Source of the DNA: Thermoanaerobacter wiegelii Rt8.B1
Lineage (GTDB): Bacteria > Bacillota > Thermoanaerobacteria > Thermoanaerobacterales > Thermoanaerobacteraceae
Direction: 5' to 3'
Assembly: GCF_000147695.2 (NCBI RefSeq)
Contig: NC_015958.1
Location: 784,501 to 848,500 of the forward strand
Length of the DNA: 64,000 nt
Positions 1 through 64,000 of the stretch are shown here, piece after piece. Numbering within the stretch: the stretch's first letter is position 1; the number at the start of each line of letters is the position of its first letter. Under the pieces are notes generated by a model that saw nothing but the letters and a program-made list of their open reading frames with translations, ran no database searches and was not told the DNA's origin. The position numbers and the translations under genes are program-made.

Positions 1-1516
1 TTATAACATCTTTTACCAATCTTTCATCATATCCTTTTTCTATTATTTCTTTTGCTGACCTGTTTTCCTCTATATACATTTTTAATATTTCATCCAAAAT
101 CTTGTAAGGAGGCAATGAGTCTTCATCTTTTTGATTAGGTCTTAATTCTGCAGAAGGAACTTTTTCAATTATAGAAATTGGAATTATTTCTCTTTCTCTG
201 TTTATATACCTCGCAAGCTCGTATACCATTGTCTTAGGTACATCTGCAATTGGTGCAAGGCTTCCGCTCATATCTCCGTAAAGAGTGCAATATCCCATTG
301 CCAATTCTGATTTATTTCCGGTAGTTAAAACAATGTGCCCTTCCCTATTTGATATAAACATTAAATAATTACCTCTTATTCTTGCCTGTATGTTTTCTTC
401 TGCCAGGTCACCTATAACGCTGTTATCCCCATTGAAAACGGATAAATAACTTTTGAATACAGGCTCTATTGGGATTACTCTAAATTCAACTCCCAAATTT
501 TCAGCCAGTATTCTTGCATCAGTTTTACTTCCTTCAGAGGAATATCTTGAAGGCATTGAAACTGCAAGAACATTTTCTTTTCCTAAAGCTTCTACTGCAA
601 TGGCACAAACTACTGCAGAATCTATTCCTCCGCTTAAGCCTACTACTGCCTTTTTAAAACCTGATTTTTTACAATAATCTCTTACACCAACTACGAGAGC
701 ATTGTATACCCATGATATATCCTCTTTTATCTCAGGTAACTCTTTAAAATTTTTAAGCTCTTCCATATCGAAAATTTTAATGTCTTCCTCAAAAGCTTTA
801 AGTTGCACAACTCTTTTGCCTTCTTCATTTACTACAAAGCTAGAACCGTCAAATATCAATTCATCATTTGCACCAACTTGATTCACGTAAACAAAAGGAA
901 TTGCGTACTTTTTTATTTTTTTCTCTATCATTTCTACTCTCATATTTTGCTTACCCAAGTAGTAAGGAGATGCTGAAATATTTATAAAAATATCAGGTTT
1001 TAGCTTAAATTGTTCTTCTAAAACATCAACAGAATAATCTACATTTGGCTCAAAAACATAATCTTTCCATATGTCTTCACATATATTAACTCCTAATTTT
1101 ATCCCTTTAAAAGAAGCTACCTTTCTTATTTGTGCTGGTTTGAAATACCTTTTTTCATCAAATACGTCATAGTTGGGAAGTAAAGTCTTATCAAAAACCT
1201 CGACTATTTTACCGTCATAAATAAAAAAAGCAGAATTATAAAGATTGCCTTCTGCGTCTTGCCTTACAGTACCAAGTATTACTCCGATTTGATAAGTAGC
1301 GGGCAAGACTATTTCATTTATATATTTTTCATTGGCCTCTAAAAAATCTTGCATAAACAAAAAGTCTTTAGGAGGATAACCCACGGTAACTAATTCAGAG
1401 AATACTACAAGGTCAGCCTTTTGATATTTTGCTCTATTTATAAACTCTACTATCTTTTCAAAGTTTCCTTTTATATCTCCTACAACTGGATTTATTTGTG
1501 CTAATGCAATTTTCAT
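1..1516 (-). CDS. nadE: Glutamine-dependent NAD+ synthetase, 3' end outside window
   Basis: The product amidates nicotinate adenine dinucleotide to NAD+ in the cytosol, using ammonia from glutamine. I translated the minus strand from the ATG at 1516, preceded by GGTGG. The N-terminal nitrilase-type amidase domain shows its catalytic triad in context: FSELVTVGYPP (Glu41), a Lys in FDKTLLPNYD and the Cys in LGVNICEDIW. The C-terminal ATP-pyrophosphatase domain has the P-loop VVGLSGGIDSAVV followed by TTGNKSELAMGYCTLYGD, typical of NadE. The frame is open to base 1, so the C-terminus lies outside the window. A stand-alone ammonia-dependent NadE is excluded by the fused amidase domain. Confidence 0.95.
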   Translation of the reverse strand, partial: MKIALAQINPVVGDIKGNFEKIVEFINRAKYQKADLVVFSELVTVGYPPKDFLFMQDFLEANEKYINEIVLPATYQIGVILGTVRQDAEGNLYNSAFFIYDGKIVEVFDKTLLPNYDVFDEKRYFKPAQIRKVASFKGIKLGVNICEDIWKDYVFEPNVDYSVDVLEEQFKLKPDIFINISASPYYLGKQNMRVEMIEKKIKKYAIPFVYVNQVGANDELIFDGSSFVVNEEGKRVVQLKAFEEDIKIFDMEELKNFKELPEIKEDISWVYNALVVGVRDYCKKSGFKKAVVGLSGGIDSAVVCAIAVEALGKENVLAVSMPSRYSSEGSKTDARILAENLGVEFRVIPIEPVFKSYLSVFNGDNSVIGDLAEENIQARIRGNYLMFISNREGHIVLTTGNKSELAMGYCTLYGDMSGSLAPIADVPKTMVYELARYINREREIIPISIIEKVPSAELRPNQKDEDSLPPYKILDEILKMYIEENRSAKEIIEKGYDERLVKDVI

Positions 1517-1545
1517 TAGTTTTCACCACCTTACTGGCACATTTC

Positions 1546-2007
1546 CTATCTAACCTCTACAGGTTGGAGAGGAAATGCGCCGTTAATTTTTGTTTGTTCT
1601 AGTTCATAGCAATATCCATCAAACCGCTGAATTATTCTACAGTTTTTATGAGATATACCTTGAGCAGTTCTTCTTCCAGTCCTGCTCTTTATATCGAAAT
1701 ATCCGCTTTTTCTGCATGCTGCTGTTCCTATCCATGTTCCTTTATACTTACCTTTCGGGACAACTGCTTTTATCATGTCACCTGTTTGAAAACCATAGAA
1801 AAATTTTTGTCTTGTTCTGTGTCCTATGGGGAAACCGTACTTATCGACATTTGCCATTTGTCTTGAACCTCTGCCTTTTGCTTTGATGTACAGTATATTT
1901 TGTGTTTTAAAAATAACCCTGTCAGGTGTTGAGTGACCTATACATACAGCATCAAAATAGTGTGTTTTGGGCAGTCCCAATCTTGTTCTGTTCAGTTTTG
2001 TGAGTGC
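1546..2007 (-). pseudogene. iscB: IscB C-terminal fragment
   Basis: IscB is the transposon-encoded, RNA-guided nuclease ancestor of Cas9. Only its C-terminal part remains. The reading frame carries TKLNRTRLGLPKTHYFDAVC, which matches the region around the last RuvC motif (His..Asp-Ala), and then the basic C-terminal target-recognition domain (about 144 residues from the TTG at 1980). The RRXRR start, the first two RuvC motifs, the bridge helix and the HNH domain are absent. Coding homology runs to about 2007 and then joins directly to the guide-RNA region, so the loss looks like one internal deletion. It cannot be a working nuclease. The stop lies 30 bp upstream of nadE. Confidence 0.8.
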
Positions 2008-2250
2008 ATGACTATACCTGCATCTCCCATCGCCAATGTTATTCCTGCTTGTTGTGTTCAGACCACTGCCCCTACCACCCAGGACTGTTTAAATCTGCAC
2101 GACAGAGCATGGAACTTGGGACGCATTCCATGGTGTCATGACAGGGATAACGTAGGGTTATCATTTCCTTGTCCTTTGGGTCAAACCCTTAGGCTGGTCA
2201 ACCGGGGCTTCTACAAGCCCCGCCTCTATAGGCGGGTGGTGGTTGACCCC
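1995..2250 (-). ncRNA. IscB-associated omega RNA (HEARO-type) candidate
   Basis: This is a GC-richer block in A+T-rich DNA, directly 5' of the IscB fragment and on its strand, where HEARO/omega RNAs lie. It folds into a clear three-way junction: an outer stem 2196-2203 with 2241-2248 (GGTCAACC/GGTTGACC), an inner hairpin 2204-2210/2215-2221 (GGGGCTT/AAGCCCC) and a second hairpin 2222-2225/2230-2233. IscB guides lie at the 5' end of the RNA, so a guide would be encoded just beyond 2250 on the minus strand. Assignment rests on position and fold; I could not run an Rfam model. Confidence 0.65.
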
Positions 2251-2284
2251 GCATTTATAGTACTACAATACATATTTTAGCACA

Positions 2285-2308
2285 TAAAAAGACAAAAAAC
2301 ACTGTTTT
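2285..2308 (-). terminator. Weak terminator after the ABC permease gene
   Basis: Read on the minus strand, a short AAAAC/GTTTT hairpin (2296-2308) follows the permease stop and is followed by a T-rich run. The stem is weak, so this is tentative. Confidence 0.35.
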
Positions 2309-3127
2309 CTATTTCCACCTTATCAGCTTTTTTTCAAGATACACTATAAAAATGTACATCAAGGCAGAAAGTATTGAGAGTATCAGGACACTTGTCATTA
2401 CCAAATCCAACTTAAAAATTTGACCGCCGTAGACAATCAAATATCCCAAACCTGCTTTAGAAACTAAGAATTCTCCCGTAATTACTCCTACCCAGGAAAG
2501 GCCGATGTTTATTTTTATTGCGGAAATAATCGTTGGGACACTGGCGGGAAGAATACATTTTGTAAGTATTTGCATTTTTGTGGCACCAAAGGTCTTTAAA
2601 AGTTTTATTTTTTCTTCGTCTACTTCTTTAAAACCCGTTTGCAAGCTGATTATAGTTACTATCAATGAAATAGCAAGAGCCATTGTAATTATTGGAGCTT
2701 CTCCATTTCCCATCCAAACGATAAATATAGGACCCAATGCAATTTTAGGGAGGCTATTAAGTACAACCAAATAAGGTTCTGCTACTTTTGACAAAAAGTC
2801 TGACCACCACAGAAGTATAGCGATTATCATGCCAATTATTGTGCCAAGAGTAAAACCTATTATCGTTTCACTCAAAGTAACCCATATGTGCATAAAAAGA
2901 GAACCATTCTGGCTTAAAGTCATCATAGTTTTTAACATTCTTGAAGGCTGGCTGACCAAAAAAGGGTCTACAATTTTATGCCTTGCCACAATTTCCCATG
3001 TAGCAAAAAAGAGGATTAATAATGCAAATTGAGTGACTCGTATTAATACATTTTTTCTCTTTACTTTTTTTAGAAATTCCCTGTGCTCTTTTGAAATATA
3101 AGGGGTTGCTGCTTCATACATGGACAT
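2309..3127 (-). CDS. ABC transporter permease, SsuC/TauC type
   Basis: Inner-membrane permease (272 aa) of a BPD_transp_1 importer. A hydrophobic helix at about residues 32-47 is followed by several more membrane segments. The cytoplasmic EAA-like loop KTFGATKMQILTKCILPAS, which docks on the ATPase, is present at roughly residues 184-202. It overlaps the upstream ATPase gene by 14 bp, so the two are probably translationally coupled. Together with the ATPase and lipoprotein genes it forms an importer of the nitrate/sulfonate/taurine/thiamine-precursor class. The substrate cannot be told from sequence; no riboswitch is visible. Confidence 0.88.
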   Translation of the reverse strand: MSMYEAATPYISKEHREFLKKVKRKNVLIRVTQFALLILFFATWEIVARHKIVDPFLVSQPSRMLKTMMTLSQNGSLFMHIWVTLSETIIGFTLGTIIGMIIAILLWWSDFLSKVAEPYLVVLNSLPKIALGPIFIVWMGNGEAPIITMALAISLIVTIISLQTGFKEVDEEKIKLLKTFGATKMQILTKCILPASVPTIISAIKINIGLSWVGVITGEFLVSKAGLGYLIVYGGQIFKLDLVMTSVLILSILSALMYIFIVYLEKKLIRWK

Positions 3128-3860
3128 CCAACTCCTTCCAAATAGAATTAAAATATTCTCTAAACTCAGGAGCTTTTCTGCAGCCTATGGGAGATCGATC
3201 TTCGCAGGTTAAGACAATGTCATAAATCTTTTTTACATGGGCAGGCCTATTTGATAGCACTACAATTCTGTCACACATAGAAATTGCCTCTGAGATATCG
3301 TGAGTTACTATGACCGCAGTTTTTTGCTCATATTTAAGAATTTTATACACTTCATCGGATATAGCAAGTCTTGTTTGGTAGTCTAAAGCAGAAAAGGCCT
3401 CATCTAGTAGAAGTATGTCTGGTTTTAAAGCCAATGTCCTTATGAGAGCGGCTCTTTGTCGCATTCCACCTGACAATTGATTAGGATAATGGTTTTTAAA
3501 CTCGCCGAGGCCGTATTTTACAAGCAAACCTTCTACGTATTTTTTAGACTCTTCTGTTAGACTTTTTTGTATTTCAAGTCCAAGTAGCGCATTTTGCCAT
3601 ATATTTCGCCATTCAAAGAGGTGATCTTTTTGAAGCATATAGCCTATTTTTCCGTTTACTTCTACACTTCCGTAAGAAGGCTTTAAAAGACCAGAAATAA
3701 TAGAAAGAAGAGTAGATTTGCCACAACCAGAAGGGCCTATAATTCCTATAAATTCTCCTTCATACACATCAAAAGAAATATTTTTTAAAGCTTCTGTTTC
3801 ACCCTCTAAAGTGTGATAATTAAAGGATACATCTTTGAGACTTACCATTATTTTATTCAT
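3114..3860 (-). CDS. ABC transporter ATP-binding protein, SsuB/TauB type
   Basis: Cytoplasmic ATPase (248 aa) that powers the neighbouring permease. Visible motifs are Walker A GPSGCGKSTLL, Q-loop YMLQKDHLF, signature LSGGMRQRAAL, Walker B ILLLDEAFSALD and switch His in VIVTHDISEAI. The length and spacing are ordinary for this family. The ATG at 3860 has AAGGGAG about nine bases upstream. It lies 100 bp after the substrate-binding protein gene, with a strong hairpin between them (3904-3942). Confidence 0.92.
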   Translation of the reverse strand: MNKIMVSLKDVSFNYHTLEGETEALKNISFDVYEGEFIGIIGPSGCGKSTLLSIISGLLKPSYGSVEVNGKIGYMLQKDHLFEWRNIWQNALLGLEIQKSLTEESKKYVEGLLVKYGLGEFKNHYPNQLSGGMRQRAALIRTLALKPDILLLDEAFSALDYQTRLAISDEVYKILKYEQKTAVIVTHDISEAISMCDRIVVLSNRPAHVKKIYDIVLTCEDRSPIGCRKAPEFREYFNSIWKELDVHV

Positions 3861-3903
3861 AAAAGCACTCCCTTCTATGTGAAAAGTCAGTTAATAAAAG
3901 GGG

Positions 3904-3942
3904 AATTGTGCTCAATATGGGAGGGACATATTGAGCACAATT
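3904..3942 (-). promoter_or_regulatory. Intercistronic hairpin between binding-protein and ATPase genes
   Basis: Perfect 16-bp inverted repeat: AATTGTGCTCAATATG (3904-3919) and its complement (3927-3942) around a 7-nt loop. On the minus strand it starts 19 bp after the binding-protein stop and is followed by CCCCTTTT. It could act as a partial terminator or as a 3' RNA-stabilising hairpin that keeps the lipoprotein more abundant than the rest, as in many ABC importer operons. Confidence 0.7.
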
Positions 3943-3960
3943 TAAAACTTTACTTTTTGA

Positions 3961-4956
3961 TCATTTTTCAGCTTTTTCAGCGAAAGTGTTGCTGATTAGA
4001 TGATGTGAGTCCACCTTTTCTTTTATTACACCTGCATCTAAAAGTATATTTTGTAGAAAATCAAAGTCCTCAACTTTCATTTTTAGAGTAGTGCCCCAGG
4101 TGTTTTGATTTTTGTACCTTTCAATTGCTGTCGCCATAAGGTCTACATCAGCATCTGGGAAGAAAGGCTTAATTGCTTCCGCTACTTCTTTAGGAGAATG
4201 AGATTCCACCCACAGCAGTCCTTTATACACTGCATTTACAAAACGCTGTATTATATCAGGATGTTTTTCAATATAGCTTTTTCTTGCATTAAAAGTCGTA
4301 TAAGGAACTTCATGACTGGAAGCGCCAACTGATGCTACAATGTATCCACCTTTTTGTTTTTCAACTAGGGAAGCTGTAGGTTCAAATAACGCCACGTAAT
4401 CAGCATCGGAAGACATAAAAGCTCCCGCTGCGGCAGTAAATTGAAGATTGGTGATAAGGGTTAAATCTGTTTTTGGATTTATGCCGTGTTCTTTTAAAAT
4501 GTATTCCAGTGTCATTTGAGGCATCCCGCCAGGCCTTCCACCTATTACCTTTTTACCTCTTAAATTTTCCCATTTAAAGTCCGGTTCAGGCTTTTTCCCC
4601 AAAAGGAAAGACCCATCTTTTCTTGTGAGTTGCCCAAAGTTTACAAGATAATCATCTCTACCTTCTTTAAGTACGTATACAGTGGTTTCGGGTCCTTGAA
4701 GTCCTATGTCTGCTGTGCCAGATAAAACGGCCGTTGCAGCTTTATCTGACCCTTGAGCAGTTGTAATGACGAGTTCCAGCCCCTGTTCTTTGAAAAAGCC
4801 TTGGCTTACAGCTACGTAATAGGGAGCGTAAAAAATAGAATGGACTGTTTCTACAAAATTAATTTTTGTAAGTTTTTTACTGTTATTTGTACACCCTGCA
4901 AAAGAAACTGTAAGGGCTAATACTAACAGGAATACAATTAAGTACTTAAGCCTCAT
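3961..4956 (-). CDS. ABC transporter substrate-binding lipoprotein (NMT1/SsuA-like)
   Basis: Extracytoplasmic solute receptor anchored as a lipoprotein. A short basic start and hydrophobic stretch end in the lipobox FAGC, then a mature domain of the NMT1/THI5-like or SsuA-like periplasmic-binding class (FYAPYYVAVSQGFFKEQGL, GTADIGLQGPE). The ATG at 4956 is preferred over 4962 because AGGAGG lies about six bases before it and abuts the earlier ATG. A TATAAT box is visible at 4986-4991 (minus strand). First gene of the three-gene importer operon. Substrate unknown; sulfonates, taurine or pyrimidine/thiamine precursors are the usual options. Confidence 0.88.
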   Translation of the reverse strand: MRLKYLIVFLLVLALTVSFAGCTNNSKKLTKINFVETVHSIFYAPYYVAVSQGFFKEQGLELVITTAQGSDKAATAVLSGTADIGLQGPETTVYVLKEGRDDYLVNFGQLTRKDGSFLLGKKPEPDFKWENLRGKKVIGGRPGGMPQMTLEYILKEHGINPKTDLTLITNLQFTAAAGAFMSSDADYVALFEPTASLVEKQKGGYIVASVGASSHEVPYTTFNARKSYIEKHPDIIQRFVNAVYKGLLWVESHSPKEVAEAIKPFFPDADVDLMATAIERYKNQNTWGTTLKMKVEDFDFLQNILLDAGVIKEKVDSHHLISNTFAEKAEK

Positions 4957-5071
4957 ACCCATCCTCCTTTTTCTATTTTCACTTTATTATATTCTTGCAA
5001 TTAAAATGTGTGATTGAGGCAAATTGTGCCTTTTTGCGATTTTAAATTTGTAATTGATAGTTTGATAAAAA

Positions 5072-5108
5072 GAAGGAAAAGTGAAATTTTTGTCGAATAT
5101 GTATATAC
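5072..5108 (+). promoter_or_regulatory. Possible SigH-like promoter with a Spo0A-box-like heptamer
   Basis: Upstream of the membrane-protein gene, GAAGGAAAA (5072-5080) and TCGAATAT (5093-5100) are 12 bases apart. This resembles the SigH pattern RNAGGAWWW-N11/12-RNGAATWW with one mismatch. The overlapping TGTCGAA (5091-5097) equals the Spo0A-box core. Both matches are short and could be chance. Confidence 0.3.
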
Positions 5109-5152
5109 TGTGGTCTTAATGGGTTAAATGCTACAAGAAAAGGGGATTGAAA

Positions 5153-7639
5153 ATGGCGCAAAAAGTAGCTGTAAAAAAGGGCAAGACAATAAAAAAACAA
5201 ACGAAAAAAGCATACAGAAGTTTTGCAAGCTTAGACACAATATTTTATATATTGCTTTTAGTTCTCGTATTTTATCCACCTTTTTTTAGAGGCATGTACT
5301 TTGAAAAAGAAATGTTTCCCACAATTGCATTGACTTCTGCGGTATTTATTATATGGGCTATTTTTAAAATTGTGCAAAAAGAACCCATAATAAGTACTAC
5401 CTTAGACTATGCTGCTTTATCTCTTGTAGGGGCGTATATAATCTCTAGTTTTTTTGCTGTAAATATAAGGGCGAGTATAGGGGAAGTTTTGAGATATTTT
5501 GATTATTTGTTCATGTATTTTATGGTTAGTAGAACCGTAAGAGATAACAAAAAAATTTTTATGCTGTTAAATGTGCTAGTTTTAAGCTCTTTTGTAGTAG
5601 CGGTTGTGGGGCTGGGATCTTCAGTTAATCTCATCCATTACAACGGTTCATGGGTAGGAGGCAGGATAAACTCTACTTTTCAGTACCCTAATACAACAGC
5701 TTCATTTTTGATGGCTTTTTTCCTTGTCAATTTAGCTTTAATTTCTTACACTGATAATAAATATTTAAAGGCAATATACGGTGTGACTGCTTATACACAG
5801 TTTTACGCCTATGTATTTACCTTGTCTCGCGGTGCATGGCTTATGCTTCCTTTCCTTGGCATTATCCTCATGCTTTTGATGCCAAGGGGCAAAAGAATAG
5901 AACCTTTTATGTATTTTGTAGGAGTTGTGATTGCTTCGGCATTGCCTATAGCAAAATTTAATTCGGCAGTTGCCAGCGGGGCAGCTTCCACCTTGATAAA
6001 ATGGTATTTGATTGGCGTTTTTGTTTCACTAATTGTTACATACGGAATAATCTTTATTGTAACTATTGTCAATAAAATAAATGTAAAAGTAGGAATAGCT
6101 ATTGCTGCTATAATTGGAATTTTTGTGATAGCAGCAGGATACATAGTTTTTACGACACAAGTTCCTTTGACTTTAAAACATGATGTAGAGGAGCCTGACA
6201 GCATAAAAAGCGTCACGAGATTTGTGAGTGCAGAACCTGACAGAGTTTATGTGTTAAAATACGATGTTGTAGCCAAAAATCCCTCGAATAAGGATTGGGC
6301 TTACGGCATAATAATAAACAGCAGAAATGAAAATGACCAACCGACTAAAATTGCAGAATTCTACGACAAAGACAATTTCATAGGTGAAAAAACGATAGAA
6401 TTTTCCACTTTGAAAGACACAAAAAGGCTTGCTATAACTTTTGTGAATAACTTCCGAAACACGTCAGTTACTTTTACAAAAGCACAAATATATCCTAAAA
6501 ATGATCCTTATGAAGTACAAAACATAATGCTAAAATATAAATACTTGCCAGAGGATATTGCATCCCGCGTGCAAGACATAAGTCTCTCAACTCAAAGTAG
6601 CTCACAGAGGATGCAGTTTTACAAAGATGGATTAAAGATTTTCAAAGACTATCCTATATTTGGGGCAGGTGGCGGCGCATGGGCATCACTATATTTTAAA
6701 TACCAATCTTATCTGTATTGGACTACACAAACCCATAACTACTTTATGCAAGTGCTTTTAGATACAGGTATTATTGGAGCTATCGCTATAGTATTTTTAT
6801 TAGTATCACTGTTTAGGTGCATGTACAGAGTATATAAAGGATATTTAGAGGACAAAGATAGAATTTTAATTGTTGCTGTTATAGTAAGCGTAGTAAGCCT
6901 TTATGCTCATGCTGCAATGGATTTTGACCTATCGCTTTCTGCAGTATCTATTGCACTTTGGGCGTTAATTGGTGTAATAAATTCTTTGGACATACTAAAA
7001 GTTAAAGTAAAAAACAAAAAGATTTACTTAAACTATTTAGCGATACTTGTGGCCTTCGTTGTAATGTTTATGTCTGGCTCTATGTCCGTAGCGTTAGGTT
7101 ATGCCGTAAAAGGAGACAACTTTTTGAGGCAGCAAAATCTTGTTTTGGCAGAACAAAATTACGAAAAAGCAGTATCCTGTGACCCGTGGAATGCAAAATA
7201 CAGAATGACATATGGGCAAATTTTAACTGCCCTTGGTGACCAGTTAAAAGATGCTGTAAAGCTTCAAAAGGCGATGTTTGAGGAAGAAAAAGCTGTACAA
7301 TTAGAGCCTTTTAATTCTCAACTTAATGCACAATTAGGTGCCTTCTATCTTGCCCATGGGCAGATTGACCTCGGCCTTAAATATGTGTTGAAAGCAGTAG
7401 AAGTACAACCCTTGAGGCCGGAAAATTATCAGCAATTAGCTGATGCTTATAACAAGGTTGGTATGTATTATTTAAACAATGGAGATAAAGAAAAGGCGAA
7501 AGAATTTTTGCAAAAAGCGGTAGATGTACAAAAAATGTTTGACAAAGCAAATTCTAAATCATTAGAGCCAAAGCCTATGACTGAAATGACCAAACAGATA
7601 ATAGAAGAATCCCAAAAGACGCTTCAAGAGATACATTAA
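5153..7639 (+). CDS. O-antigen ligase/polymerase-type membrane protein with C-terminal TPRs
   Basis: Large polytopic membrane protein (828 aa from the ATG at 5153; the in-frame TTG at 5147 sits inside the AGGGG ribosome site, so I reject it). About ten or more hydrophobic segments fill residues 25-350 and 520-660. Between them lies a large hydrophilic, probably extracellular domain (about 350-480), then the Wzy_C-like region with GAGGGAWASLYFKYQ and TQTHNYFMQVLLDTGIIG, the conserved part of O-antigen ligases and polymerases. Residues about 665-800 form TPR-like helices (EQNYEKAVSCDPWNAKYR, LKYVLKAVEVQPLRPENY). Likely job: polymerisation or ligation of a surface glycan. It stands alone between terminators, 13 kb from the polysaccharide locus. 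Confidence 0.8.
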   Translation: MAQKVAVKKGKTIKKQTKKAYRSFASLDTIFYILLLVLVFYPPFFRGMYFEKEMFPTIALTSAVFIIWAIFKIVQKEPIISTTLDYAALSLVGAYIISSFFAVNIRASIGEVLRYFDYLFMYFMVSRTVRDNKKIFMLLNVLVLSSFVVAVVGLGSSVNLIHYNGSWVGGRINSTFQYPNTTASFLMAFFLVNLALISYTDNKYLKAIYGVTAYTQFYAYVFTLSRGAWLMLPFLGIILMLLMPRGKRIEPFMYFVGVVIASALPIAKFNSAVASGAASTLIKWYLIGVFVSLIVTYGIIFIVTIVNKINVKVGIAIAAIIGIFVIAAGYIVFTTQVPLTLKHDVEEPDSIKSVTRFVSAEPDRVYVLKYDVVAKNPSNKDWAYGIIINSRNENDQPTKIAEFYDKDNFIGEKTIEFSTLKDTKRLAITFVNNFRNTSVTFTKAQIYPKNDPYEVQNIMLKYKYLPEDIASRVQDISLSTQSSSQRMQFYKDGLKIFKDYPIFGAGGGAWASLYFKYQSYLYWTTQTHNYFMQVLLDTGIIGAIAIVFLLVSLFRCMYRVYKGYLEDKDRILIVAVIVSVVSLYAHAAMDFDLSLSAVSIALWALIGVINSLDILKVKVKNKKIYLNYLAILVAFVVMFMSGSMSVALGYAVKGDNFLRQQNLVLAEQNYEKAVSCDPWNAKYRMTYGQILTALGDQLKDAVKLQKAMFEEEKAVQLEPFNSQLNAQLGAFYLAHGQIDLGLKYVLKAVEVQPLRPENYQQLADAYNKVGMYYLNNGDKEKAKEFLQKAVDVQKMFDKANSKSLEPKPMTEMTKQIIEESQKTLQEIH

Positions 7640-7660
7640 AAGTGTATCTCTCTTTTTTTA
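7627..7660 (+). terminator. Rho-independent terminator overlapping the stop codon
   Basis: AGAGATACAT / GTGTATCTCT hairpin directly followed by CTTTTTTT. The left arm contains the last codons and the stop of the preceding gene. Confidence 0.85.
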
Positions 7661-7861
7661 TATTGATTACTTGTAATAAGAATGGTATGATGAAGTTAGT
7701 AAAAGGTTTTATATGGGGGTCATGAAGTGACAAATAAAGAATTTATGAATTTTGTTGTTGACAAATTTAACATACATTTCGCAAGAAGTCTCCATCTTCT
7801 GTAAGATGGAGATGAATTGCGGTTGATAAATATTTAGTTTCGGTATATAATAAAACTGGTG

Positions 7862-8275
7862 ATGACAATGAAGTTTGATACTAATAAACATTCAGTATTT
7901 CTACTATACTACCATTTGATTTTGGTAACAAAATATAGAAGAGATGTAATAGATGATAGGATTGCAAAAAGATTGAAAGAGATTTTTGAGCATATTCAGG
8001 CAAATTATAATATAACCATGATTGAGTGGAATCATGATAAAGACCATATTCATGTTCTATTCAAAGCAACTCCCACAACATCACTTTCTAAGTTCATAAA
8101 TGCTTATAAAAGTGCCTCATCAAGGCTTATAAAAAAAGAGTTTCCTGAAGTTAAACAAAAGCTGTGGAAGGAGTATTTTTGGTCAAGAAGTTATTGTTTG
8201 TTGACAAGTGGTGGTGCTCCAGTTGAAGTGATTAAAAAGTATATCGAAAGTCAGGGTGAAAAAAGGAAATGCTGA
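7862..8275 (+). CDS. tnpA: IS200/IS605 transposase TnpA (Y1 HUH)
   Basis: Single-strand DNA transposase (137 aa). The HUH metal-binding pair is visible in KDHIHVLF and the catalytic tyrosine in VIKKYIESQ near the C-terminus, the normal layout for Y1 transposases. A GTG at 7859 is an alternative start; neither has a strong ribosome site. It overlaps the tnpB start by seven bases (ATG 8269 and TGA 8273-8275), which suggests coupled translation. Full length and apparently intact. Confidence 0.92.
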   Translation: MTMKFDTNKHSVFLLYYHLILVTKYRRDVIDDRIAKRLKEIFEHIQANYNITMIEWNHDKDHIHVLFKATPTTSLSKFINAYKSASSRLIKKEFPEVKQKLWKEYFWSRSYCLLTSGGAPVEVIKKYIESQGEKRKC

Positions 8276-9388
8276 AAGCATATAAGTATCGGATATATCC
8301 TAATAAAGTCCAAAAAGAATTTTTCGAAAAGACCTTTGGTTGCTGTAGATTTGTATGGAACAATATGTTAGAAGAAAAATTAGAAGCACTAAGAAAAGGT
8401 AAGAAAGTTCCAAGAATAACTCCAGCAAAATATAAAGAAGAATATCCTTTCTTGAGGGAAGTAGACAGTCTTGCTCTTGCAAATGTTCAATTACAACAAG
8501 AAAAGGCATTTAGAAACCATTTCAGTAATCCAAAACATTTTGAAATACCGAAGTTCAAGAGAAAGAAAGACAAACAGTCATACACAACAAATAATCAACG
8601 AACTAAAGGTGGAAATGAGACAATCAGGGTGGATTTTGAGAAAGGGCTCTTGTATTTACCGAAGATAAAAAGTGAAATAAAAGCAATATTTCACAGGAAG
8701 TTTGAAGGTAAAATAAAATCAGCAACAGTTGTTAAAACAAAAGCAGGTAAGTACTACGTAAGTATACTTGTAGATGTACAGGACCCGAAAAATGATGTAA
8801 AAAAGCCGAAGAATTTTATTTGTGGAATAGATTTAGGTTTGAAAAGTTTTGCAACAATTGTAAATGATACAGGAAGTTTGAAGGTTGAATATCCAAAATA
8901 TCTAATTAAAGCTGAGAAGAGATTAAAAAAGTTACAGAGGCAGCTATCGAGGAAGAAAGAAGGTTCTAAAAATTGGGAGAAGGCAAGAGAAAGACTTGCA
9001 AAAGACCATGAGTATGTAAAGAATGCAAGAAGATTTTTTGCACAAGTTGTCTAAGACCATCACAGATGAAAACCAAGTCGTGGTGGTCGAAAGTTTGAAC
9101 GTAAAGGGGCTATCAAAAACAGGGTTATCAAAGTATATATTGGATAGTAGTTGGTCGAAGTTTTTAAGTTTTCTTGAGTACAAGGCAGAGTGGTATGGCA
9201 GAAAAATTATAGAAGCAAATAGGACATTTCCATCGTCTAAGATATGTAGCAAATGTGGATATCTCTATAAAGAACTGAAATTGAAGGACAGAATGTGGAA
9301 ATGTCCTGAATGTAATACGATCCATGATAGGGATGAAAATGCAGCAAAAAACTTGAGAAACTATGGTGTTGTTTATATAAACAATTAG
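8269..9388 (+). pseudogene. tnpB: TnpB RNA-guided nuclease, frameshifted
   Basis: TnpB is the omega-RNA-guided DNA endonuclease of IS200/IS605 elements. All key parts are present but in two frames: the N-terminal wedge region (MLKAYKYRIYPNK), RuvC-I Asp in GIDLGLKSFA, then a switch near 9034-9039, RuvC-II Glu in VVVESLNVKGL, a zinc ribbon (CSKCGYLY ... CPEC) and the last Asp in HDRDENAAKN. The break is a run of six T at 9034-9039; five T would restore a continuous frame of about 373 residues (NARRFLHKLSK). It may be a real inactivation, slippage expression or a sequencing error. Confidence 0.85.
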
Positions 9389-9515
9389 TAGGGTGGGAAC
9401 CACCCGAATTTACGCCTGTAGAGATTGGACCTCTACTGCTGGGGATACAGTCCCGGCAGCAAGTCTGGTCGACGAAGCAGGAAGCCTCCACCTCTTTAGG
9501 TGGATGGTAGTTCAC
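9389..9515 (+). ncRNA. TnpB omega RNA and right end of the element
   Basis: The non-coding tail after tnpB holds paired segments (CTGTAGAGATTGGACCTCTACT; CCACCT/AGGTGG at 9488-9503) ending in GGTAGTTCAC. This is where TnpB guide RNAs end; their guide is read from DNA flanking the right end (about 9516-9535 here). The RNA normally starts inside the tnpB 3' end, so its 5' boundary is uncertain. Confidence 0.6.
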
Positions 9516-9684
9516 CTAAGCTACATTTGAACGGACTGCTGTAAATCCTGAAGCTTTTACAGAAATAAACATGAAGTTAGATAAAAAACTAGAGAATTTT
9601 GATAAAAATATTCCAGAATTAAGCCAAAGGTTGCAGGAAGCGAAGTTAGATATTAAGCTTTTAAAAGAGCAGTAGTAAATTTGT

Positions 9685-9834
9685 AGACATCGAGATACAC
9701 TATAAAGTGTGTCTTTTTTTGTAAAATATAGTTTATCATTTTGTTTTTCTGAAGCGTGGTGTAGCGAACTCTGGAAGAAGCGAAGGGCCTGCGAAGCACG
9801 GAGAAGAATTTCAGTTAAAAAGCATGAAAAAAGA
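9685..9834 (+). repeat. 150-bp direct repeat, copy 1 (with terminator)
   Basis: Nearly identical to 17442-17591; I saw one mismatch (GCACGGAGAAG versus GCACGAAGAAG). It begins with a terminator-like hairpin AGATACACT/AGTGTGTCT plus seven T, then an unusual GC-richer stretch (GAAGCGTGGTGTAGCGAACT). In copy 2 it leads directly to an AAA-ATPase gene; here that gene lies about 1.9 kb further on, behind an IS110 insertion. The following 159 bases to 9993 hold nothing I recognise. Confidence 0.9.
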
Positions 9835-9993
9835 GAAGAAAGACAAACGGTAAAATGTCAAGGGGGTAATTAAAAAATTTTTGAGGCATTTAAAGGGCAA
9901 AAAGGCAAAAAGATACCCTTCTCCCAATATACCAATAAATGGAATTGGAAGTTCCAAAATAGAGTTCTTTATTAATTTTTAACAAAAGAGTAT

Positions 9994-11246
9994 TTAAATA
10001 CTAACAACACCTCTTTCTTGATATAATTGACCTTTGCTGAGCATTGCAAAGATCAGAGGGATTAATCTTCTAGCAGTTAAGACGAGGGCACGTTTATGTT
10101 GGTGTTTAGGTACCTCGCGATACTTCTTGTTGTAGTACTCTTTAAACCTCACTGTGTGCACCCTAACACAGTTAGCGGCTTCAACAAGATAGTATCGCAG
10201 GTACTGATCACCACACTTAACCAAAGAAGTATCCTGGGCATTGAAATTACCAGACTGATATTTATTCCAGATGAGGCCGGCATACTTGGCAAGAGCAGCT
10301 TCATTATTAAACCTTTTGATATCTCCAATTTCAGCGATGATACCAGCAGCAAGGACGTCCCCAATACCGGGGATAGTAGTTAAAGTTTGATTAAAAGCTT
10401 TAAGCTGTCTTTAAACTTGCCGTCAAGCTTTTTAAGTTGGGATTCAAGGAAGCGGATATTTTCGAGAGTCATAGAAAGAGCTAAGTCGTTTGCTTCAGCA
10501 AGATCAGGATGAAGCCTGTAAGCTCTGTTAGCAGCAGCTTTTAAAGTTTTGGCGATTTGAGTAGGATCTGAGAGTCTGTTATTGCCGTTTTTCACAATAA
10601 AGTCTATGAGGTCATCAAGAGGCATGGAAGCAATATCATCAGGAGTAAAATTTTCAATGATAGCTAAGGAAACCTTACCAAATATATTGCTAAAAGGGCA
10701 CTCTGAAGGATAGGTTGAGAACTTGAAAGAAATAAGGCTTAGGGCACGATTTTTTTCACGGACCAGACTGCGGACAATATGATAACGCATGCGAGTGAGC
10801 CTTTGTAGTGCAGCGTATCTCAAGTCTGGGAGAGGAGTTGGTTTGACCTGTCCAAATCTAACACATTCGGCGATAACAGCTGCATCAATGGAGTCTGTTT
10901 TAGGAAGATGGATATAAGCGCCTTTAAAAGATTTAATGATAGAAGGATTGATGACGTAGAATAGAGGATTAAAGGGAGCAAGTTCAGGAGAAGAAGCCAG
11001 GAAAGTATGCAAATGCCAGGCATAGTGTGAAGTAGCTTCCATGCCAAATTTAATGGATGAAATATTGAACTGTTGAGCAATAGATACAGTAAAATCTATA
11101 AGCTGTTGAGCGCCATCTAAATCATTGGGGAAGAATAAAGCTTTTTTAACTAAGCGGTTACCGGCCTCATCAATAAAGGAAGCAGCATTTAATTCGCTAG
11201 AGATATCAATGCCCACAATAAGTGTAGAGCTCATGGATAAATTCAC
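9994..11246 (-). pseudogene. IS110-family transposase, frameshifted
   Basis: IS110 recombinases use a RuvC-like DEDD domain plus a C-terminal Tnp20 domain with a catalytic serine, guided by a bridge RNA. The N-terminal part (11246-10380) has VGIDISSELNAASF, GMEATSHYAWHL and DSIDAAVIAE, consistent with the DEDD core. The C-terminal part continues in another frame with TTIPGIGDVLAAGIIAEIGD and KYAGLIWNKYQSGNF. The break is near 10397-10400, where adding one base (AAAGGCTTTTAAT for AAAGCTTTTAAT) restores FNQTLTTIPGIG. The true start may be GTG 11246 or ATG 11234 after AAGGAGC. Confidence 0.85.
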
Positions 11247-11273
11247 GCTCCTTTTTGAAAAAAGTTTTTTGAA

Positions 11274-11549
11274 GGTCCTTTGTCTCTGAGAGTTATTTGT
11301 AATACACCCTCGCCGTGATTAGTGCTCAGATTAAGCTTATAGGGTGCCTGACCATCGATGCTCAAGCGATGGCCAGATAAGCTAAAGAGGCACAACAAAC
11401 GAGTATGTATTACTCAAATAACTCCAGAGGTTCAGTCTTTACCGAGTGGTAATGCTGCTTTACCAGCATGCCACAGAGGTGAGTTCAAAATTACCTCAGT
11501 AAACTTAAAAGGGACCTTCCACTCTTAAGTTTATCAGAGACAAAGGACC
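11274..11549 (-). ncRNA. Candidate IS110 bridge RNA region
   Basis: The stretch 5' of the IS110 gene is non-coding but highly structured. It is closed by a perfect 16-bp inverted repeat (GGTCCTTTGTCTCTGA at 11274-11289; complement at 11534-11549). Inside are a long-range stem (GTTATTTGTAATAC near 11291 with GTATTACTCAAATAAC near 11408), a CCATCG/CGATGG hairpin near 11350-11372 and a TAAACTTAA/TTAAGTTTA hairpin near 11500-11533. In the IS110 subgroup the bridge RNA is encoded upstream of the recombinase, which fits. Fold judged by eye only. Confidence 0.55.
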
Positions 11550-11685
11550 ATTTAAATAAAAAATGAGAGATTTAATTATGAGATTGTTTTACCAGGGCAA
11601 AAATGGTTTTTAAGGATTTAATTTGTGTGCTTATTATTAAATTTTTGATGTGGTTTACAATCATATTATACGAGAGGTGGTAAAG

Positions 11686-13374
11686 ATGAAGAAAATACCC
11701 TATGGGATGTCCAATTTCAGAGTGATGAGAGAAGAAGGATACCTTTACGTAGACAAGACGATGTATATAGAGAAGATAGAGAATCTAAATAGCAAATATC
11801 TGTTTTTCATAAGGCCGAGGAGATTTGGGAAAAGTCTATTTCTTTCCACATTAGAGAACTACTATGACATAAACAATGAAAAAGACTTTGAAAAATTATT
11901 TGGCGACTTATATATAGGGAAGAACCCAACAAAACTGAAGAACAGTTATATGATATTCAAGCTGAATTTTTCAGGCCTAAACACAGAAAACAAAGACAAA
12001 CTAAAAGAGTCCTTTTTGTTAAGTATGAAAAATTCAATAAATGCTTTATTAGGCAGATACGAGGGTATATTAGAAAATACGGAAGAAATAAGGAAAAAAA
12101 TTGACCAAATAACGGATATAAATGCAGTTATAATGACGATTATAAATGAAGTAAAAAAAGTAGGTAAAAAGATTTATCTAATAATAGACGAATACGACCA
12201 TTTTGCCAATGACATAATAGCGATGGGGGATAATGAATTTTACAGAGAGATAGTAAGGGCATCAGGCTTTGTAAGAGACTTTTATGAGACATTGAAGATA
12301 GGGACAGAGAGTGTAATAGACAGGATATTCATAACAGGGATATCGCCAATAATGTTGGACGACTTAACGAGTGGATTTAACATAGCGTTAAACGTCACAA
12401 TGGATTTAAGCTTAAATGAGATGCTGGGATTTACAGAAGAAGAAGTGGTGAAGATATTAGAAGAAGTAGGGATAGAGGAAAAAGAGAATTTAATAAATAA
12501 CTTAAGGGAATTATACGATGGCTATAAATTCAACAAAAATGCTAAGACAAGGGTATACAATCCAGACATGGTACTATACTTTTTAGCACAATACAAAAAC
12601 ACAGGAGGATATCCAGAGTATCTAATAGACGACAATGTAAAGACAGACTATGGCAGGCTAAACAGGCTTACAATGAATGAAGAGAACAAGGCATTGCTAG
12701 AGAGGATCATAAAAGAGGAAGGGATAGTAGCGGAAATAGTAACAAAATTTTCATTTGACAGAATGTACGACGAAGAATACTTTATATCGTTGTTATTCTA
12801 TATGGGGTTACTCACGATAGAGAGACAAGAAAAAACGAGATTATTTTTAAAAATACCCAATTACGTAATCAAGACAATAATGTGGGAATATATAGAAACG
12901 AATTTAAAGAAAGAATACAAAATAAATCTTGACCTAAATGAATTAAGGAAGACCATAGAAGAGATGGCGTATGAAGGGAGAATAAAACCGTATATAGAGT
13001 ATATAAGCCAGAATGTGCTAAAGGTGCTGTCGAACAGGGATATAATAAACTTTGACGAAAAATATATAAAGGTGATTTTAATTACGTACCTTGTAAACAG
13101 TAAGGCCTATAGGCCGATAAGTGAGAGAGAGACAGAGGGAGGGTATATAGACATATACTTAGAGAGGGATATAAGGATACCGGATGTAAAATACGAGTGG
13201 TTAATAGAGTTAAAGTATATAAAGAAGAGTGAGAAGGACAAGGTAGATAAGATAAAAGAAGAGGGAATAAAGCAGCTTAAGAGGTATAGAGAAAGCAAAG
13301 GGCTAAAAGAGAGAAAAGATGTAAAGCAAGCGCTCATTATATTCATAGGAAAAGATTGTCAATTCTCAAATTAA
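11686..13374 (+). CDS. AAA-ATPase/PDDEXK nuclease-family protein, copy 1
   Basis: Member of the AAA-ATPase-like (PF09820-type) plus PDDEXK_9 family, common in multiple copies in Firmicutes and Bacteroidetes; role unproven. Start at ATG 11686 (MKKIPYGMSNF), with GAGAGGTGG seven bases upstream and matching the paralogue at 17611. The N-terminal signature VDKTMYIEKIE and FIRPRRFGKSLFLS (Walker A-like) is followed by IYLIIDEYDHFAN (Walker B-like). The C-terminal nuclease-like motif is GGYIDIYLERD ... YEWLIELKYIKK (Asp, then Glu-x-Lys). About 562 aa. Blocks of near-identity with copy 2 alternate with diverged blocks. Confidence 0.85.
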   Translation: MKKIPYGMSNFRVMREEGYLYVDKTMYIEKIENLNSKYLFFIRPRRFGKSLFLSTLENYYDINNEKDFEKLFGDLYIGKNPTKLKNSYMIFKLNFSGLNTENKDKLKESFLLSMKNSINALLGRYEGILENTEEIRKKIDQITDINAVIMTIINEVKKVGKKIYLIIDEYDHFANDIIAMGDNEFYREIVRASGFVRDFYETLKIGTESVIDRIFITGISPIMLDDLTSGFNIALNVTMDLSLNEMLGFTEEEVVKILEEVGIEEKENLINNLRELYDGYKFNKNAKTRVYNPDMVLYFLAQYKNTGGYPEYLIDDNVKTDYGRLNRLTMNEENKALLERIIKEEGIVAEIVTKFSFDRMYDEEYFISLLFYMGLLTIERQEKTRLFLKIPNYVIKTIMWEYIETNLKKEYKINLDLNELRKTIEEMAYEGRIKPYIEYISQNVLKVLSNRDIINFDEKYIKVILITYLVNSKAYRPISERETEGGYIDIYLERDIRIPDVKYEWLIELKYIKKSEKDKVDKIKEEGIKQLKRYRESKGLKERKDVKQALIIFIGKDCQFSN

Positions 13375-13464
13375 ATCTCCAAAGATTTTCAAATTATAAT
13401 GGCATTTTTTAAGTGCATAAAAGTATTTTTTCTCAAATTATTACAGCCTGATTAAAAATTTTTT

Positions 13465-13483
13465 TCACTTTCCAAGAGCATTA
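13465..13483 (+). repeat. Transposon left-end site
   Basis: TCACTTTCCAAGAGCATTA, a diverged match to the right-end sites, in inverted orientation to the copies at 15825 and 16442. Confidence 0.5.
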
Positions 13484-13543
13484 CCGCCAAAATATGTTAA
13501 TATCTGTTATTGAAATTTTATTTAATTAATATATAATAAAATT

Positions 13544-13575
13544 GAGAGTAACACAAAAAGTGCTACTCTCATAAA
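13544..13575 (-). terminator. Terminator after the TniB-like gene
   Basis: GAGAGTAACAC (13544-13554) pairs with GTGCTACTCTC (13560-13570) with one mismatch. Read on the minus strand it overlaps the ATPase stop codon and is followed by AATTTTATT. Confidence 0.65.
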
Positions 13576-14369
13576 CTGATTTCATTTTGTGCCTGGTATA
13601 TTACTTCTTCGTCTATTTCTCTTAGCCTTTTAGAATACGCATAGAGTAAAGAAGCTGTTACCAGGTTATTTATTATCCTTGGGAGCCCTTTTGTTAGGGA
13701 ATATATTGCTTCATATGCTGATGGTGTAAATATATCATCCATCATTCCGGCTATTTTCATTCTTGTTTTTATATAATCTTGAATTTCTTCTTTTTTTAGC
13801 CCTTGCATCACATACTTTATAGAAATTCTTTGCCTTAGTGCACTGTTTACATTGAGAGCTAGTTTGTTTCTTATGTGTGGTTGTCCTGAAAGTATCAATA
13901 TATACGGGTTTTGAGAATCCATATTAAAGTTAAATATTATTCTCAAATCTTCAAGAACATCATTAGAAACCAGTTGTATTTCATCTAATATTATGACAGG
14001 AGTTATTTTCTGGCTATAGTAAAGTTCTGTTATCGCTCTTTGTATCTGGTAAAAGAGCGTTACTTTTTTGTATGAGGGTGTTTCGCCTAAAATCATAGCC
14101 AATGCTTGATAGAATTCTCTCACTGTAAGTGTAGATAAAGCGAAATAACATGGTTTAAATGTAGAACGGTTGAGGCTTTCAGCATATCTTCTTAATGCAG
14201 TAGATTTACCTGAACCGGCCTCCCCAACGATAAGTCCTATACCCCTTGTTTCTTGTAAATATTTTAACCTGGCATTTAATTCGGCAATGTCTTCACTTAT
14301 GTAAAGGTCGTTTACACTTATCTCTTTAGAAAATGGATTAAATTTCATTCCAAAATATTGGGTAAACAC
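13569..14369 (-). CDS. TniB/TnsC/ExeA-like AAA ATPase of the transposon
   Basis: ATPase (266 aa) that in related elements selects target DNA and activates the DDE transposase. Walker A GEAGSGKST lies about 14 residues after ARLKYLQETRG, Walker B is VIILDEIQ, and a sensor-like region LILSGQPHIRNKL follows. The GTG at 14369 gives MFTQYFGMKFNPFSKE, the usual ExeA/TniB start, with GAGAGGTG six bases upstream. A TTG at 14390 would overlap the transposase stop by four bases and is the alternative. Second gene after the transposase; the pairing is diagnostic of this transposon class. Confidence 0.85.
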   Translation of the reverse strand: MFTQYFGMKFNPFSKEISVNDLYISEDIAELNARLKYLQETRGIGLIVGEAGSGKSTALRRYAESLNRSTFKPCYFALSTLTVREFYQALAMILGETPSYKKVTLFYQIQRAITELYYSQKITPVIILDEIQLVSNDVLEDLRIIFNFNMDSQNPYILILSGQPHIRNKLALNVNSALRQRISIKYVMQGLKKEEIQDYIKTRMKIAGMMDDIFTPSAYEAIYSLTKGLPRIINNLVTASLLYAYSKRLREIDEEVIYQAQNEISL

Positions 14370-14386
14370 TTTAAGGCACCTCTCTT

Positions 14387-15700
14387 TCAATCAATGATAT
14401 CGTTAAAAGAGATTACTTTATGCTTGGTAAAATCACTTATTTCTTCATTTTCGTTTACGTCATTTTTGCCTTTTATATACGCAGCAGGAATTTTAGCATT
14501 CTCATGAAAATTCACTTTATACGCTTCCCCCACTTTTTTGCCCTCATAATAAAGTAGAAGCGGTGTATTATCCTTAAGCCACTCAGGGTCATATCTGACT
14601 TCTAAGTGCATATTTTTAAACTTTTCTTCTGTTTCATAAAGTATATTTTCCACTTTAAGTGTAGCATCCTTATTTACCTTACGATTTACTCTTATGAGAA
14701 AACATTCATTCAACATATCTATGTTACACATATTTATTCTTGATATTTGTGACATGAAAAAATCTAAAGGACTCATGCCAATACTGCTGTGTTCTTTTCT
14801 GTTGTAATCTTCCTCCAGCCATTTAAAAAACATCATGTTGAGTTCATCTATACTCTTTACGGAGGTAGGATCTATTGTGCTTAAGAATCTCATTCTCACC
14901 GTATGAAAGAATCTTTCTATTTTTCCTTTTGAATGAGGTGAAAAAGGCTCAGCGTGAATAAGAGATGTGCCTAGTGAAGCACAGATATATTCCAATTGAC
15001 TGCTTCTATATATCTTTCCGTTGTCAGTGTAAAGCATTTTGGGTATCCCCCTTCTTTGCACCGCCTCTTTAAATGAGTCTCTTAAAGCTAAAAAATTCTG
15101 GGTATAGTAAAAGCGAGCATAGGTACAAAGCCTTGAAGCATCATCTATATATGCAATAAGGTACGTTTGTCTTTTTGTTTTACCTTCTTTAATATATGGC
15201 CCATACATGACATCAGTTTGCCACAGTTCATTGATGTATTCATGGGAAAACCTCTTTGTTTTACCCTCTTTTTCTTTATCTAGAGATTTTACAGGAATGT
15301 TTTTCAAAAACCTATAGAATGTCGAAAGGAATACTTTATCCGGTGATATTATTCCTTCTCCTATCAATGTCTCATAAAGAAGTTTGTTGGGCATTTCAGG
15401 ATGTTCAAGCTTCTTTTGCTTTATTCTCTCTGAAAGTTCAAAGTCTATCTTTCTGTATTTGCCTCTGTCACTTCGATAACCCGGCTTTAACGCTTCTATA
15501 CCACCTCTTAAATACTGATACAGCCACCCTCTAAGTGTCTTAGGAGTATATCTTCTCATTCCAAGATAAGGTATCTCAATAGGTTTATCGGAAAGAGCAT
15601 CAAAATATTCTTTCTGATTTTTTACCTGTCCGTTTAACACCGGACTTATCAGTGAAAATCTCTTTAATGCTATAGCTTCTCTCGCTTTTTCATCAAGCAT
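14387..15700 (-). CDS. DDE transposase, TniA/Mu-type
   Basis: Integrase-core transposase (437 aa). The catalytic triad is visible: Asp163 in LWQTDVMYGPYI, Asp226 in PKMLYTDNGKIY and Glu262 in SPHSKGKIERFF, with a 35-residue D-E spacing as in rve proteins. The N-terminal 130 residues contain helix-turn-helix-like DNA-binding segments (RRYTPKTLRGWLYQYLRGG) and the C-terminal 120 residues are Mu-type beta-rich. Full length, no visible defect. It is followed almost immediately by the ATPase gene, so the two are co-expressed. Confidence 0.88.
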   Translation of the reverse strand: MLDEKAREAIALKRFSLISPVLNGQVKNQKEYFDALSDKPIEIPYLGMRRYTPKTLRGWLYQYLRGGIEALKPGYRSDRGKYRKIDFELSERIKQKKLEHPEMPNKLLYETLIGEGIISPDKVFLSTFYRFLKNIPVKSLDKEKEGKTKRFSHEYINELWQTDVMYGPYIKEGKTKRQTYLIAYIDDASRLCTYARFYYTQNFLALRDSFKEAVQRRGIPKMLYTDNGKIYRSSQLEYICASLGTSLIHAEPFSPHSKGKIERFFHTVRMRFLSTIDPTSVKSIDELNMMFFKWLEEDYNRKEHSSIGMSPLDFFMSQISRINMCNIDMLNECFLIRVNRKVNKDATLKVENILYETEEKFKNMHLEVRYDPEWLKDNTPLLLYYEGKKVGEAYKVNFHENAKIPAAYIKGKNDVNENEEISDFTKHKVISFNDIID

Positions 15701-15824
15701 TTATATGTTCCCCCTTCACTTTTTTGATTTCTTAATCGTAATTTTAGCTCATATCTGGGGGACATTAAAGGAAAAAGCTATGTTGCTAAGAAAAAATCAA
15801 AATTTTTATTTAAATCTTTCATGT

Positions 15825-15844
15825 TTAATGCTAAAATTATGTGA
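15825..15844 (+). repeat. Internal copy of the transposon end site
   Basis: TTAATGCTAAAATTATGTGA, 17 of 20 bases as in the right-end site at 16443-16462. It sits between the two upstream genes and contains the stop codon of the DUF6431 gene, so it may let transposase repress or couple expression, or mark an older end. Confidence 0.6.
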
Positions 15845-16418
15845 GAGGGGCCAGAAATGATTTTTGGCAATGGGCATAAAACCGTTGGGAAAAGAGTGGT
15901 ACAATGTTTATTATGTCCAAAATCTCTCTGGCCCTCTCTCTTTGAGAACTAACCTCGAATAACTTTATGTAAGGGTCTATTTGCCTTAATCCATATATGA
16001 TAAAACTTAAATTATTCATTATCCTTTTGGTGTAAAAATATATATGCTGTCTTGAAAATAGTATGGTAGGGAAGTTTCTTTTTAAGTCATTTATGAAAGA
16101 ACTGAGAGTTTTTTCTCTTGTAAGTGTCTCTTTTAAAGACTTTACAATCATATTGAAAGAATACTGAAAATGAGGAATACAGAAATCAGGGAGGTAGGAA
16201 AGAGTCCTTTTGCACACAGGGCATATATACCTTCTTATGGCTATTTTTACACAGTTAGGTCCATCTAAATAGTAACGGTAGTAAAAACCGTGCTTTTTTA
16301 GTTTTACTCTGCACTTGCAGTCAGAATGAGGGCATCTGTCTGGTGGGTCAGGAAAATTGTAATCTTTACTTCTTTGCAAATATTCTTCAATGTTATCAAC
16401 ATGAAAAATTATTTGCAT
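15837..16418 (-). CDS. DUF6431-type zinc-binding transposon protein
   Basis: 193-residue protein on the transposon strand, first in the operon. The N-terminal part has two metal-ligand clusters (CPHSDCKCR and CPVCKRTLS) about 40 residues apart, a zinc-ribbon-like DNA-binding domain resembling DUF6431 proteins found beside TniA/ExeA-type transposons. The remainder is helical and basic. The ATG at 16418 has TTGGAGATG upstream. Its exact job is unknown; a role in recognising the ends or controlling transposition is inferred from position. The stop lies within a transposon-end repeat. Confidence 0.6.
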   Translation of the reverse strand: MQIIFHVDNIEEYLQRSKDYNFPDPPDRCPHSDCKCRVKLKKHGFYYRYYLDGPNCVKIAIRRYICPVCKRTLSYLPDFCIPHFQYSFNMIVKSLKETLTREKTLSSFINDLKRNFPTILFSRQHIYFYTKRIMNNLSFIIYGLRQIDPYIKLFEVSSQRERAREILDIINIVPLFSQRFYAHCQKSFLAPLT

Positions 16419-16441
16419 AAAACAACATCTCCAATTAAAAA

Positions 16442-16493
16442 ATTAATGCTAAAAGAATGTGATGAATTTTTTTCACATTCCTTTAGCATTAAT
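16442..16493. repeat. Palindromic pair of transposon right-end sites
   Basis: Two copies of the 21-bp site face each other: ATTAATGCTAAAAGAATGTGA (16442-16462) and its near-perfect complement (16473-16493), ten bases apart. The outer copy probably is, or lies next to, the transposon terminus. Confidence 0.75.
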
Positions 16494-16591
16494 TTTATCA
16501 CAAGATTATTTAATCTGAAAAATTTTATCGGTTTTGGGCTGAATTAATTTGAGAAATGACAAAAAGATGAATACCAAGTAATTGAATAAAT

Positions 16592-16660
16592 TGACGATGC
16601 CTTATTCCACATAAATTTTTATTATAGCTAGAATAAGGCGTCATTGTTGTTTTTTTATTT
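16592..16660 (+). terminator. Terminator-like hairpin with U-tract
   Basis: TGACGATGCCTTATTC and GAATAAGGCGTCA pair with a two-base bulge around a 23-nt loop, followed by TTGTTGTTTTTTTATTTTTT. No gene is left directly upstream, so it probably belonged to a gene displaced by the transposon. Confidence 0.5.
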
Positions 16661-16798
16661 TTTGTAACTGCCAGAAAAAGCAAAATAAAAAATCAGAATG
16701 AATTGTGAAAGGAATAATATGTGTGTGAAAATAAAAACTTGTTTAATATTATTAAAACTATCTCTGTTATGATATAATAAAACAAAGGAGTATAGCAA

Positions 16799-17122
16799 AT
16801 GAAGGAATTAGATATAAAAACTATAAAAAAGTTAATCTTGAAGGGACAGTGGTTTTTAAGTGAACATGCTTTAGATAGATTAATTGAAAGAAATTTAAGA
16901 ATATCTGACGTTTTAGTTTCAATTTTAAACGGCGAAATCATAGAAACATATCCAGAAGACCCTCGTGGTTACAGTTGTTTGGTTTTAGGTAGGAAAGATG
17001 AGCTTTTTATTCATACTGTTTGTGGTTTTATAAAGGATAATTTGGTGATTATAACGGTTTATATTCCTGAACCGCCTAAATGGATAGATGAGAGAACGAG
17101 AGGAGGCAATGATTGTGAATAA
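16799..17122 (+). CDS. DUF4258 protein, possible toxin of a two-gene module
   Basis: 107-residue DUF4258-type protein: LSEHALDRLIERNLRISDV, GEIIETYPEDPRGYSCLVLG and a C-terminal IITVYIPEPPKWID. The fold is related to RelE/BrnT-like small toxins, but toxicity is unproven. ATG 16799 follows AAAGGAG. A TATAAT box at about 16773 makes a local promoter likely. Its end overlaps the following zinc-finger gene, the arrangement of many toxin-antitoxin pairs. Low complexity is absent and codon use is ordinary. Confidence 0.75.
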   Translation: MKELDIKTIKKLILKGQWFLSEHALDRLIERNLRISDVLVSILNGEIIETYPEDPRGYSCLVLGRKDELFIHTVCGFIKDNLVIITVYIPEPPKWIDERTRGGNDCE

Positions 17123-17348
17123 ATGCGTTAAGTGTGGCTGTGAAAAGTTAATAAAAACAAAAGTCACACTTGAAAAATGGATTAATGGAAAACTCATTGT
17201 TGTGGAAAATGTTCCGGCGTGGGTTTGCAAAGAATGTGGAGAAAAATATTTTGATGCAGAAACTACGTTAAAACTTGATGAGTATTTTTATGAATCAGTA
17301 CCAGAGAAAATTATTGAAGTTCCTGTGTTTGAATATAAGGAAGGATAG
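17115..17348 (+). CDS. YgiT-type zinc-finger protein, possible antitoxin
   Basis: About 77 residues with two CxxC pairs (CVKCGCEK and CKECGEKYF) and a conserved YFDAET segment, as in the N-terminal domain of MqsA/YgiT antitoxins; the HTH part of full MqsA is missing. I favour the GTG at 17115, eight bases after AGGAGG; ATG 17109 and ATG 17088 are in frame but badly spaced. It overlaps the DUF4258 gene by eight bases, so the pair is probably translationally coupled. Confidence 0.75.
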   Translation: MNKCVKCGCEKLIKTKVTLEKWINGKLIVVENVPAWVCKECGEKYFDAETTLKLDEYFYESVPEKIIEVPVFEYKEG

Positions 17349-17384
17349 AGTATTTATTATTTTATTAATTGTTTTAATAGAAGC

Positions 17385-17411
17385 AACAGAATTTGTTCTG
17401 TTTTATTTTTT
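17385..17411 (+). terminator. Terminator after the DUF4258/zinc-finger pair
   Basis: AACAGAA/TTCTGTT hairpin followed by TTATTTTTT. Confidence 0.65.
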
Positions 17412-17441
17412 ACAGGAAATGTTTGCTCTGGCTCAAACCTA

Positions 17442-17591
17442 AGACATCGAGATACACTATAAAGTGTGTCTTTTTTTGTAAAATATAGTTTATCATTTTG
17501 TTTTTCTGAAGCGTGGTGTAGCGAACTCTGGAAGAAGCGAAGGGCCTGCGAAGCACGAAGAAGAATTTCAGTTAAAAAGCATGAAAAAAGA
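17442..17591 (+). repeat. 150-bp direct repeat, copy 2 (with terminator)
   Basis: Second copy of 9685-9834, including the AGATACACT/AGTGTGTCT hairpin and T-run. It ends 20 bp upstream of the second AAA-ATPase gene. The duplication probably spread together with that gene. Confidence 0.9.
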
Positions 17592-17610
17592 AAATTAGGA
17601 GGGGGTAAAG

Positions 17611-19314
17611 ATGAAGAAAATACCCTATGGGATGTCCAATTTCAGAGCGATGAGAGAAGAAGGATACCTGTATGTAGATAAAACGATGTATATAGAGAAG
17701 ATAGAGAATCTAAATAGCAAATACCTATTTTTCATAAGGCCGAGGAGATTTGGGAAAAGTCTATTTCTTTCCACATTAGAGAACTACTATGACATAAACA
17801 ATGAAAAAGACTTTGAAAAATTATTTGGCGACTTATATATAGGGAAGAACCCAACAAAACTGAAGAACAGTTATATGATATTCAAGCTGAATTTTTCAGG
17901 CCTAAACACAGAAAACAAAGACAAACTAAAAGAGTCCTTTTTGTTAAGTATGAAAAATTCAATAAATGCTTTATTAGGCAGATACGAGGGTATATTAGAA
18001 AATACGGAAGAAATAAGGAAAAAAATTGACCAAATAACGGATATAAATGCAGTTATAATGACGATTATAAATGAAGTAAAAAAAGTAGGTAAAAAGATTT
18101 ATCTAATAATAGACGAATACGACCATTTTGCCAATGACATAATAGCGATGGGGGATAATGAATTTTACAGAGAGATAGTGAGGGCATCAGGCTTTGTAAG
18201 AGACTTTTATGAGACATTGAAGATAGGGACAGAGAGTGTAATAGACAGGATATTCATAACAGGGATATCGCCAATAATGTTAGACGATTTAACGAGTGGA
18301 TTTAACATAGCGTTAAACGTCACAATGGATTTAAGCTTAAATGAGATGCTGGGATTTACAGAAGAAGAAGTGGTGAAGATATTAGAAGAAGTAGGGATAG
18401 AGGAAAAAGAAAGAGAAAAATCATTAGAAGAATTAAAAGAATTATACGATGGTTATTTATTTAGTGCAGAAGCGGAGAAGAGGATATACAATCCCGACAT
18501 GGTATTGTATTATCTTGACAGCATAGTAAGATACAAAAAACCGCCTAGAAATTTAATAGACGACAATGTAAAGACAGACTATGGCAGGCTAAACAGGCTT
18601 ACAATGAATGAAGAGAACAAGGCATTGCTAGAGAGGATCATAAAAGAGGAAGGGATAGTAGCGGAGATAGTAACAAAATTTTCATTTGACAGGATGTACG
18701 ATGAAGAATACTTTATTTCTCTTCTATTTTATATGGGCTTATTAACAATAAAAGATTACAGGTACAATATCTTAGAACTTGGCATACCTAATTACGTAAT
18801 AAAAACAATGTATTGGGAGTACTTCGGTAGAAAATTAAAGGAAGAAAACAATATAAAATACGAAATGCTGGAAATAGCAAAAGCCATATGGGAAATGGCA
18901 TTTGAAGGAAAAATAAAGAATTTTATAAAATTTATAAGTGAAAAAGTTCTAAAAGTATTATCCAATAGAGATACAATAAAATTTGATGAAAAGTATATAA
19001 AAATAATACTCTTTTCATACTTGACAATGAGTAACATATACAAGCCTATAAGTGAGAAAGAAACAGAGGGAGGTTATATAGATATTTATTTAGAAAAAGA
19101 CATAAGAATACCAGATGTAAAATACGAATGGCTGCTAGAGCTAAAGTATGTAAAGAAAAGTGACGAAAAATATATTGATGAGGTAATAGAAAAAGGGAAA
19201 GAACAATTAAAGAGGTATCGTGAAAGTATGCAATTTAAAGATAAACAAAACTTAAAGAAAGCATTAGTGGTATTTATAGGAAAAGGAGATTACAAAATAT
19301 TTGAAGATCAATGA
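17611..19314 (+). CDS. AAA-ATPase/PDDEXK nuclease-family protein, copy 2
   Basis: 567-residue paralogue of the 11686 gene with the same Walker A-like FIRPRRFGKSLFLS, Walker B-like IIDEYDHFAN and C-terminal GGYIDIYLEKD ... YEWLLELKYVKK. ATG 17611 has AGGAGGGGG seven bases upstream. Residues 1-265 are almost identical to copy 1, then a diverged block of about 45 residues, a second near-identical block (DDNVKTDYGRLNRLTMNEEN and on), then divergence to the end. Such patchwork fits gene conversion between repeated loci. Function is not established for the family. Confidence 0.85.
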   Translation: MKKIPYGMSNFRAMREEGYLYVDKTMYIEKIENLNSKYLFFIRPRRFGKSLFLSTLENYYDINNEKDFEKLFGDLYIGKNPTKLKNSYMIFKLNFSGLNTENKDKLKESFLLSMKNSINALLGRYEGILENTEEIRKKIDQITDINAVIMTIINEVKKVGKKIYLIIDEYDHFANDIIAMGDNEFYREIVRASGFVRDFYETLKIGTESVIDRIFITGISPIMLDDLTSGFNIALNVTMDLSLNEMLGFTEEEVVKILEEVGIEEKEREKSLEELKELYDGYLFSAEAEKRIYNPDMVLYYLDSIVRYKKPPRNLIDDNVKTDYGRLNRLTMNEENKALLERIIKEEGIVAEIVTKFSFDRMYDEEYFISLLFYMGLLTIKDYRYNILELGIPNYVIKTMYWEYFGRKLKEENNIKYEMLEIAKAIWEMAFEGKIKNFIKFISEKVLKVLSNRDTIKFDEKYIKIILFSYLTMSNIYKPISEKETEGGYIDIYLEKDIRIPDVKYEWLLELKYVKKSDEKYIDEVIEKGKEQLKRYRESMQFKDKQNLKKALVVFIGKGDYKIFEDQ

Positions 19315-19481
19315 GAAAGTTATCCAGCATAAAGAAGGAATAATATCAGACTTCAAAGGTTTACTACAATCTTTTTATGGAATATCATTCTATAAAATTA
19401 TAAAAAATTCCTTTGGAAAAGAAGGAAAATGTAAATTTACGTCGAATATATATTATTGTTCACGTTAAATTTTGACATGAT

Positions 19482-19527
19482 CCAATAAAACTTATAAGGC
19501 TGTTTCGGCGCCCATAAGTTTTATTGG
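19482..19527. other. Long perfect hairpin of unknown role
   Basis: CCAATAAAACTTAT (19482-19495) and its exact complement (19514-19527) enclose an 18-nt GC-rich loop. No T-run follows. The 340-base stretch 19315-19654 holds no other recognisable gene; a TATAAT (about 19638) serves the next gene. Confidence 0.6.
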
Positions 19528-19657
19528 TGGTAATAAAGCCTAAAAAAGGGAGGTAGTGCTTTTTAAGTACTTGCGTCCTGAGTGTGAGGTTTTATCTTTT
19601 TCGTGCTTTATTCTATAAGTAAGTAGGTAATAAATGATATAATATAGGTGAGATATG

Positions 19658-20707
19658 ATGGAAACTGATAAAAATAAAAAGAATTTAAATGCCCCTCATG
19701 ATAAAGGCTATAAATACCTACTTTCTCATAAAAAAGTATTTATTGAGCTTTTAAGAAGTTTTGTCAAAAAAGATTGGGTAAATGAAATAGACGAATCTAA
19801 AGTAATACGAATAAACAAATCCTTCATATTACAAGATTTTAAAAATAAAGAGGCTGATTTGGTTTATCAAGTAAAATTGGAGAATAAAGAAGTTTTCTTT
19901 TATATATTGTTGGAATTACAATCAAAAGTTGATTTTCAAATGCCATACAGATTGTTATTGTATATAATTGAAGTGTGGAGAGAAATTCTTAAAGATACGT
20001 CGTTAAATAGACAAAAAAGAAAGGATTACAAATTACCAGCAATTATTCCTATTGTGTTGTATAATGGAATTAATAGATGGACTGCTTGCTTGAGCTTTAA
20101 AGAAACGATAGATTCCTACGAATTGTTTGGAGAAAATATAGTAGATTTTAAATATATTCTTATCGACGTAAATAGGTATAGTGAGGAAGAGCTTTTGCAA
20201 TTATCTAATCTTATAGGTAGTGTATTTCTACTGGATAGAAGGGTAGGCAGAGAAGAGTTAATAGAACGATTAAAAAAATTAACGGATGTGCTGAAAGATA
20301 TATCAGAAGATGAGTTCATATTGTTGAAAAACTGGTTTTTATCAATTGTGTCTAGATTCTTACCTGAAGAAAGGAAAAGAGAGGTTAGAGAAATATTAGA
20401 AGGTAGTAAGGGGGTGGAATTTATGATTTCCAATTTAGAACGTACTCTTAAAGAAGAATTTATTAAAAAGAGTAGGAAAGAAGGAATAAAAGAAGGGTTA
20501 AGAAGAGGCAGAAAGGAAGGTAAAATAGAAGGTAAAATAGAAGGAATACTTGCGGTTTTAATAGAACAACTAAAAGAAAAATTTACGAATGTACCATCTG
20601 AATATATAGAAGCGCTTAAAAAATTAGATGATAATACCTTACTTCTTGTAGCTAAAGATATCTTAAAAATAGAAAAAATAGATGATTTAAAGAAATATTT
20701 GAATTAG
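19658..20707 (+). CDS. rpn: Rpn-family PD-(D/E)XK nuclease
   Basis: Rpn proteins (PDDEXK_2/transposase_31 type) are DNA endonucleases that promote recombination and are toxic when unchecked. The nuclease core is seen early: HDKGYKYLLSHKKVFIELLR, then EADLVYQVKL (Asp) and YILLELQSKVD (Glu-x-Gln). The C-terminal part has a Gly-Lys/Arg-Glu repeat linker (EGIKEGLRRGRKEGKIEG) and a helical tail. About 349 aa from ATG 19658, four to five bases after AGGTGAG (ATG 19655 is closer). It is preceded by a TATAAT. A strong internal ribosome site and ATG at 20423 suggest a second product. Confidence 0.85.
   Translation: METDKNKKNLNAPHDKGYKYLLSHKKVFIELLRSFVKKDWVNEIDESKVIRINKSFILQDFKNKEADLVYQVKLENKEVFFYILLELQSKVDFQMPYRLLLYIIEVWREILKDTSLNRQKRKDYKLPAIIPIVLYNGINRWTACLSFKETIDSYELFGENIVDFKYILIDVNRYSEEELLQLSNLIGSVFLLDRRVGREELIERLKKLTDVLKDISEDEFILLKNWFLSIVSRFLPEERKREVREILEGSKGVEFMISNLERTLKEEFIKKSRKEGIKEGLRRGRKEGKIEGKIEGILAVLIEQLKEKFTNVPSEYIEALKKLDDNTLLLVAKDILKIEKIDDLKKYLN
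20423..20707 (+). CDS. Predicted internal small protein RpnS-like
   Basis: In frame within the rpn gene, GGGGGTGG (20410-20417) lies five bases before ATG 20423 and would give a 94-residue C-terminal protein beginning MISNLERTLKEEF. In E. coli, rpn genes encode a small C-terminal protein from an internal start that blocks the nuclease. The same signal occurs at the same place in the diverged copy at 42181, which argues against chance. Expression is inferred. Confidence 0.5.
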   Translation: MISNLERTLKEEFIKKSRKEGIKEGLRRGRKEGKIEGKIEGILAVLIEQLKEKFTNVPSEYIEALKKLDDNTLLLVAKDILKIEKIDDLKKYLN

Positions 20708-20748
20708 TAGGGTTGTACCAATTATTTTTCTTTTATGAAAAGAAAAGT

Positions 20749-20778
20749 AATTATACGAAATCATAATTTCGTATAATT
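20749..20778. other. Perfect 13-bp hairpin between rpn and ugd
   Basis: AATTATACGAAAT and ATTTCGTATAATT around a 4-nt loop. No immediate U-tract follows; a T-rich run (ATTTTTTTATTTTTG) begins about 18 bases on. Possible terminator for rpn. Confidence 0.5.
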
Positions 20779-20849
20779 GGGATGGGCAGGGGGATTTTTT
20801 TATTTTTGTAGGAATAAATTTTAAAAATTTAATAAAGGAGCGAAAGAAA

Positions 20850-22235
20850 TTGAGCACAAACAAGGGAATGAAAATAGTAATTGTTGGGACGGGTTACGTT
20901 GGTTTAACGACAGCGGTCATGCTTGCTTATATTGGACATAACGTTGTTGGGGTAGATATTGATGAAAAAAAGATAGAACTGCTCAAAAAAGGGAAAAGTC
21001 CAATACATGAGGCTGGTGTAGAAGAGCTATTAGCTAGTTTAAAAAATAATATTACTTTTACTACTGATTTAAAGCCTAATGTTGGCGAAGCAGATATTAT
21101 TATGATTGCCGTTGGTACTCCAGCGAAAGTTAATGGAGAAGCAGATACACATTACGTAGAAGAAGTTGCTCGTACTGTTGCAGAAGGGCTAATAAATGGG
21201 CATACATATACTGTTGTTGTAAAGTCAACTGTGCCAATTGGTACTAATAGGCGTGTTGCTCATGTAATTAAAAAAACACTAGAAGAAAGAAATGTTAAAT
21301 CTACTGTATATATTGCTTCAAATCCTGAATTCTTACGTGAAGGAATGGCGCTTTATGATAGCTTTTATCCAGATAGAATTGTTATTGGTTCAGAAGATCC
21401 AGAAGCTATTGAGATGCTCAGAAGAATGTATAGACCAATTTTAGAACAAACTTTTGACCCACCTCAAGCTATTCCTAGACGTGATGGGTACAGCCTTCCG
21501 CCCCTCATCACAACTGATCCTGTAAGTGCTGAAATGATAAAATATGCTGCCAACGCTTTTCTAGCGCTAAAGATAAGTTTTATAAATGAAATTGCTGGGC
21601 TTTGTGAAAAAGTAGGTGCTGATGTTACAGAAGTTGCTCGTGGTATCGGGTTAGATACACGCATTGGACTCCGTTTTTTAAATGCAGGTATAGGATGGGG
21701 AGGCAACTGTTTTCCAAAAGACACTGCTGCCCTAATTGCTGTAGGTAGAGAATACAACTATGAGATGCCTATTGTGGAAGCAGCACGGAGAGTCAATCAG
21801 ATTCAGAGAGAGCGTACAGTTGAAAAATTACAGTCAGTGTTAAAAGGTGTACGAGGACGTACAATTGCAATTTTAGGTTTATCTTTTAAACCAGGTACTG
21901 ATGATGTAAGAGAATCTCCGGCAATTGATATTATTAGGCTACTCATTGAAAGGGGAGCTTATATCCGTGCCCATGACCCTGTTGCCATAGAAAATGCGCG
22001 TAAAGCTTTCACTACTGAAGAACTTCAAAAAATAACATTTGTAAATGACCCTTATCTGGTAGCAGAAGGGGCAGATGCTGTACTTGTTGCTACGGAATGG
22101 CAGCTTTATCGTCAGCTTGATTTAAAACGCTTAGCCAGTGTGATGTGCACCCCTATATTACTTGATGGGAGAAATATTTACTTGCCTAAAGAAGCAAGAG
22201 AAGCAGGATTTACATACATGGGGGTGGGCAGATGA
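20850..22235 (+). CDS. ugd: UDP-glucose 6-dehydrogenase
   Basis: Makes UDP-glucuronate from UDP-glucose with two NAD+ for surface polysaccharide. 461 aa. N-terminal Rossmann motif VGTGYVGLTTAVMLAYIGHNVVGVDID, central NPEFLREGMALYDSFYPDRIVIG, and the catalytic Cys in GIGWGGNCFPKDTAAL; C-terminal NAD/UDP-binding domain LGLSFKPGTDDVRESPA. TTG at 20850 is chosen because AAAGGAG lies eight bases before it; ATG 20868 has no ribosome site. UDP-ManNAc dehydrogenase is a less likely alternative. It opens the polysaccharide locus and overlaps the next frame by four bases. Confidence 0.9.
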   Translation: MSTNKGMKIVIVGTGYVGLTTAVMLAYIGHNVVGVDIDEKKIELLKKGKSPIHEAGVEELLASLKNNITFTTDLKPNVGEADIIMIAVGTPAKVNGEADTHYVEEVARTVAEGLINGHTYTVVVKSTVPIGTNRRVAHVIKKTLEERNVKSTVYIASNPEFLREGMALYDSFYPDRIVIGSEDPEAIEMLRRMYRPILEQTFDPPQAIPRRDGYSLPPLITTDPVSAEMIKYAANAFLALKISFINEIAGLCEKVGADVTEVARGIGLDTRIGLRFLNAGIGWGGNCFPKDTAALIAVGREYNYEMPIVEAARRVNQIQRERTVEKLQSVLKGVRGRTIAILGLSFKPGTDDVRESPAIDIIRLLIERGAYIRAHDPVAIENARKAFTTEELQKITFVNDPYLVAEGADAVLVATEWQLYRQLDLKRLASVMCTPILLDGRNIYLPKEAREAGFTYMGVGR

Positions 22236-22614
22236 AACACGCTTTAGTTACAGGAGGAGCAGGGTTTATAGGAAGTTATTTGGTGGACAGGTTATTAAAA
22301 GAAGGATGGCAAGTCACTGTGGTTGACAATTTTGACCCATTTTATGACCCAGCTATTAAAAGAAAAAACATTTCTGCTCATTTTGATTCTAAGACATATC
22401 GGCTATTTGAAATAGATATACGAGATATGGAAGCACTTCAAGAAAAATTAACTGATGATTATGATGTAATAGTTCATTTAGCTGCAAAAGCAGGAGTTTG
22501 TCCTTCAATTAAAGATCCTATTGGATATTTAAGAAGTAAATGTGAAAGGAGCGCAAAATCTTCTAGAATTTGCACGGCAGAGAGGGATTAAACACTTTAT
22601 CTTTGCCTCTTTAA
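22232..22614 (+). pseudogene. NAD-dependent sugar epimerase fragment, likely UDP-glucuronate 4-epimerase
   Basis: N-terminal third of an SDR epimerase: [21 protein letters not shown] and VVDNFDPFYDPAIKRKNI, the latter typical of UDP-glucuronate 4-epimerases, which would follow Ugd logically. A frameshift near 22530 moves NVKGAQNLLEFARQRGIKHF into another frame and the match ends at about 22614, before the Ser-Tyr-Lys active site. Not functional. ATG 22232 overlaps the ugd stop. Confidence 0.8.
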
Positions 22615-22618
22615 AAAA

Positions 22619-22770
22619 TTAATATTGGATTGCCCGGAATTTGGACTATTATTATGTACAACAGCAGGTATTTTATCATATATTGGTACAATTTGTGTAA
22701 TGGATAAATTTTTAGGTTATGAGCTTCAACCACTCATAAAAGAGTATTTGTCAAAAGTTAGAGGTGTTTA
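22619..22770 (+). pseudogene. C-terminal remnant of a membrane protein, possibly a flippase
   Basis: An open stretch without a start encodes a hydrophobic helix (FGLLLCTTAGILSYIGTIC) and LGYELQPLIKEYLSK to a stop at 22770. The pattern fits the end of a Wzx/MATE-like polysaccharide exporter, but the piece is too short to be sure. It is joined directly to the broken epimerase. Confidence 0.4.
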
Positions 22771-22773
22771 GAA

Positions 22774-23394
22774 ATGAAACCACAAGTTGATCCAGGTCAT
22801 TATTTCAATAAGTCTTATGATACAAAAGAGCGTTTTATTAGTTATTGGCATCAAATTAATGAAATTATGGAATTAAATCCAAAGAAAGTACTTGAAATCG
22901 GGGTTGGGAATGGCTTTGTTTCCAAGTACCTCAAAGAGAGAGGAGTGAATGTGGTAACATTAGATATTGATGAAAGATTAAAGCCAGATGCAGTGGGAAG
23001 TGTTTTAGATATTCCATTTTCCGAAAGTTCCTTTGATGTAGTTGCGTGTTATGAAGTTTTAGAACACTTACCTTACGAAAATTTTAAGAAAGCCCTTTCT
23101 GAAATATTTCGAGTTTCCAAATCTTATGCAATTTTATCATTACCTGATGCGAGCAGAGTTTATCGTTTGTATGTTCATATTCCAAGAGTTGGAATAATAA
23201 AGAAATTGATTCCTTTGCCGCGATTACGACCGCCCGTTCACAAATTCGACGGAGAACATTATTGGGAAATAGGAAAGGCAGGTTATCCATTGAATAAAAT
23301 AACGAAAGATATTGAAAGTGTAGGATTTAATATTGTAAAAACATATAGAGTGTTTGAGTATCCTTACCATAGATTCTTTGCATTGAAAAAATGA
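22774..23394 (+). CDS. Class I SAM-dependent methyltransferase
   Basis: 206-residue methyltransferase, probably acting on a sugar or glycan in this locus. The SAM-binding motif I is VLEIGVGNGFVSKYLKERG, the acidic motif II is VVTLDIDERL, and a Methyltransf_11-type ACYEVLEHLPYENFKKAL follows. The C-terminal third (PPVHKFDGEHYWEIGKAGYP) resembles family members in surface-polysaccharide clusters. ATG 22774 follows AGAGGTG. Length is normal. The acceptor cannot be told from sequence. Confidence 0.82.
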   Translation: MKPQVDPGHYFNKSYDTKERFISYWHQINEIMELNPKKVLEIGVGNGFVSKYLKERGVNVVTLDIDERLKPDAVGSVLDIPFSESSFDVVACYEVLEHLPYENFKKALSEIFRVSKSYAILSLPDASRVYRLYVHIPRVGIIKKLIPLPRLRPPVHKFDGEHYWEIGKAGYPLNKITKDIESVGFNIVKTYRVFEYPYHRFFALKK

Positions 23395-23435
23395 AATATA
23401 TGTTATAGGATAAAAAATATAAGGTGGGCATATAT

Positions 23436-24662
23436 ATGAAAAAAATCGCGTACGCCATATGGCTTGAATGGCTGAATTCCCCAATTTTAAGGGGGCAAGT
23501 GATCGAAGTTTTAAAAAAGATGGGTAGAAGATGTCCAGATGATAAATTCTATCTGTTTGCGTTTCAACCACTCCATAGGGTCATATTACGCTATCGAGAA
23601 TATTGTATTCTTAGTGAGGAGTTGAAAGATAATAATATAATTTTAATAACGATTCCCTCTTTAGTGCCGCCTAAATTTGACTGGTTCAATGCTAAATGGT
23701 ATATGATTCCAATAATATTTTTGCAAAGTTTTCCAATTCTATTATTATTAACATTTATTAAAAAAATTGACATCCTACACTGCCGTTCATACCCTATAAT
23801 GTTAGCCGCAATAACTATAAAAAAAATTAACAAAAACTTAAAAATCATTTTTGATCCTAGATCTCCTTTCCCTGAAGAGAATATAACTGCGGGTCGATGG
23901 ACAGAGCAATCCTTTACATATAAAATGTGGAAGTACTTAGAAAAGCGATATTTAGAAGAATCGAATGTTACAATAGCAATTGCTAATACTTATGTTAAAC
24001 ATTTTAGAAAAATATCCTCTCAATCAAGTTTTGTAATTGTACCAAATAATGTGGATGTGGCAAAGTTTATACCAGATAACAGAATTCGTGCGAATTTTAG
24101 GTCAAAAATAGGGATAAGTGATGATGAAATAGTATTTACTTATTCTGGAAGTTTAGGTAATCATTGGAATAATCCGAAAGTTTACGCGGAATTTATAATT
24201 AAACTTAGAACACTTAATATAAAACATTGTTTTTTGTTCATAACGCCAGATATAAAAGAATTAAAGTATGTGTTTAACCAGTATGGGATTAAATCAGATG
24301 AATATTTTGCCATTTCTGCAGATTTACCTGATGTTCCCAAATATTTGGCAATGGCTGATTTAGGGTTAAATTTAATGGAAAAAGAGGATATTAGAGTTAG
24401 CATAAAAACAGTAGAATACTTGGCTATTGGATTACCAATTATTACTAATTCAAAAGTGCTTGGTGCAAAGGAGATTATAGAACAATATAATGTTGGATTG
24501 GTAATAGATGATCTTGAGAACATTGATTTAAGAAAAATAGAGAATATTGCGAGTAATAAAGATGAACTTTCATTGAGATGTAGGGAAGTAGCATGTAGGG
24601 TGTTTTCTACTGATAAAATTGCTAAACAATACCTAGAAATATATAATGAAATAATAAGGTGA
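23436..24662 (+). CDS. Glycosyltransferase family 4 (GT-B)
   Basis: 408-residue cytosolic or membrane-associated glycosyltransferase that extends the glycan. Two Rossmann-like halves are visible: LHCRSYPIMLAAITIKKI and FDPRSPFPEENI in the first, and VFTYSGSLGNHWNNPK, then SIKTVEYLAIGLPIITNSKV (GT4 donor-site region with Glu) in the second. ATG 23436 has AAGGTGG eight bases before it; a GTG at 23424 lies inside that ribosome site. Donor and acceptor unknown. Confidence 0.82.
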   Translation: MKKIAYAIWLEWLNSPILRGQVIEVLKKMGRRCPDDKFYLFAFQPLHRVILRYREYCILSEELKDNNIILITIPSLVPPKFDWFNAKWYMIPIIFLQSFPILLLLTFIKKIDILHCRSYPIMLAAITIKKINKNLKIIFDPRSPFPEENITAGRWTEQSFTYKMWKYLEKRYLEESNVTIAIANTYVKHFRKISSQSSFVIVPNNVDVAKFIPDNRIRANFRSKIGISDDEIVFTYSGSLGNHWNNPKVYAEFIIKLRTLNIKHCFLFITPDIKELKYVFNQYGIKSDEYFAISADLPDVPKYLAMADLGLNLMEKEDIRVSIKTVEYLAIGLPIITNSKVLGAKEIIEQYNVGLVIDDLENIDLRKIENIASNKDELSLRCREVACRVFSTDKIAKQYLEIYNEIIR

Positions 24663-24669
24663 TATGCTA

Positions 24670-25290
24670 TGAAAATTAGGAATCCAATAGTATCAACAAT
24701 AATCCTAAATTTTGGATACGGCGTAAGTTCCGAAAAGATAAACCTACTCAAAAAGAGAGAATTCTATATTAAGGATATTAAAGGAGATGACATTAATTTA
24801 GAATAGACTTCATCCGACTAATACCCCTGACGAACTCAAAAATGTGATTTTGTCATTATTACAGTGCCCATGCCCCTCCCTGAGAATAAGACTCCGGATT
24901 TATATGTGAAAGACGCCGCTAGGACGGTTGGAAAATTTTGAAGATGGGCAGTTTGTTATCTTGGAAAGTACCACCTACCCCGGGACTACAGAAGAGGTTT
25001 TAATCTCCATCCTGGAAGAGGAAAGTAATTTGAAAGTCATCTGGGATTTTATGGTAGCTATTCTCCTGAGAGGGTAGATCCTGGGAATAAAAAATACAAA
25101 ATTGAGAACACTCCAAAGGTTGTTTGTGGCTTAATTCCTGAGTTTACAGAGCCTGCATCATTATTATATGGCAGTATCATTGAAAAGGTTGTACCAGTGA
25201 AAGATTGCAGGGCTGCCAAAACTGTTAAAATGGTTGAAAATATCTTCAGGAATGTAAACATTGCCCTTGTTAACGAACGTGCACTAATCT
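24670..25290 (+). pseudogene. Nucleotide-sugar dehydrogenase remnant (WecC/TuaD-like)
   Basis: Recognisable in several frames: LKKREFYIKDIKGDDI, then HPTNTPDELKN, FVIITVPMPLPENKTPDL, EDGQFVILESTTYPGTTEEV, SPERVDPGNKKYKIENTPKV and AAKTVKMVENIFRNVNIALV. These are the successive conserved blocks of UDP-N-acetylhexosamine dehydrogenases. At least three frameshifts or stops and the loss of the C-terminal half make it dead. It runs into a glycosyltransferase fragment at about 25300. Confidence 0.8.
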
Positions 25291-25304
25291 TTGAGAAGAT
25301 CGAG

Positions 25305-25850
25305 GGAGTATATAAGATAATCGCTGTTGATAATAATTCTGAAGTAGAAAGCAGAAACAAGTTGTTGAAATTGATATGGCATCATTTGTAGGTTTATTAG
25401 TAAAAAGAAAGGCCGTTGGGAATATAGGTTTTCCAAAGAAGGAGTTTTTTATTCACCATAATAATGTAGAATATTGTATACACCTTTGTACTATTGGGAA
25501 AATTCTACTCGTAGCTAAAAGTGTTGTAGTTTATAAAGAAGCTGCAAAAGGAGGAGTGAAAAAAGTTTTTTAGGTAGAAGAAGCAAGAGAATAGAATTTA
25601 ATAAATTTTGGCTGTTATACTATAGCATGAGAAATCTTGTTTGGTTAGGAAAGCAGTATTCACACAATAAATTGCTGTTTTATATTCAAATGATAAAGAG
25701 GGTAGTTAGACCTATATTTGGAATCACTATATATGATGACCATTAAGTATAAGCATATAAAATTTGTCTTAAGTGCTTATTTTGATGGATTGAAAGGAAA
25801 ATTTGATAATAAGAAGTCTAAAAGGATTTTATACGGAGAATAAGTTTTAT
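25305..25850 (+). pseudogene. Glycosyltransferase family 2 remnant
   Basis: Pieces of a rhamnosyltransferase-like GT2: IIAVDNNSEVESRNKLLKL (nucleotide-binding start, middle lost), then GLLVKRKAVGNIGFPKKEFF and HHNNVEYC, and the typical C-terminal helices YYSMRNLVWLGKQYS and MIKRVVRPIFGITIYDDH, ending near 25845. Frameshifts and internal loss are evident. It is fused end-on to the dehydrogenase remnant. Confidence 0.75.
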
Positions 25851-26055
25851 TATGCCACATTTTCTGAATATGTTCCTACACCAGATGAGTATAAATTTGA
25901 AGGCAGAGAGGAAAACATACCTAAAATCTATAGAAAAAATAAAGGATTGCTTTGTAAAAAGATACAAAGACTTTGATTATTATTAGACAAGTTATAAAAA
26001 ATGAATCGCAAAAGTTTGTAGAAGATTTGAAGAAAATTTTTGTGAGGGGAGAAAA

Positions 26056-26126
26056 ATGAGCTATCCTAAAATCTACATCATTCTACTAAACTACGTAGGT
26101 AAATTAATCAAGGAATGGTGGGAAAA
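26056..26126 (+). pseudogene. N-terminal scrap of a second GT2
   Basis: ATG 26056 follows GAGGGGA and begins MSYPKIYIILLNY, the usual start of GT2 enzymes, then breaks into unrelated residues within about 15 codons. The bases 25850-26055 are open in pieces only and hold nothing I recognise. Confidence 0.6.
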
Positions 26127-27155
26127 ATGAATGTAACCTATCCAGAGCCTATTAATTCGAAGTCTTCTGCGATTAGAAAGTTTTTATCAGAATTTCTATT
26201 CTGGAGTACAGCATTAATTCTTATCTTAATTGCAGGTCTAAGACCAGTAGGATTAGATAGAGATTCTACTGCATACGCGACATTTATTCAATCAGTTACT
26301 GAAGTTAATTTTTTAGATAAAGAACCTGCTTTTTGGCTAATTAAATGGTTTAATGATGTTCTATTCCACGGCAACATTCACACATTCTTTTTGATTTTTG
26401 CTGCATTAGGTGTCTCTATTAAATTTTTAGCTATAAAAAGGTTATCAAAATTACCTTGGTTGAGTGTTATTGCTTATTTATCCATTTATTTTATTCTTCA
26501 TGAAATGACTCAAATAAGAGTTGGTGTCGCAGCTGGAATTTTTCTATTATCAATTCCTGATATTTACAACAGAAATTTTAAAAGGTTCATTATAAAGGCT
26601 TTACTTGCTTCGTTGTTTCATTATAGTGCAATAATAATGGTTCCTTTATATTTCCTAAATCCCAGGAAAATAAGCATAATATATCTTCTATTGCCGATAA
26701 CTGGTTTGCTTTTTGCGTATTTCAATTTATCAGAAATGCTTCTTACAAATTTTGTTGGTGTACTTCCAGAATTTTTAGCTTACAAAATACGCACATATTT
26801 ATCATTATTGAAGTTAGGAGAACATTCGAAAATAAATATTTTAAATTTCTATTATTCTTCTTTATTAGTAGTTTTATATTTCGGCTTGTTTTGCTATGTA
26901 ATGAATAAGATTAAATTTACCTACGACATACTTTTTATAAAAATATTAGGTATAATGTTATTTATGTTTTATTTCTTTTCTCCTTTACCTGTTTTTGCAT
27001 TTAGAATTTCGGAATTTTTTGGTGTTATTTCAATAATTTTGTTACCAAACTTGGTGCTGTACTTTAAACAAAAGGAAATTCTTTTACTTTTGATAATCTC
27101 ACATTTTGTTTATTATTTCTCCAAAACAATTAGATTATTAAATTTAAATATGTAA
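26127..27155 (+). CDS. EpsG-family polysaccharide polymerase
   Basis: Polytopic membrane protein (342 aa) of the EpsG/Wzy-like class that joins repeat units outside the membrane. Hydrophobic helices fill most of the length; conserved features are LIAGLRPVGLDRDSTAYATF near the N-terminus (the RDxxxY-type periplasmic loop), ILHEMTQIRVGVAAGIFLLS and LFHYSAIIMVPLYFL. ATG 26127 has GGTGGG five bases before it; ATG 26115 would sit within that site. This is the only apparently intact polymerase gene of the locus. Confidence 0.82.
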   Translation: MNVTYPEPINSKSSAIRKFLSEFLFWSTALILILIAGLRPVGLDRDSTAYATFIQSVTEVNFLDKEPAFWLIKWFNDVLFHGNIHTFFLIFAALGVSIKFLAIKRLSKLPWLSVIAYLSIYFILHEMTQIRVGVAAGIFLLSIPDIYNRNFKRFIIKALLASLFHYSAIIMVPLYFLNPRKISIIYLLLPITGLLFAYFNLSEMLLTNFVGVLPEFLAYKIRTYLSLLKLGEHSKINILNFYYSSLLVVLYFGLFCYVMNKIKFTYDILFIKILGIMLFMFYFFSPLPVFAFRISEFFGVISIILLPNLVLYFKQKEILLLLIISHFVYYFSKTIRLLNLNM

Positions 27156-27177
27156 AAACATACTGGAGGTAAAATTA

Positions 27178-28062
27178 ATGGTCAAAATATTTGGAGTGAT
27201 AGTAACTTATAAACCAGATATGGCGGTTTTAGAAAAGTGCATCCATAGTCTAAAAAATCAATTGGCAAAAATCATTATAGTAGATAATACTCCCGGTAAG
27301 TGTGAAATGCTTGAAAATCTTAAAACATTCCCTAATATTGAAGTTATATACTTAGCTGATAACTATGGAATAGCTTATGCTCAAAATGTAGGAATAAAAA
27401 GAGCCTTAGAAGAAAAAGCAGATTACATATTACTTTCTGATCAGGATACAGTTTATCCACATGATTTTGTAGAAAAGATGCTGGAGTGTTTTAAAGATGA
27501 AAAAGTAGCTGCGGCTGGCCCACTTTATTTAGATAGAATTACTGGAAAAATTCAACCTTTTGTTAAAAAAGGCTTGTTTGGTTTTAAAAAAGTATATCCT
27601 AAATCAGGGAAGCACGAAGTCTTACAATTAATCGCTTCTGGAACTATAATAAAAGCTAAATGTTTAGATGATATTGGATTGTTTAATAATGATTTATTTA
27701 TTGATTGGGTTGATTTTGAATGGTGCTGGCGAGCCATAATAAGAGGGTATAAGATAATTGGAAACGCTGATGTGATAATTAATCATAGATTAGGAGATAA
27801 TGTTAAGAATATTGGATTTAAAATACTGACTCAAAGGAGCCCTCTACGACATTACTATATTACAAGAAATGCTGTTTACTTAGCTTTTAGATGTAATAGT
27901 TTGGGTGTTATTCTCAGAGTTACATTATTTTTGAAATCTTTCAGATATATATTAGGCTTTTCAATATTTATGAAACCACACACTAAAAACTTAAAATACA
28001 CTCTCAAAGGCTTTTATCATGGAATAATTGGGAGGTTAGGTAAACTAAATGAAAAATCTTAA
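27178..28062 (+). CDS. Glycosyltransferase family 2, rhamnosyltransferase-like
   Basis: 294-residue GT-A fold enzyme of the type that transfers rhamnose from dTDP-L-rhamnose, consistent with the rmlBADC genes downstream. Visible are FGVIVTYKPDMAVLEKCIHS, IIVDNTPGK, ADNYGIAYAQNVGIKRAL, the DxD-like metal site in LLSDQDTVYP, and ED-type acceptor base region DWVDFEWCWRA. The C-terminus is basic and hydrophobic. ATG 27178 follows TGGAGG. It overlaps the next glycosyltransferase by 14 bp, indicating coupled expression. Confidence 0.85.
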   Translation: MVKIFGVIVTYKPDMAVLEKCIHSLKNQLAKIIIVDNTPGKCEMLENLKTFPNIEVIYLADNYGIAYAQNVGIKRALEEKADYILLSDQDTVYPHDFVEKMLECFKDEKVAAAGPLYLDRITGKIQPFVKKGLFGFKKVYPKSGKHEVLQLIASGTIIKAKCLDDIGLFNNDLFIDWVDFEWCWRAIIRGYKIIGNADVIINHRLGDNVKNIGFKILTQRSPLRHYYITRNAVYLAFRCNSLGVILRVTLFLKSFRYILGFSIFMKPHTKNLKYTLKGFYHGIIGRLGKLNEKS

Positions 28063-28891
28063 TGTATCTATAGTACTATTCAAAAACAATCCAGATGCAG
28101 TTAAAAAAGCAATTAATAGCTGTCTGTTATCAAAATTAATTCATAATCTTTACCTAATAGACAATTCACCAACAGATGAATTAAGCGAATTGTCTAAGTT
28201 AGACCATAGAATTATCTATATTTTTAATAACACTAACATTGGCTTTGGAAAAGCTCACAATATAGCACTTAGGAAATCAATTGAAGAAGATATACCATAT
28301 CATCTCGTTTTGAATCCAGATGTATATTTTGAAAAAGGAGTTTTAGAAGAACTTTACAATTTTATGGAAAATAACCCGGATGTAGGACTTATAATGCCAA
28401 AAGTTTTATATCCAGATGGTAAATTGCAGTATTTATGCAAGTTACTGCCGACACCAATAGATTTATTTGGAAGAAGATTTTTAAATTTTGGCCCATTTAG
28501 AAAATTCATAGAAAAGTGGAATGAAATCTATGAGTTAAGATTTACTGGCTATGATAAAATTGTGGAAGTTCCATATTTATCAGGATGCTGTATGTTCTTG
28601 AGAACAAACATATTAAAAAAGGTTGGTTTATTTGATGAAAGATTTTTTATGTATTTAGAAGATACGGATTTAACAAGACGCATTCATAAAGTTGCTAAGA
28701 CTATTTACTTCCCTTACGTTCATATATATCACGAATATGGAAAAGGTTCATACAAAAATTTTAAGCTTCTTTATTATCACATTGATAGTGCTATAAAATA
28801 CTTCAATAAATGGGGCTGGTTTTTTGATAAAGAAAGAGACATTATAAATAGACTTACGTTTCAAAAAATTAGGATACATGTTAAAAAGTAA
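28049..28891 (+). CDS. Glycosyltransferase family 2, WbbL-like
   Basis: 280-residue GT2 enzyme. Conserved stretches are VSIVLFKNNPDAVKKAI, NTNIGFGKAHNIALRKSI, the metal-binding VLNPDVYFE and YLSGCCMFLRTNILKKVGLFDERFFMYLEDTDLTRR, the hallmark of rhamnosyl/galactofuranosyl-type transferases. It probably adds the next sugar after its overlapping neighbour. Length and motifs are complete. After it, the locus is broken by an rmlA remnant and two insertion sequences. Confidence 0.87.
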   Translation: MKNLNVSIVLFKNNPDAVKKAINSCLLSKLIHNLYLIDNSPTDELSELSKLDHRIIYIFNNTNIGFGKAHNIALRKSIEEDIPYHLVLNPDVYFEKGVLEELYNFMENNPDVGLIMPKVLYPDGKLQYLCKLLPTPIDLFGRRFLNFGPFRKFIEKWNEIYELRFTGYDKIVEVPYLSGCCMFLRTNILKKVGLFDERFFMYLEDTDLTRRIHKVAKTIYFPYVHIYHEYGKGSYKNFKLLYYHIDSAIKYFNKWGWFFDKERDIINRLTFQKIRIHVKK

Positions 28892-28998
28892 AGTAGTTTA
28901 AAGTTAGAATTTTTAAAATGAGAATTTAAATGGTTGAACATCAATTGCTCTTTTTAATTTGGTACGTATAAGTTAATTGACTCAAGGGGGATGAATTC

Positions 28999-29330
28999 AT
29001 GATAAAGGGATAATACTGGCAGAAGATTCGGGGACAAGATTGTACTTGTTAGCGATAATGACCAGCAAACAGTTATTGCTAGCATATGGCAAGCCGATGA
29101 TTTACTGCCCATTATCTACACTTATGCTTGCTGGAATAAGAGATATCCTGATAATTACTTCATATGGTTTATCGAATTTCAAGAAACTTTCAGGTAGTGA
29201 AAGCCGGTTTAGGATTGGTTATATTTTTACAGAGAAAATATTTGAATGAGAAACTAGAGAGAGCTTTAAATGGAGGAGTTTTTGGTGTAATAATTAATTT
29301 TAAAGTAAAAAGCCTAATTTTATGAAAAAT
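28999..29330 (+). pseudogene. rmlA: Decayed glucose-1-phosphate thymidylyltransferase copy
   Basis: The start [16 protein letters not shown] in mixed frames, then [29 protein letters not shown], align with the intact RmlA encoded at 36387, whose GGSGTRLYP is degraded here. A later scrap (KLERALNGGVFG) matches the middle of RmlA. Frameshifts and deletions are many. It suggests that an older rml set, or a neighbouring operon, once lay here. Confidence 0.75.
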
Positions 29331-29428
29331 AAGACTCACGGTAATATGTCAATACCTTAAAATTGGAAAATAAAATTACGGTTCTATAATAAATGTTGGG
29401 GTGAATAAAAAGGATCTAAAAAACAGAG

Positions 29429-29497
29429 CACTTATTCTGAATGCCTGCTATAATAGAAGTGGAAAAACAATCTAAAAAGGAGGCATCAGAATAAGTG
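29429..29497 (+). promoter_or_regulatory. Hairpin covering the ISL3 transposase ribosome site and start
   Basis: CACTTATTCTGAATGCCT (29429-29446) pairs with AGGCATCAGAATAAGTG (29481-29497) with one bulge. The right arm overlaps part of AGGAGG and includes the GTG start. A TATAAT (29450-29455) lies in the loop, so a transcript from this promoter would lack the left arm, whereas read-through RNA would form the hairpin and hide the start. Confidence 0.65.
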
Positions 29498-30676
29498 CAA
29501 GGTAATTATATCACAAAATTCTTAAAATCTGAAGAGGTAATTTGGGAAGGTGTCATAGAAAATGACAGTAGAATAGAGCTGCATATTAAGATGAAACAGA
29601 AGCCACATATTTGTCCAAGATGTGGGGAGGTAACATCTAAGATTCATGATTACAGAGTACAAAGGATAAAAGATGTACCGCTATTCGGGAAACCAACAGT
29701 GATAGTACTAAAAAAGAGGAGATACGTTTGCAGCCATTGTGGCAAGAAGTTCTATGAACATATAGACTTTTTGCCACGCTATCACAGAATGACCAACAGA
29801 TTATCTTTTTACATACTACAACAACTAAAAAAACAGCAAAGCATGAAAGATATATCTGAAATTACAGGAGTATCAATTACGACTGTGATGAGACTTTTAG
29901 ACAGAGTAGGAGTAGAACCCGATTATAAAACATTACCGGAAGTTATCAGTATAGACGAATTCAAAGGGAACTCCGGAGGCAGAAAATATCATTGCATTAT
30001 TGTAGATCCAAAAGAAAGAAAAATATTAGATATTTTAAAAGACAGGAAAGAGGAAAATTTAAGTGAATATTTCAAAAGATTTAGAGACAGGGATAAAGTA
30101 AAGTGGGTTATTATAGACATGTGGAAGCCGTTTTCAGATACAGTAAAAAAATATTTCAAAAGAGCTAAAATAGCAATAGACAAATTTCATTTTACAAGAT
30201 ACATATATTGGGCAATAGAAAATGTAAGAAAAAGAATACAAAAAGAATTACCAGACAATAAAAGAAAATATTTTAAAAGAAGCCGTAAGCTACTTCTTGC
30301 AAAGTATGATAATTTAACACCAGAACAAAAAGAAGAATTGGAAGTAATGTTCTGGTGCAGTGACGACTTAAGGATAGCATATCTTCTAAAAGAAGAATTT
30401 AATGATAAAGTATTAAAATGCAAGAATTCAAAGGAAGCAAAAATAGAATTAAAAAGATGGATACAGTTAGCTAAAGAAAGCAAAATTGATGAATTCAAAA
30501 GATGTGTACAAGTATTTAACCGTTGGTTTGAAGAAATAGCAAATGCCTTTGACATACCTTACACTAATTCTGTGATAGAAGGTTATAACAATAAGATTAA
30601 GGTACTCAAAAGGATAGCATATGGTTACAGAAATTTTTATCGATTCAGAAAAAGGATATTGTATTGCAATGCTTGA
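29495..30676 (+). CDS. ISL3-family transposase
   Basis: 393-residue DDE transposase. N-terminal zinc-finger PHICPRCGEVTSKIHDYR and CSHCGKKFYEH, a helix-turn-helix (KDISEITGVSITTVMRLLDR), catalytic Asp in VISIDEFKGN, second Asp in KWVIIDMWKPFSD and C-terminal NSVIEGYNNKIKVLKRIAYG with the catalytic Glu. Length is near the family norm, so it may be active. GTG 29495 is the start, 12 bases after AAGGAGG. It lies in the glycan locus directly after the rmlA remnant. Confidence 0.9.
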   Translation: MQGNYITKFLKSEEVIWEGVIENDSRIELHIKMKQKPHICPRCGEVTSKIHDYRVQRIKDVPLFGKPTVIVLKKRRYVCSHCGKKFYEHIDFLPRYHRMTNRLSFYILQQLKKQQSMKDISEITGVSITTVMRLLDRVGVEPDYKTLPEVISIDEFKGNSGGRKYHCIIVDPKERKILDILKDRKEENLSEYFKRFRDRDKVKWVIIDMWKPFSDTVKKYFKRAKIAIDKFHFTRYIYWAIENVRKRIQKELPDNKRKYFKRSRKLLLAKYDNLTPEQKEELEVMFWCSDDLRIAYLLKEEFNDKVLKCKNSKEAKIELKRWIQLAKESKIDEFKRCVQVFNRWFEEIANAFDIPYTNSVIEGYNNKIKVLKRIAYGYRNFYRFRKRILYCNA

Positions 30677-30884
30677 ATACTATTTTTAGTGGTGAATGAT
30701 ATTCAAGGATATTATATAGCTTTGATAAAAAGGCATAGATAAATACCTACCCATATTTCTAGTTATATCTCTTATCATAATCAATAATTTACAAATATTA
30801 CTGTATCATGTAATAAAATTTATAGGTGGGCATTCAGAAAAAATACCCACCCCAACTATTGACAAAGAGCCTGAAAAAATAAAA

Positions 30885-30933
30885 CCCTCCTGGTAAAAAA
30901 GAAAGTGAAAAGGGAAAACAATAACCAGGAGGG
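30885..30933 (+). promoter_or_regulatory. Hairpin covering the IS110 transposase ribosome site
   Basis: CCCTCCTGGT (30885-30894) and ACCAGGAGGG (30924-30933) are exact complements 29 bases apart. The right arm contains the AGGAGGG that serves ATG 30942. A TTGACA at about 30859 followed by TAAAAC suggests a promoter that could start RNA inside the left arm. Confidence 0.6.
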
Positions 30934-30941
30934 TGATACAC

Positions 30942-32225
30942 ATGAACAAAGTACAGAAACTACTTTTAGTCCACAGTTCCGATATAATTTTTGTCGGGAT
31001 CGATGTAGCTAAAAAGACCCATTATGCAAGAATAATAAATCACATAGGACTTGAAGTAATAAAACCCTTCAAATTTAAAAATAGCATAGATGGATATGAA
31101 CGTCTAGTATCCAAAATACTTGAAGCCAAAGAAAAATCGAAAGCGACAAAAATATTAATAGGTTTCGAACCAAGCGGTCATTATTGGAAGCCACTTGCAT
31201 GGTTTTTAAAAGAAAAGGGATATACAGTAGTGATAGTAAACCCATATCATGTAAAACAAAGGAAAGAAGAGGAGGATAATAGTCCATCAAAAAACGATAG
31301 AAAGGACGCGTTAATAATTGCAAGACTAATAAAAGAAGGGAAATTTCTAAACTGTCTTTTACCTCAAAACACATATGCAGATTTAAGAAACCTTTCAGTT
31401 GCAAGGAAGCAGTTAATAAAGAAACTAAACAGTGTAAAGAATAAAATCATTGCAATATTAGACGAATACTTTCCTGAATTTGAAGAAGTATTCAAGAATT
31501 TGTGGGGGAAAGCAGCCTTATGGGTATTGAGGAACTGTCCATTTCCCAGCATGATACTTAAACTGAGCAAAGAAGAAATAGCAGGGAAGCTAAAGAAAGC
31601 CACTAGTAACAGGGTAGGCATGAAAAGGGCAGAAAAGCTCATTGAAGCAGCTAAAAGGTCAATAGGTGTAAAAGAAGGGATAAAAGGGGCACAAATACGT
31701 TTAAACATTTACCTTGACGAATTAGAATTTTTAAAAACACAATTAGAAGCCATAGAAAAAGCCATGGAAGAACTACTCAAAAAAATAGACATAGCAGAAT
31801 ATCTGTTAAGCATTCCAGGCATAGGAGTAATAACAGTAGCAGGATTTTTAGCAGAAGTAGGGGACATAGGGAACTATACACACTATAAACAGATCCAGAA
31901 ACTTGGGGGATTAAACATAACGGATAACCAATCAGGGAAACACAGGGGGAAGGCCAAGATATCCAAGAGAGGGCGTCCTGAGTTGAGAAATCTTCTATAC
32001 AAAGCAAGCCTGACATTAGTAGCCAAAAACAAAGAATTTAAAGCACTTTACAACTACTTTTTGAGAAGGCGAGAAAACCCTTTAGAGAAGAAACAAGCAT
32101 TAATTGCGATTTCAATAAAACTCATAAGAGTTATGTTTACGCTTGCTAAGAAGAAAGAAAAATACGATTCACAAAAAGTACTTGGAGAATATCGTATGAA
32201 GCAAATAAAGGAATTAGTAGCCTAG
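30942..32225 (+). CDS. IS110/IS1111-family transposase
   Basis: 427-residue bridge-RNA-type recombinase. DEDD domain residues are seen in FVGIDVAKKTHYARI, GFEPSGHYWKPLAWFL and SKNDRKDALIIARLI. The C-terminal Tnp20 domain has LLSIPGIGVITVAGFLAEVGD, GGLNITDNQSGKHRGK and RRGRPELRNLLYKAS-like residues (here KRGRPELRNLLYKAS), including the serine nucleophile region. ATG 30942 is eight bases after AGGAGGG; GTG 30933 lies inside that site. Unlike the copy at 9994 it is intact. Structured non-coding DNA lies downstream, as in the IS1111 subgroup. Confidence 0.9.
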   Translation: MNKVQKLLLVHSSDIIFVGIDVAKKTHYARIINHIGLEVIKPFKFKNSIDGYERLVSKILEAKEKSKATKILIGFEPSGHYWKPLAWFLKEKGYTVVIVNPYHVKQRKEEEDNSPSKNDRKDALIIARLIKEGKFLNCLLPQNTYADLRNLSVARKQLIKKLNSVKNKIIAILDEYFPEFEEVFKNLWGKAALWVLRNCPFPSMILKLSKEEIAGKLKKATSNRVGMKRAEKLIEAAKRSIGVKEGIKGAQIRLNIYLDELEFLKTQLEAIEKAMEELLKKIDIAEYLLSIPGIGVITVAGFLAEVGDIGNYTHYKQIQKLGGLNITDNQSGKHRGKAKISKRGRPELRNLLYKASLTLVAKNKEFKALYNYFLRRRENPLEKKQALIAISIKLIRVMFTLAKKKEKYDSQKVLGEYRMKQIKELVA

Positions 32226-32254
32226 GGAGCATGAAATCAATTTAGAGCAAATAA

Positions 32255-32395
32255 GGTTGGGGAAGCTGTAGTACCCCTATAAGGGCAAGACCCTGAATAC
32301 GAGTAAGAAGCTCCCCAAAAGCCCTCAAAGGCAGGAGGAAGGAATGTAATTAAGGGCATGACCCTGAGAGACATGATAGGGTAGTCGAGGGCTAA
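32255..32395 (+). ncRNA. Candidate bridge RNA downstream of the IS110 gene
   Basis: Two stem-loops follow the gene. Stem 1 pairs GGGGAAGCT (32259-32267) with AGCTCCCC (32309-32316); stem 2 pairs AGCCCTC (32320-32326) with GAGGGCT (32387-32393). Each loop holds a near-copy of one 18-base motif: TAAGGGCAAGACCCTGAA (32280) and TAAGGGCATGACCCTGAG (32351). Two related internal loops are what a bridge RNA with target- and donor-binding loops would show. Fold judged by eye. Confidence 0.55.
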
Positions 32396-32614
32396 GTAAA
32401 GAAACATAAAAATATGCTAATAAAAGGCAACTTTAAAAGTAGAGTTGCGTAAGGGAGGTGTTGTGTTGTTTTAAAAAGGCTTTATTTGAAAAAGGTAAAA
32501 AGAGCTCAAATTTAGTAAAAAAATGAGATTTTTCAAGCTTGATTGAGCTAAGTTACAAAATATTGAGATAGTGGGGGTTATTTTTGGTTTATAATTTTTA
32601 ATATTAACATCTTT

Positions 32615-32894
32615 GTAGAAAGATCTTCCAAGGGCTATAATGGAAACAGTGGCAACAGGTAAACCTATTATTGCCACAAATGTAAGAGGGAATAGAGATT
32701 TAGTTAGAGATGGTATCAATGGATACTTGGTTCCTGTAAATGATATAGAAGCAATAGCTAAAGCAATTACAAAATTAGCCGAAAATAAAATATTGAGGAC
32801 CAAAATAGGAGAAGAAGGTAAAAGAATTATACAAAATTATGCTATTGAAAAAGTTTTAAAAGAAATGGATGAGATATACAGTCTGTATTTATAA
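32615..32894 (+). pseudogene. GT4 glycosyltransferase C-terminal fragment
   Basis: Frame beginning near 32615 (LPRAIMETVATGKPIIATNV) and running through VRDGINGYLVPVNDIEAIAKAI to a stop at 32894. This is the conserved donor-binding end of GT4 enzymes; the first two thirds are missing upstream of the IS110 element. Probably a victim of the insertions. Confidence 0.75.
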
Positions 32895-32943
32895 TAATGA
32901 AATTTTCTAAGTAGCAATTGGGCATAAATTTTAATATGTCGTT

Positions 32944-34329
32944 ATGCATAGCATTTTCATAAATTCTTTAAATTAAGTAAATTTATTGTCTTCATTGTAG
33001 ACTTATTATTAATCCATGCAGGTTTTATACTTGCTTATATTATCAAATTTGGAATGAATCCACCAATTGTGAATCTTGAGCCTTATTATGAATTAATTCC
33101 TGTAATTACGTTATCTGCTATTATTGGTTTATATACTATTTCACGAAAAAGCTATGGGGATATAGTATTTTCATTAATTCTTTCTTTATTGCTATTGCAG
33201 GTTATAACAGTAGCCTCAACATTTTTTATAAGGCAGTTTGCATTTCCACGAAGTATATTTTTTATAGCTTTTGGAGTTCAGCTTGTATTGTTGTCCCTGT
33301 GGAGATATTTAGTACAAAATGTAAGAAAATATGTACATGGCGAGAAGAAAATAATGATTGTAGGTGAAAAAGAAGTAGCAGAAAAATTAGCAAAGAAATT
33401 AATTTCAAGTTCCAGAGGTTGGTTTGATATAAAGTACATAATAAGTCCTCAAAGATATGATGAGATTATCAACCACATTAACGAAGTAGACGCAATATAC
33501 ATATGCAGTGACGTTGATGAGAATCTTAAGACCCGTCTTTTTTATTAAGAAACATCTTTTTATTGTCCCAAATCTAAGAGATATTCTTTTAGTAAAATCG
33601 CAATTTGTGCAATTTGATGATGTCCTTGCTATAAGTGTGAATTACCCTTCCTTGACCAATGAAGATAAATTGATTAAAAGACTTTTTGATATTATCTTTT
33701 CACTAATTGGCATATTGGTTACTTTGCCGCTAATGATTATAATTGCTGTATTAATTAAGGCAACTTCACCCGGTCCAGTGATTTATAAGCAGTTAAGAGT
33801 AACAGAAAAAGGCAAGAAGTTTAATGTGTATAAGTTTAGGACGATGGTCAAAGATGCTGAAAAGATGACAGGACCTGTTTTAGCTACAGAGGACGATCCG
33901 AGGATTACAAAAGTAGGTAAGATATTAAGGGCAACTAGACTTGATGAACTACCTCAATTATTTAATGTTTTGAAAGGCGATATGAGCTTTGTAGGTCCCA
34001 GACCTGAAAGGCCATATTTTGTAGAACAATTTGAAAAGCAGTATCCTTCATACAAGTACAGGCATAATGTAAAGGCAGGGATAACAGGTCTTGCGCAGGT
34101 ATTTGGAAAGTATACGACAGATGTAGATGACAAATTAAGATTGGACCTTATATATATCACAAATTATTCTTTGTGGCTTGATATTAAGATAATATTATTG
34201 ACGTTAAAAACTATATTTATGAAAGAGGCTTCTTCTGGTGTAAGAAGGGAGATGGAATTAGAAGAGCTGTTGAAGTCTTTGAATTATAATGTCTACAGTG
34301 AATTAGGGATTACAAAAATAGACAAGTAA
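32944..34329 (+). pseudogene. WcaJ-type polyprenyl glycosylphosphotransferase, frameshifted
   Basis: Initiating enzyme of polysaccharide assembly: it moves a sugar-1-phosphate to undecaprenyl phosphate. N-terminal membrane helices (FIVFIVDLLLIHAGFILAY; ITLSAIIGLYTISRKSYGD) and a CoA-binding-like middle (KKIMIVGEKEVAEKLAKKL) lie in one frame, the catalytic domain (KRLFDIIFSLIGILV, FNVYKFRTMVKDAE, RATRLDELPQLFNVLKGDM, VGPRPERP) in another. The switch is a run of six T at 33538-33543; five T restore RLFIKKHLFIVPNLRD. A second slip near 32965 separates ATG 32944 from the frame. The catalytic half could still be made alone. Confidence 0.8.
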
Positions 34330-34342
34330 GGAGATATGTACG

Positions 34343-35278
34343 ATGAAAGTTTTAGTCGCAGGTGGTGCAGGGTTTATAGGCTCGCATATAGGAGATTTGC
34401 TGATTGAAAATGGTTATGAAATTGTGATAGTGGATAATCTTTCAACAGGAAAAGAAAAATTTATAAATAAAAAAGCCATTTTTTATAAAAAAGACATCAC
34501 AGATGATGACTTGTATGAAATATTTAGAAAAGAAAAACCTGATTATGTGATACATCAAGCAGCTCAAATAGATGTACAGAAATCAATTGATAATTCTGTA
34601 TTTGATGCGAAAGTAAATGTACTAGGGACAGTAAATATACTGGAATGCTGCAGAAAAAGTGGTGTTAAGAAGATTATATATGCTTCATCGGCGGCAGTAT
34701 ATGGAAATCCTGAGTATCTTCCTATTGATGAAGGACATAAAATAAATCCCATATCCTCCTATGGCATATCAAAACACACTGCTGAACATTATTTTGAAGT
34801 ATATAGTCAATTGTATGACTTAAAATATACGATTTTACGTTATGCAAATGTGTATGGGATAAGACAGGACCCAAAAGGAGAAGGCGGAGTAATATCTATT
34901 TTTACAGATAAAATGCTTAAAGGCGAAAGGCCTGTTATTTTTGGAGATGGAAACCAAACGAGAGATTTTGTTTATGTAAAAGATGTGGCTAAAGCTAATC
35001 TTCTGGCATTGGAGAGAGGAGATAATGAGGTTGTAAATGTAAGCACGAACAAGCCCACGAGTATAAATGAGCTTGTTGATATGATGAATAAAATCATGAA
35101 TACCTCTTTAGAGCCTATTTATACAGAGCCACGAAAAGGAGATATAATGCATAGTTATCTTGATAATAAAAAGGCATTAGATGTGCTTGGATGGAAACCA
35201 GAGTATAGTTTGGAAGATGGATTAAGGGAAACAATTGAGTATTATAGAGGGAGATATGTAGGTTTGAAATTACTTTAA
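34343..35278 (+). CDS. galE: UDP-glucose 4-epimerase (GalE-like SDR)
   Basis: 311-residue extended SDR that interconverts UDP-glucose and UDP-galactose or the N-acetyl forms. NAD-binding [18 protein letters not shown], then IYASSAAVYGNPEYLP (catalytic Ser) and SSYGISKHTAEHY (Tyr-x3-Lys), and FGDGNQTRDFVYVKDVAKA. ATG 34343 follows AAGGAG. It is the first intact gene after the broken WcaJ-like gene, 13 bp downstream, so it shares that transcript. Confidence 0.85.
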   Translation: MKVLVAGGAGFIGSHIGDLLIENGYEIVIVDNLSTGKEKFINKKAIFYKKDITDDDLYEIFRKEKPDYVIHQAAQIDVQKSIDNSVFDAKVNVLGTVNILECCRKSGVKKIIYASSAAVYGNPEYLPIDEGHKINPISSYGISKHTAEHYFEVYSQLYDLKYTILRYANVYGIRQDPKGEGGVISIFTDKMLKGERPVIFGDGNQTRDFVYVKDVAKANLLALERGDNEVVNVSTNKPTSINELVDMMNKIMNTSLEPIYTEPRKGDIMHSYLDNKKALDVLGWKPEYSLEDGLRETIEYYRGRYVGLKLL

Positions 35279-35320
35279 TATAGTTACAAGATAATAATAT
35301 AACAAAGAAAGGATGAAAAT

Positions 35321-36373
35321 ATGAAGACAATACTAGTTACAGGTGGAGCCGGATTTATAGGAAGTAATTTTATCAGGTATATGTTATCAAAATATAAAGA
35401 TTACAAAATTATAAACCTTGATAAACTTACATATGCAGGAAATCTGGAGAATTTGAAAGATGTAGAAGATAATCCTAACTATACTTTTATCAAGGGAGAT
35501 ATATGTGATAAAGAGCTTGTAGAAGAGATATTTTCACAGGATATTGATTATGTAGTCAATTTTGCAGCAGAATCTCATGTAGACAGAAGCATTATGGACC
35601 CTGAAATATTTGTAAAAACCAATGTGTTGGGTACAGTAACTTTGCTTAATGCTGCGAAAAAAGCATGGGAAGAGGGAGATAGTTTTAAAGAGGGGAAAAA
35701 GTTTTTACAGGTATCGACAGATGAAGTTTATGGTTCTTTAGGTGAGACAGGCTATTTTACAGAGACTACACCACTTGACCCTCATAGCCCATATTCATCA
35801 AGTAAAGCAGCGGCTGATTTAATAGTCAAAGCTTACTATGATACATATAAAATGCCTGTAAATATAACAAGATGTTCAAATAATTATGGTCCATATCAAT
35901 TTCCTGAAAAACTGATACCCTTAATGATAAATAATTGTTTAAATAAAAAACCTCTTCCTGTTTATGGAGATGGGCTTAATGTGAGAGACTGGCTTTATGT
36001 GGAAGACCATTGTAAAGCGATAGATTTGGTTCTTCATAAAGGAAGAATAGGAGAAATATACAATATTGGAGGTAATAATGAAAAGACAAATATAGAGATA
36101 GTGAAGTTAATTGTAGCATATATTCACGACAATGTAGATCCAACTGTAGATGAGAGCTTGATTACATATGTGGCAGATAGGAAGGGACATGATAGAAGAT
36201 ATGCTATTGATGCGACAAAAATTAAGGAAGAGTTGGGATGGTATCCTGAAACTAAATTTGAGGAGGGAATTAAAAAAACGATAGAATGGTATCTTAAAAA
36301 CAGAGAATGGCTTAAAAATGTTACATCTGGAGAGTATCAAAAATATTACGAAAGAATGTATTCCAATAGATAG
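35321..36373 (+). CDS. rmlB: dTDP-glucose 4,6-dehydratase
   Basis: Second step of dTDP-L-rhamnose synthesis. 350 aa. NAD-binding [16 protein letters not shown], active-site [10 protein letters not shown] (Thr-Asp-Glu, the RmlB signature), [20 protein letters not shown] (Tyr-x3-Lys) and [17 protein letters not shown]. Length is normal. ATG 35321 is preceded by AAAGGATG. It forms an operon with rmlA, rmlD and rmlC in the order B-A-D-C. Confidence 0.95.
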
Positions 36374-36386
36374 GGGGAAATGCAAA

Positions 36387-37304
36387 ATGAAAGGTATAAT
36401 TTTAGCGGGTGGGTCAGGCACGAGGCTTTATCCTATAACAAAAGCCATATCAAAGCAAATTTTACCTATTTATGATAAGCCAATGATATATTATCCTTTA
36501 TCTGTTCTTATGCTTGCAGGAATTAGAGAAATACTGATTATTTCCACTCCTAGAGATATAAACACCTTTGAAGAGCTTTTAGGAGATGGAAGTCAGTTAG
36601 GATTGCACTTTGAATATGCTGTACAGGAGGCACCTCGTGGTATAGCTGAAGCCTTTATCATTGGAGAAGATTTTATTGGCAAAGACAACGTTGCTCTTAT
36701 ATTGGGCGATAACATTTTTTATGGCTATGGATTTACTGAAAGACTTGAAAGAGCTGCGAGCAGAAAAGAAGGAGCTACTATATTTGGCTATTATGTGAGC
36801 AATCCAAGTGATTATGGTGTTGTAGAATTTGATGAAAACTTTAATGTTATATCAATTGAAGAAAAACCAAAACATCCCAAGTCCAATTATGCTGTACCTG
36901 GGCTTTATTTTTATGATAATGAAGTGATTGAGATAGCTAAAAGTATTAAGCCCTCTGCAAGAGGAGAACTTGAGATTACCTCGGTTAATAATGAGTATCT
37001 AAAAAGAGGAAAACTCAAAGTTGAATTATTGGGCAGAGGGATGGCATGGTTTGACACAGGTACACCGAGTGGTCTTTTAAATGCTGCTAATTTTGTTGAA
37101 GCGATTCAAACGAGACAGGGACTGTATATTGCTTGCATTGAAGAAATTGCTTATAGGAAAGGCTTTATAGATAAGGAACAGCTATTAAAACTTGCTGAAC
37201 CTTTGAAAAAAGTTGAATATGGGAAATATCTTTTGAAATTAATAAATGAAGAGGAAAATGATGCAATCAAAGAAGTAGCGGCTACAAGTGAGATCTTTTA
37301 TTAA
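36387..37304 (+). CDS. rmlA: Glucose-1-phosphate thymidylyltransferase
   Basis: First step of dTDP-L-rhamnose synthesis. 305 aa from ATG 36387, after GGGGGAAATG. Nucleotide-binding [43 protein letters not shown] (metal Asp) and [13 protein letters not shown] are complete. A decayed second copy lies at 28999. It starts 14 bp after rmlB. Confidence 0.95.
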
Positions 37305-37323
37305 AAGGAGTTGATTTGGCAGA

Positions 37324-38220
37324 ATGAGGCTACTTATTACAGGGGCTAGAGGGCAATTAGCTTTGCAACTTCGCTCAATTATAGAAAAAGGCAGAAGTGA
37401 GATTGGGGAAATAGACCCCATATATAAAGAGGCTGTAATAAAGTATACATCTCATGATGAACTGGATATTACTGATTTAACAAGTGTTTTAAGATTCGTG
37501 GATGAGTATAGACCAGATATTATAATAAATTGTGCAGCTTATACTAATGTAGATAAATGTGAAAGTGATATTGGCACTGCTTTCAAGGTAAATGCTATAG
37601 GACCAAGGAATCTGGCAATGGCAGCTCAGAGAGTTGGAGCGAAATTATTACATGTATCTACAGATTATGTTTTTAATGGTGTAGGAAATGTTCCTTTTAG
37701 GGAATATGATATTCCAGAGCCGATAAATGTATATGGAAAGACAAAGCTTCTTGGGGAACAGTATGTAAGAGAATTTTGTAATAGATATTTTATAGTAAGG
37801 ACGGCATGGCTTTATGGGAAATACGGGAGAAATTTTGTATACACTATCCTGAAAGCAGCAAAAGAAAAAGGATATTTAGAAGTGGTGAATGATCAAAAAG
37901 GGAATCCAACAAATGCGGAAGATTTAGCACATCACATTTTAAAACTGGTGCTTACTGAAGAATATGGAATATATCATTGTACGGGAAATGGCGAGTGCAG
38001 TTGGTATGATTTTGCCTGTAAAATTGTAGAATATGCGGGAATAGATTGCACTGTAGTTCCTATCACTTCTGATAAGATAGATAGACCTGCCAAAAGGCCT
38101 TTTTATTCCTCTCTGGATAATATGATGTTAAGATGTACTATTGGGGATAAAATGAGAAACTGGAAAGATGCGTTAAAAGCTTTTATTGATGATTTGAAAA
38201 ATACAGAACAGGAGGGCTGA
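37324..38220 (+). CDS. rmlD: dTDP-4-dehydrorhamnose reductase
   Basis: Last step of dTDP-L-rhamnose synthesis, NAD(P)H dependent. 298 aa. ITGARGQLALQLRSII (nucleotide binding), INCAAYTNVDKCESD, HVSTDYVFNGVGNVPF and YGKTKLLGEQYV (Tyr-x3-Lys), then RTAWLYGKYGRNFVYT. Start ATG 37324. The stop is next to rmlC, one base before its start. Confidence 0.94.
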   Translation: MRLLITGARGQLALQLRSIIEKGRSEIGEIDPIYKEAVIKYTSHDELDITDLTSVLRFVDEYRPDIIINCAAYTNVDKCESDIGTAFKVNAIGPRNLAMAAQRVGAKLLHVSTDYVFNGVGNVPFREYDIPEPINVYGKTKLLGEQYVREFCNRYFIVRTAWLYGKYGRNFVYTILKAAKEKGYLEVVNDQKGNPTNAEDLAHHILKLVLTEEYGIYHCTGNGECSWYDFACKIVEYAGIDCTVVPITSDKIDRPAKRPFYSSLDNMMLRCTIGDKMRNWKDALKAFIDDLKNTEQEG

Positions 38221-38221
38221 T

Positions 38222-38779
38222 ATGGGAAAGTTTAAGTTCATAGAAACAGAGATAGAAGGATTGTACATAATAGAGACGGGAATTTTTGAAGATAATAGAG
38301 GTTATTTTATGGAATCGTACAATTGCAGAGATTTCAAAGCAGCAGGGATTGATGCAGTGTTTGTACAGGATAATCAATCGAAATCCAAAAAAGGTGTTTT
38401 AAGGGGATTGCATTTTCAGAAGAAACATCCGCAGGGCAAACTGGTGAGAGTTTTAAAGGGAGAAGTTTTTGATGTAGCAGTTGATTTAAGAAAAAACTCC
38501 AAAACTTATGGTAAATGGGTAGGGGTTATTTTGTCTGACAAAAACAAAAGGCAGTTTTATATTCCAGAGGGGTTTGCCCATGGTTTTTTAGTTTTGTCTG
38601 ATGAAGCAGAGTTTTTTTATAAATGTACCGATTTTTATTATCCTGATGATGAGGGCGGGATAATATGGAATGACCCTGATATAAATATACAGTGGCCATT
38701 GGAGGGTATTGAAGAAATAATTTTATCTGAAAAGGATAAAAAGTGGCCAAGATTAAGAGATTTGGAGGAATGGACATAG
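38222..38779 (+). CDS. rmlC: dTDP-4-dehydrorhamnose 3,5-epimerase
   Basis: Cupin epimerase (185 aa), third step of dTDP-L-rhamnose synthesis. FEDNRGYFMESYN, QDNQSKSKKGVLRGLHFQ (catalytic His), KLVRVLKGEVFDVAVDLR with the His-Asp pair region, and FYIPEGFAHGFLVLSDEAEF. Start ATG 38222 follows GGAGGGCTG, overlapping the rmlD end. Complete. Confidence 0.94.
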   Translation: MGKFKFIETEIEGLYIIETGIFEDNRGYFMESYNCRDFKAAGIDAVFVQDNQSKSKKGVLRGLHFQKKHPQGKLVRVLKGEVFDVAVDLRKNSKTYGKWVGVILSDKNKRQFYIPEGFAHGFLVLSDEAEFFYKCTDFYYPDDEGGIIWNDPDINIQWPLEGIEEIILSEKDKKWPRLRDLEEWT

Positions 38780-38815
38780 AAGTGTATAAAAAATATTAGG
38801 TAAAGGATGATGCAA

Positions 38816-39889
38816 ATGATAACAGGTGTTATTATGGCAGGAGGAAAAGGCGAAAGGTTTTGGCCCAAAAGCAGGATAAAAATGCCTAAGCAGTTTTTGA
38901 ATCTTTACGGGGACAAAACTATGATTCAGCAAACAGTGGACAGGCTAAGGAGAATTATGCCTGTGGAAAATATTTTTGTTGTTACTAATATGGATTATGC
39001 AGGAATAATTAGTGAACAAATTCCTGATTTACCAACAGAAAATATATTAATAGAGCCTATGGCTAAAAATACTGCGGCTTGTATAGGCCTTGCAGCACTA
39101 CATACAGAAAGGCTTGATAAAGAGTCTATAATGGTTGTTGTTCCTTCTGATCATGTCATAAAAGACGAAGAAACATATATTGAAATATTAAAAACAGCGA
39201 TAGAAAAAGCAAAAGCAGGGGATAATCTTGTGACAATAGGTATAAAACCTACGCGTCCTGAAACAGGATATGGTTATATAAAATTTAGGAAGATGACGAA
39301 AGAGATAGTAAATGGGAATCCCGTACATAAGGTAGAGAAATTTGTAGAAAAACCTGGTTATGAGCTAGCAATAAAATATGTAGAGAGCGGAGATTATCTT
39401 TGGAATAGCGGCATGTTTATATGGAAGACATCCTCAATATTAAGAGCTATAGAAAAGTACATGCCTGAGTTACATAAAGCGTTGGAGAATATAAGGGAAA
39501 ATCTTGATTCAGAGGATATAGAAAGGGTATTATACGAAGAATATTCAAAGCTTGAAAGTATATCAATAGATTACGGCGTAATGGAAAAGGCCAAAAATGT
39601 ATACGTAGTGCCAGGAGATTTTGGGTGGGATGATGTGGGGAGCTGGACATCTATAGAGAGATTATACGAAAAAGATGAAAATGGGAATGTAATAAGAGGC
39701 AATGTAGTAAGTGTAGATACAAAGAAATGTATTATAACAGGTGGTGAAAAACTCATTGCAACCTTAGGTATAGAAGATGTAGTTATAGTTGATACAGAAG
39801 ATGCACTTTTAATTTGCTCAAAAGATAAGGTACAGAATGTGAAGGAGATATTGAAGGAGTTGAAAGAGAAAAAGAGTGAGTATTTGTAA
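38816..39889 (+). CDS. manC: Mannose-1-phosphate guanylyltransferase
   Basis: Makes GDP-mannose for the glycan. 357 aa. MAGGKGERFWPKSR is the nucleotidyltransferase signature, with PKQFLNLYGDKTMIQQTVDR, VVPSDHVIKDEETY, FVEKPGYELAIKYVESGDYL and VPGDFGWDDVGSWTSIERLY. The isomerase domain of bifunctional enzymes is absent. ATG 38816 is eight bases after AAAGGA; ATG 38807 overlaps that site. Copies of its 3' end recur at 46.4 kb and 55.1 kb, marking rearrangements downstream. Confidence 0.93.
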   Translation: MITGVIMAGGKGERFWPKSRIKMPKQFLNLYGDKTMIQQTVDRLRRIMPVENIFVVTNMDYAGIISEQIPDLPTENILIEPMAKNTAACIGLAALHTERLDKESIMVVVPSDHVIKDEETYIEILKTAIEKAKAGDNLVTIGIKPTRPETGYGYIKFRKMTKEIVNGNPVHKVEKFVEKPGYELAIKYVESGDYLWNSGMFIWKTSSILRAIEKYMPELHKALENIRENLDSEDIERVLYEEYSKLESISIDYGVMEKAKNVYVVPGDFGWDDVGSWTSIERLYEKDENGNVIRGNVVSVDTKKCIITGGEKLIATLGIEDVVIVDTEDALLICSKDKVQNVKEILKELKEKKSEYL

Positions 39890-39983
39890 TATTATTGTGA
39901 CTCTTCTAAGGGTAACAGTTACAGAATGAGAATTTGAAAAAAATAAATTTAAAGAGACAATAAAAAGGCAAAAAAAATTATAA

Positions 39984-40072
39984 ATACTTCCCTTTCATAA
40001 ATTTTTAGGTATGTGAATACGATATATGGGAAATAATTATCATGGAGGTTATAGACATAGGAAGGGAAGTAT
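39984..40072. repeat. 11-bp inverted repeat flanking 67 bases
   Basis: ATACTTCCCTT (39984-39994) and AAGGGAAGTAT (40062-40072) are exact complements. The unit could be a tiny mobile-element remnant or a regulatory hairpin upstream of the SecB-like operon. The right arm also lies close to a possible upstream ATG at 40079. Confidence 0.5.
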
Positions 40073-40126
40073 GATAATATGTTAATAAAGAGACAAGTAT
40101 GTTTTGTTATAAAAGAAGGTGAAAAC

Positions 40127-40726
40127 ATGTTTGATAAGGGGTTAACAGTTAATTTTATTTTTGGGTTTATTAGTGATTTTAAGGGATATGAATCTCTCGA
40201 TCATATTGGTATTGATGCAGGTAATAAAAAATATATTAGTGGAGAAAGTTTAAAATCAATGATTCGTGGATTTTATATTGAATATGGACAACAAGGTCTT
40301 GTTGATGATATTAAAGAGTTTTTTGATTGGCTACTGAATAATTTGAAAAATGATAGGCAAACAATAAAGGAAAACAATTATGAATGTTTGTATGAGGGAT
40401 ATGACAGAGTAGAAAAATTATTGAAAGATAAGTGTGATTATATAGTTAACTATGATTATTTAAATTTGCTAAATTATGATTCATTACAAAGATTAAGGAA
40501 AATACTTTTTAGTTATAAAGAGGAATACTCACTTTTCCAAAATTATCAAAAAGATATTGTTTTTTACAACGACTTGTTAACTTGGTATGAAGATATACCT
40601 GAAGATTTAATTAAGTTTATTAAAAATTTGTATACTAAGCAATTTGAGGATTATTTAAACGCTTATATAATAAAGGATGCATTGGAAATACAGCGATACA
40701 GTGATGAGTATAATTTTGCTGCGTAA
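40127..40726 (+). CDS. Protein of unknown function, first gene of the SecB-like operon
   Basis: I do not recognise this family. About 199 acidic residues from ATG 40127 (five bases after AAGGTG); an in-frame ATG 40079 is possible. It is predicted soluble and mostly helical in its second half, with many Tyr, Asp and Leu residues (FFDWLLNNLKNDR, YLNLLNYDSLQRLRKILF). No signal peptide or membrane helix. It ends 13 bp before the SecB-like gene, and the three genes are tightly spaced, so a common function is likely. By analogy to chaperone-controlled toxin-antitoxin loci it might be the antitoxin or target-binding part, but this is inference. Confidence 0.7.
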   Translation: MFDKGLTVNFIFGFISDFKGYESLDHIGIDAGNKKYISGESLKSMIRGFYIEYGQQGLVDDIKEFFDWLLNNLKNDRQTIKENNYECLYEGYDRVEKLLKDKCDYIVNYDYLNLLNYDSLQRLRKILFSYKEEYSLFQNYQKDIVFYNDLLTWYEDIPEDLIKFIKNLYTKQFEDYLNAYIIKDALEIQRYSDEYNFAA

Positions 40727-40739
40727 AAGGGGTGTTTTG

Positions 40740-41150
40740 ATGGAAGATAAATATAAAGAATTTATAAAAAATGTAGAATTACTCAGTATATATTTATCTG
40801 AGTTGAATTGTAAACGTTCCAATGACAATACTAAATTCCAAAAAGGTATAAATATAAATTTTAATTATTCTTTTGAAGTGGAGGAAATAAAAGAAAAAGG
40901 CTTTAATAGTAAAGCAATTTTTAAGATAATTGGTATCACAGAAAATGTAAATGTATTAGAAATATATGCTGAATTTAGAGTTCTATATGGGTTAAAGGCT
41001 GCGTTAGAAATTGATAAAGAATTAATAGAGAAATTCGTTAAAGTTAATTTGCCTTTGAATATTTGGCCTTATGCTCGTGAATTGATTTCTTCTATGACAA
41101 TAAGGATGGGATTGCCGCCGCTTATTTTGAATACATATAAGATAGTTTAG
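40740..41150 (+). CDS. SecB-like chaperone
   Basis: 136-residue SecB-superfamily protein. The best signature is near the C-terminus: LPLNIWPYARELISSMTIRMGLPPLIL, matching the SecB PYARE..S....GFPPL pattern, after beta-strand-like segments (FNYSFEVEEIKEKGF, VNVLEIYAEFRVLYGL). Most low-GC Gram-positives have no export SecB, and such stand-alone copies elsewhere act in toxin-antitoxin-chaperone (TAC) loci. ATG 40740 follows AAAGGGGTG. It sits between an unknown gene and a nuclease-like gene, 11 bp before the latter. Confidence 0.75.
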   Translation: MEDKYKEFIKNVELLSIYLSELNCKRSNDNTKFQKGININFNYSFEVEEIKEKGFNSKAIFKIIGITENVNVLEIYAEFRVLYGLKAALEIDKELIEKFVKVNLPLNIWPYARELISSMTIRMGLPPLILNTYKIV

Positions 41151-41161
41151 GTGAAGTTATT

Positions 41162-41851
41162 ATGGGATATAAGATCCAGAGGAGAAAGATAAATTACCAA
41201 GCTGGTCATATAATTAAAAAGCTTGGTGATTTTTTATTAAAAAATAAGGAATTTTTCGATTTATTTATAAAGATTATAATCGATGAGAAAAAGAGTTTAA
41301 TGGAAACAAATGTAAAAATTTTAGTCGATAGATTTGTAATTGCAAAGGTTATAAAAGAGGAAGAGGCTGATATTTTTTTAAAATTATACTTTGATTTTCA
41401 GCATTATGAAGAGAAAGGGAATTTGCTGGAATACATAGCTCAGAAATTAGGACCTTTTGGTTTAGAAGGGAGAAACTGTGACTATTCGTGCAGGAGTAAT
41501 TTCATTTATGATGAAAAACAGATAGGAAATGCTGATTTTGACTTGATATTTTTTAATAGAGAATCTGCGGAGTATTATAAGGATTGCATTTATATAAAGG
41601 AAGATGAGGGTGAATTTATTGAATGTAAAACGGATGTTAGGACTTTTATAAGTGAAGAATTATCTCATACAAGTCAAAAAAAGTTAAATTTTATTAAAAG
41701 TGTATATCAATCTCTTAAAGCAAATCCGAAATGTTTGTTTTTTATTGCTACGTTTAGAAAAAATGTTGCTATTTACGAAGATATTTTAAAGAAAAATAAT
41801 TATGAATTTATATCAATAATTAGTGGGAAGGAGCTATTAAACAAAGTTTAG
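41162..41851 (+). CDS. PD-(D/E)XK nuclease candidate, third gene of the SecB-like operon
   Basis: 229-residue soluble protein. A possible PD-(D/E)XK core is visible: ADFDLIFFN (Asp in a beta-strand), then about 30 residues later GEFIECKTDVR (Glu-x-Lys-like E-C-K), followed by a helix with SEELSHTSQKKLNFIKSVYQ and a strand CLFFIATFRK. The N-terminal 130 residues are helical. ATG 41162 has TAGGTGAAG before it. I do not know a named family. If real, the nuclease could be the toxin whose partner needs the SecB-like chaperone. Confidence 0.6.
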   Translation: MGYKIQRRKINYQAGHIIKKLGDFLLKNKEFFDLFIKIIIDEKKSLMETNVKILVDRFVIAKVIKEEEADIFLKLYFDFQHYEEKGNLLEYIAQKLGPFGLEGRNCDYSCRSNFIYDEKQIGNADFDLIFFNRESAEYYKDCIYIKEDEGEFIECKTDVRTFISEELSHTSQKKLNFIKSVYQSLKANPKCLFFIATFRKNVAIYEDILKKNNYEFISIISGKELLNKV

Positions 41852-41895
41852 TGAGAGAATTACTTGTGTTATTGTTCTGATATTTTTTGTAAAAA

Positions 41896-42468
41896 TAAAA
41901 TAAGTTTAAATATATCTTGATAGATGTAAATAGGTATACGAAAGAGGAGTTATTGAGGCTGGAGAATTTAGTAGCGTCTGTATTTTTATTAGAACAGAAG
42001 GCAGAATTCGAAGAAATGATGACAAGACTTAGAGAATTGTCAAACACGTTAAAGAAATTGGATGAAGATGAGATTTTGTTATTTAAAGCATGGTTTAAAA
42101 AGATATTAATGGCAAGGATGCCAGAAGAAGAGAGAAAAAATATAGAAAGAATAATAGATGAAAATGAGGAGGTGGAAGAGATGATATCAAATCTTGAGAA
42201 GACTATATTGCAAGAGATGAAAGAACGAGAAAAGATAGGTATGAAGAAAGGTATGAAAAAAGTTATGGAGAAGGGTATGGAGAAAGGTATGGAGAAGGGT
42301 ATAGGGGTGACTGTTCTTAAATTGTTAGAGAAAAAGTTTGGAAGTGTTCCTGAAGAATATGTGAAGAAAATAGAGGGAGCAGGTAAGGAAACGTTGCTTA
42401 AGATTGTCGATAAAATATTTGAAATAGATAAAATAGAAGATTTGGAGAGGTTTCTGACCAACTCATAA
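41896..42468 (+). pseudogene. rpn: Rpn C-terminal fragment, nuclease core missing
   Basis: Begins without a start within FKYILIDVNRYTKEELLRL, which matches the middle of the full Rpn at 19658, and continues to its C-terminus. The catalytic N-terminal half is gone. The linker contains GMKKGMKKVMEKGMEKGMEK, encoded by 12-base tandem repeats (about 42238-42303). The part from 42181 may still be expressed. Confidence 0.8.
42181..42468 (+). CDS. Predicted solo RpnS-like small protein
   Basis: AGGAGGTGG (42167-42175) lies five bases before ATG 42181, an excellent ribosome site inside the Rpn fragment. The 95-residue product begins MISNLEKTILQEM, the same position as the internal start in the intact rpn gene. 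If internal Rpn products are nuclease inhibitors, as in E. coli, this fragment could be a free-standing antitoxin. Confidence 0.5.
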   Translation: MISNLEKTILQEMKEREKIGMKKGMKKVMEKGMEKGMEKGIGVTVLKLLEKKFGSVPEEYVKKIEGAGKETLLKIVDKIFEIDKIEDLERFLTNS

Positions 42469-42598
42469 CAGACTATACGGTAGAAAAGAACATAAAAAAC
42501 GATGTAGAGCTTTTAAAAGAAAGACTACCTATTGTCAAACAAAATACCGATTTTAGAATTTGTTTTTATATCCCTGTATCTTTGGGGTTGTCTCTGTC

Positions 42599-42794
42599 CT
42601 ATTCAAGCAAACTAAAATTATTTCTGTACCGATTAAACTCTGGTTCGGGTATTACTGTACCGTCTTTTTTTACTTTACAAAAGTTTATTGCGTACCGCCC
42701 CGCATTTTTCCCCGTTCTATTTCTATAAGCAAGTTGAACAAGCTCTTCAGACGGAACTACCCAGTAAGTATCAATATGTTCAGAGTAGAAAATG
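42599..42794 (-). pseudogene. C-terminal fragment of an uncharacterised protein
   Basis: On the minus strand an open frame reads SEHIDTYWVVPSEELVQLAY and RNRTGKNAGRYAINFCKVKK and ends at a TAG (42599-42601). The composition is protein-like, but no start or N-terminal part is present. I cannot name the family. Confidence 0.5.
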
Positions 42795-42834
42795 AAAAAG
42801 TAGTTTGGTCGGGGATTGAGGAGAGTGTTTTTGT

Positions 42835-43497
42835 ATGGTTAAAGATTACAATGTCAAATATGAAATAAAAAAGGATTGGTGGCTAATTGGCATTATCATA
42901 TTAATATGGATTTTTACATTTGCCATTTTTGGACGTTTACCGGCTAAAATTCCAATGCATTGGAATATTTATGGTCAAGTAGATAGGTTTGGTTCAAAAA
43001 TTGAGATATTTATTTTGCCTGTCATTATTACAGTAATATACCTTATAATGCTGTTTATACCGCTTATTGACCCTAAAAGGGCTAATTACGGCAAATTTGC
43101 TGGAGCGTATAGGATAATAAGAGCGGCTGTGGTAATTATTTTCATGGCAGTATATTTTGCTTCTACGTATTCTGCATTAGGATATAAAATTGATATGAAT
43201 ATGGTAGGCAATCTTGTTATTCCTTTCATGTTGATTGGTTTTGGGAGTGTTATGGGTAAGTTTTATCATAATTATTTTGTAGGTATAAGGGTGCCTTGGA
43301 CACTGGCAGATGAGGAAGTATGGGATAAGACTCATAAGTTTGGCGGAAAAGTTTGGATTACTGCGGGTATCATTGGACTATTCGTTTTCTTTTTCAAAGG
43401 TACATGGGTGACTGTTTTCATGTTTGTGCTGCTAATTACTGCTGTTATGGTACCGATTGTATATTCTTATATAATTTTTAAAAACAAAGGAAAGTAG
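42835..43497 (+). CDS. SdpI/DUF1648 family membrane protein
   Basis: 220-residue integral membrane protein. The N-terminal DUF1648 part has LPAKIPMHWNIYGQVDRFGSK after the first helix; later helices carry the SdpI signature GFGSVMGKFYHNYFVGIRVPWTLADEEVWDKTHKFGG. In Bacillus, SdpI protects against the SdpC killing factor and signals to SdpR. No sdpC or sdpR homologue is visible nearby, so this is either an orphan immunity protein or a general membrane protein of the family. ATG 42835 follows GAGGAGAGTG. Confidence 0.87.
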   Translation: MVKDYNVKYEIKKDWWLIGIIILIWIFTFAIFGRLPAKIPMHWNIYGQVDRFGSKIEIFILPVIITVIYLIMLFIPLIDPKRANYGKFAGAYRIIRAAVVIIFMAVYFASTYSALGYKIDMNMVGNLVIPFMLIGFGSVMGKFYHNYFVGIRVPWTLADEEVWDKTHKFGGKVWITAGIIGLFVFFFKGTWVTVFMFVLLITAVMVPIVYSYIIFKNKGK

Positions 43498-43619
43498 AGG
43501 ATGGATGAGATTAACAGTAAAGTTTTTTATGATATGGTTTATAAGTGTAGTGGGACACAGGGCCTTGTCTTAAGAAGTTGAGATAAATAAAATTTTTATG
43601 TAGATAGGTGTGATAGGCT

Positions 43620-44771
43620 GTGTTAATACAATGTACAAAGAAGTTGTTGGATGTGATAGAGAGAAAACCCGTTTCATATGAAGAAGAAAATTTGTTATTT
43701 TGTTGGCATGCGAATTTGATTACCTTAAATCGAAGGAAAACGATAGTCCTTGTAAATGACAAAAACAGGTATGTGGTTGTTTTATATGGACTTAAAGCAA
43801 AGGACTTTAAAAGGCTTGATGAGGCTATTTTAAATGCTATTCGCCTGACGTTATTGGATGAATGTATTGATGAAGAAATTGTGGAAGAGTATGTAAGACA
43901 ATCGGGAGAAATTTTATATGGTAAAACAAAAAATAGTAGTTATGTAGGGAAAATGAATGCGGCTTGTAATGTGGCGTACTTATATGAAGATTTGCTTTTG
44001 GATAATACAGTTTATCAAACTTTTGTAAGCAAAGTGGCAAGCCGTTATTGGGTAGGCAAACAGGAAGAAGGATATATATCTCCAAGTAAAGAAATGTTTA
44101 AAGATTTAGAGGCTTTTGCAGGTAGACCCATTTTTAAATGCAAGGCAGTAGAGTTAAAAGTAACACTTGAGATGGAAAATCATAATATTTGGCGCAGGCT
44201 TGTTGTTCCCATAAATAGTACATTTACACAGCTTCACATGGTACTTCAGGCTGCTTTTGGCTGGCTAGATTATCATCTTCACGAATTTTTCATTTACGGG
44301 GATGAACTACAGGATGTATCGCTTATTAACCATTCTTCTTATATTAAAGCTAGGTATAAGCCAATTGTAAATTTGGTAAGCAACGAAGAAGCATTTGATT
44401 ACCCAAACGATACTGGTATAGAAATGAGATTTGAAAAGGGAATAAAGTTATCAGAATATATTCCGAAGTATAAAAGGTTATTATATGTTTACGACTTTGG
44501 AGACAATTGGAAACATTATATTGAAGTTGAGAAGGTCATAGATGATTATGATAAAAATTATGCTATTTGCATTGATGGAGAAGGGAATGCCCCGCCAGAA
44601 GATGTAGGAGGGGAATTTGGTTATGATAAATTTTTGGAGATAATTCCTGATAAAAATAATCCAGAATATGAGGGTACGCTGGTTTGGGGCGAATATCAAG
44701 GATATAAGGATTTTAATATTAGCGAAGTAAACAAAAATATTAAATTTGTGTATGATTCTTTTTTACTATGA
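43620..44771 (+). CDS. DUF6933 plus pRiA4b ORF-3-like protein
   Basis: 383 residues in two domains. The N-terminal about 160 residues (IQCTKKLLDVIERKP, LFCWHANLITLNRRKTIVLV) match the DUF6933 type. The C-terminal half, from about 175, is a plasmid pRiA4b ORF-3/TnpR-like domain: IWRRLVVPINSTFTQLHMVL, FGWLDYHLHEFFIYG, VYDFGDNWKHYIEVEK and PPEDVGGEFGYDKFLEI. Both are found on mobile DNA; the molecular role is unknown. GTG 43620 is the start, with AGGTG upstream. Confidence 0.82.
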   Translation: MLIQCTKKLLDVIERKPVSYEEENLLFCWHANLITLNRRKTIVLVNDKNRYVVVLYGLKAKDFKRLDEAILNAIRLTLLDECIDEEIVEEYVRQSGEILYGKTKNSSYVGKMNAACNVAYLYEDLLLDNTVYQTFVSKVASRYWVGKQEEGYISPSKEMFKDLEAFAGRPIFKCKAVELKVTLEMENHNIWRRLVVPINSTFTQLHMVLQAAFGWLDYHLHEFFIYGDELQDVSLINHSSYIKARYKPIVNLVSNEEAFDYPNDTGIEMRFEKGIKLSEYIPKYKRLLYVYDFGDNWKHYIEVEKVIDDYDKNYAICIDGEGNAPPEDVGGEFGYDKFLEIIPDKNNPEYEGTLVWGEYQGYKDFNISEVNKNIKFVYDSFLL

Positions 44772-45405
44772 AAGGTTTAATGTTATTACTAACTCTATGA
44801 TAGTAATGAACTATTAAAGCTCTATAGAAAAAGTGTGCCAGAAAAGAATCACTTCAATAGTTGAATACATCTTCCTTGTTTAGTTTTTAGATCTTATTGC
44901 AAATGTTGCTTATGCGTGGAGGCGTTAAAAGGAGAAAATATATCTGAGGAGGAGTATAAAAACCAAAATTATACAATAAGCGAAATAAGACAGGATAAGA
45001 AAGATAAGAATGTGTGGTTTTTTTATTATTCTTAAAGCTTAAAAAATTAGTAAAGATGTTAGGTGAAGCTAAGTTATTAATATTATCCGCAGGGCTTTGC
45101 TGCGTTACACATTTTCATTTTTGTCAATATATGTCGAAATATTTTTAATGTTTGTGTTGGTTTTTGAGTAATAAATGTTAAAATGGAAATGAGATACCTT
45201 AAAAAGATATTGAAGCAGAATTTACTCTAGGTATTTTTTGGATGTAAGAGCTTTGCCACTTTGGTAAATAATTATAAAAAGAGGTCAACGCAAAAAACAC
45301 TGTTAAAAATTTATGGACCCAAATAGCTTATATCCGGTATACGCTTCTTTTTTATAGGGGCTGTAGCATTTTTAATAGCCAATATATTATAACAATTATT
45401 TTTAA
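44772..45405. other. Decayed intergenic region
   Basis: No intact gene. Short open stretches (for example EEEYKNQNYTISEIRQDKKD near 44945-45030) look like remains of a protein I cannot identify. A promoter-bearing repeat occupies 45110-45185. Confidence 0.5.
45110..45185 (+). repeat. Promoter-bearing repeat, copy 1 (partial)
   Basis: Shares about 70 bases with copies at 46444 and 55131. It contains TGTCGAA (45132-45138), TTGGTT (45157-45162) and TAAAAT (45179-45184), 16 bases apart, a plausible SigA promoter pointing right. The TGTCGAA heptamer resembles a Spo0A box. Confidence 0.65.
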
Positions 45406-45717
45406 TTAATTTTTGTTGTATTGGGAATACTGTTTAGGAATTACCGGAGAAGAGGGGGAACCTGCTAATTCATGGTGTGGAGAGTGCACAACAGTTATAC
45501 TATTCATTATTATCTCTATCTCTTCCTCATTATCTTTTATCTTTTTTCTACATTCAACCCTTGGGACTACTACTGTTACTTCATGTGGAATATTGATATT
45601 TGTCTTTCTCTCTACACTTATATTAAGACCATAAAGGCTCAGTGTTATTTTATCACTGCCCTCATTTTTATTTTTCCAAATACCTTTTATGATGTTTGCT
45701 AATTTACCAAAACACAT
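45406..45717 (-). CDS. Small hypothetical protein
   Basis: 103-residue frame on the minus strand, with AGGGGGA eight bases before ATG 45717, better than any overlapping frame. The sequence (LANIIKGIWKNKNEG, LSLYGLNISVERKTNINIPH, EVTVVVPRVECRKKI) looks like a real soluble protein. I do not recognise it. A short A+T palindrome near 45745-45770 could belong to its promoter. Confidence 0.45.
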   Translation of the reverse strand: MCFGKLANIIKGIWKNKNEGSDKITLSLYGLNISVERKTNINIPHEVTVVVPRVECRKKIKDNEEEIEIIMNSITVVHSPHHELAGSPSSPVIPKQYSQYNKN

Positions 45718-45784
45718 TATAGATATCCCCCTATATACATATTATGCATCAATATATAATATGTGCTTCACATATGGGTCAAGT

Positions 45785-46110
45785 CCAAATCTTTGTGTAA
45801 AAATACCTCTGGATAAAAGTAGGTAAATGCACTACGCTGACAGGCCCGGACTTCTTCTTTAGCCATTATGACTATAGTGTTCACTATAAAAAGAAAGCTT
45901 TTTTCTTCAACAGACCTTGAATTCTACGCTGTAACAATAGAGTTAAGGTTTTTACAGAACTCGGAAATTGTAAATTTTGAAAACTCTGTACTGCAAAGCT
46001 CATAAGTGATTTCTTCAATTTTGCGTGTAGATACGCCGTTAACCACCATTTCTATTAATGTGAGTAAAAAGCCTGCTCGCTTTTCTGGTAACGGCATGGC
46101 AGTAGTGAGC
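45785..46110 (-). pseudogene. IS256-family transposase fragment
   Basis: On the minus strand LPLPEKRAGFLLTLIEMVV, NGVSTRKIEEITYELC and SKFTISEFCKNLNSIV match the N-terminal part of IS256/mutator-type transposases, ahead of the catalytic region. A stop codon follows NSIVTA and only scraps of the catalytic part remain. Confidence 0.75.
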
Positions 46111-46149
46111 TTGCCATTGCAAAGACTTGGAATTTTTAATGTAATGTGG

Positions 46150-46474
46150 AAAAATTAAAACCATAATGGAAAAAGCAAAAAAGTGTATATGTTGTTCCAG
46201 GAGATTTTCGTTGGGACGATGTAGTAAGTTGGACATCTATAAAGAGGCTTTATGAAAAAGATGATAATGGCAACGTCATAAAAGGCAATGTAGTAAGTGT
46301 AGATACAAAGAAATGCATAATAACCGGTAACGAAAGGCTTATTGCGATATTGGGTATAGAAGATGTAATTATAGTTGACACCGAAAATGCACTTCTAATT
46401 TGCTCAAAAGATAAGGCACAGAATGTGAAAGAGATATTGAAAGAATTGAAAGAGAAAAAGAGTGAGTATTTGTA
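46150..46474 (+). pseudogene. manC: Duplicated 3' end of manC
   Basis: Encodes WDDVVSWTSIKRLYEKDDNG and on to KEILKELKEKKSEYL, aligned with the last about 105 residues of ManC at 38816 but clearly diverged, with a small indel near 46190. No 5' half is present. It abuts the IS256 fragment on the left and flows into the promoter repeat on the right. Confidence 0.88.
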
Positions 46475-46590
46475 AGGTTTTAAAGGTATTTTAGCAAACA
46501 GGATTATTCTTGTTTTTATTTTTGTCAAAATGTGTCGAAATATTTTTAATGTTTGTGTTGGTTTTTGGGAAATAAAATGGTAGAATATAG
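46444..46590 (+). repeat. manC-tail/promoter repeat, copy 2
   Basis: Closely matches 55131-55278: the manC tail codons, about 60 bases of spacer, TGTCGAA (46533-46539), and a promoter TTGGTT (46558-46563)-N17-TAGAAT (46581-46586). It lies about 100 bp upstream of the OLD-type gene and could drive it. Confidence 0.8.
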
Positions 46591-46696
46591 ATGGATAAAA
46601 AACAAGATATATGGTTAGATAAGGAAGTAAATTATGTGTAAAAAACTTGGGAAATTAAAAAGACTGTTTTATTAACAACGGTAGGAGGGGATGAAA

Positions 46697-48441
46697 ATGT
46701 TAAAAAGAATAAAAATCAATAATTTTAGATGTTTGCAAAATAATTTAGAAATAATATTCGAGGAAGATCTAACTGTAATAGTAGGAGAAAATGATTCTGG
46801 TAAAACTTCATTAGTTGATGCTATTAAAGTAGCGTTGCAGCAAAAGGAAGTTGAACCAGAGGATTTTAGCTATGGAACTGATGAAATTGAAATAGAACTG
46901 GAAATAGATGATTTTAAATATATTATAAAACATACATTAGAAGAAAATAACCAAATAAGTTCAGAAAGGTTTTTGTCTTTTTCTAAAGATAGACTTAACG
47001 AATATAAAGGAAAGATTGAAAAAGAATTTTTAGATGATAATTATTTTGAAGAATTAAAAAAATAGCTGATTTATTAGGTGTAGCATATAGATCTAATACA
47101 CGTTTTGATACGCTCAAAAATAATTTAGTTAACAAAATAGATGAATATTTATCAAATGCGGATAATCCAATTTTAGTAAATACTAGGAGTAATCCGGATT
47201 CAAATATCTATCCTCTCGACGGTAAAGATTTCCAAGAAATATCTTCTTTTATAAAAAAGCTATTTTTTGAAAAGAAGAAAAAAGAAATTTGGCATGAACC
47301 TCTTAATGAAAATGAAACAATTGAATCGCTTATAGAAAAGCAATTAAATGCTTATGAAATTGAAATAAATAAAAACGTAAACGAAGGTAATATAACTAAA
47401 AAAATTAAAGAATTTCTCCCTTCTTTAACAGAGATAGTTATTAATTCTGAATTTAAGCTACAAGATATTAATATTGATGTAAAAGTGAAATTCCTTGAAA
47501 ATGATAAAGAGATTTTAGTCGATAAAAAAGGAGATGGTACTAAACGTAGAATAACAATGGCACTACTGGATTATAAAAACGAGATAGAATCTGAGAACGA
47601 GATGGGAAATAGCATATATTTATTCGATGAACCAGATACTCATTTACATGTTAGGGCTCAAAAAGATCTAATGAACATAATTCAAAAATTTAGTAAAACA
47701 GGTAAACAAGTAATAATTACTACTCATTCACCATTTATAATAAATTCCTGTAAACCTCAACAAATAAGGTTATTAACTAATACAAATAATACAAGTACTG
47801 TAAAATTTATAAAAAAAGATAAAGAAATAGACAGGTTATTAAGAAATATTGGGATCGAAAATACATATCTCTTTTTCGCAAAAAAAATTCTTATAGTGGA
47901 GGGTGAGACTGAAGAAAAATTTATCCCAATTATATTTGAAAGATTATTTAATTCGAACTTGTATAGTAATTTAATAAAAATAATTAATGTAATTGGTATA
48001 AAAAATGTTCCAGGATTTGCACGAGCACTTTTAGAGTTAATCAATAAAGATAATATTTATATGTTAGTTGATAATGACATTCAAGAGACAACTAGTAACT
48101 TGATAACGCAATTGGACTTGGATGAGGAACATATATTTAAAATTGGAAATAAGGAATTTGAGGATTCTTTTCAAGCCAGTACAATATATAGATGTTGGAA
48201 AAAATACGTTGAAGAAAGAGATAAAAAGACGGGAAATATGTGGGATGAAAAAAATATAGAAAAATTAAAATATGAATGCATTTTAAACGGAGAAAAATTT
48301 AGCAAAAAAATTAGAGAGTTAAATAAAGGTTGCACAATTAGGTTGAATAAGATTAGTTTAGGTATTGCTTTAGGAGAATATTGTGAAGAAGACGAGTTAG
48401 ATATAAATTTAAGAGAATTATTATACAAATTAAAAAATTAA
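46697..48441 (+). pseudogene. OLD-family ATP-dependent nuclease, frameshifted
   Basis: OLD nucleases combine an ABC-type ATPase and a TOPRIM nuclease and often act in phage defence (for example GajA). Walker A VIVGENDSGKTSLVDAI is in the first frame (start ATG 46697, eight bases after AGGAGG). The second frame has Walker B IYLFDEPDTHLH, the H-loop ITTHSPFII, and TOPRIM residues ILIVEGETEEKFIPII and MLVDNDI. The frames meet at a run of seven A (47055-47061); eight A would give one protein of about 581 residues. No GajB-like helicase gene follows. Confidence 0.82.
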
Positions 48442-48635
48442 TATGTTGGATTACACATAAACAGATCTATTTGATGAAAAGAGGGAATGTAAGTTATATG
48501 AATTGTTTTTAAATTTATTTGGATTTATAAAATATAAATGTAGGATATAAGTACAAACTACAACAGATTTTTAAAACTATAAAATATGGTTTTACATAAA
48601 AAGGGAAAAGGGCAAAAATATAAGGAGGTTTCAAA

Positions 48636-48929
48636 ATGAGTTTTGACATTTGTAGTGCCATTAAAAATAGAGAAGTTATTCAATTTTATTATGAAGGCGG
48701 AATAAGAATAGTAGAACCATTTTGCTATGGAGAGAGCACAAAGGGAAATCTTGTCTTAAGAGGATATCAAGTAGATGGTTATAGTTCATCTGGAAATCCT
48801 ATAGGTTGGAAGTTGTTCATAGTAGATAACATGCATAATATTTCTTTAACCGGCCGTAAATTTAGTGGCTTAAGACCTGATTATAATCCTAATGATAGAG
48901 GTATGGTTAGAATAATATGTAATGTTTAA
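48636..48929 (+). CDS. Stand-alone WYL-domain-like protein
   Basis: 97 residues resembling a WYL domain: AIKNREVIQFYYEGGIRIVE (the strand usually carrying the motif), PFCYGESTKGNLVLRGYQVD and WKLFIVDNMHNISLTGRKF. WYL domains sense ligands, often nucleic acids, in regulators of defence loci. No DNA-binding domain is attached. ATG 48636 follows AAGGAGG. Its position right after an OLD nuclease may be meaningful, but a separate ribosome site and a 194-bp gap leave that open. Confidence 0.65.
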   Translation: MSFDICSAIKNREVIQFYYEGGIRIVEPFCYGESTKGNLVLRGYQVDGYSSSGNPIGWKLFIVDNMHNISLTGRKFSGLRPDYNPNDRGMVRIICNV

Positions 48930-49056
48930 ATTTAACTTGTCCTTTTCCCTTAAATATGTTTTTGGATATGTGAATAAAATAAGCGCGAGAAGTTTGGCAG
49001 TGTAAAATTTAAGTAGGTGAAATGAAGCAGGAAAAAGGGGGTCAAATGTAGAAAAA

Positions 49057-49111
49057 AGACCTCACCACCAAAACACAATCAAAAACAAAAATGAAAAGGA
49101 AGGTGAGGTCT
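49057..49111 (+). promoter_or_regulatory. Inverted repeat covering the ISLre2 transposase ribosome site
   Basis: AGACCTCACC (49057-49066) and GGTGAGGTCT (49102-49111) are exact complements. The right arm contains the AAGGTGAGG ribosome site for ATG 49115. Confidence 0.6.
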
Positions 49112-49114
49112 GAT

Positions 49115-50344
49115 ATGTTAGATATTCGACACATAGTGGGTGCAATCCTGCTTTTTGCTAATGGTTTAATAAAAATAATAAAAGAAAGCAAAGACTTTTA
49201 TGAACTTGAAGAAGGTATACACGAGCTTACGCAGAGAATTTCCAATCAAATTTTTGCATGGGCTTTAGAAGAAATAGATACTCGTCTTATGAAGGAACGT
49301 GATCGTAACATATGGGAAGTAGTAGGATTTAGGGCGAAACAGGTTGTTAGTACATTTGGAGAATTTATATACAGGAGGCGTCTTTACAGAAATAAACAGA
49401 CAGGAGAGACAAAGTTTTTGCTAGATGAGTTATTGGGTTGGCCATCCCATTCCCAAATAACGCCAAGGTTAAGAGAGATAGCTGTAAAACTAAGTACAGA
49501 AATGCCGTTTAGGCGCGCAGCAGAGATATTAAGTTATCTTTTTCCTGGCATTAGCCCAATGACAATTTGGAAAGCAGTACAGGAATTAGGGGAAATTTTA
49601 AAACAAGATAGTGAAGAAAGAAGGAAAGAAGTTTTTGAATATGGAGAGGTTCCTAAAGGAGAGAAGGTTACAAAGAGACTGTATATAGAAGGTGTAGAGA
49701 AAGTATACATAGGGGGAGACGGAGCAGAATGGCCAAAAGAGGGTTTAGAATATTTTCCTGCTGCAGAGTATAGACTAGATCCATATCATCTTAATAGACA
49801 ATTAACAGAAGCACTTTGGTATGACGAAGAAACTTATGACAAAGTACGTGAAGCTATTTATCAAGGCGACTTACAAAAAACTGAGGGAACATTAAGGGAG
49901 GCGATAAAGAGAGCCAAAGGAGAACGTAAGAAAAAACTTACTAAGCTTTTAAAGTATTTGCTGGATAACTGGGGAGGTATAGTAAATTCTCCTGGAACAG
50001 AACGATTAGGAGCCATAGAAGGGCAAATACAGCACAATATAGCTAGAAGAATGAAGCGGCTTGGTTGTAGATGGACAATAGAAGGTGGAGACAGAATGTC
50101 TCGCGTATTAGCGGAAAAGGCAAATGGAGAATTAGAAAACTATACAATGCGTTGGCCTTTAAAGCAGGAGAAATTAAAAGAAGTAGTACAATCAAAAACA
50201 GGGAAGGATTATAAAGCTGAAGACATAGAGAAATGGTTAAAGGTGTCTCTGCCGATTTTAGAAGGTCCATTTGCAGGAAGACCATGGATAAAATATGTTT
50301 TAAAAGAGATAACACGAGCTAATGGTTTAGCAGTAAGTGTTTAA
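49115..50344 (+). CDS. ISLre2-family transposase with internal deletion
   Basis: UPF0236/ISLre2-type transposase. Conserved parts are VVSTFGEFIYRRRLYRNKQT, DELLGWPSHSQITPRLRE, KVYIGGDGAEWPKEGLEYF and DPYHLNRQL, then GQIQHNIARRMKRLGCRW near the end. The stretch normally found between RLYIE and KVYIGGDGAEW, carrying the first catalytic Asp (EADGV-like) and about 60-70 residues, is missing without loss of frame, so the protein is probably inactive. ATG 49115 fits the ribosome site; ATG 49091 is upstream of it. Confidence 0.8.
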   Translation: MLDIRHIVGAILLFANGLIKIIKESKDFYELEEGIHELTQRISNQIFAWALEEIDTRLMKERDRNIWEVVGFRAKQVVSTFGEFIYRRRLYRNKQTGETKFLLDELLGWPSHSQITPRLREIAVKLSTEMPFRRAAEILSYLFPGISPMTIWKAVQELGEILKQDSEERRKEVFEYGEVPKGEKVTKRLYIEGVEKVYIGGDGAEWPKEGLEYFPAAEYRLDPYHLNRQLTEALWYDEETYDKVREAIYQGDLQKTEGTLREAIKRAKGERKKKLTKLLKYLLDNWGGIVNSPGTERLGAIEGQIQHNIARRMKRLGCRWTIEGGDRMSRVLAEKANGELENYTMRWPLKQEKLKEVVQSKTGKDYKAEDIEKWLKVSLPILEGPFAGRPWIKYVLKEITRANGLAVSV

Positions 50345-50636
50345 AGCAGAAAATTAATAGCCAGTATTTATCATTTAAAAAGTAATAAAAAATTAAGATG
50401 TTTGTTGTTTTCTTCCGGAGTAATAATTTAACATAAATAGAACATGTTTCATATTTAGTAAAGTGAATTACGTGTTGGTGGTGAGGTAAGTTAGGCAAAA
50501 AAATTTTTAAAAAATTTACCTACGAAAACTTGACACGGACGAGAAGTTTTTAACGATAGCTTTGAATATAGAATTCTGGCAAATATAAATTGTTTTAAAA
50601 CATAAATGATATTGGATTAAAGGGGGGTAGGTACAA

Positions 50637-51497
50637 ATGAGGGATTTAACATATGAATTGCCATTTAGTGAAAGTGAATTTCTAAAAAGAATAATTAATG
50701 AGCTAAAACGTAGAGGAAAGCATGAGATCGCCCGTTTTCTAAAAAATGCCAAAGTTTTTGTTAAAGTTCCTGGTACTTTTTCATATTATATTGGTGGTGG
50801 GAGATGGAATGCACTTGCTGCTTATATACAAATCTATGTAAGTCCTGATAACATTGAAATTTTAAATAAAGAAACAATAAAAAATGAAATAAAATCTATA
50901 TGTGATTATGTTATTCCAGCTAACGTTGGTTATGATATTAAGGATGTTAGTTTTTATCCAGATTATTCAATAGAGCATGAGTTAAAAGAAGATTTAGTAG
51001 AAGACTTAGTTAAGACTTCAAAGAGTTTAGCAAAAGGAATAATAGAAATACTTCCTCCGGAACTTATAAATAAGGCATTAGAGATGTCCGAGGCTTATAT
51101 TTATATGTACGTTATAGAAAACACCTTACGACTTTTTATTGAAAAAATATGTATTGATAAATATGGGGAGAACTTTTTTAACTTCATCAAAAAAACAAAA
51201 GCTATCATTGATAAGGTGGAGCAACGTAAAAAAGATATAGAATCAAAGAAATGGTTAAGCTTTAATGAGAATTCAGACATATTTTATTTGGATTTTAAGG
51301 AATTAGGAGATATTATAAGAGAAAACTGGGATGATTTTAAATCTCATTTTCCAAATCAAGATTTTATTCTTCCTAAGATCAAGGAAATTGCTGACGTAAG
51401 AAATCTTATAGCTCATAATAGTTATATAGGCAGTAAAGAACGTACTATGCTTAAGTTATATTATGAAATGATACTTGAACAGATAGGTCAACTGTAG
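50637..51497 (+). CDS. Swt1-type HEPN domain protein
   Basis: 286 residues. The C-terminal half is helical and ends in ADVRNLIAHNSYIGSKERT, a HEPN-type R-x4-H motif (Arg255, His260), the active site of many RNA-cutting toxins and defence proteins. The N-terminal part (FLKNAKVFVKVPGTFSYYIG, WNALAAYIQIYVS) is beta-rich and unknown to me. ATG 50637 follows AAAGGGGGG with wide spacing. It is a lone gene between an ISLre2 copy and the flagellin, so a partner is not evident. Confidence 0.72.
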   Translation: MRDLTYELPFSESEFLKRIINELKRRGKHEIARFLKNAKVFVKVPGTFSYYIGGGRWNALAAYIQIYVSPDNIEILNKETIKNEIKSICDYVIPANVGYDIKDVSFYPDYSIEHELKEDLVEDLVKTSKSLAKGIIEILPPELINKALEMSEAYIYMYVIENTLRLFIEKICIDKYGENFFNFIKKTKAIIDKVEQRKKDIESKKWLSFNENSDIFYLDFKELGDIIRENWDDFKSHFPNQDFILPKIKEIADVRNLIAHNSYIGSKERTMLKLYYEMILEQIGQL

Positions 51498-51726
51498 ATA
51501 CTTTGTGGATGTTACCGATTTGTTAATTATTGTAAAAACCTGTAGCCATGTTCATATCCAGAAATGAAGTTTGCTTTTTTAAATGAACCTTAGATGTGAG
51601 TGTGTGTAAATTGATCTTAATTTTTCAGCCAGCTAGGTATTATTGATTATGATATGTTATATTCGCTGTTTAAAGAAACACATACTTGATCAATATTGCA
51701 ATACCATGAATTTTTTAAAATAGCAT

Positions 51727-51752
51727 TAAAAAAATTAAATAAATGACGATAA
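51727..51752 (+). promoter_or_regulatory. SigD-like (flagellar) promoter
   Basis: TAAA (51727-51730), 14 bases, then GACGATAA (51745-51752): one mismatch from the sigma-28/SigD pattern TAAA-N15-GCCGATAA. It is 38 bp before the flagellin ATG, with AGGGGTG at 51775-51781 as ribosome site. Confidence 0.6.
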
Positions 51753-51789
51753 TAAATATGGTAACTATTCTAACAGGGGTGCAATATTA

Positions 51790-53646
51790 ATGAGGGTTTC
51801 TCATAATTTGATGGTATTAAATACATTAGAGAATATCAGAAAAAATAACAAAATTACTTTAAAATCTATAGAAAAACTTTCATCCGGTCTTAGAATAAAT
51901 AAAGCTGCCGATGATGCAGCTGGCTTAAGTATTTCTGAAAAAATGAGAGCTCAAATTAGAGGGCTAAGACAGGCAGAAAGAAACGTACAAGACGGTATTT
52001 CTTTAATACAAACAGCAGATGCAGGTCTTAGTAGTATATTGGAACCACCACTTCAAAGGATGAGGGAATTAGCAATACAAGCAATGAACGACACATTAAC
52101 AGATGAAGATCGCCAAAAAATTCAGCTTGAAATAGAGCAGATGAAAAGTGCTATTGATGATATTGCAAATAATACTGAATTTAATGGCATAAAATTGCTT
52201 AATGGTAATTTAAGATCAGTAATACCCCAAATACCATTATCGATAGAGTGGGAAAAATCTTTCTCTACCGATAAACTAATAAATTCAATTATTGCTACTA
52301 ATGATGGTGGTTTCATAGTTGGTGGTGCTAGTCATAAATGGGAACCTGAGGAAAGCCGATTTTGGATTTCTAAAATTGACTCAGAAGGTAATATTGAATG
52401 GGAAATAGAACTGCCTAAACAAAATAATTATAACTATATTTATGATATAGAAAAAATCAGTGATGGAAATTTCGTTGCAACTGCTCGAAGTAATAAATAT
52501 ATAAATGGTGAATATGGAGAAAACCAGCCCATTGTATTTAAATTTGATTCATCTGGGAATATAATAAAACAATATACATTTGCAGGAACAAATTCATATT
52601 TATTAGCTATTACACAAACAATTAATGGTAACATAATTGCAACAGGTTCAGCTAACGAATTACTAATTATGAAATTTGATCAAAATTTAAACTTTATCGA
52701 AAATAGATTTTGGCAGTTTCCTAACCCAGCTGATTGTCACTTTAAAGGAGGTTATGACATAAAGCCAACAAAAGATGGTGGATTTGTAATAGTAGGATTG
52801 GAAGCATTAGAAGATGGTGGACGAAGGGGATTCATAGCAAAGTTCGATATTAATTTAAATATGGAATGGGAACAAAAAATTCAGGATGAGGAATTATCTT
52901 CAGTAGTGCAATTAGATAATGAAAATTATCTAGTCTTAGGTGAAAATGGTTTGTATAAGATAGATTCATGGGGAAACATTAATATACTTAATGATATGAT
53001 AAAGTATTGGAATACTAACACTGGTATTAAAAACGCAAATAATATATTTTTAAAATTAGATAATAACAATTATGTTGTATGTTCAAACTCTAAAGTATAC
53101 AAAATTAACAATAATGGAGACGAAATATGGAGCTTGAATTTACCTATATCAATGCCTGAAATCAAGGGGATTGCTCAAATAGATGATGGTGGGTTTGTCG
53201 TAGTAGAAAATGATTATAGCATAATAAAGTTTGCGCCTGAGAATCCAATCACAAAGAATGGTATTTTTCTTCAAATAGGTCCAAATTCGAACGAAAATTT
53301 GAACATAACTATTGAAAATTGTAGTACTCGTGGGTTAGGAATAAAAGAAATTAATGTAACAACTAGAGATATAGAAAATGCTATTTTAGCAATTGATTCG
53401 GCCATAGAAAAAGTTACATCAGAACGTTCAAAACTTGGAGCATATCAGAATGCTTTAGAACATGTATACAATAACCTACTAAACTACGAAGAAAATCTTA
53501 TGGCATCGGAAAGTAGAATTAGAGATGCTGATATAGCAAAAGAAATAATGAATTTTGTAAAGGGTAATATATTACATCATACATCACAGGTGGTTTTAGC
53601 ACAAGCAAATCAAACTCCAGAAACAGTTATTCAATTATTGAAATAG
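51790..53646 (+). CDS. Flagellin with a propeller-like insert in the variable region
   Basis: 618-residue flagellin. The N-terminal D0/D1 part (about 1-140) has LSSGLRINKAADDAAGLSIS and RNVQDGISLIQTADAGLSSI; the C-terminal D1/D0 part (about 500-618) has LGAYQNALEHVYNNLLNYEE and ESRIRDADIAKEIMNF and ends VIQLLK. Between them, about 345 residues form seven repeats of the type GGF-V-G ... KFD-GN--W (for example DGGFIVGGASH ... WISKIDSEGNIEWE). This looks like a seven-bladed beta-propeller. A SigD-like promoter precedes it. No other flagellar gene is nearby. Surface exposure on the filament is expected. Confidence 0.85.
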   Translation: MRVSHNLMVLNTLENIRKNNKITLKSIEKLSSGLRINKAADDAAGLSISEKMRAQIRGLRQAERNVQDGISLIQTADAGLSSILEPPLQRMRELAIQAMNDTLTDEDRQKIQLEIEQMKSAIDDIANNTEFNGIKLLNGNLRSVIPQIPLSIEWEKSFSTDKLINSIIATNDGGFIVGGASHKWEPEESRFWISKIDSEGNIEWEIELPKQNNYNYIYDIEKISDGNFVATARSNKYINGEYGENQPIVFKFDSSGNIIKQYTFAGTNSYLLAITQTINGNIIATGSANELLIMKFDQNLNFIENRFWQFPNPADCHFKGGYDIKPTKDGGFVIVGLEALEDGGRRGFIAKFDINLNMEWEQKIQDEELSSVVQLDNENYLVLGENGLYKIDSWGNINILNDMIKYWNTNTGIKNANNIFLKLDNNNYVVCSNSKVYKINNNGDEIWSLNLPISMPEIKGIAQIDDGGFVVVENDYSIIKFAPENPITKNGIFLQIGPNSNENLNITIENCSTRGLGIKEINVTTRDIENAILAIDSAIEKVTSERSKLGAYQNALEHVYNNLLNYEENLMASESRIRDADIAKEIMNFVKGNILHHTSQVVLAQANQTPETVIQLLK

Positions 53647-55130
53647 GTGTTTGTGATAAGGTGCCTATTTTGCTATAATTTCTTAGACACCGGATAGCAT
53701 ATCTGATATACATATATATATAAATATAACAGCAGTTGCTGTGATAATTGCTGAAATAGGGACAGATAGCACTTGTATAGTTTTTATTGCTTTTTTCTGG
53801 CTGGAAGGTTAAGTATATGTTATTGCCAATGTTCAAAATTTTCTTTTTAAATAGTCTATTTTTTGTGTTAACCGTCCATGCTTAACAAAGCATAATCAGG
53901 AATGAAAATTAAGTTTATAAATCTATCTTTGTGTTAATAGCATTCAATCTAATGAAATTAATACTTTTTTAGGTGCATTAGAGGATTTAGGAAGAAACGG
54001 ATACTCCAATAGAAAAATAATTATAATCCCACCTCCCCAATGAATTTGAAAAATGGATTTCCATTTAATCTTGAAAATTTAAGTGTTTTCAAAGATGAGA
54101 TTCATCCAATTGTGAATTAAGAGCATTTCATTTCTTAAAACTTCGATTATACTAGACCTTACAGTAAGCGCAAAAAATAATAATTTTTAATGAAAATAAA
54201 ATTTTTACTGAAAATTAGATGCGAAATCTCTGTTTATTACTATGGTCATTTTACTTGTTCTTAATTTTCTTAGGAAATTTCTCGAATCTTACTTGGAATT
54301 CCGAAGATCAAGTATACGATCTTGGGGAAAAACTAAATATACCTTTTGATTCACCTGAAACAATGATAGAGATTCAAAAATTTGCTGATGCTGATTCACA
54401 TCTTCAAAATCTAAACACGATGTTGTATCATCACGATTTTGTATCTAATGCTTAAAGAATTGTAAATTTAGCGTTGGATGCGATTAAAAACAAAGATAAG
54501 GAACCTTATGATTCACTTTGTAGATAATTAAAAAGTGTTAGCAAGAGTATGATGGAATTCTAGAGCTCCGCAAGCTTTGGCTGATTTATATTGCTCTCAT
54601 TCCAAATTTTGTTTTAGAATTTTCTAAAACAAATCTATTTTTTTATAAGGTAATTTTACCTTATATGCTTACATGATATTATATGACTTTCTTTTTATTA
54701 GTCTGGTTCAACCTTAGAAACATACAACTTTTAATAGCTGGTGTAGGTTGCTTTCTTAATTTTTTGGTTTTTGGTGCTAATGGTTTTGCGATTCATGTTT
54801 CAAAAGCTCAAATCTTGCGGGATAATGCTTACGGACATTCATGCCATCTATCAAAAATTGATCCAAGGAGTTGATTCAAACCACGTTATTGCACATAACC
54901 AACGTGTTTATTGTCCTTGTTTTACATTGGTTATATTTCTGGTTTTTGTGACTTTGTTTCTATGCTGTAAGTGGTAAAATAAAATGGAGAGATTTCGGAA
55001 GTTAAAAATCCTGAAAAAATACCAAAAATATATTACTCTTTAGCTACAAAGACTATTGGGATAGAAAGGAATGTTAACAATGAGTCAGATTAAGTATATA
55101 AGAAAATTGTATTACAGTAAAAGTGAAAGA
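53647..55130. other. Decayed region without intact genes
   Basis: 1.5 kb of broken frames. Protein-like scraps include NSEDQVYDLGEKLNIPFDSP to MLYHHDFVSNA near 54290-54455, continuing past stops (VNLALDAIKNKDKEPYDSLC), and a hydrophobic piece near 54683-54970. I cannot assign families. It ends at the third copy of the manC-tail repeat. Confidence 0.5.
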
Positions 55131-55278
55131 AATTGAAAGAGAAAAAGAGTGAGTATTTGTAAGGTTTTAAAGGTATTTTAGCAAACAGGATTATTCTTGT
55201 TTTTATTTTTGTCGATATATGTCGAAATATTTTTAATGTTTATGTTGGATTTTTAGGAAATGAAATGGTAAAATGAAA
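55131..55278 (+). repeat. manC-tail/promoter repeat, copy 3
   Basis: Near-copy of 46444-46590. It keeps the last codons of manC (AGAGAAAAAGAGTGAG), the spacer, two TGTCGA elements (one at 55220-55226 is TGTCGAA) and a promoter TTGGAT (55245-55250)-N18-TAAAAT (55269-55274). It may drive the TM2 gene. Confidence 0.85.
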
Positions 55279-55424
55279 GCAGGATGAAAAATTTTAGTTA
55301 ACTAATATAAAAGTTTTTTAACAATTCATAAAAATCAATAGCTTACTTCGAGGGAGTGTGTTTTAGTTTTAGTTTACATCTAAATAAAATAAGATAGTAC
55401 TCGTTAAAAAGGAGGAACAATTTT

Positions 55425-55772
55425 GTGAAACGTGGCAAATCAAAAACAGTTGGTTATATTTTAGCGCTCTTTTTTGGTGGTTTAGGTGCTCATCTTTTTT
55501 ATTACGGTAAGTATTTAAGAGGCATCCTTTATTTAGCGTTTAGTTGGACAGGTATTCCTATATTATTGGGATGGATAGACATGTTCTTCATTCATAAATG
55601 GCATCAGCAATATCTAGAAAGTCAAGAGATCTCTTCAGAATCTTTGCAGGAAAATCCACTTCAATCAATCACCTCACGAGTGGAGAAAACTGAACCCAAA
55701 AAAGTCGAATCTGAAAAATCAGTTTTATTACAGACCGGTTATCGAAATATCTTTCCACTGGTGTTAGTATAA
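55425..55772 (+). CDS. TM2-domain membrane protein
   Basis: 115 residues. A typical TM2 domain occupies the N-terminal half: two helices (TVGYILALFFGGLGAHLFYYGKY and GILYLAFSWTGIPILLGWIDMFF) with the conserved GGLGAH-FY turn. The rest is hydrophilic and may be truncated: the last residues (NIFPLVLV) end where IS3 debris begins. GTG 55425 is the start, eight bases after AAGGAGG. Role of TM2 proteins is unclear. Confidence 0.8.
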   Translation: MKRGKSKTVGYILALFFGGLGAHLFYYGKYLRGILYLAFSWTGIPILLGWIDMFFIHKWHQQYLESQEISSESLQENPLQSITSRVEKTEPKKVESEKSVLLQTGYRNIFPLVLV

Positions 55773-55816
55773 TATTATAGACACTTTAACTCGAACAGGA
55801 TAAAATAAAAATAAAA

Positions 55817-56300
55817 GAGAGGAAGTGCCTATAAAAGCCAAGAGGACAAAGAAAATACAATGATGAATTCAAGAATACTATAGTAGAGTTGTATAACTCT
55901 TGCAAAAGTCTAGCAGAGCTTTCAAGCGAATATGGCATCTCAAAATCCACAATATCAGGCTGGTTGAAGAAAGCAAAACCAATAAATATAGACAACAAAG
56001 GCACAACAATTACAGCAGCATAATATCAAGCTATGTTAAAGAAGATGGCAAGGCTTGAAGAGGAGAATGAAATATTAAAAAAAGCCATGGCCATATTCGC
56101 AAAGGAGTAAGCTCTATATTTGAGCTTATTGAGGAAAATAAAAATTAAATTAATGTGTAAAGTTTTAAAAGTTTCAAGGAGCTCCTATTATAAGTATCTT
56201 CATGTAGTATAGGATATATGACTCCGCAACAATTTGAGGATTTAATTAAAAAGTCAGCATAAAAATTTCGAGTTTTTGTGTCTACTATATTGACATAAAT
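55817..56300 (+). pseudogene. IS3-family remnant (orfA and start of orfB)
   Basis: An orfA-like frame has KNTIVELYNSCKSLAELSSE, YGISKSTISGWLKKAKPI (helix-turn-helix), an in-frame TAA and then MARLEEENEILKKAMAIFAKE (leucine-zipper end). Only the first residues of orfB (CKVLKVSRSSYYKYL) follow before the sequence collapses to what looks like the right end (56255-56300). The element lies immediately upstream of zorA and has probably replaced its native promoter region. Confidence 0.75.
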
Positions 56301-56331
56301 CCAAATCAAAATATGAAAGGGGTGTAATTTT

Positions 56332-57954
56332 TTGATTTTTAAAGAAATTACACTTTTTATAATAAGATTAATCCCAGATTTTAATGATATTTTTTGCTTC
56401 GGTATTATTCTCTTAGCTGTATTTGTTTTCTTTTTAGCCCACCGAAAACCTAAACAATATACTAGACTTGTCGATTTATATATAGAAAAAATCCACAACA
56501 TACCAGATAAAGATATCTTACTAAGGGAACTGATTGAGCTGACAGATGAAATAATAGAAAAAGAGAAAAATGACAAATACATAACTGGATTACTTGAAAA
56601 GTTTAAAAACAGGTGCTATAGTGGCAATATAAAAAATGCTGTGGATGTTTTGGATTATACGGCTTTGGTTGAAATTCCTGGTAAGCGAAAGGTATTTGAC
56701 ATGATGCCAGGTGTATTTACAGGTCTTGGTATTTTAGGTACTTTTGCTGGACTTGTTTTGGGTTTAAGTGATCTTAACTTTTCGGGTAGTACTCAGGCAT
56801 TGGAGCAAGGGATAAACAACTTAATATCAGGAATGTATCTGGCTTTTCTTACATCAATAGCAGGCCTTGTTTCTTCTTTGGGATGGTCTTATTTTGACAG
56901 GAAACGGCTTCATAATTATAGAGAAAAGATCCATTCTTTTCATTCCTCGTACAAAAAAGTGTTTGCACAAGAGGAAATAGACGATTATCTCAAAGACATA
57001 AGAGAGATTCAGGAAGAGCAAAAGACATATATGCAAAAATTTGTATCCGATTTATCCCTGGAGCTTAGCAATATGTTGTCGAATATACTGGAACAAAGGA
57101 TATTCCCTGAGTTCGCCAATATTATAAATCAACAGGTTACATCTAAGATCGTGGAATCCTTTGACAATACGATTGGAGAGATTAGGCAGTCCACTGAGAG
57201 CTCAAAACAGATGATTGAGAGATTTGCTAATCTGGCATACGATAACCAGTTAGAAGGAGTTCAAAGAATTGTTAATAAGTTTATAGAAAGTATGGATCTG
57301 TCATTAAAAGGGAAATTTGCGGATTTGGGCGAGTCCATTGGCGAGATGATAAAGTGGCAGCAAATGGTTAAAGAAGGTATGAATGAACTTATAGAAAAAT
57401 TGTCGAATAACATACTGAATTTACAGGATGTTAATAAAGCTATTGAAAACACAATTATAAATTTCTCTGATTACTTTGATAATGTCAATGCGGCTAATAA
57501 CCATCTGGTTGAGAATATATCAAAGTTAGAATCCGTCTCTTTAAACATAAATGGACTTATTGAAGACATGTCAAAAATGATAAAAGATATCAACGAGCAA
57601 AAGGATTTATTGTTAAAAGATAAGACAGAACATATTCAAATAATATCTAGATACATATTGGAGATCAACGAAAAATTCAGCTTGCTTGAAAAGAGTTATG
57701 CCAATATAAGTAAGGATATTGATATCTTAAACAACAGCCTCAAACAATCTATGGAAGAGTTTGCTAATAAAACTCATGAAGGGCTTAAGCGGAGCTTATC
57801 TTTATTTGATGAAGAGCTTGCCAGCATAACAAGCTATCTAAATTCGACATTAAGCGAAATTGAAGAAGCTGTAGATGAATTACCGAAGGTGATTATTGAA
57901 TTTAAGAATACCTTGAGAAGCGAAGAGAAGGAGATGCAGACCATTGAAGGATGA
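56332..57954 (+). CDS. zorA: Zorya anti-phage protein ZorA (MotA/TolQ/ExbB-like)
   Basis: Stator-type membrane subunit (540 aa) of the Zorya motor, which forms a proton channel with ZorB and passes the infection signal to cytoplasmic effectors. The first helix is at about 20-38 (FCFGIILLAVFVFFLAH). The conserved MotA/ExbB core is MMPGVFTGLGILGTFAGLVLGL and GMYLAFLTSIAGLVSSLGWS (about 125-188). The remaining 350 residues form a long coiled-coil tail, as in known ZorA. TTG 56332 is used, eight bases after AAGGGG. It overlaps zorB by 11 bp. Confidence 0.92.
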   Translation: MIFKEITLFIIRLIPDFNDIFCFGIILLAVFVFFLAHRKPKQYTRLVDLYIEKIHNIPDKDILLRELIELTDEIIEKEKNDKYITGLLEKFKNRCYSGNIKNAVDVLDYTALVEIPGKRKVFDMMPGVFTGLGILGTFAGLVLGLSDLNFSGSTQALEQGINNLISGMYLAFLTSIAGLVSSLGWSYFDRKRLHNYREKIHSFHSSYKKVFAQEEIDDYLKDIREIQEEQKTYMQKFVSDLSLELSNMLSNILEQRIFPEFANIINQQVTSKIVESFDNTIGEIRQSTESSKQMIERFANLAYDNQLEGVQRIVNKFIESMDLSLKGKFADLGESIGEMIKWQQMVKEGMNELIEKLSNNILNLQDVNKAIENTIINFSDYFDNVNAANNHLVENISKLESVSLNINGLIEDMSKMIKDINEQKDLLLKDKTEHIQIISRYILEINEKFSLLEKSYANISKDIDILNNSLKQSMEEFANKTHEGLKRSLSLFDEELASITSYLNSTLSEIEEAVDELPKVIIEFKNTLRSEEKEMQTIEG

Positions 57955-58636
57955 GAACAAAGTACACGATTACTGGCAGTCTTATTCAGATTTGATGGCT
58001 GCATTGCTTTTGATGTTTGCCCTTTTAATTGTCATTATGATTTATAAATATGCCGCCATTGCTGCTGAACTCAGTTTGCAGAAGGCAAAGGTTGATGACT
58101 TAATTGGCGTGAGGGCTCGTATAATAGATCAGCTTTTAAAGGAGTTTAGCAATTCAGATATGACGCTTAACATAGATCCTCAAACGGGAGCTATAAGCTT
58201 TAGCGAAGGTGTATTCTTTGATAAGGATAAGTTTGAGTTAAAAGAGGAAGGCAAAAGGTATTTAAATGAATTTATCCCCAGGTACTTATCGATACTCATG
58301 GATCCTCGGTTTAAAAAGTACATATCACAGATAATTGTAGAGGGCCATACCGATGATACTGGTGATTATATGTACAATCTGGAGCTCTCTCAGAAGAGGG
58401 CGTTTGAGGTTGTCAGATATATATTGCAATCTAATATAAAAGGCATTGATTCTAAAACAAAAGCAGATTTGATGTCATATATAACGGCCAATGGCCGTTC
58501 GTACAGCCAGCTGATCATTGAAAACGGGAAAGTAAACAGGCAGAAATCCAGAAGGGTAGAATTTAAATTTCGCTTAAAAGAAGAGGAAATGATAATGGAG
58601 ATGCAAAAAATCCTCAGGAAGGGATCTGTAAAGTGA
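57944..58636 (+). CDS. zorB: Zorya protein ZorB (MotB-like)
   Basis: 230-residue partner of ZorA. One membrane helix near the N-terminus with the ion-binding acidic residue (Asp16 in SYSDLMAALLLMFALL), then an OmpA-like peptidoglycan-binding domain: FFDKDKFELKEEGKRYL and VEGHTDDTGDYMYNLELSQKRA (about 132-153), with NRQKSRRVEFKF near the end. Start is TTG 57944 with AAGGAG nine bases upstream. It overlaps zorC by four bases. Confidence 0.92.
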   Translation: MKDENKVHDYWQSYSDLMAALLLMFALLIVIMIYKYAAIAAELSLQKAKVDDLIGVRARIIDQLLKEFSNSDMTLNIDPQTGAISFSEGVFFDKDKFELKEEGKRYLNEFIPRYLSILMDPRFKKYISQIIVEGHTDDTGDYMYNLELSQKRAFEVVRYILQSNIKGIDSKTKADLMSYITANGRSYSQLIIENGKVNRQKSRRVEFKFRLKEEEMIMEMQKILRKGSVK

Positions 58637-59811
58637 GCACACGTGAATTCGTATATATTCCTCATAAATTGCTTGAAATTAAAAATCGTATAATATCGAA
58701 TAGTTCAAATAAGGCAATAACTTTTGAAAAAAATAATGATGAAGAAGAAAGGCTCATGTTGCTGCAAAAAATAGTTAAGACGCCATTTAAAGATATTCGC
58801 GATCTGGCGTTTTCGCTAAAAAATAGTGAATTGTACCTGTTGATTCATTATTTTGCTGCTGCTGATTTTAACATCGATCCCAACAAGATTTATGAAATTA
58901 TAAGATTGAGGTTTAAAAAGAAATTCGCCGCTTTGCTCTGGGAACAGTATCAGAATAATTATTACAATAAGATGTATGTGTATTATTTTACGAAATTTTG
59001 CAATGAATTTAAAGAAGTTTTTGTAGAGCTGTTTAAAGATGAAAAAATATTGCAGTTTATTAAAGTAATGATAGTTAATGATGACGTAATTAAGTCTATT
59101 TGTGTTCACATAAGTAAAACTAAACTAAATATAGATAAATTTTTTAATACCTTAAAAATTAGTGAAAAATCAAAATTGGGAATGAACATAAAAAAATATT
59201 TTTATCTTTATTGCGATAAAGAAACTTATATGAGCAGCGATCCGAAAGTAATTTTAAATGCGGTAAAAATGTACAATCAGAATGAATTGTTGAGGTTTAT
59301 TGAAAATTATGTGGGTAATATACCATTTTCTGAGCTTAACTATGATATAATGGAATATATATTAGAAAGCAAAAACATACCTGAAAGTAGGGAAAAAGAC
59401 TTCTTCTGGAAAGATGTCTCTGAGCCGGTATGGAGCAAGTGCAGAAAATGGTTTTTAGATAATTTGATGAAAAAGCATCTTGATAGGCGAAGGTATAATT
59501 TCTGGACAAAATATATTGATTATATTAAGAACTTTGTTGTGGTTAAAAAGAATAACCGCAATCAAATAATTTATTTTATATATTTCGATAAATTTGTAGT
59601 AGTTGAATTCGAACCCATTGGTGCCGCCTATATATATAAAACAGACGTATTTAAGCGCCGATTTGGCGCGTTTGCCAGTGAAGACAGTTCTAAAAGTGAT
59701 AGCTTTTTTAAAGATGAGAGCATTGCTATTACTAGGATAATACACGGAGGAAGATGGGAATTCAGAGCTTATAATACTGTACGACAGCTGCTGAAGGGTG
59801 ATTGGAATTGA
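58633..59811 (+). CDS. zorC: Zorya protein ZorC (EH-signature type)
   Basis: 392-residue soluble protein in the ZorC position. Its C-terminal part contains conserved-looking Glu and His positions (VVEFEPIGAAYIYK and ITRIIHGGRWEF), matching the EH-signature domain that defines ZorC; the N-terminal 300 residues are helical. It is shorter than the E. coli protein (about 560 residues as I recall). GTG 58633 is the start, AGGAAGGGA upstream. It overlaps zorB and zorD by four and ten bases. Confidence 0.82.
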   Translation: MSTREFVYIPHKLLEIKNRIISNSSNKAITFEKNNDEEERLMLLQKIVKTPFKDIRDLAFSLKNSELYLLIHYFAAADFNIDPNKIYEIIRLRFKKKFAALLWEQYQNNYYNKMYVYYFTKFCNEFKEVFVELFKDEKILQFIKVMIVNDDVIKSICVHISKTKLNIDKFFNTLKISEKSKLGMNIKKYFYLYCDKETYMSSDPKVILNAVKMYNQNELLRFIENYVGNIPFSELNYDIMEYILESKNIPESREKDFFWKDVSEPVWSKCRKWFLDNLMKKHLDRRRYNFWTKYIDYIKNFVVVKKNNRNQIIYFIYFDKFVVVEFEPIGAAYIYKTDVFKRRFGAFASEDSSKSDSFFKDESIAITRIIHGGRWEFRAYNTVRQLLKGDWN

Positions 59812-62602
59812 TAAAGATTTCAAAAGACTTATCAGATAGGGGTATTAAAATTGCTTGTCATGTTTTAAAAAAGAGAAAGCCTGTTGAAATAAAAATACCG
59901 CTTTTTTTAAACCCAGTAGAATGGCTAAAGGATATCTTGCCTGATGAAATGGAGGCATTAAATGTACTTGAAGGCTTGTGGCAGGAAGGTATTTTGCAGG
60001 AAGAAAACAATTTTTATGTGATACCTTATGAATTTTTATACAATATCGCTGAAGATCAGAGGTGTATACTTTGCCTTCCTGTTGAAGATAATTCGATAAA
60101 AGTCCATATAAAAGCGAAAGGAATCCTTGGCAGTAGTGATTTTGCGTTGATACCTGACATATACATAAAAGATGAGAAGATGGGGCCTCTGGATAGAAGA
60201 ATTAAAAATGTAGTGTCCCACAACGGCAGCCTTTATTTAATACCATTAAATCTTTACAGCCTTTTAAATGAAATAGATGCGTATAAGCCCACTGCTGACC
60301 CTCTATTGCAGGCGAAGATTATCGCAAAAGTTAAATATAAAGCTAAGTCGGCTAATGTGACTTTTGATAAATTTTTGGAAAGCGAAGAAGTGTACTATTC
60401 TGAAAAACTGGATGTGGATATAGTTAAGCACAGCGACGATCATATCCAAATTGTACCGGTTTTAGGCAATGAAATTGATAGTTTATTAAAAGATAGCAAA
60501 GATAAGGTCTTAAAACAGCATAATACTTTGTATGGTGAAGGTATAAAGAGGAAAAGAATTTTTTTGGAAGATAGAGTCGTACAAAATTATAATAAAATTC
60601 TTAGACAGGGGCATCTTAAAGGGACTCAGATACCCAGGTTTTTGACCGACCCATATTCTATTTTACCTGAAAATATAGATTTGTCTAATTTCAGTAAAAG
60701 GGTAAAAGAACTCGGACTTAAGGTCTATAGGGCTAATCCGTATATTAATATAAAAAGAGATAAAAATTCCGGGTGGTTTGATTTTGAGATAGGTGGGATC
60801 ATACATGAAGATACCGGTTTTGGTCTTGATGAAGATGGTGATTATACACGGAAAAACGAACTGAAAGATAATGCTAAGATCGATGTGGAGGAGTATAGGC
60901 ACCTGGTTCAAAAAGCTGTTGAGAGCGGAGAAGATTATGTAAATTATAAAGGCAACTGGATAAAAATTGATAGAGAGCAGGCTAGCAGATTTTTAAATAT
61001 AGTTGATAATGAGCAATTCAGGAAAACACAGAGGATAGATATTACACGATTGCCTTATGTTTTGAAAATATATGAAAACATAGAGAATCTGGAGTATAAC
61101 GAAACGGCGTTAAGCTTGAAAAAACAGCTTACAGGTAATTTTAGCATAAGCGACTTTAGATATCCTATGTATTTAAAAAATTGCCAGCTGTACGAGCATC
61201 AAAAGGAAGGATTTTTATGGTTTAAGGGCCTGTACGAAAATCACATGGGTGGGCTGCTCGCTGATGATATGGGTTTGGGAAAAACTTTACAGATAATTAG
61301 TTTCTTGTGTTATCTAAAAGAATGTAATGAAATTAAACCTACGCTAATCATAGCTCCATATACTTTGTTAGATGTATGGGAGAGCGAAATACGTAAGTTC
61401 TCTGAAATTACTTCTGTATATAGGCATACAGGTTACAAAAGGTATAAAACACCCGAGCTTCTTAAAAATTATGAAATCACGTTGACCACTTACGAGACGC
61501 TTGTTAGAGATCAATTGCTGTTAGGGCAAATAGATTGGCAGGCAGTTGTTTGCGATGAGGCACAGAAAATAAAAAACAGCACAACTTTGACTACATCGGC
61601 TGTTAAGGCCTTAAAAGCCAGAATCAAGATAGCTATGACCGGGACTCCTGTGGAAAACAATCTAGGTGAGCTATGGTGTATAATAGATTATGTGCAACCT
61701 GGTCTTTTATCTAGTTATCATGAGTTTAGAAAGACGTATCAAATACCTATAGAGGATGCTATAAGCAATAGAAGTGAAGCATACGTAGAAGTAAAGAACA
61801 AACTATTGAACACGATAAGACCTGTGTACCTGAGGAGAGTAAAAGATGGCATTTTATCACTTCCTGCAAAGAACGAGTTTTTTTAGAAGTAGAACTTACA
61901 GCATTGCAAGAAAAAGTCTATTGTCAATTGATAGAAGATTATAAAAATAAGGGGAAAAGTGAATCACCCCTTGGTGTATTGCAAAAGTTGATGGAATTGT
62001 GCGCCCATCCACGCCTTGTACGAGATGAAGGTGAAGTGAATACCTTTCAACTTTTAAGTGAGTCAGGGAAACTTCAACGCCTTATAGAACTTTTAAATGA
62101 GATAAAGCGTAGAGGTGAAAAGGCGGTTATATTTACCCATTATATAAAAATGCAGGCGATATTGAGAAAAGTCATCATGGATGTTTTTGGCATAAATTGT
62201 CCTGTGATAAATGGCAACATTAAAGGCGACAGGATGAGCATTATTGACAGGTTCAAAGAATCTTCCGGCTTTGGCGTTATTATTCTCTCTACAAGAGCTG
62301 CTGGCGTGGGTGTTACCATAACTGAAGCCAATAATGTGATTCATTATACAAGGGATTGGAATCCAGCTGTTGAAAAGCAGGCTACAGATAGGGTTTATCG
62401 AATAGGACAGACCCGCGAAGTAAATATATATTACCCTATATGCATAAGCAGCAGAGGAAAAACAGTGGAAGAGCGTTTAAATGAGGTATTACAGAAAAAG
62501 CTTCAGCTTCTTAACGAAGTGATTGTACCATCGAGATGTTTGAGCATAACAGAAGAAAATTATGACTATTTATTGCAGGATTTTTCCGATTGGTCCGCAT
62601 GA
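59802..62602 (+). pseudogene. zorD: Zorya helicase/nuclease ZorD, frameshifted
   Basis: SNF2-type helicase effector of type I Zorya. The N-terminal 470 residues are the family-specific region. Helicase motifs follow: LLADDMGLGKTLQII (Walker A), VVCDEAQKIKN (DEAQ box) and AMTGTPVENNLGELW in frame 1; VIFTHYIKM, ILSTRAAGVGVTITEANNVI and DRVYRIGQTREVN in frame 2. The frames meet at a run of seven T (61878-61884); eight T would restore NEFFLEVELTALQEK and one protein of about 933 residues. TTG 59802 is the start. Without the C-terminal RecA lobe the system should be dead, unless slippage or a sequencing error is involved. Confidence 0.88.
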
Positions 62603-62944
62603 AAAAAGTGTACAAAATATCAAAAATAGGTATGGGAAGTACATTGAAATTCGGAGTAGTTTAGCTTCTATGTTTCTTACTGGTTATAATCCCTCTTTTC
62701 TCGATGGCACGGATATAGGGTCTTTGAGAAGAGACAAAGTTTTATAACCTGAAGGCTTATCAGTATAAGGTTTAATATCGACTTTAAAATGCTTTGAAGC
62801 AAAAAGAAAAATTTTTAAGCAAAAATTTAATAAAAAACCTTCTTTTTTCTCAAATCTTTTTGTATCAACGATTGTAAGATTTGATAACCCTTAAAATTAG
62901 GGGCTTATCTGACATAACTTAAACTATGGATAGGGGCGAAGGAA

Positions 62945-63179
62945 ATGACTGAAAACGAATTAGGTTCAATATTATGATCAATGTATGACAATGCACCCGC
63001 CGGTTATAAAGTGGCAAATATTCATTTGTTTGGAATCAAATATGCATCAATTATAACTGAAAATGATTTTAAGGTGATGGATATTATTCGCGCTTCTGGG
63101 TTAAATCAATATAAATCAATAATATGCAACAGAAGTTAGCAAAGGTATTAAGCTGTCTAGATATGTTATACCGAACTAA
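62945..63179 (+). pseudogene. Small HTH-like protein, disrupted
   Basis: ATG 62945 follows GCGAAGGA and starts MTENELGSIL, then a TGA, SMYDNAPAGYKVANIHLFGI, KYASIITENDFKVMDIIRAS and, in another frame, TEVSKGIKLSRYVIPN to a stop at 63177-63179. This resembles a family of about 75-residue HTH-like proteins found beside restriction and defence genes. One stop and one frameshift inactivate it. The stretch 62603-62944 holds only scraps. Confidence 0.55.
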
Positions 63180-63383
63180 AAGAAAACAGAATTAAGGCAC
63201 TTTTCAAAGTGAGTTTACTGGTTTAAGTTCCTTGTGAATTTCGTTTAAATGGAGTTTTTTACATTATTATCAAAGTCTTTATATAAAAGGAATTTTTTAT
63301 ATTCTTTCTGTGAATAAGACCCTTTTATATTTGAATTTTATGCTTATAAATACAGTGAATAAGACCTTTTTGGGAGGGATTAA

Positions 63384-64000
63384 TTGCTTAATAATAGAGA
63401 AATTGCTATTTTGTTATGGTCTGCGGGTTTTCTTATTTTTATGCTGAAGGACAAAAAAGTTCGTAACAGTTTTTTAGATGTACTTAGAACTTTCGCTTCA
63501 AAAACTTTTATAGTATTATTTTTTTCAATGTTCATATGGATATCATTTATTATCTACATCTTATACAAAGTCGGATTTTGGGAATTTAGTTTAATCAAAG
63601 ATACTATTATTTGGATTATTTTTATTCCTGTTCCAATGTTGTTTGATTCAACTGACAAAGCAATGAAAGAAGAATATTTTAAAAAGAAAATTAAAGAAAA
63701 TTTTAGTTTTAACATGGTTTTAGAATTTATTATAAATAGATATACATTTAGTTTAATATGTGAATTAATAATTGTTCCCATAATAGCATTGTTAGGAATG
63801 GTTCTAGTAATAGCTAGTAGAGAAGAAAAGTACAGTTCCGTTGAAAAAGTAACATCATTTATATTAGGTGTATCTGGCATCTTTATATTATTGAATGCAA
63901 CATGCCTGGTAATTAAGGATTTAAAGTCCTTTGTATGTATAGAAACTTTAAAATCCTTTTTATTGCCGGTCATTTTGACAGTCTTGTATTTGCCTTTTGT
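63384..64000 (+). CDS. Multi-pass membrane protein of unknown function, 3' end outside window
   Basis: TTG 63384 with GGGAGG seven bases upstream opens a frame that stays open to base 64000. At least 205 residues with four or five hydrophobic segments (EIAILLWSAGFLIFML, TFIVLFFSMFIWISFIIYILY, LICELIIVPIIALLGMVLVIA, FILGVSGIFILLNATC) and a charged cytoplasmic loop (DKAMKEEYFKKKIKENF). I do not recognise a family. The upstream sequence AATAAGACCTTTTTGGGAGG has a T-run but no clear promoter. Confidence 0.7.
   Translation, partial: MLNNREIAILLWSAGFLIFMLKDKKVRNSFLDVLRTFASKTFIVLFFSMFIWISFIIYILYKVGFWEFSLIKDTIIWIIFIPVPMLFDSTDKAMKEEYFKKKIKENFSFNMVLEFIINRYTFSLICELIIVPIIALLGMVLVIASREEKYSSVEKVTSFILGVSGIFILLNATCLVIKDLKSFVCIETLKSFLLPVILTVLYLPF

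Follow-up and report, generated by a model that had tools for sequence, protein, structure and literature searches.

A flagellin gene with a predicted seven-bladed beta-propeller in place of its variable region

Background

Flagellinolysin (FlaMP) carries a metallopeptidase in the hypervariable region of a flagellin, has a patchy distribution, and lateral transfer of the whole gene has been proposed for it (PMC5595980). Elaborate outer domains are also found in the flagellins of E. coli O157:H7 and EPEC (PMC8931119). The gene analysed here lies at 51790..53646 on the plus strand of the window, the whole stretch of 64,000 nucleotides under study, to which all positions refer unless a locus is named. 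It encodes a flagellin whose outer domain is almost certainly a closed seven-bladed beta-propeller.

Gene and domain organisation

The open reading frame starts with ATG at 51790, ends with a stop at 53644-53646 and runs over 618 residues, internal stops being absent. A Shine-Dalgarno-like AGGGGTG (51775..51781, plus strand) was read from the sequence ahead of it. Pfam searches matched Flagellin_N (PF00669) to residues 3-140 (E 1e-44) and Flagellin_C (PF00700) to residues 534-617 (E 2e-23), both far above their cut-offs, with the variable region in between; the claim of the sequence-only reading that both flagellin ends are intact was thereby confirmed. The N-terminal D0/D1 part comprises residues 1-142 (51790..52215, plus strand) and bears an extra-residue signature, ILEPPLQRMREL, in D1, and the C-terminal D1/D0 part comprises residues 488-618 (53251..53643, plus strand). 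The filament-core motifs LSSGLRIN, ADDAAG, SRIRDAD and VLAQANQ are retained.

Between these ends lies an insert of about 342 residues (approximately 146-487; 52225..53250, plus strand), assigned to the propeller by AlphaFold2 and VIA-align. K[IF][DN]-type motifs occur in it at residues 195, 251, 295, 351, 390 and 438, most of them preceded by strands of the DGG/DGN type, and together with the seven blades of the model described below they bear out the seven tandem repeats that had been proposed for this region. The propeller is acidic (net charge -19), has two cysteines and contains histidine only at residues 182 and 317.

Predicted structure of the insert

AlphaFold2 was supplied with residues 143-494 together with 27 distant propeller sequences (a 28-row alignment with checked blade register) and gave a pLDDT of 85.9 and a pTM of 0.86 for this region. 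The confident structure model covers the propeller alone (residues 143-494), and the D1 junction lies outside its confident part. In the model, 27 strands and an N-terminal closing strand build seven four-stranded blades. Blades 1 to 6 span residues 162-207 (52273..52410), 213-263 (52426..52578), 270-308 (52597..52713), 320-365 (52747..52884), 369-401 (52894..52992) and 419-450 (53044..53139). Blade 7 contributes three strands (residues 458-481, 53161..53232) and, by strand order, is completed by the closing ('velcro') strand at residues 152-157 (52243..52260), which forms its outer strand; all these elements were taken from the model and lie on the plus strand. The closed seven-blade ring expected from the repeats is therefore supported by structure prediction, with both four-strand blades and closure by strand exchange, and a fold lacking repeated four-strand blades, named earlier as evidence against a propeller, was not what the AlphaFold2 model showed. 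Both termini of the insert are placed on the closing blade, which is the geometry required of a domain inserted into a loop.

The alignment could have pulled the model towards a propeller; however, the predicted strand pattern is there without it. An alignment-free AlphaFold2 run reached a pLDDT of only 47, too poor for use, and its model was discarded, yet the 27 strands appeared at the expected places. With the insert model as query, Foldseek matched 689 solved chains at E <= 0.001, and VIA-align superposed the model over its whole length on closed propeller rings. The propeller of CylK gave Z 36 with an rmsd of 2.8 over 318 residues, and virginiamycin B lyase, YncE, PRL1, RACK1 and a designed seven-blade protein gave Z 30-32. 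The likeness of the modelled insert to seven-bladed propellers (Z 30-36) is thus far beyond chance.

Relatives in Bacillota

The whole protein was searched against 398 genomes of the phylum, followed by further sampling in the family of genome G058 and by class; all sampling was within Bacillota and the draws overlap, so that rates are rough. The phylum search identified full-length propeller flagellins in genome G041 (about 43% identity over residues 14-614) and in G058 (41% over residues 1-618), and the search of the G058 family added G607 (96% identity to G058 over the queried region). The phylum search also gave a giant flagellin in G347 (1497-residue open reading frame, L181:9870-14360). 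Its middle consists mostly of propeller-type repeats, its flagellin ends are intact, and fliS and glycosyltransferase-like genes are its neighbours in a flagellar locus. Genome G980, from the class search, has a propeller of another type with PQQ_2/PQQ-like blades, and its reading frame (L202:8827-10518, minus strand) is split by a TAA codon, which shows that such genes can decay. Transposase-like open reading frames lie around this broken copy.

Counting the window, six of the roughly 1,100 sampled genomes contained propeller flagellins; they are rare, at roughly one genome per 150-200. Five other genomes of Bacillota thus carry propellers in flagellins. The earlier reading remarked that no propeller flagellin of this kind was known. 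No description of a propeller outer domain in flagellins was found in the open literature searched, and an earlier one is possible; G041, G058, G607, G347 and the broken copy of G980 show that the window gene is not alone. A chimeric assembly artefact, the other objection raised beforehand, was ruled out by full-length homologues with the same order of parts in other genomes.

The propellers themselves are related to different degrees. Those of the window and G041 are homologous blade by blade (34-38% identity, E 3e-53), whereas that of G058 is more ordinary and shares 27% identity with the window propeller; the cargo has therefore probably been acquired or exchanged more than once, as judged from these comparisons. 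Between G058 and G607, dN/dS was 0.13 for the N part, 0.14 for the propeller and 0.15 for the C part, and the equality of propeller and filament core indicates that purifying selection keeps the propeller in these two genomes, which come from related species. Between the window and G041, conservation reaches its maximum in the propeller rather than in D0/D1: the best-conserved 25-residue stretch of the whole protein is residues 380-404 (52927..53001, plus strand; 19/25 identical). A peak of this sort within the propeller is expected of a functional site, and this part of blade 5, together with the subsequent loop, is a candidate functional surface.

A first scan of genome contigs with the propeller alone as query did not find relatives. 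With a three-row propeller alignment as query, 80 loci (L076-L155) were retrieved from genome contigs, all with stand-alone propeller proteins, and a flagellin was encoded in 0/80 of them according to HMMs built from the ends of the window protein. These stand-alone proteins, many with signal-peptide-like starts, are the nearest sequence relatives of the propeller. Viral, phage and plasmid collections gave weak relatives at best.

Lineage and horizontal origin

The genome is a single contig of 2,785,056 bases, and its native flagellin (a 273-codon open frame adjoining an FlgL-like gene) lies about 250 kb from the window gene. This native flagellin is short and almost without an outer domain. 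A group I intron (RF00028; L183:10428-11640, around C1:587428) splits the native gene close to its 3' end, and the missing end of the protein, AQANQLPQTVLQLLR, follows directly after the intron. A relative of the same species shares the intron (L184:9546-11180), and pieces of a group II intron lie directly downstream of the native gene (L183:11748-12322). Intron-bearing flagellins are known from thermophilic Bacillus and Geobacillus (PMC3984707).

The propeller flagellin was the only one among ten genomes of the genus and was missing in the nine congeners, one of them of the same species. In trees built from D0/D1 only, its ends did not group with any of the flagellins of the genus, and in the first tree the window gene stood with G058 and G607. 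An enlarged D0/D1 tree split the canonical flagellins, with good support (97/91, 100/96), from a stray set made up of the window, G058, G607, G980, G840, G329 and G234. In most of this set the D1 helix is one residue longer and has a proline ahead of LQR, LEPPLQR in the window protein, DPNLLR in G058, DPHLQR in G840, NPQLQR in G329 and DPPLQR in G980, against HSILQR in canonical flagellins. The stray group with [DEN]PxLxR in D1 is defined here and is no published family.

The flagellins of G840 and G329 bear other outer domains, although the N part of the G840 protein is 72% identical to that of the window flagellin. Among further stray flagellins, those at L049 and L052 share one large outer domain and that at L200 has another kind. 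Since the D0/D1 ends belong to the stray group and the outer domains of the sister proteins differ, the gene most likely arrived whole, and horizontal transfer of the complete propeller flagellin is very probable. The sequence comparisons point to a flagellin group that tolerates different outer domains as the most likely donor. A single origin of all propeller flagellins was allowed by the first D0/D1 tree, but addition of L200 and L049 broke the group; independent gains or swaps of the propeller appear as likely as a single origin.

A wider generalisation can be drawn only with considerable doubt. The stray flagellins of Bacillota, marked by the one-residue insertion with proline in D1, may be mobile genes that travel singly, copolymerise in the filament of the recipient and carry exchangeable globular outer domains, propellers having been acquired repeatedly as one such cargo, which would make the filament a swappable multivalent binding fibre.

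Genomic neighbourhood

The flagellin gene is an orphan in a defence-rich island, as had been read from the sequence. A candidate defence gene of the HEPN_Swt1 / PDC-M34B type (50637-51497) lies directly upstream, and fragments of an OLD/GajA-like ATPase-Toprim gene (46691-48441) are found nearby, split into at least two open reading frames (46691-47065 and 47485-48441) and probably a pseudogene. Downstream follows a type I Zorya system (56332-62602) with ZorA at 56332-57954, ZorB at 57944-58636, ZorC at 58633-59811 and ZorD from 59802. ZorD may be broken, as its frame stops at 61886 and the remainder seems to run on in an open reading frame from 61904. The MotA/MotB-like genes downstream had been considered as flagellar stators; this was rejected, because they are ZorA and ZorB of Zorya. 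A HEARO RNA (RF02033), an HNH endonuclease-associated RNA element, occurs elsewhere in the window (2018-2247, minus strand).

Decayed remnants of the IS3 type, assigned by motif, flank the gene. The one on the left (51621..51667, minus strand) derives from orfA and forms the left arm of inverted repeat I1; the one on the right (55826..56212, plus strand) derives from orfA/orfB and holds the right arm at 55925-55971. A UPF0236 transposase adjoins the region.

Promoter

A SigD-like promoter, TAAA-N14-GACGATAA (51727..51752, plus strand), ends 37 nt before the ATG and agrees with the consensus in 11/12 bases. Among random 250-base segments of the window, about 1% reach this score, and the pattern was not enriched genome-wide (15 matches against 30 in the reversed control). 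In G058 and G607, a SigD-like TAAA-N16-TCCGATAT stands at nearly the same place upstream. On this moderate evidence it is plausible that the promoter of the window gene is real, and the SigD-like site reported from the sequence is indeed there, with moderate significance. The further argument that the gene is used because of its promoter is weakened, as a match that some 1% of random 250-mers equal is suggestive only.

Possible function and alternative explanations

Flagellins are exported unfolded through the type III apparatus, polymerise by D0/D1 and fold outside. By analogy, SigD would drive expression of the propeller flagellin, which would leave the cell unfolded via the flagellar type III apparatus; its D0/D1 ends would polymerise, by themselves or together with the short native flagellin, and the propeller would fold outside, on the filament surface. 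There, the displayed propellers would bind a glycan, a surface or matrix in the manner of a lectin or adhesin. By a rough estimate, the lattice at a radius of about 85-90 angstrom offers each subunit some 50 x 50 angstrom, barely enough for a propeller about 45 angstrom wide, and would allow a filament of propeller flagellin alone. Expression and assembly somewhere in the life cycle are likely. Ligand binding as the job of the propeller is a tentative assignment with a little less than an even chance, and a plant or bacterial glycan is a first guess at the ligand for a saccharolytic thermophile. Sugars, surfaces or phage, named in the sequence-only reading as what the propellers could bind, are likewise hypothetical partners. 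The full reading, of a flagellin transferred whole, competent for assembly and carrying its outer propeller as a many-copy binding module, is evenly poised between right and wrong.

Other explanations have to be weighed against a binding module. The propeller might be a passive outer domain, decorative or structural, that alters the surface of the filament, its stiffness or its antigenicity, or swaps the receptor for flagellum-binding phages, with no ligand of its own. The quite different outer domains of the sister flagellins at L200, L049 and L052, combined with similar ends, would agree with this, and so would the position of the gene amid phage-defence genes. However, residues 380-404 are conserved above the filament core between distant genomes, and diversifying selection should look looser than the propeller dN/dS of 0.14 in G058/G607, which makes a purely passive domain rather unlikely. 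The gene could also be an unused passenger, dragged in on a mobile IS-flanked segment and unexpressed or unassembled in its host. Decayed IS remnants on both sides, the adjoining UPF0236 transposase, broken neighbours (the OLD fragments and ZorD cut at 61886) and absence from the congeners would fit such a history; a frame and both ends intact over 618 codons, a SigD-like promoter and ribosome-binding site in place and the preserved core filament motifs speak against it, and we consider it improbable.

Arylsulfotransferases carry a catalytic set of histidines. A catalytic propeller of the lyase or sulfotransferase type was suggested by a weak arylsulfotransferase match (PF05935, residues 196-290, E 4e-7), the only Pfam match within the insert, and by the enzymes CylK and virginiamycin B lyase among the best structural neighbours, but the match is confined to repeat strands in a stretch of 95 residues, the insert lacks the histidine set (its two histidines are at 182 and 317), and proteins of unrelated function share the propeller fold. 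Enzymatic flagellins do exist, flagellinolysin being one (PMC5595980); an enzymatic role for the window protein is nevertheless very improbable. The stand-alone relatives, the acidity and the few His and Cys residues speak for binding rather than catalysis by the propeller.

If the binding-module reading is true, each filament would carry thousands of ring-shaped binding modules, and the flagellum would become a multivalent adhesive fibre. Adhesion, matrix binding and phage escape are the purposes at stake in such outer-domain swaps. The short list of natural swaps is widened beyond the metallopeptidase case, and, judging by the lineage evidence, a foreign flagellin can be taken up as a complete gene, new surface cargo included. 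These proteins also represent naturally evolved scaffolds for filament display, one of them from a likely thermophile.

Comparison with known systems

The propeller shares its blade type, a DGG strand followed by K-[IFL]-D-x-x-G-N-x-x-W, with stand-alone PQQ/YncE-like propeller proteins of Bacillota, Bacteroidota and others (for example L111 of Clostridium puniceum), which are 20-32% identical to it but are not flagellins. CylK, virginiamycin B lyase and YncE resemble it in fold and ring closure (Z 31-36), whereas identity is 10-18% and their active sites are unrecognisable in the window propeller. With the flagellins of E. coli O157:H7 and EPEC it has in common a conserved D0/D1, a variable outer domain and display on the filament. 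The window protein does not belong to flagellinolysin, as HExxH is absent from it; against NF033876 it scored far below the cut-off, with its best stretch (486-549) in the flagellin end. It resembles flagellinolysin in having a foreign folded domain in the hypervariable region, a patchy spread and, as indicated here, transfer as a whole gene, and differs in that the insert is a seven-bladed propeller without HExxH and without an evident catalytic site. The nearest known kind is thus the domain-swapped flagellin, the characterised natural example being flagellinolysin.
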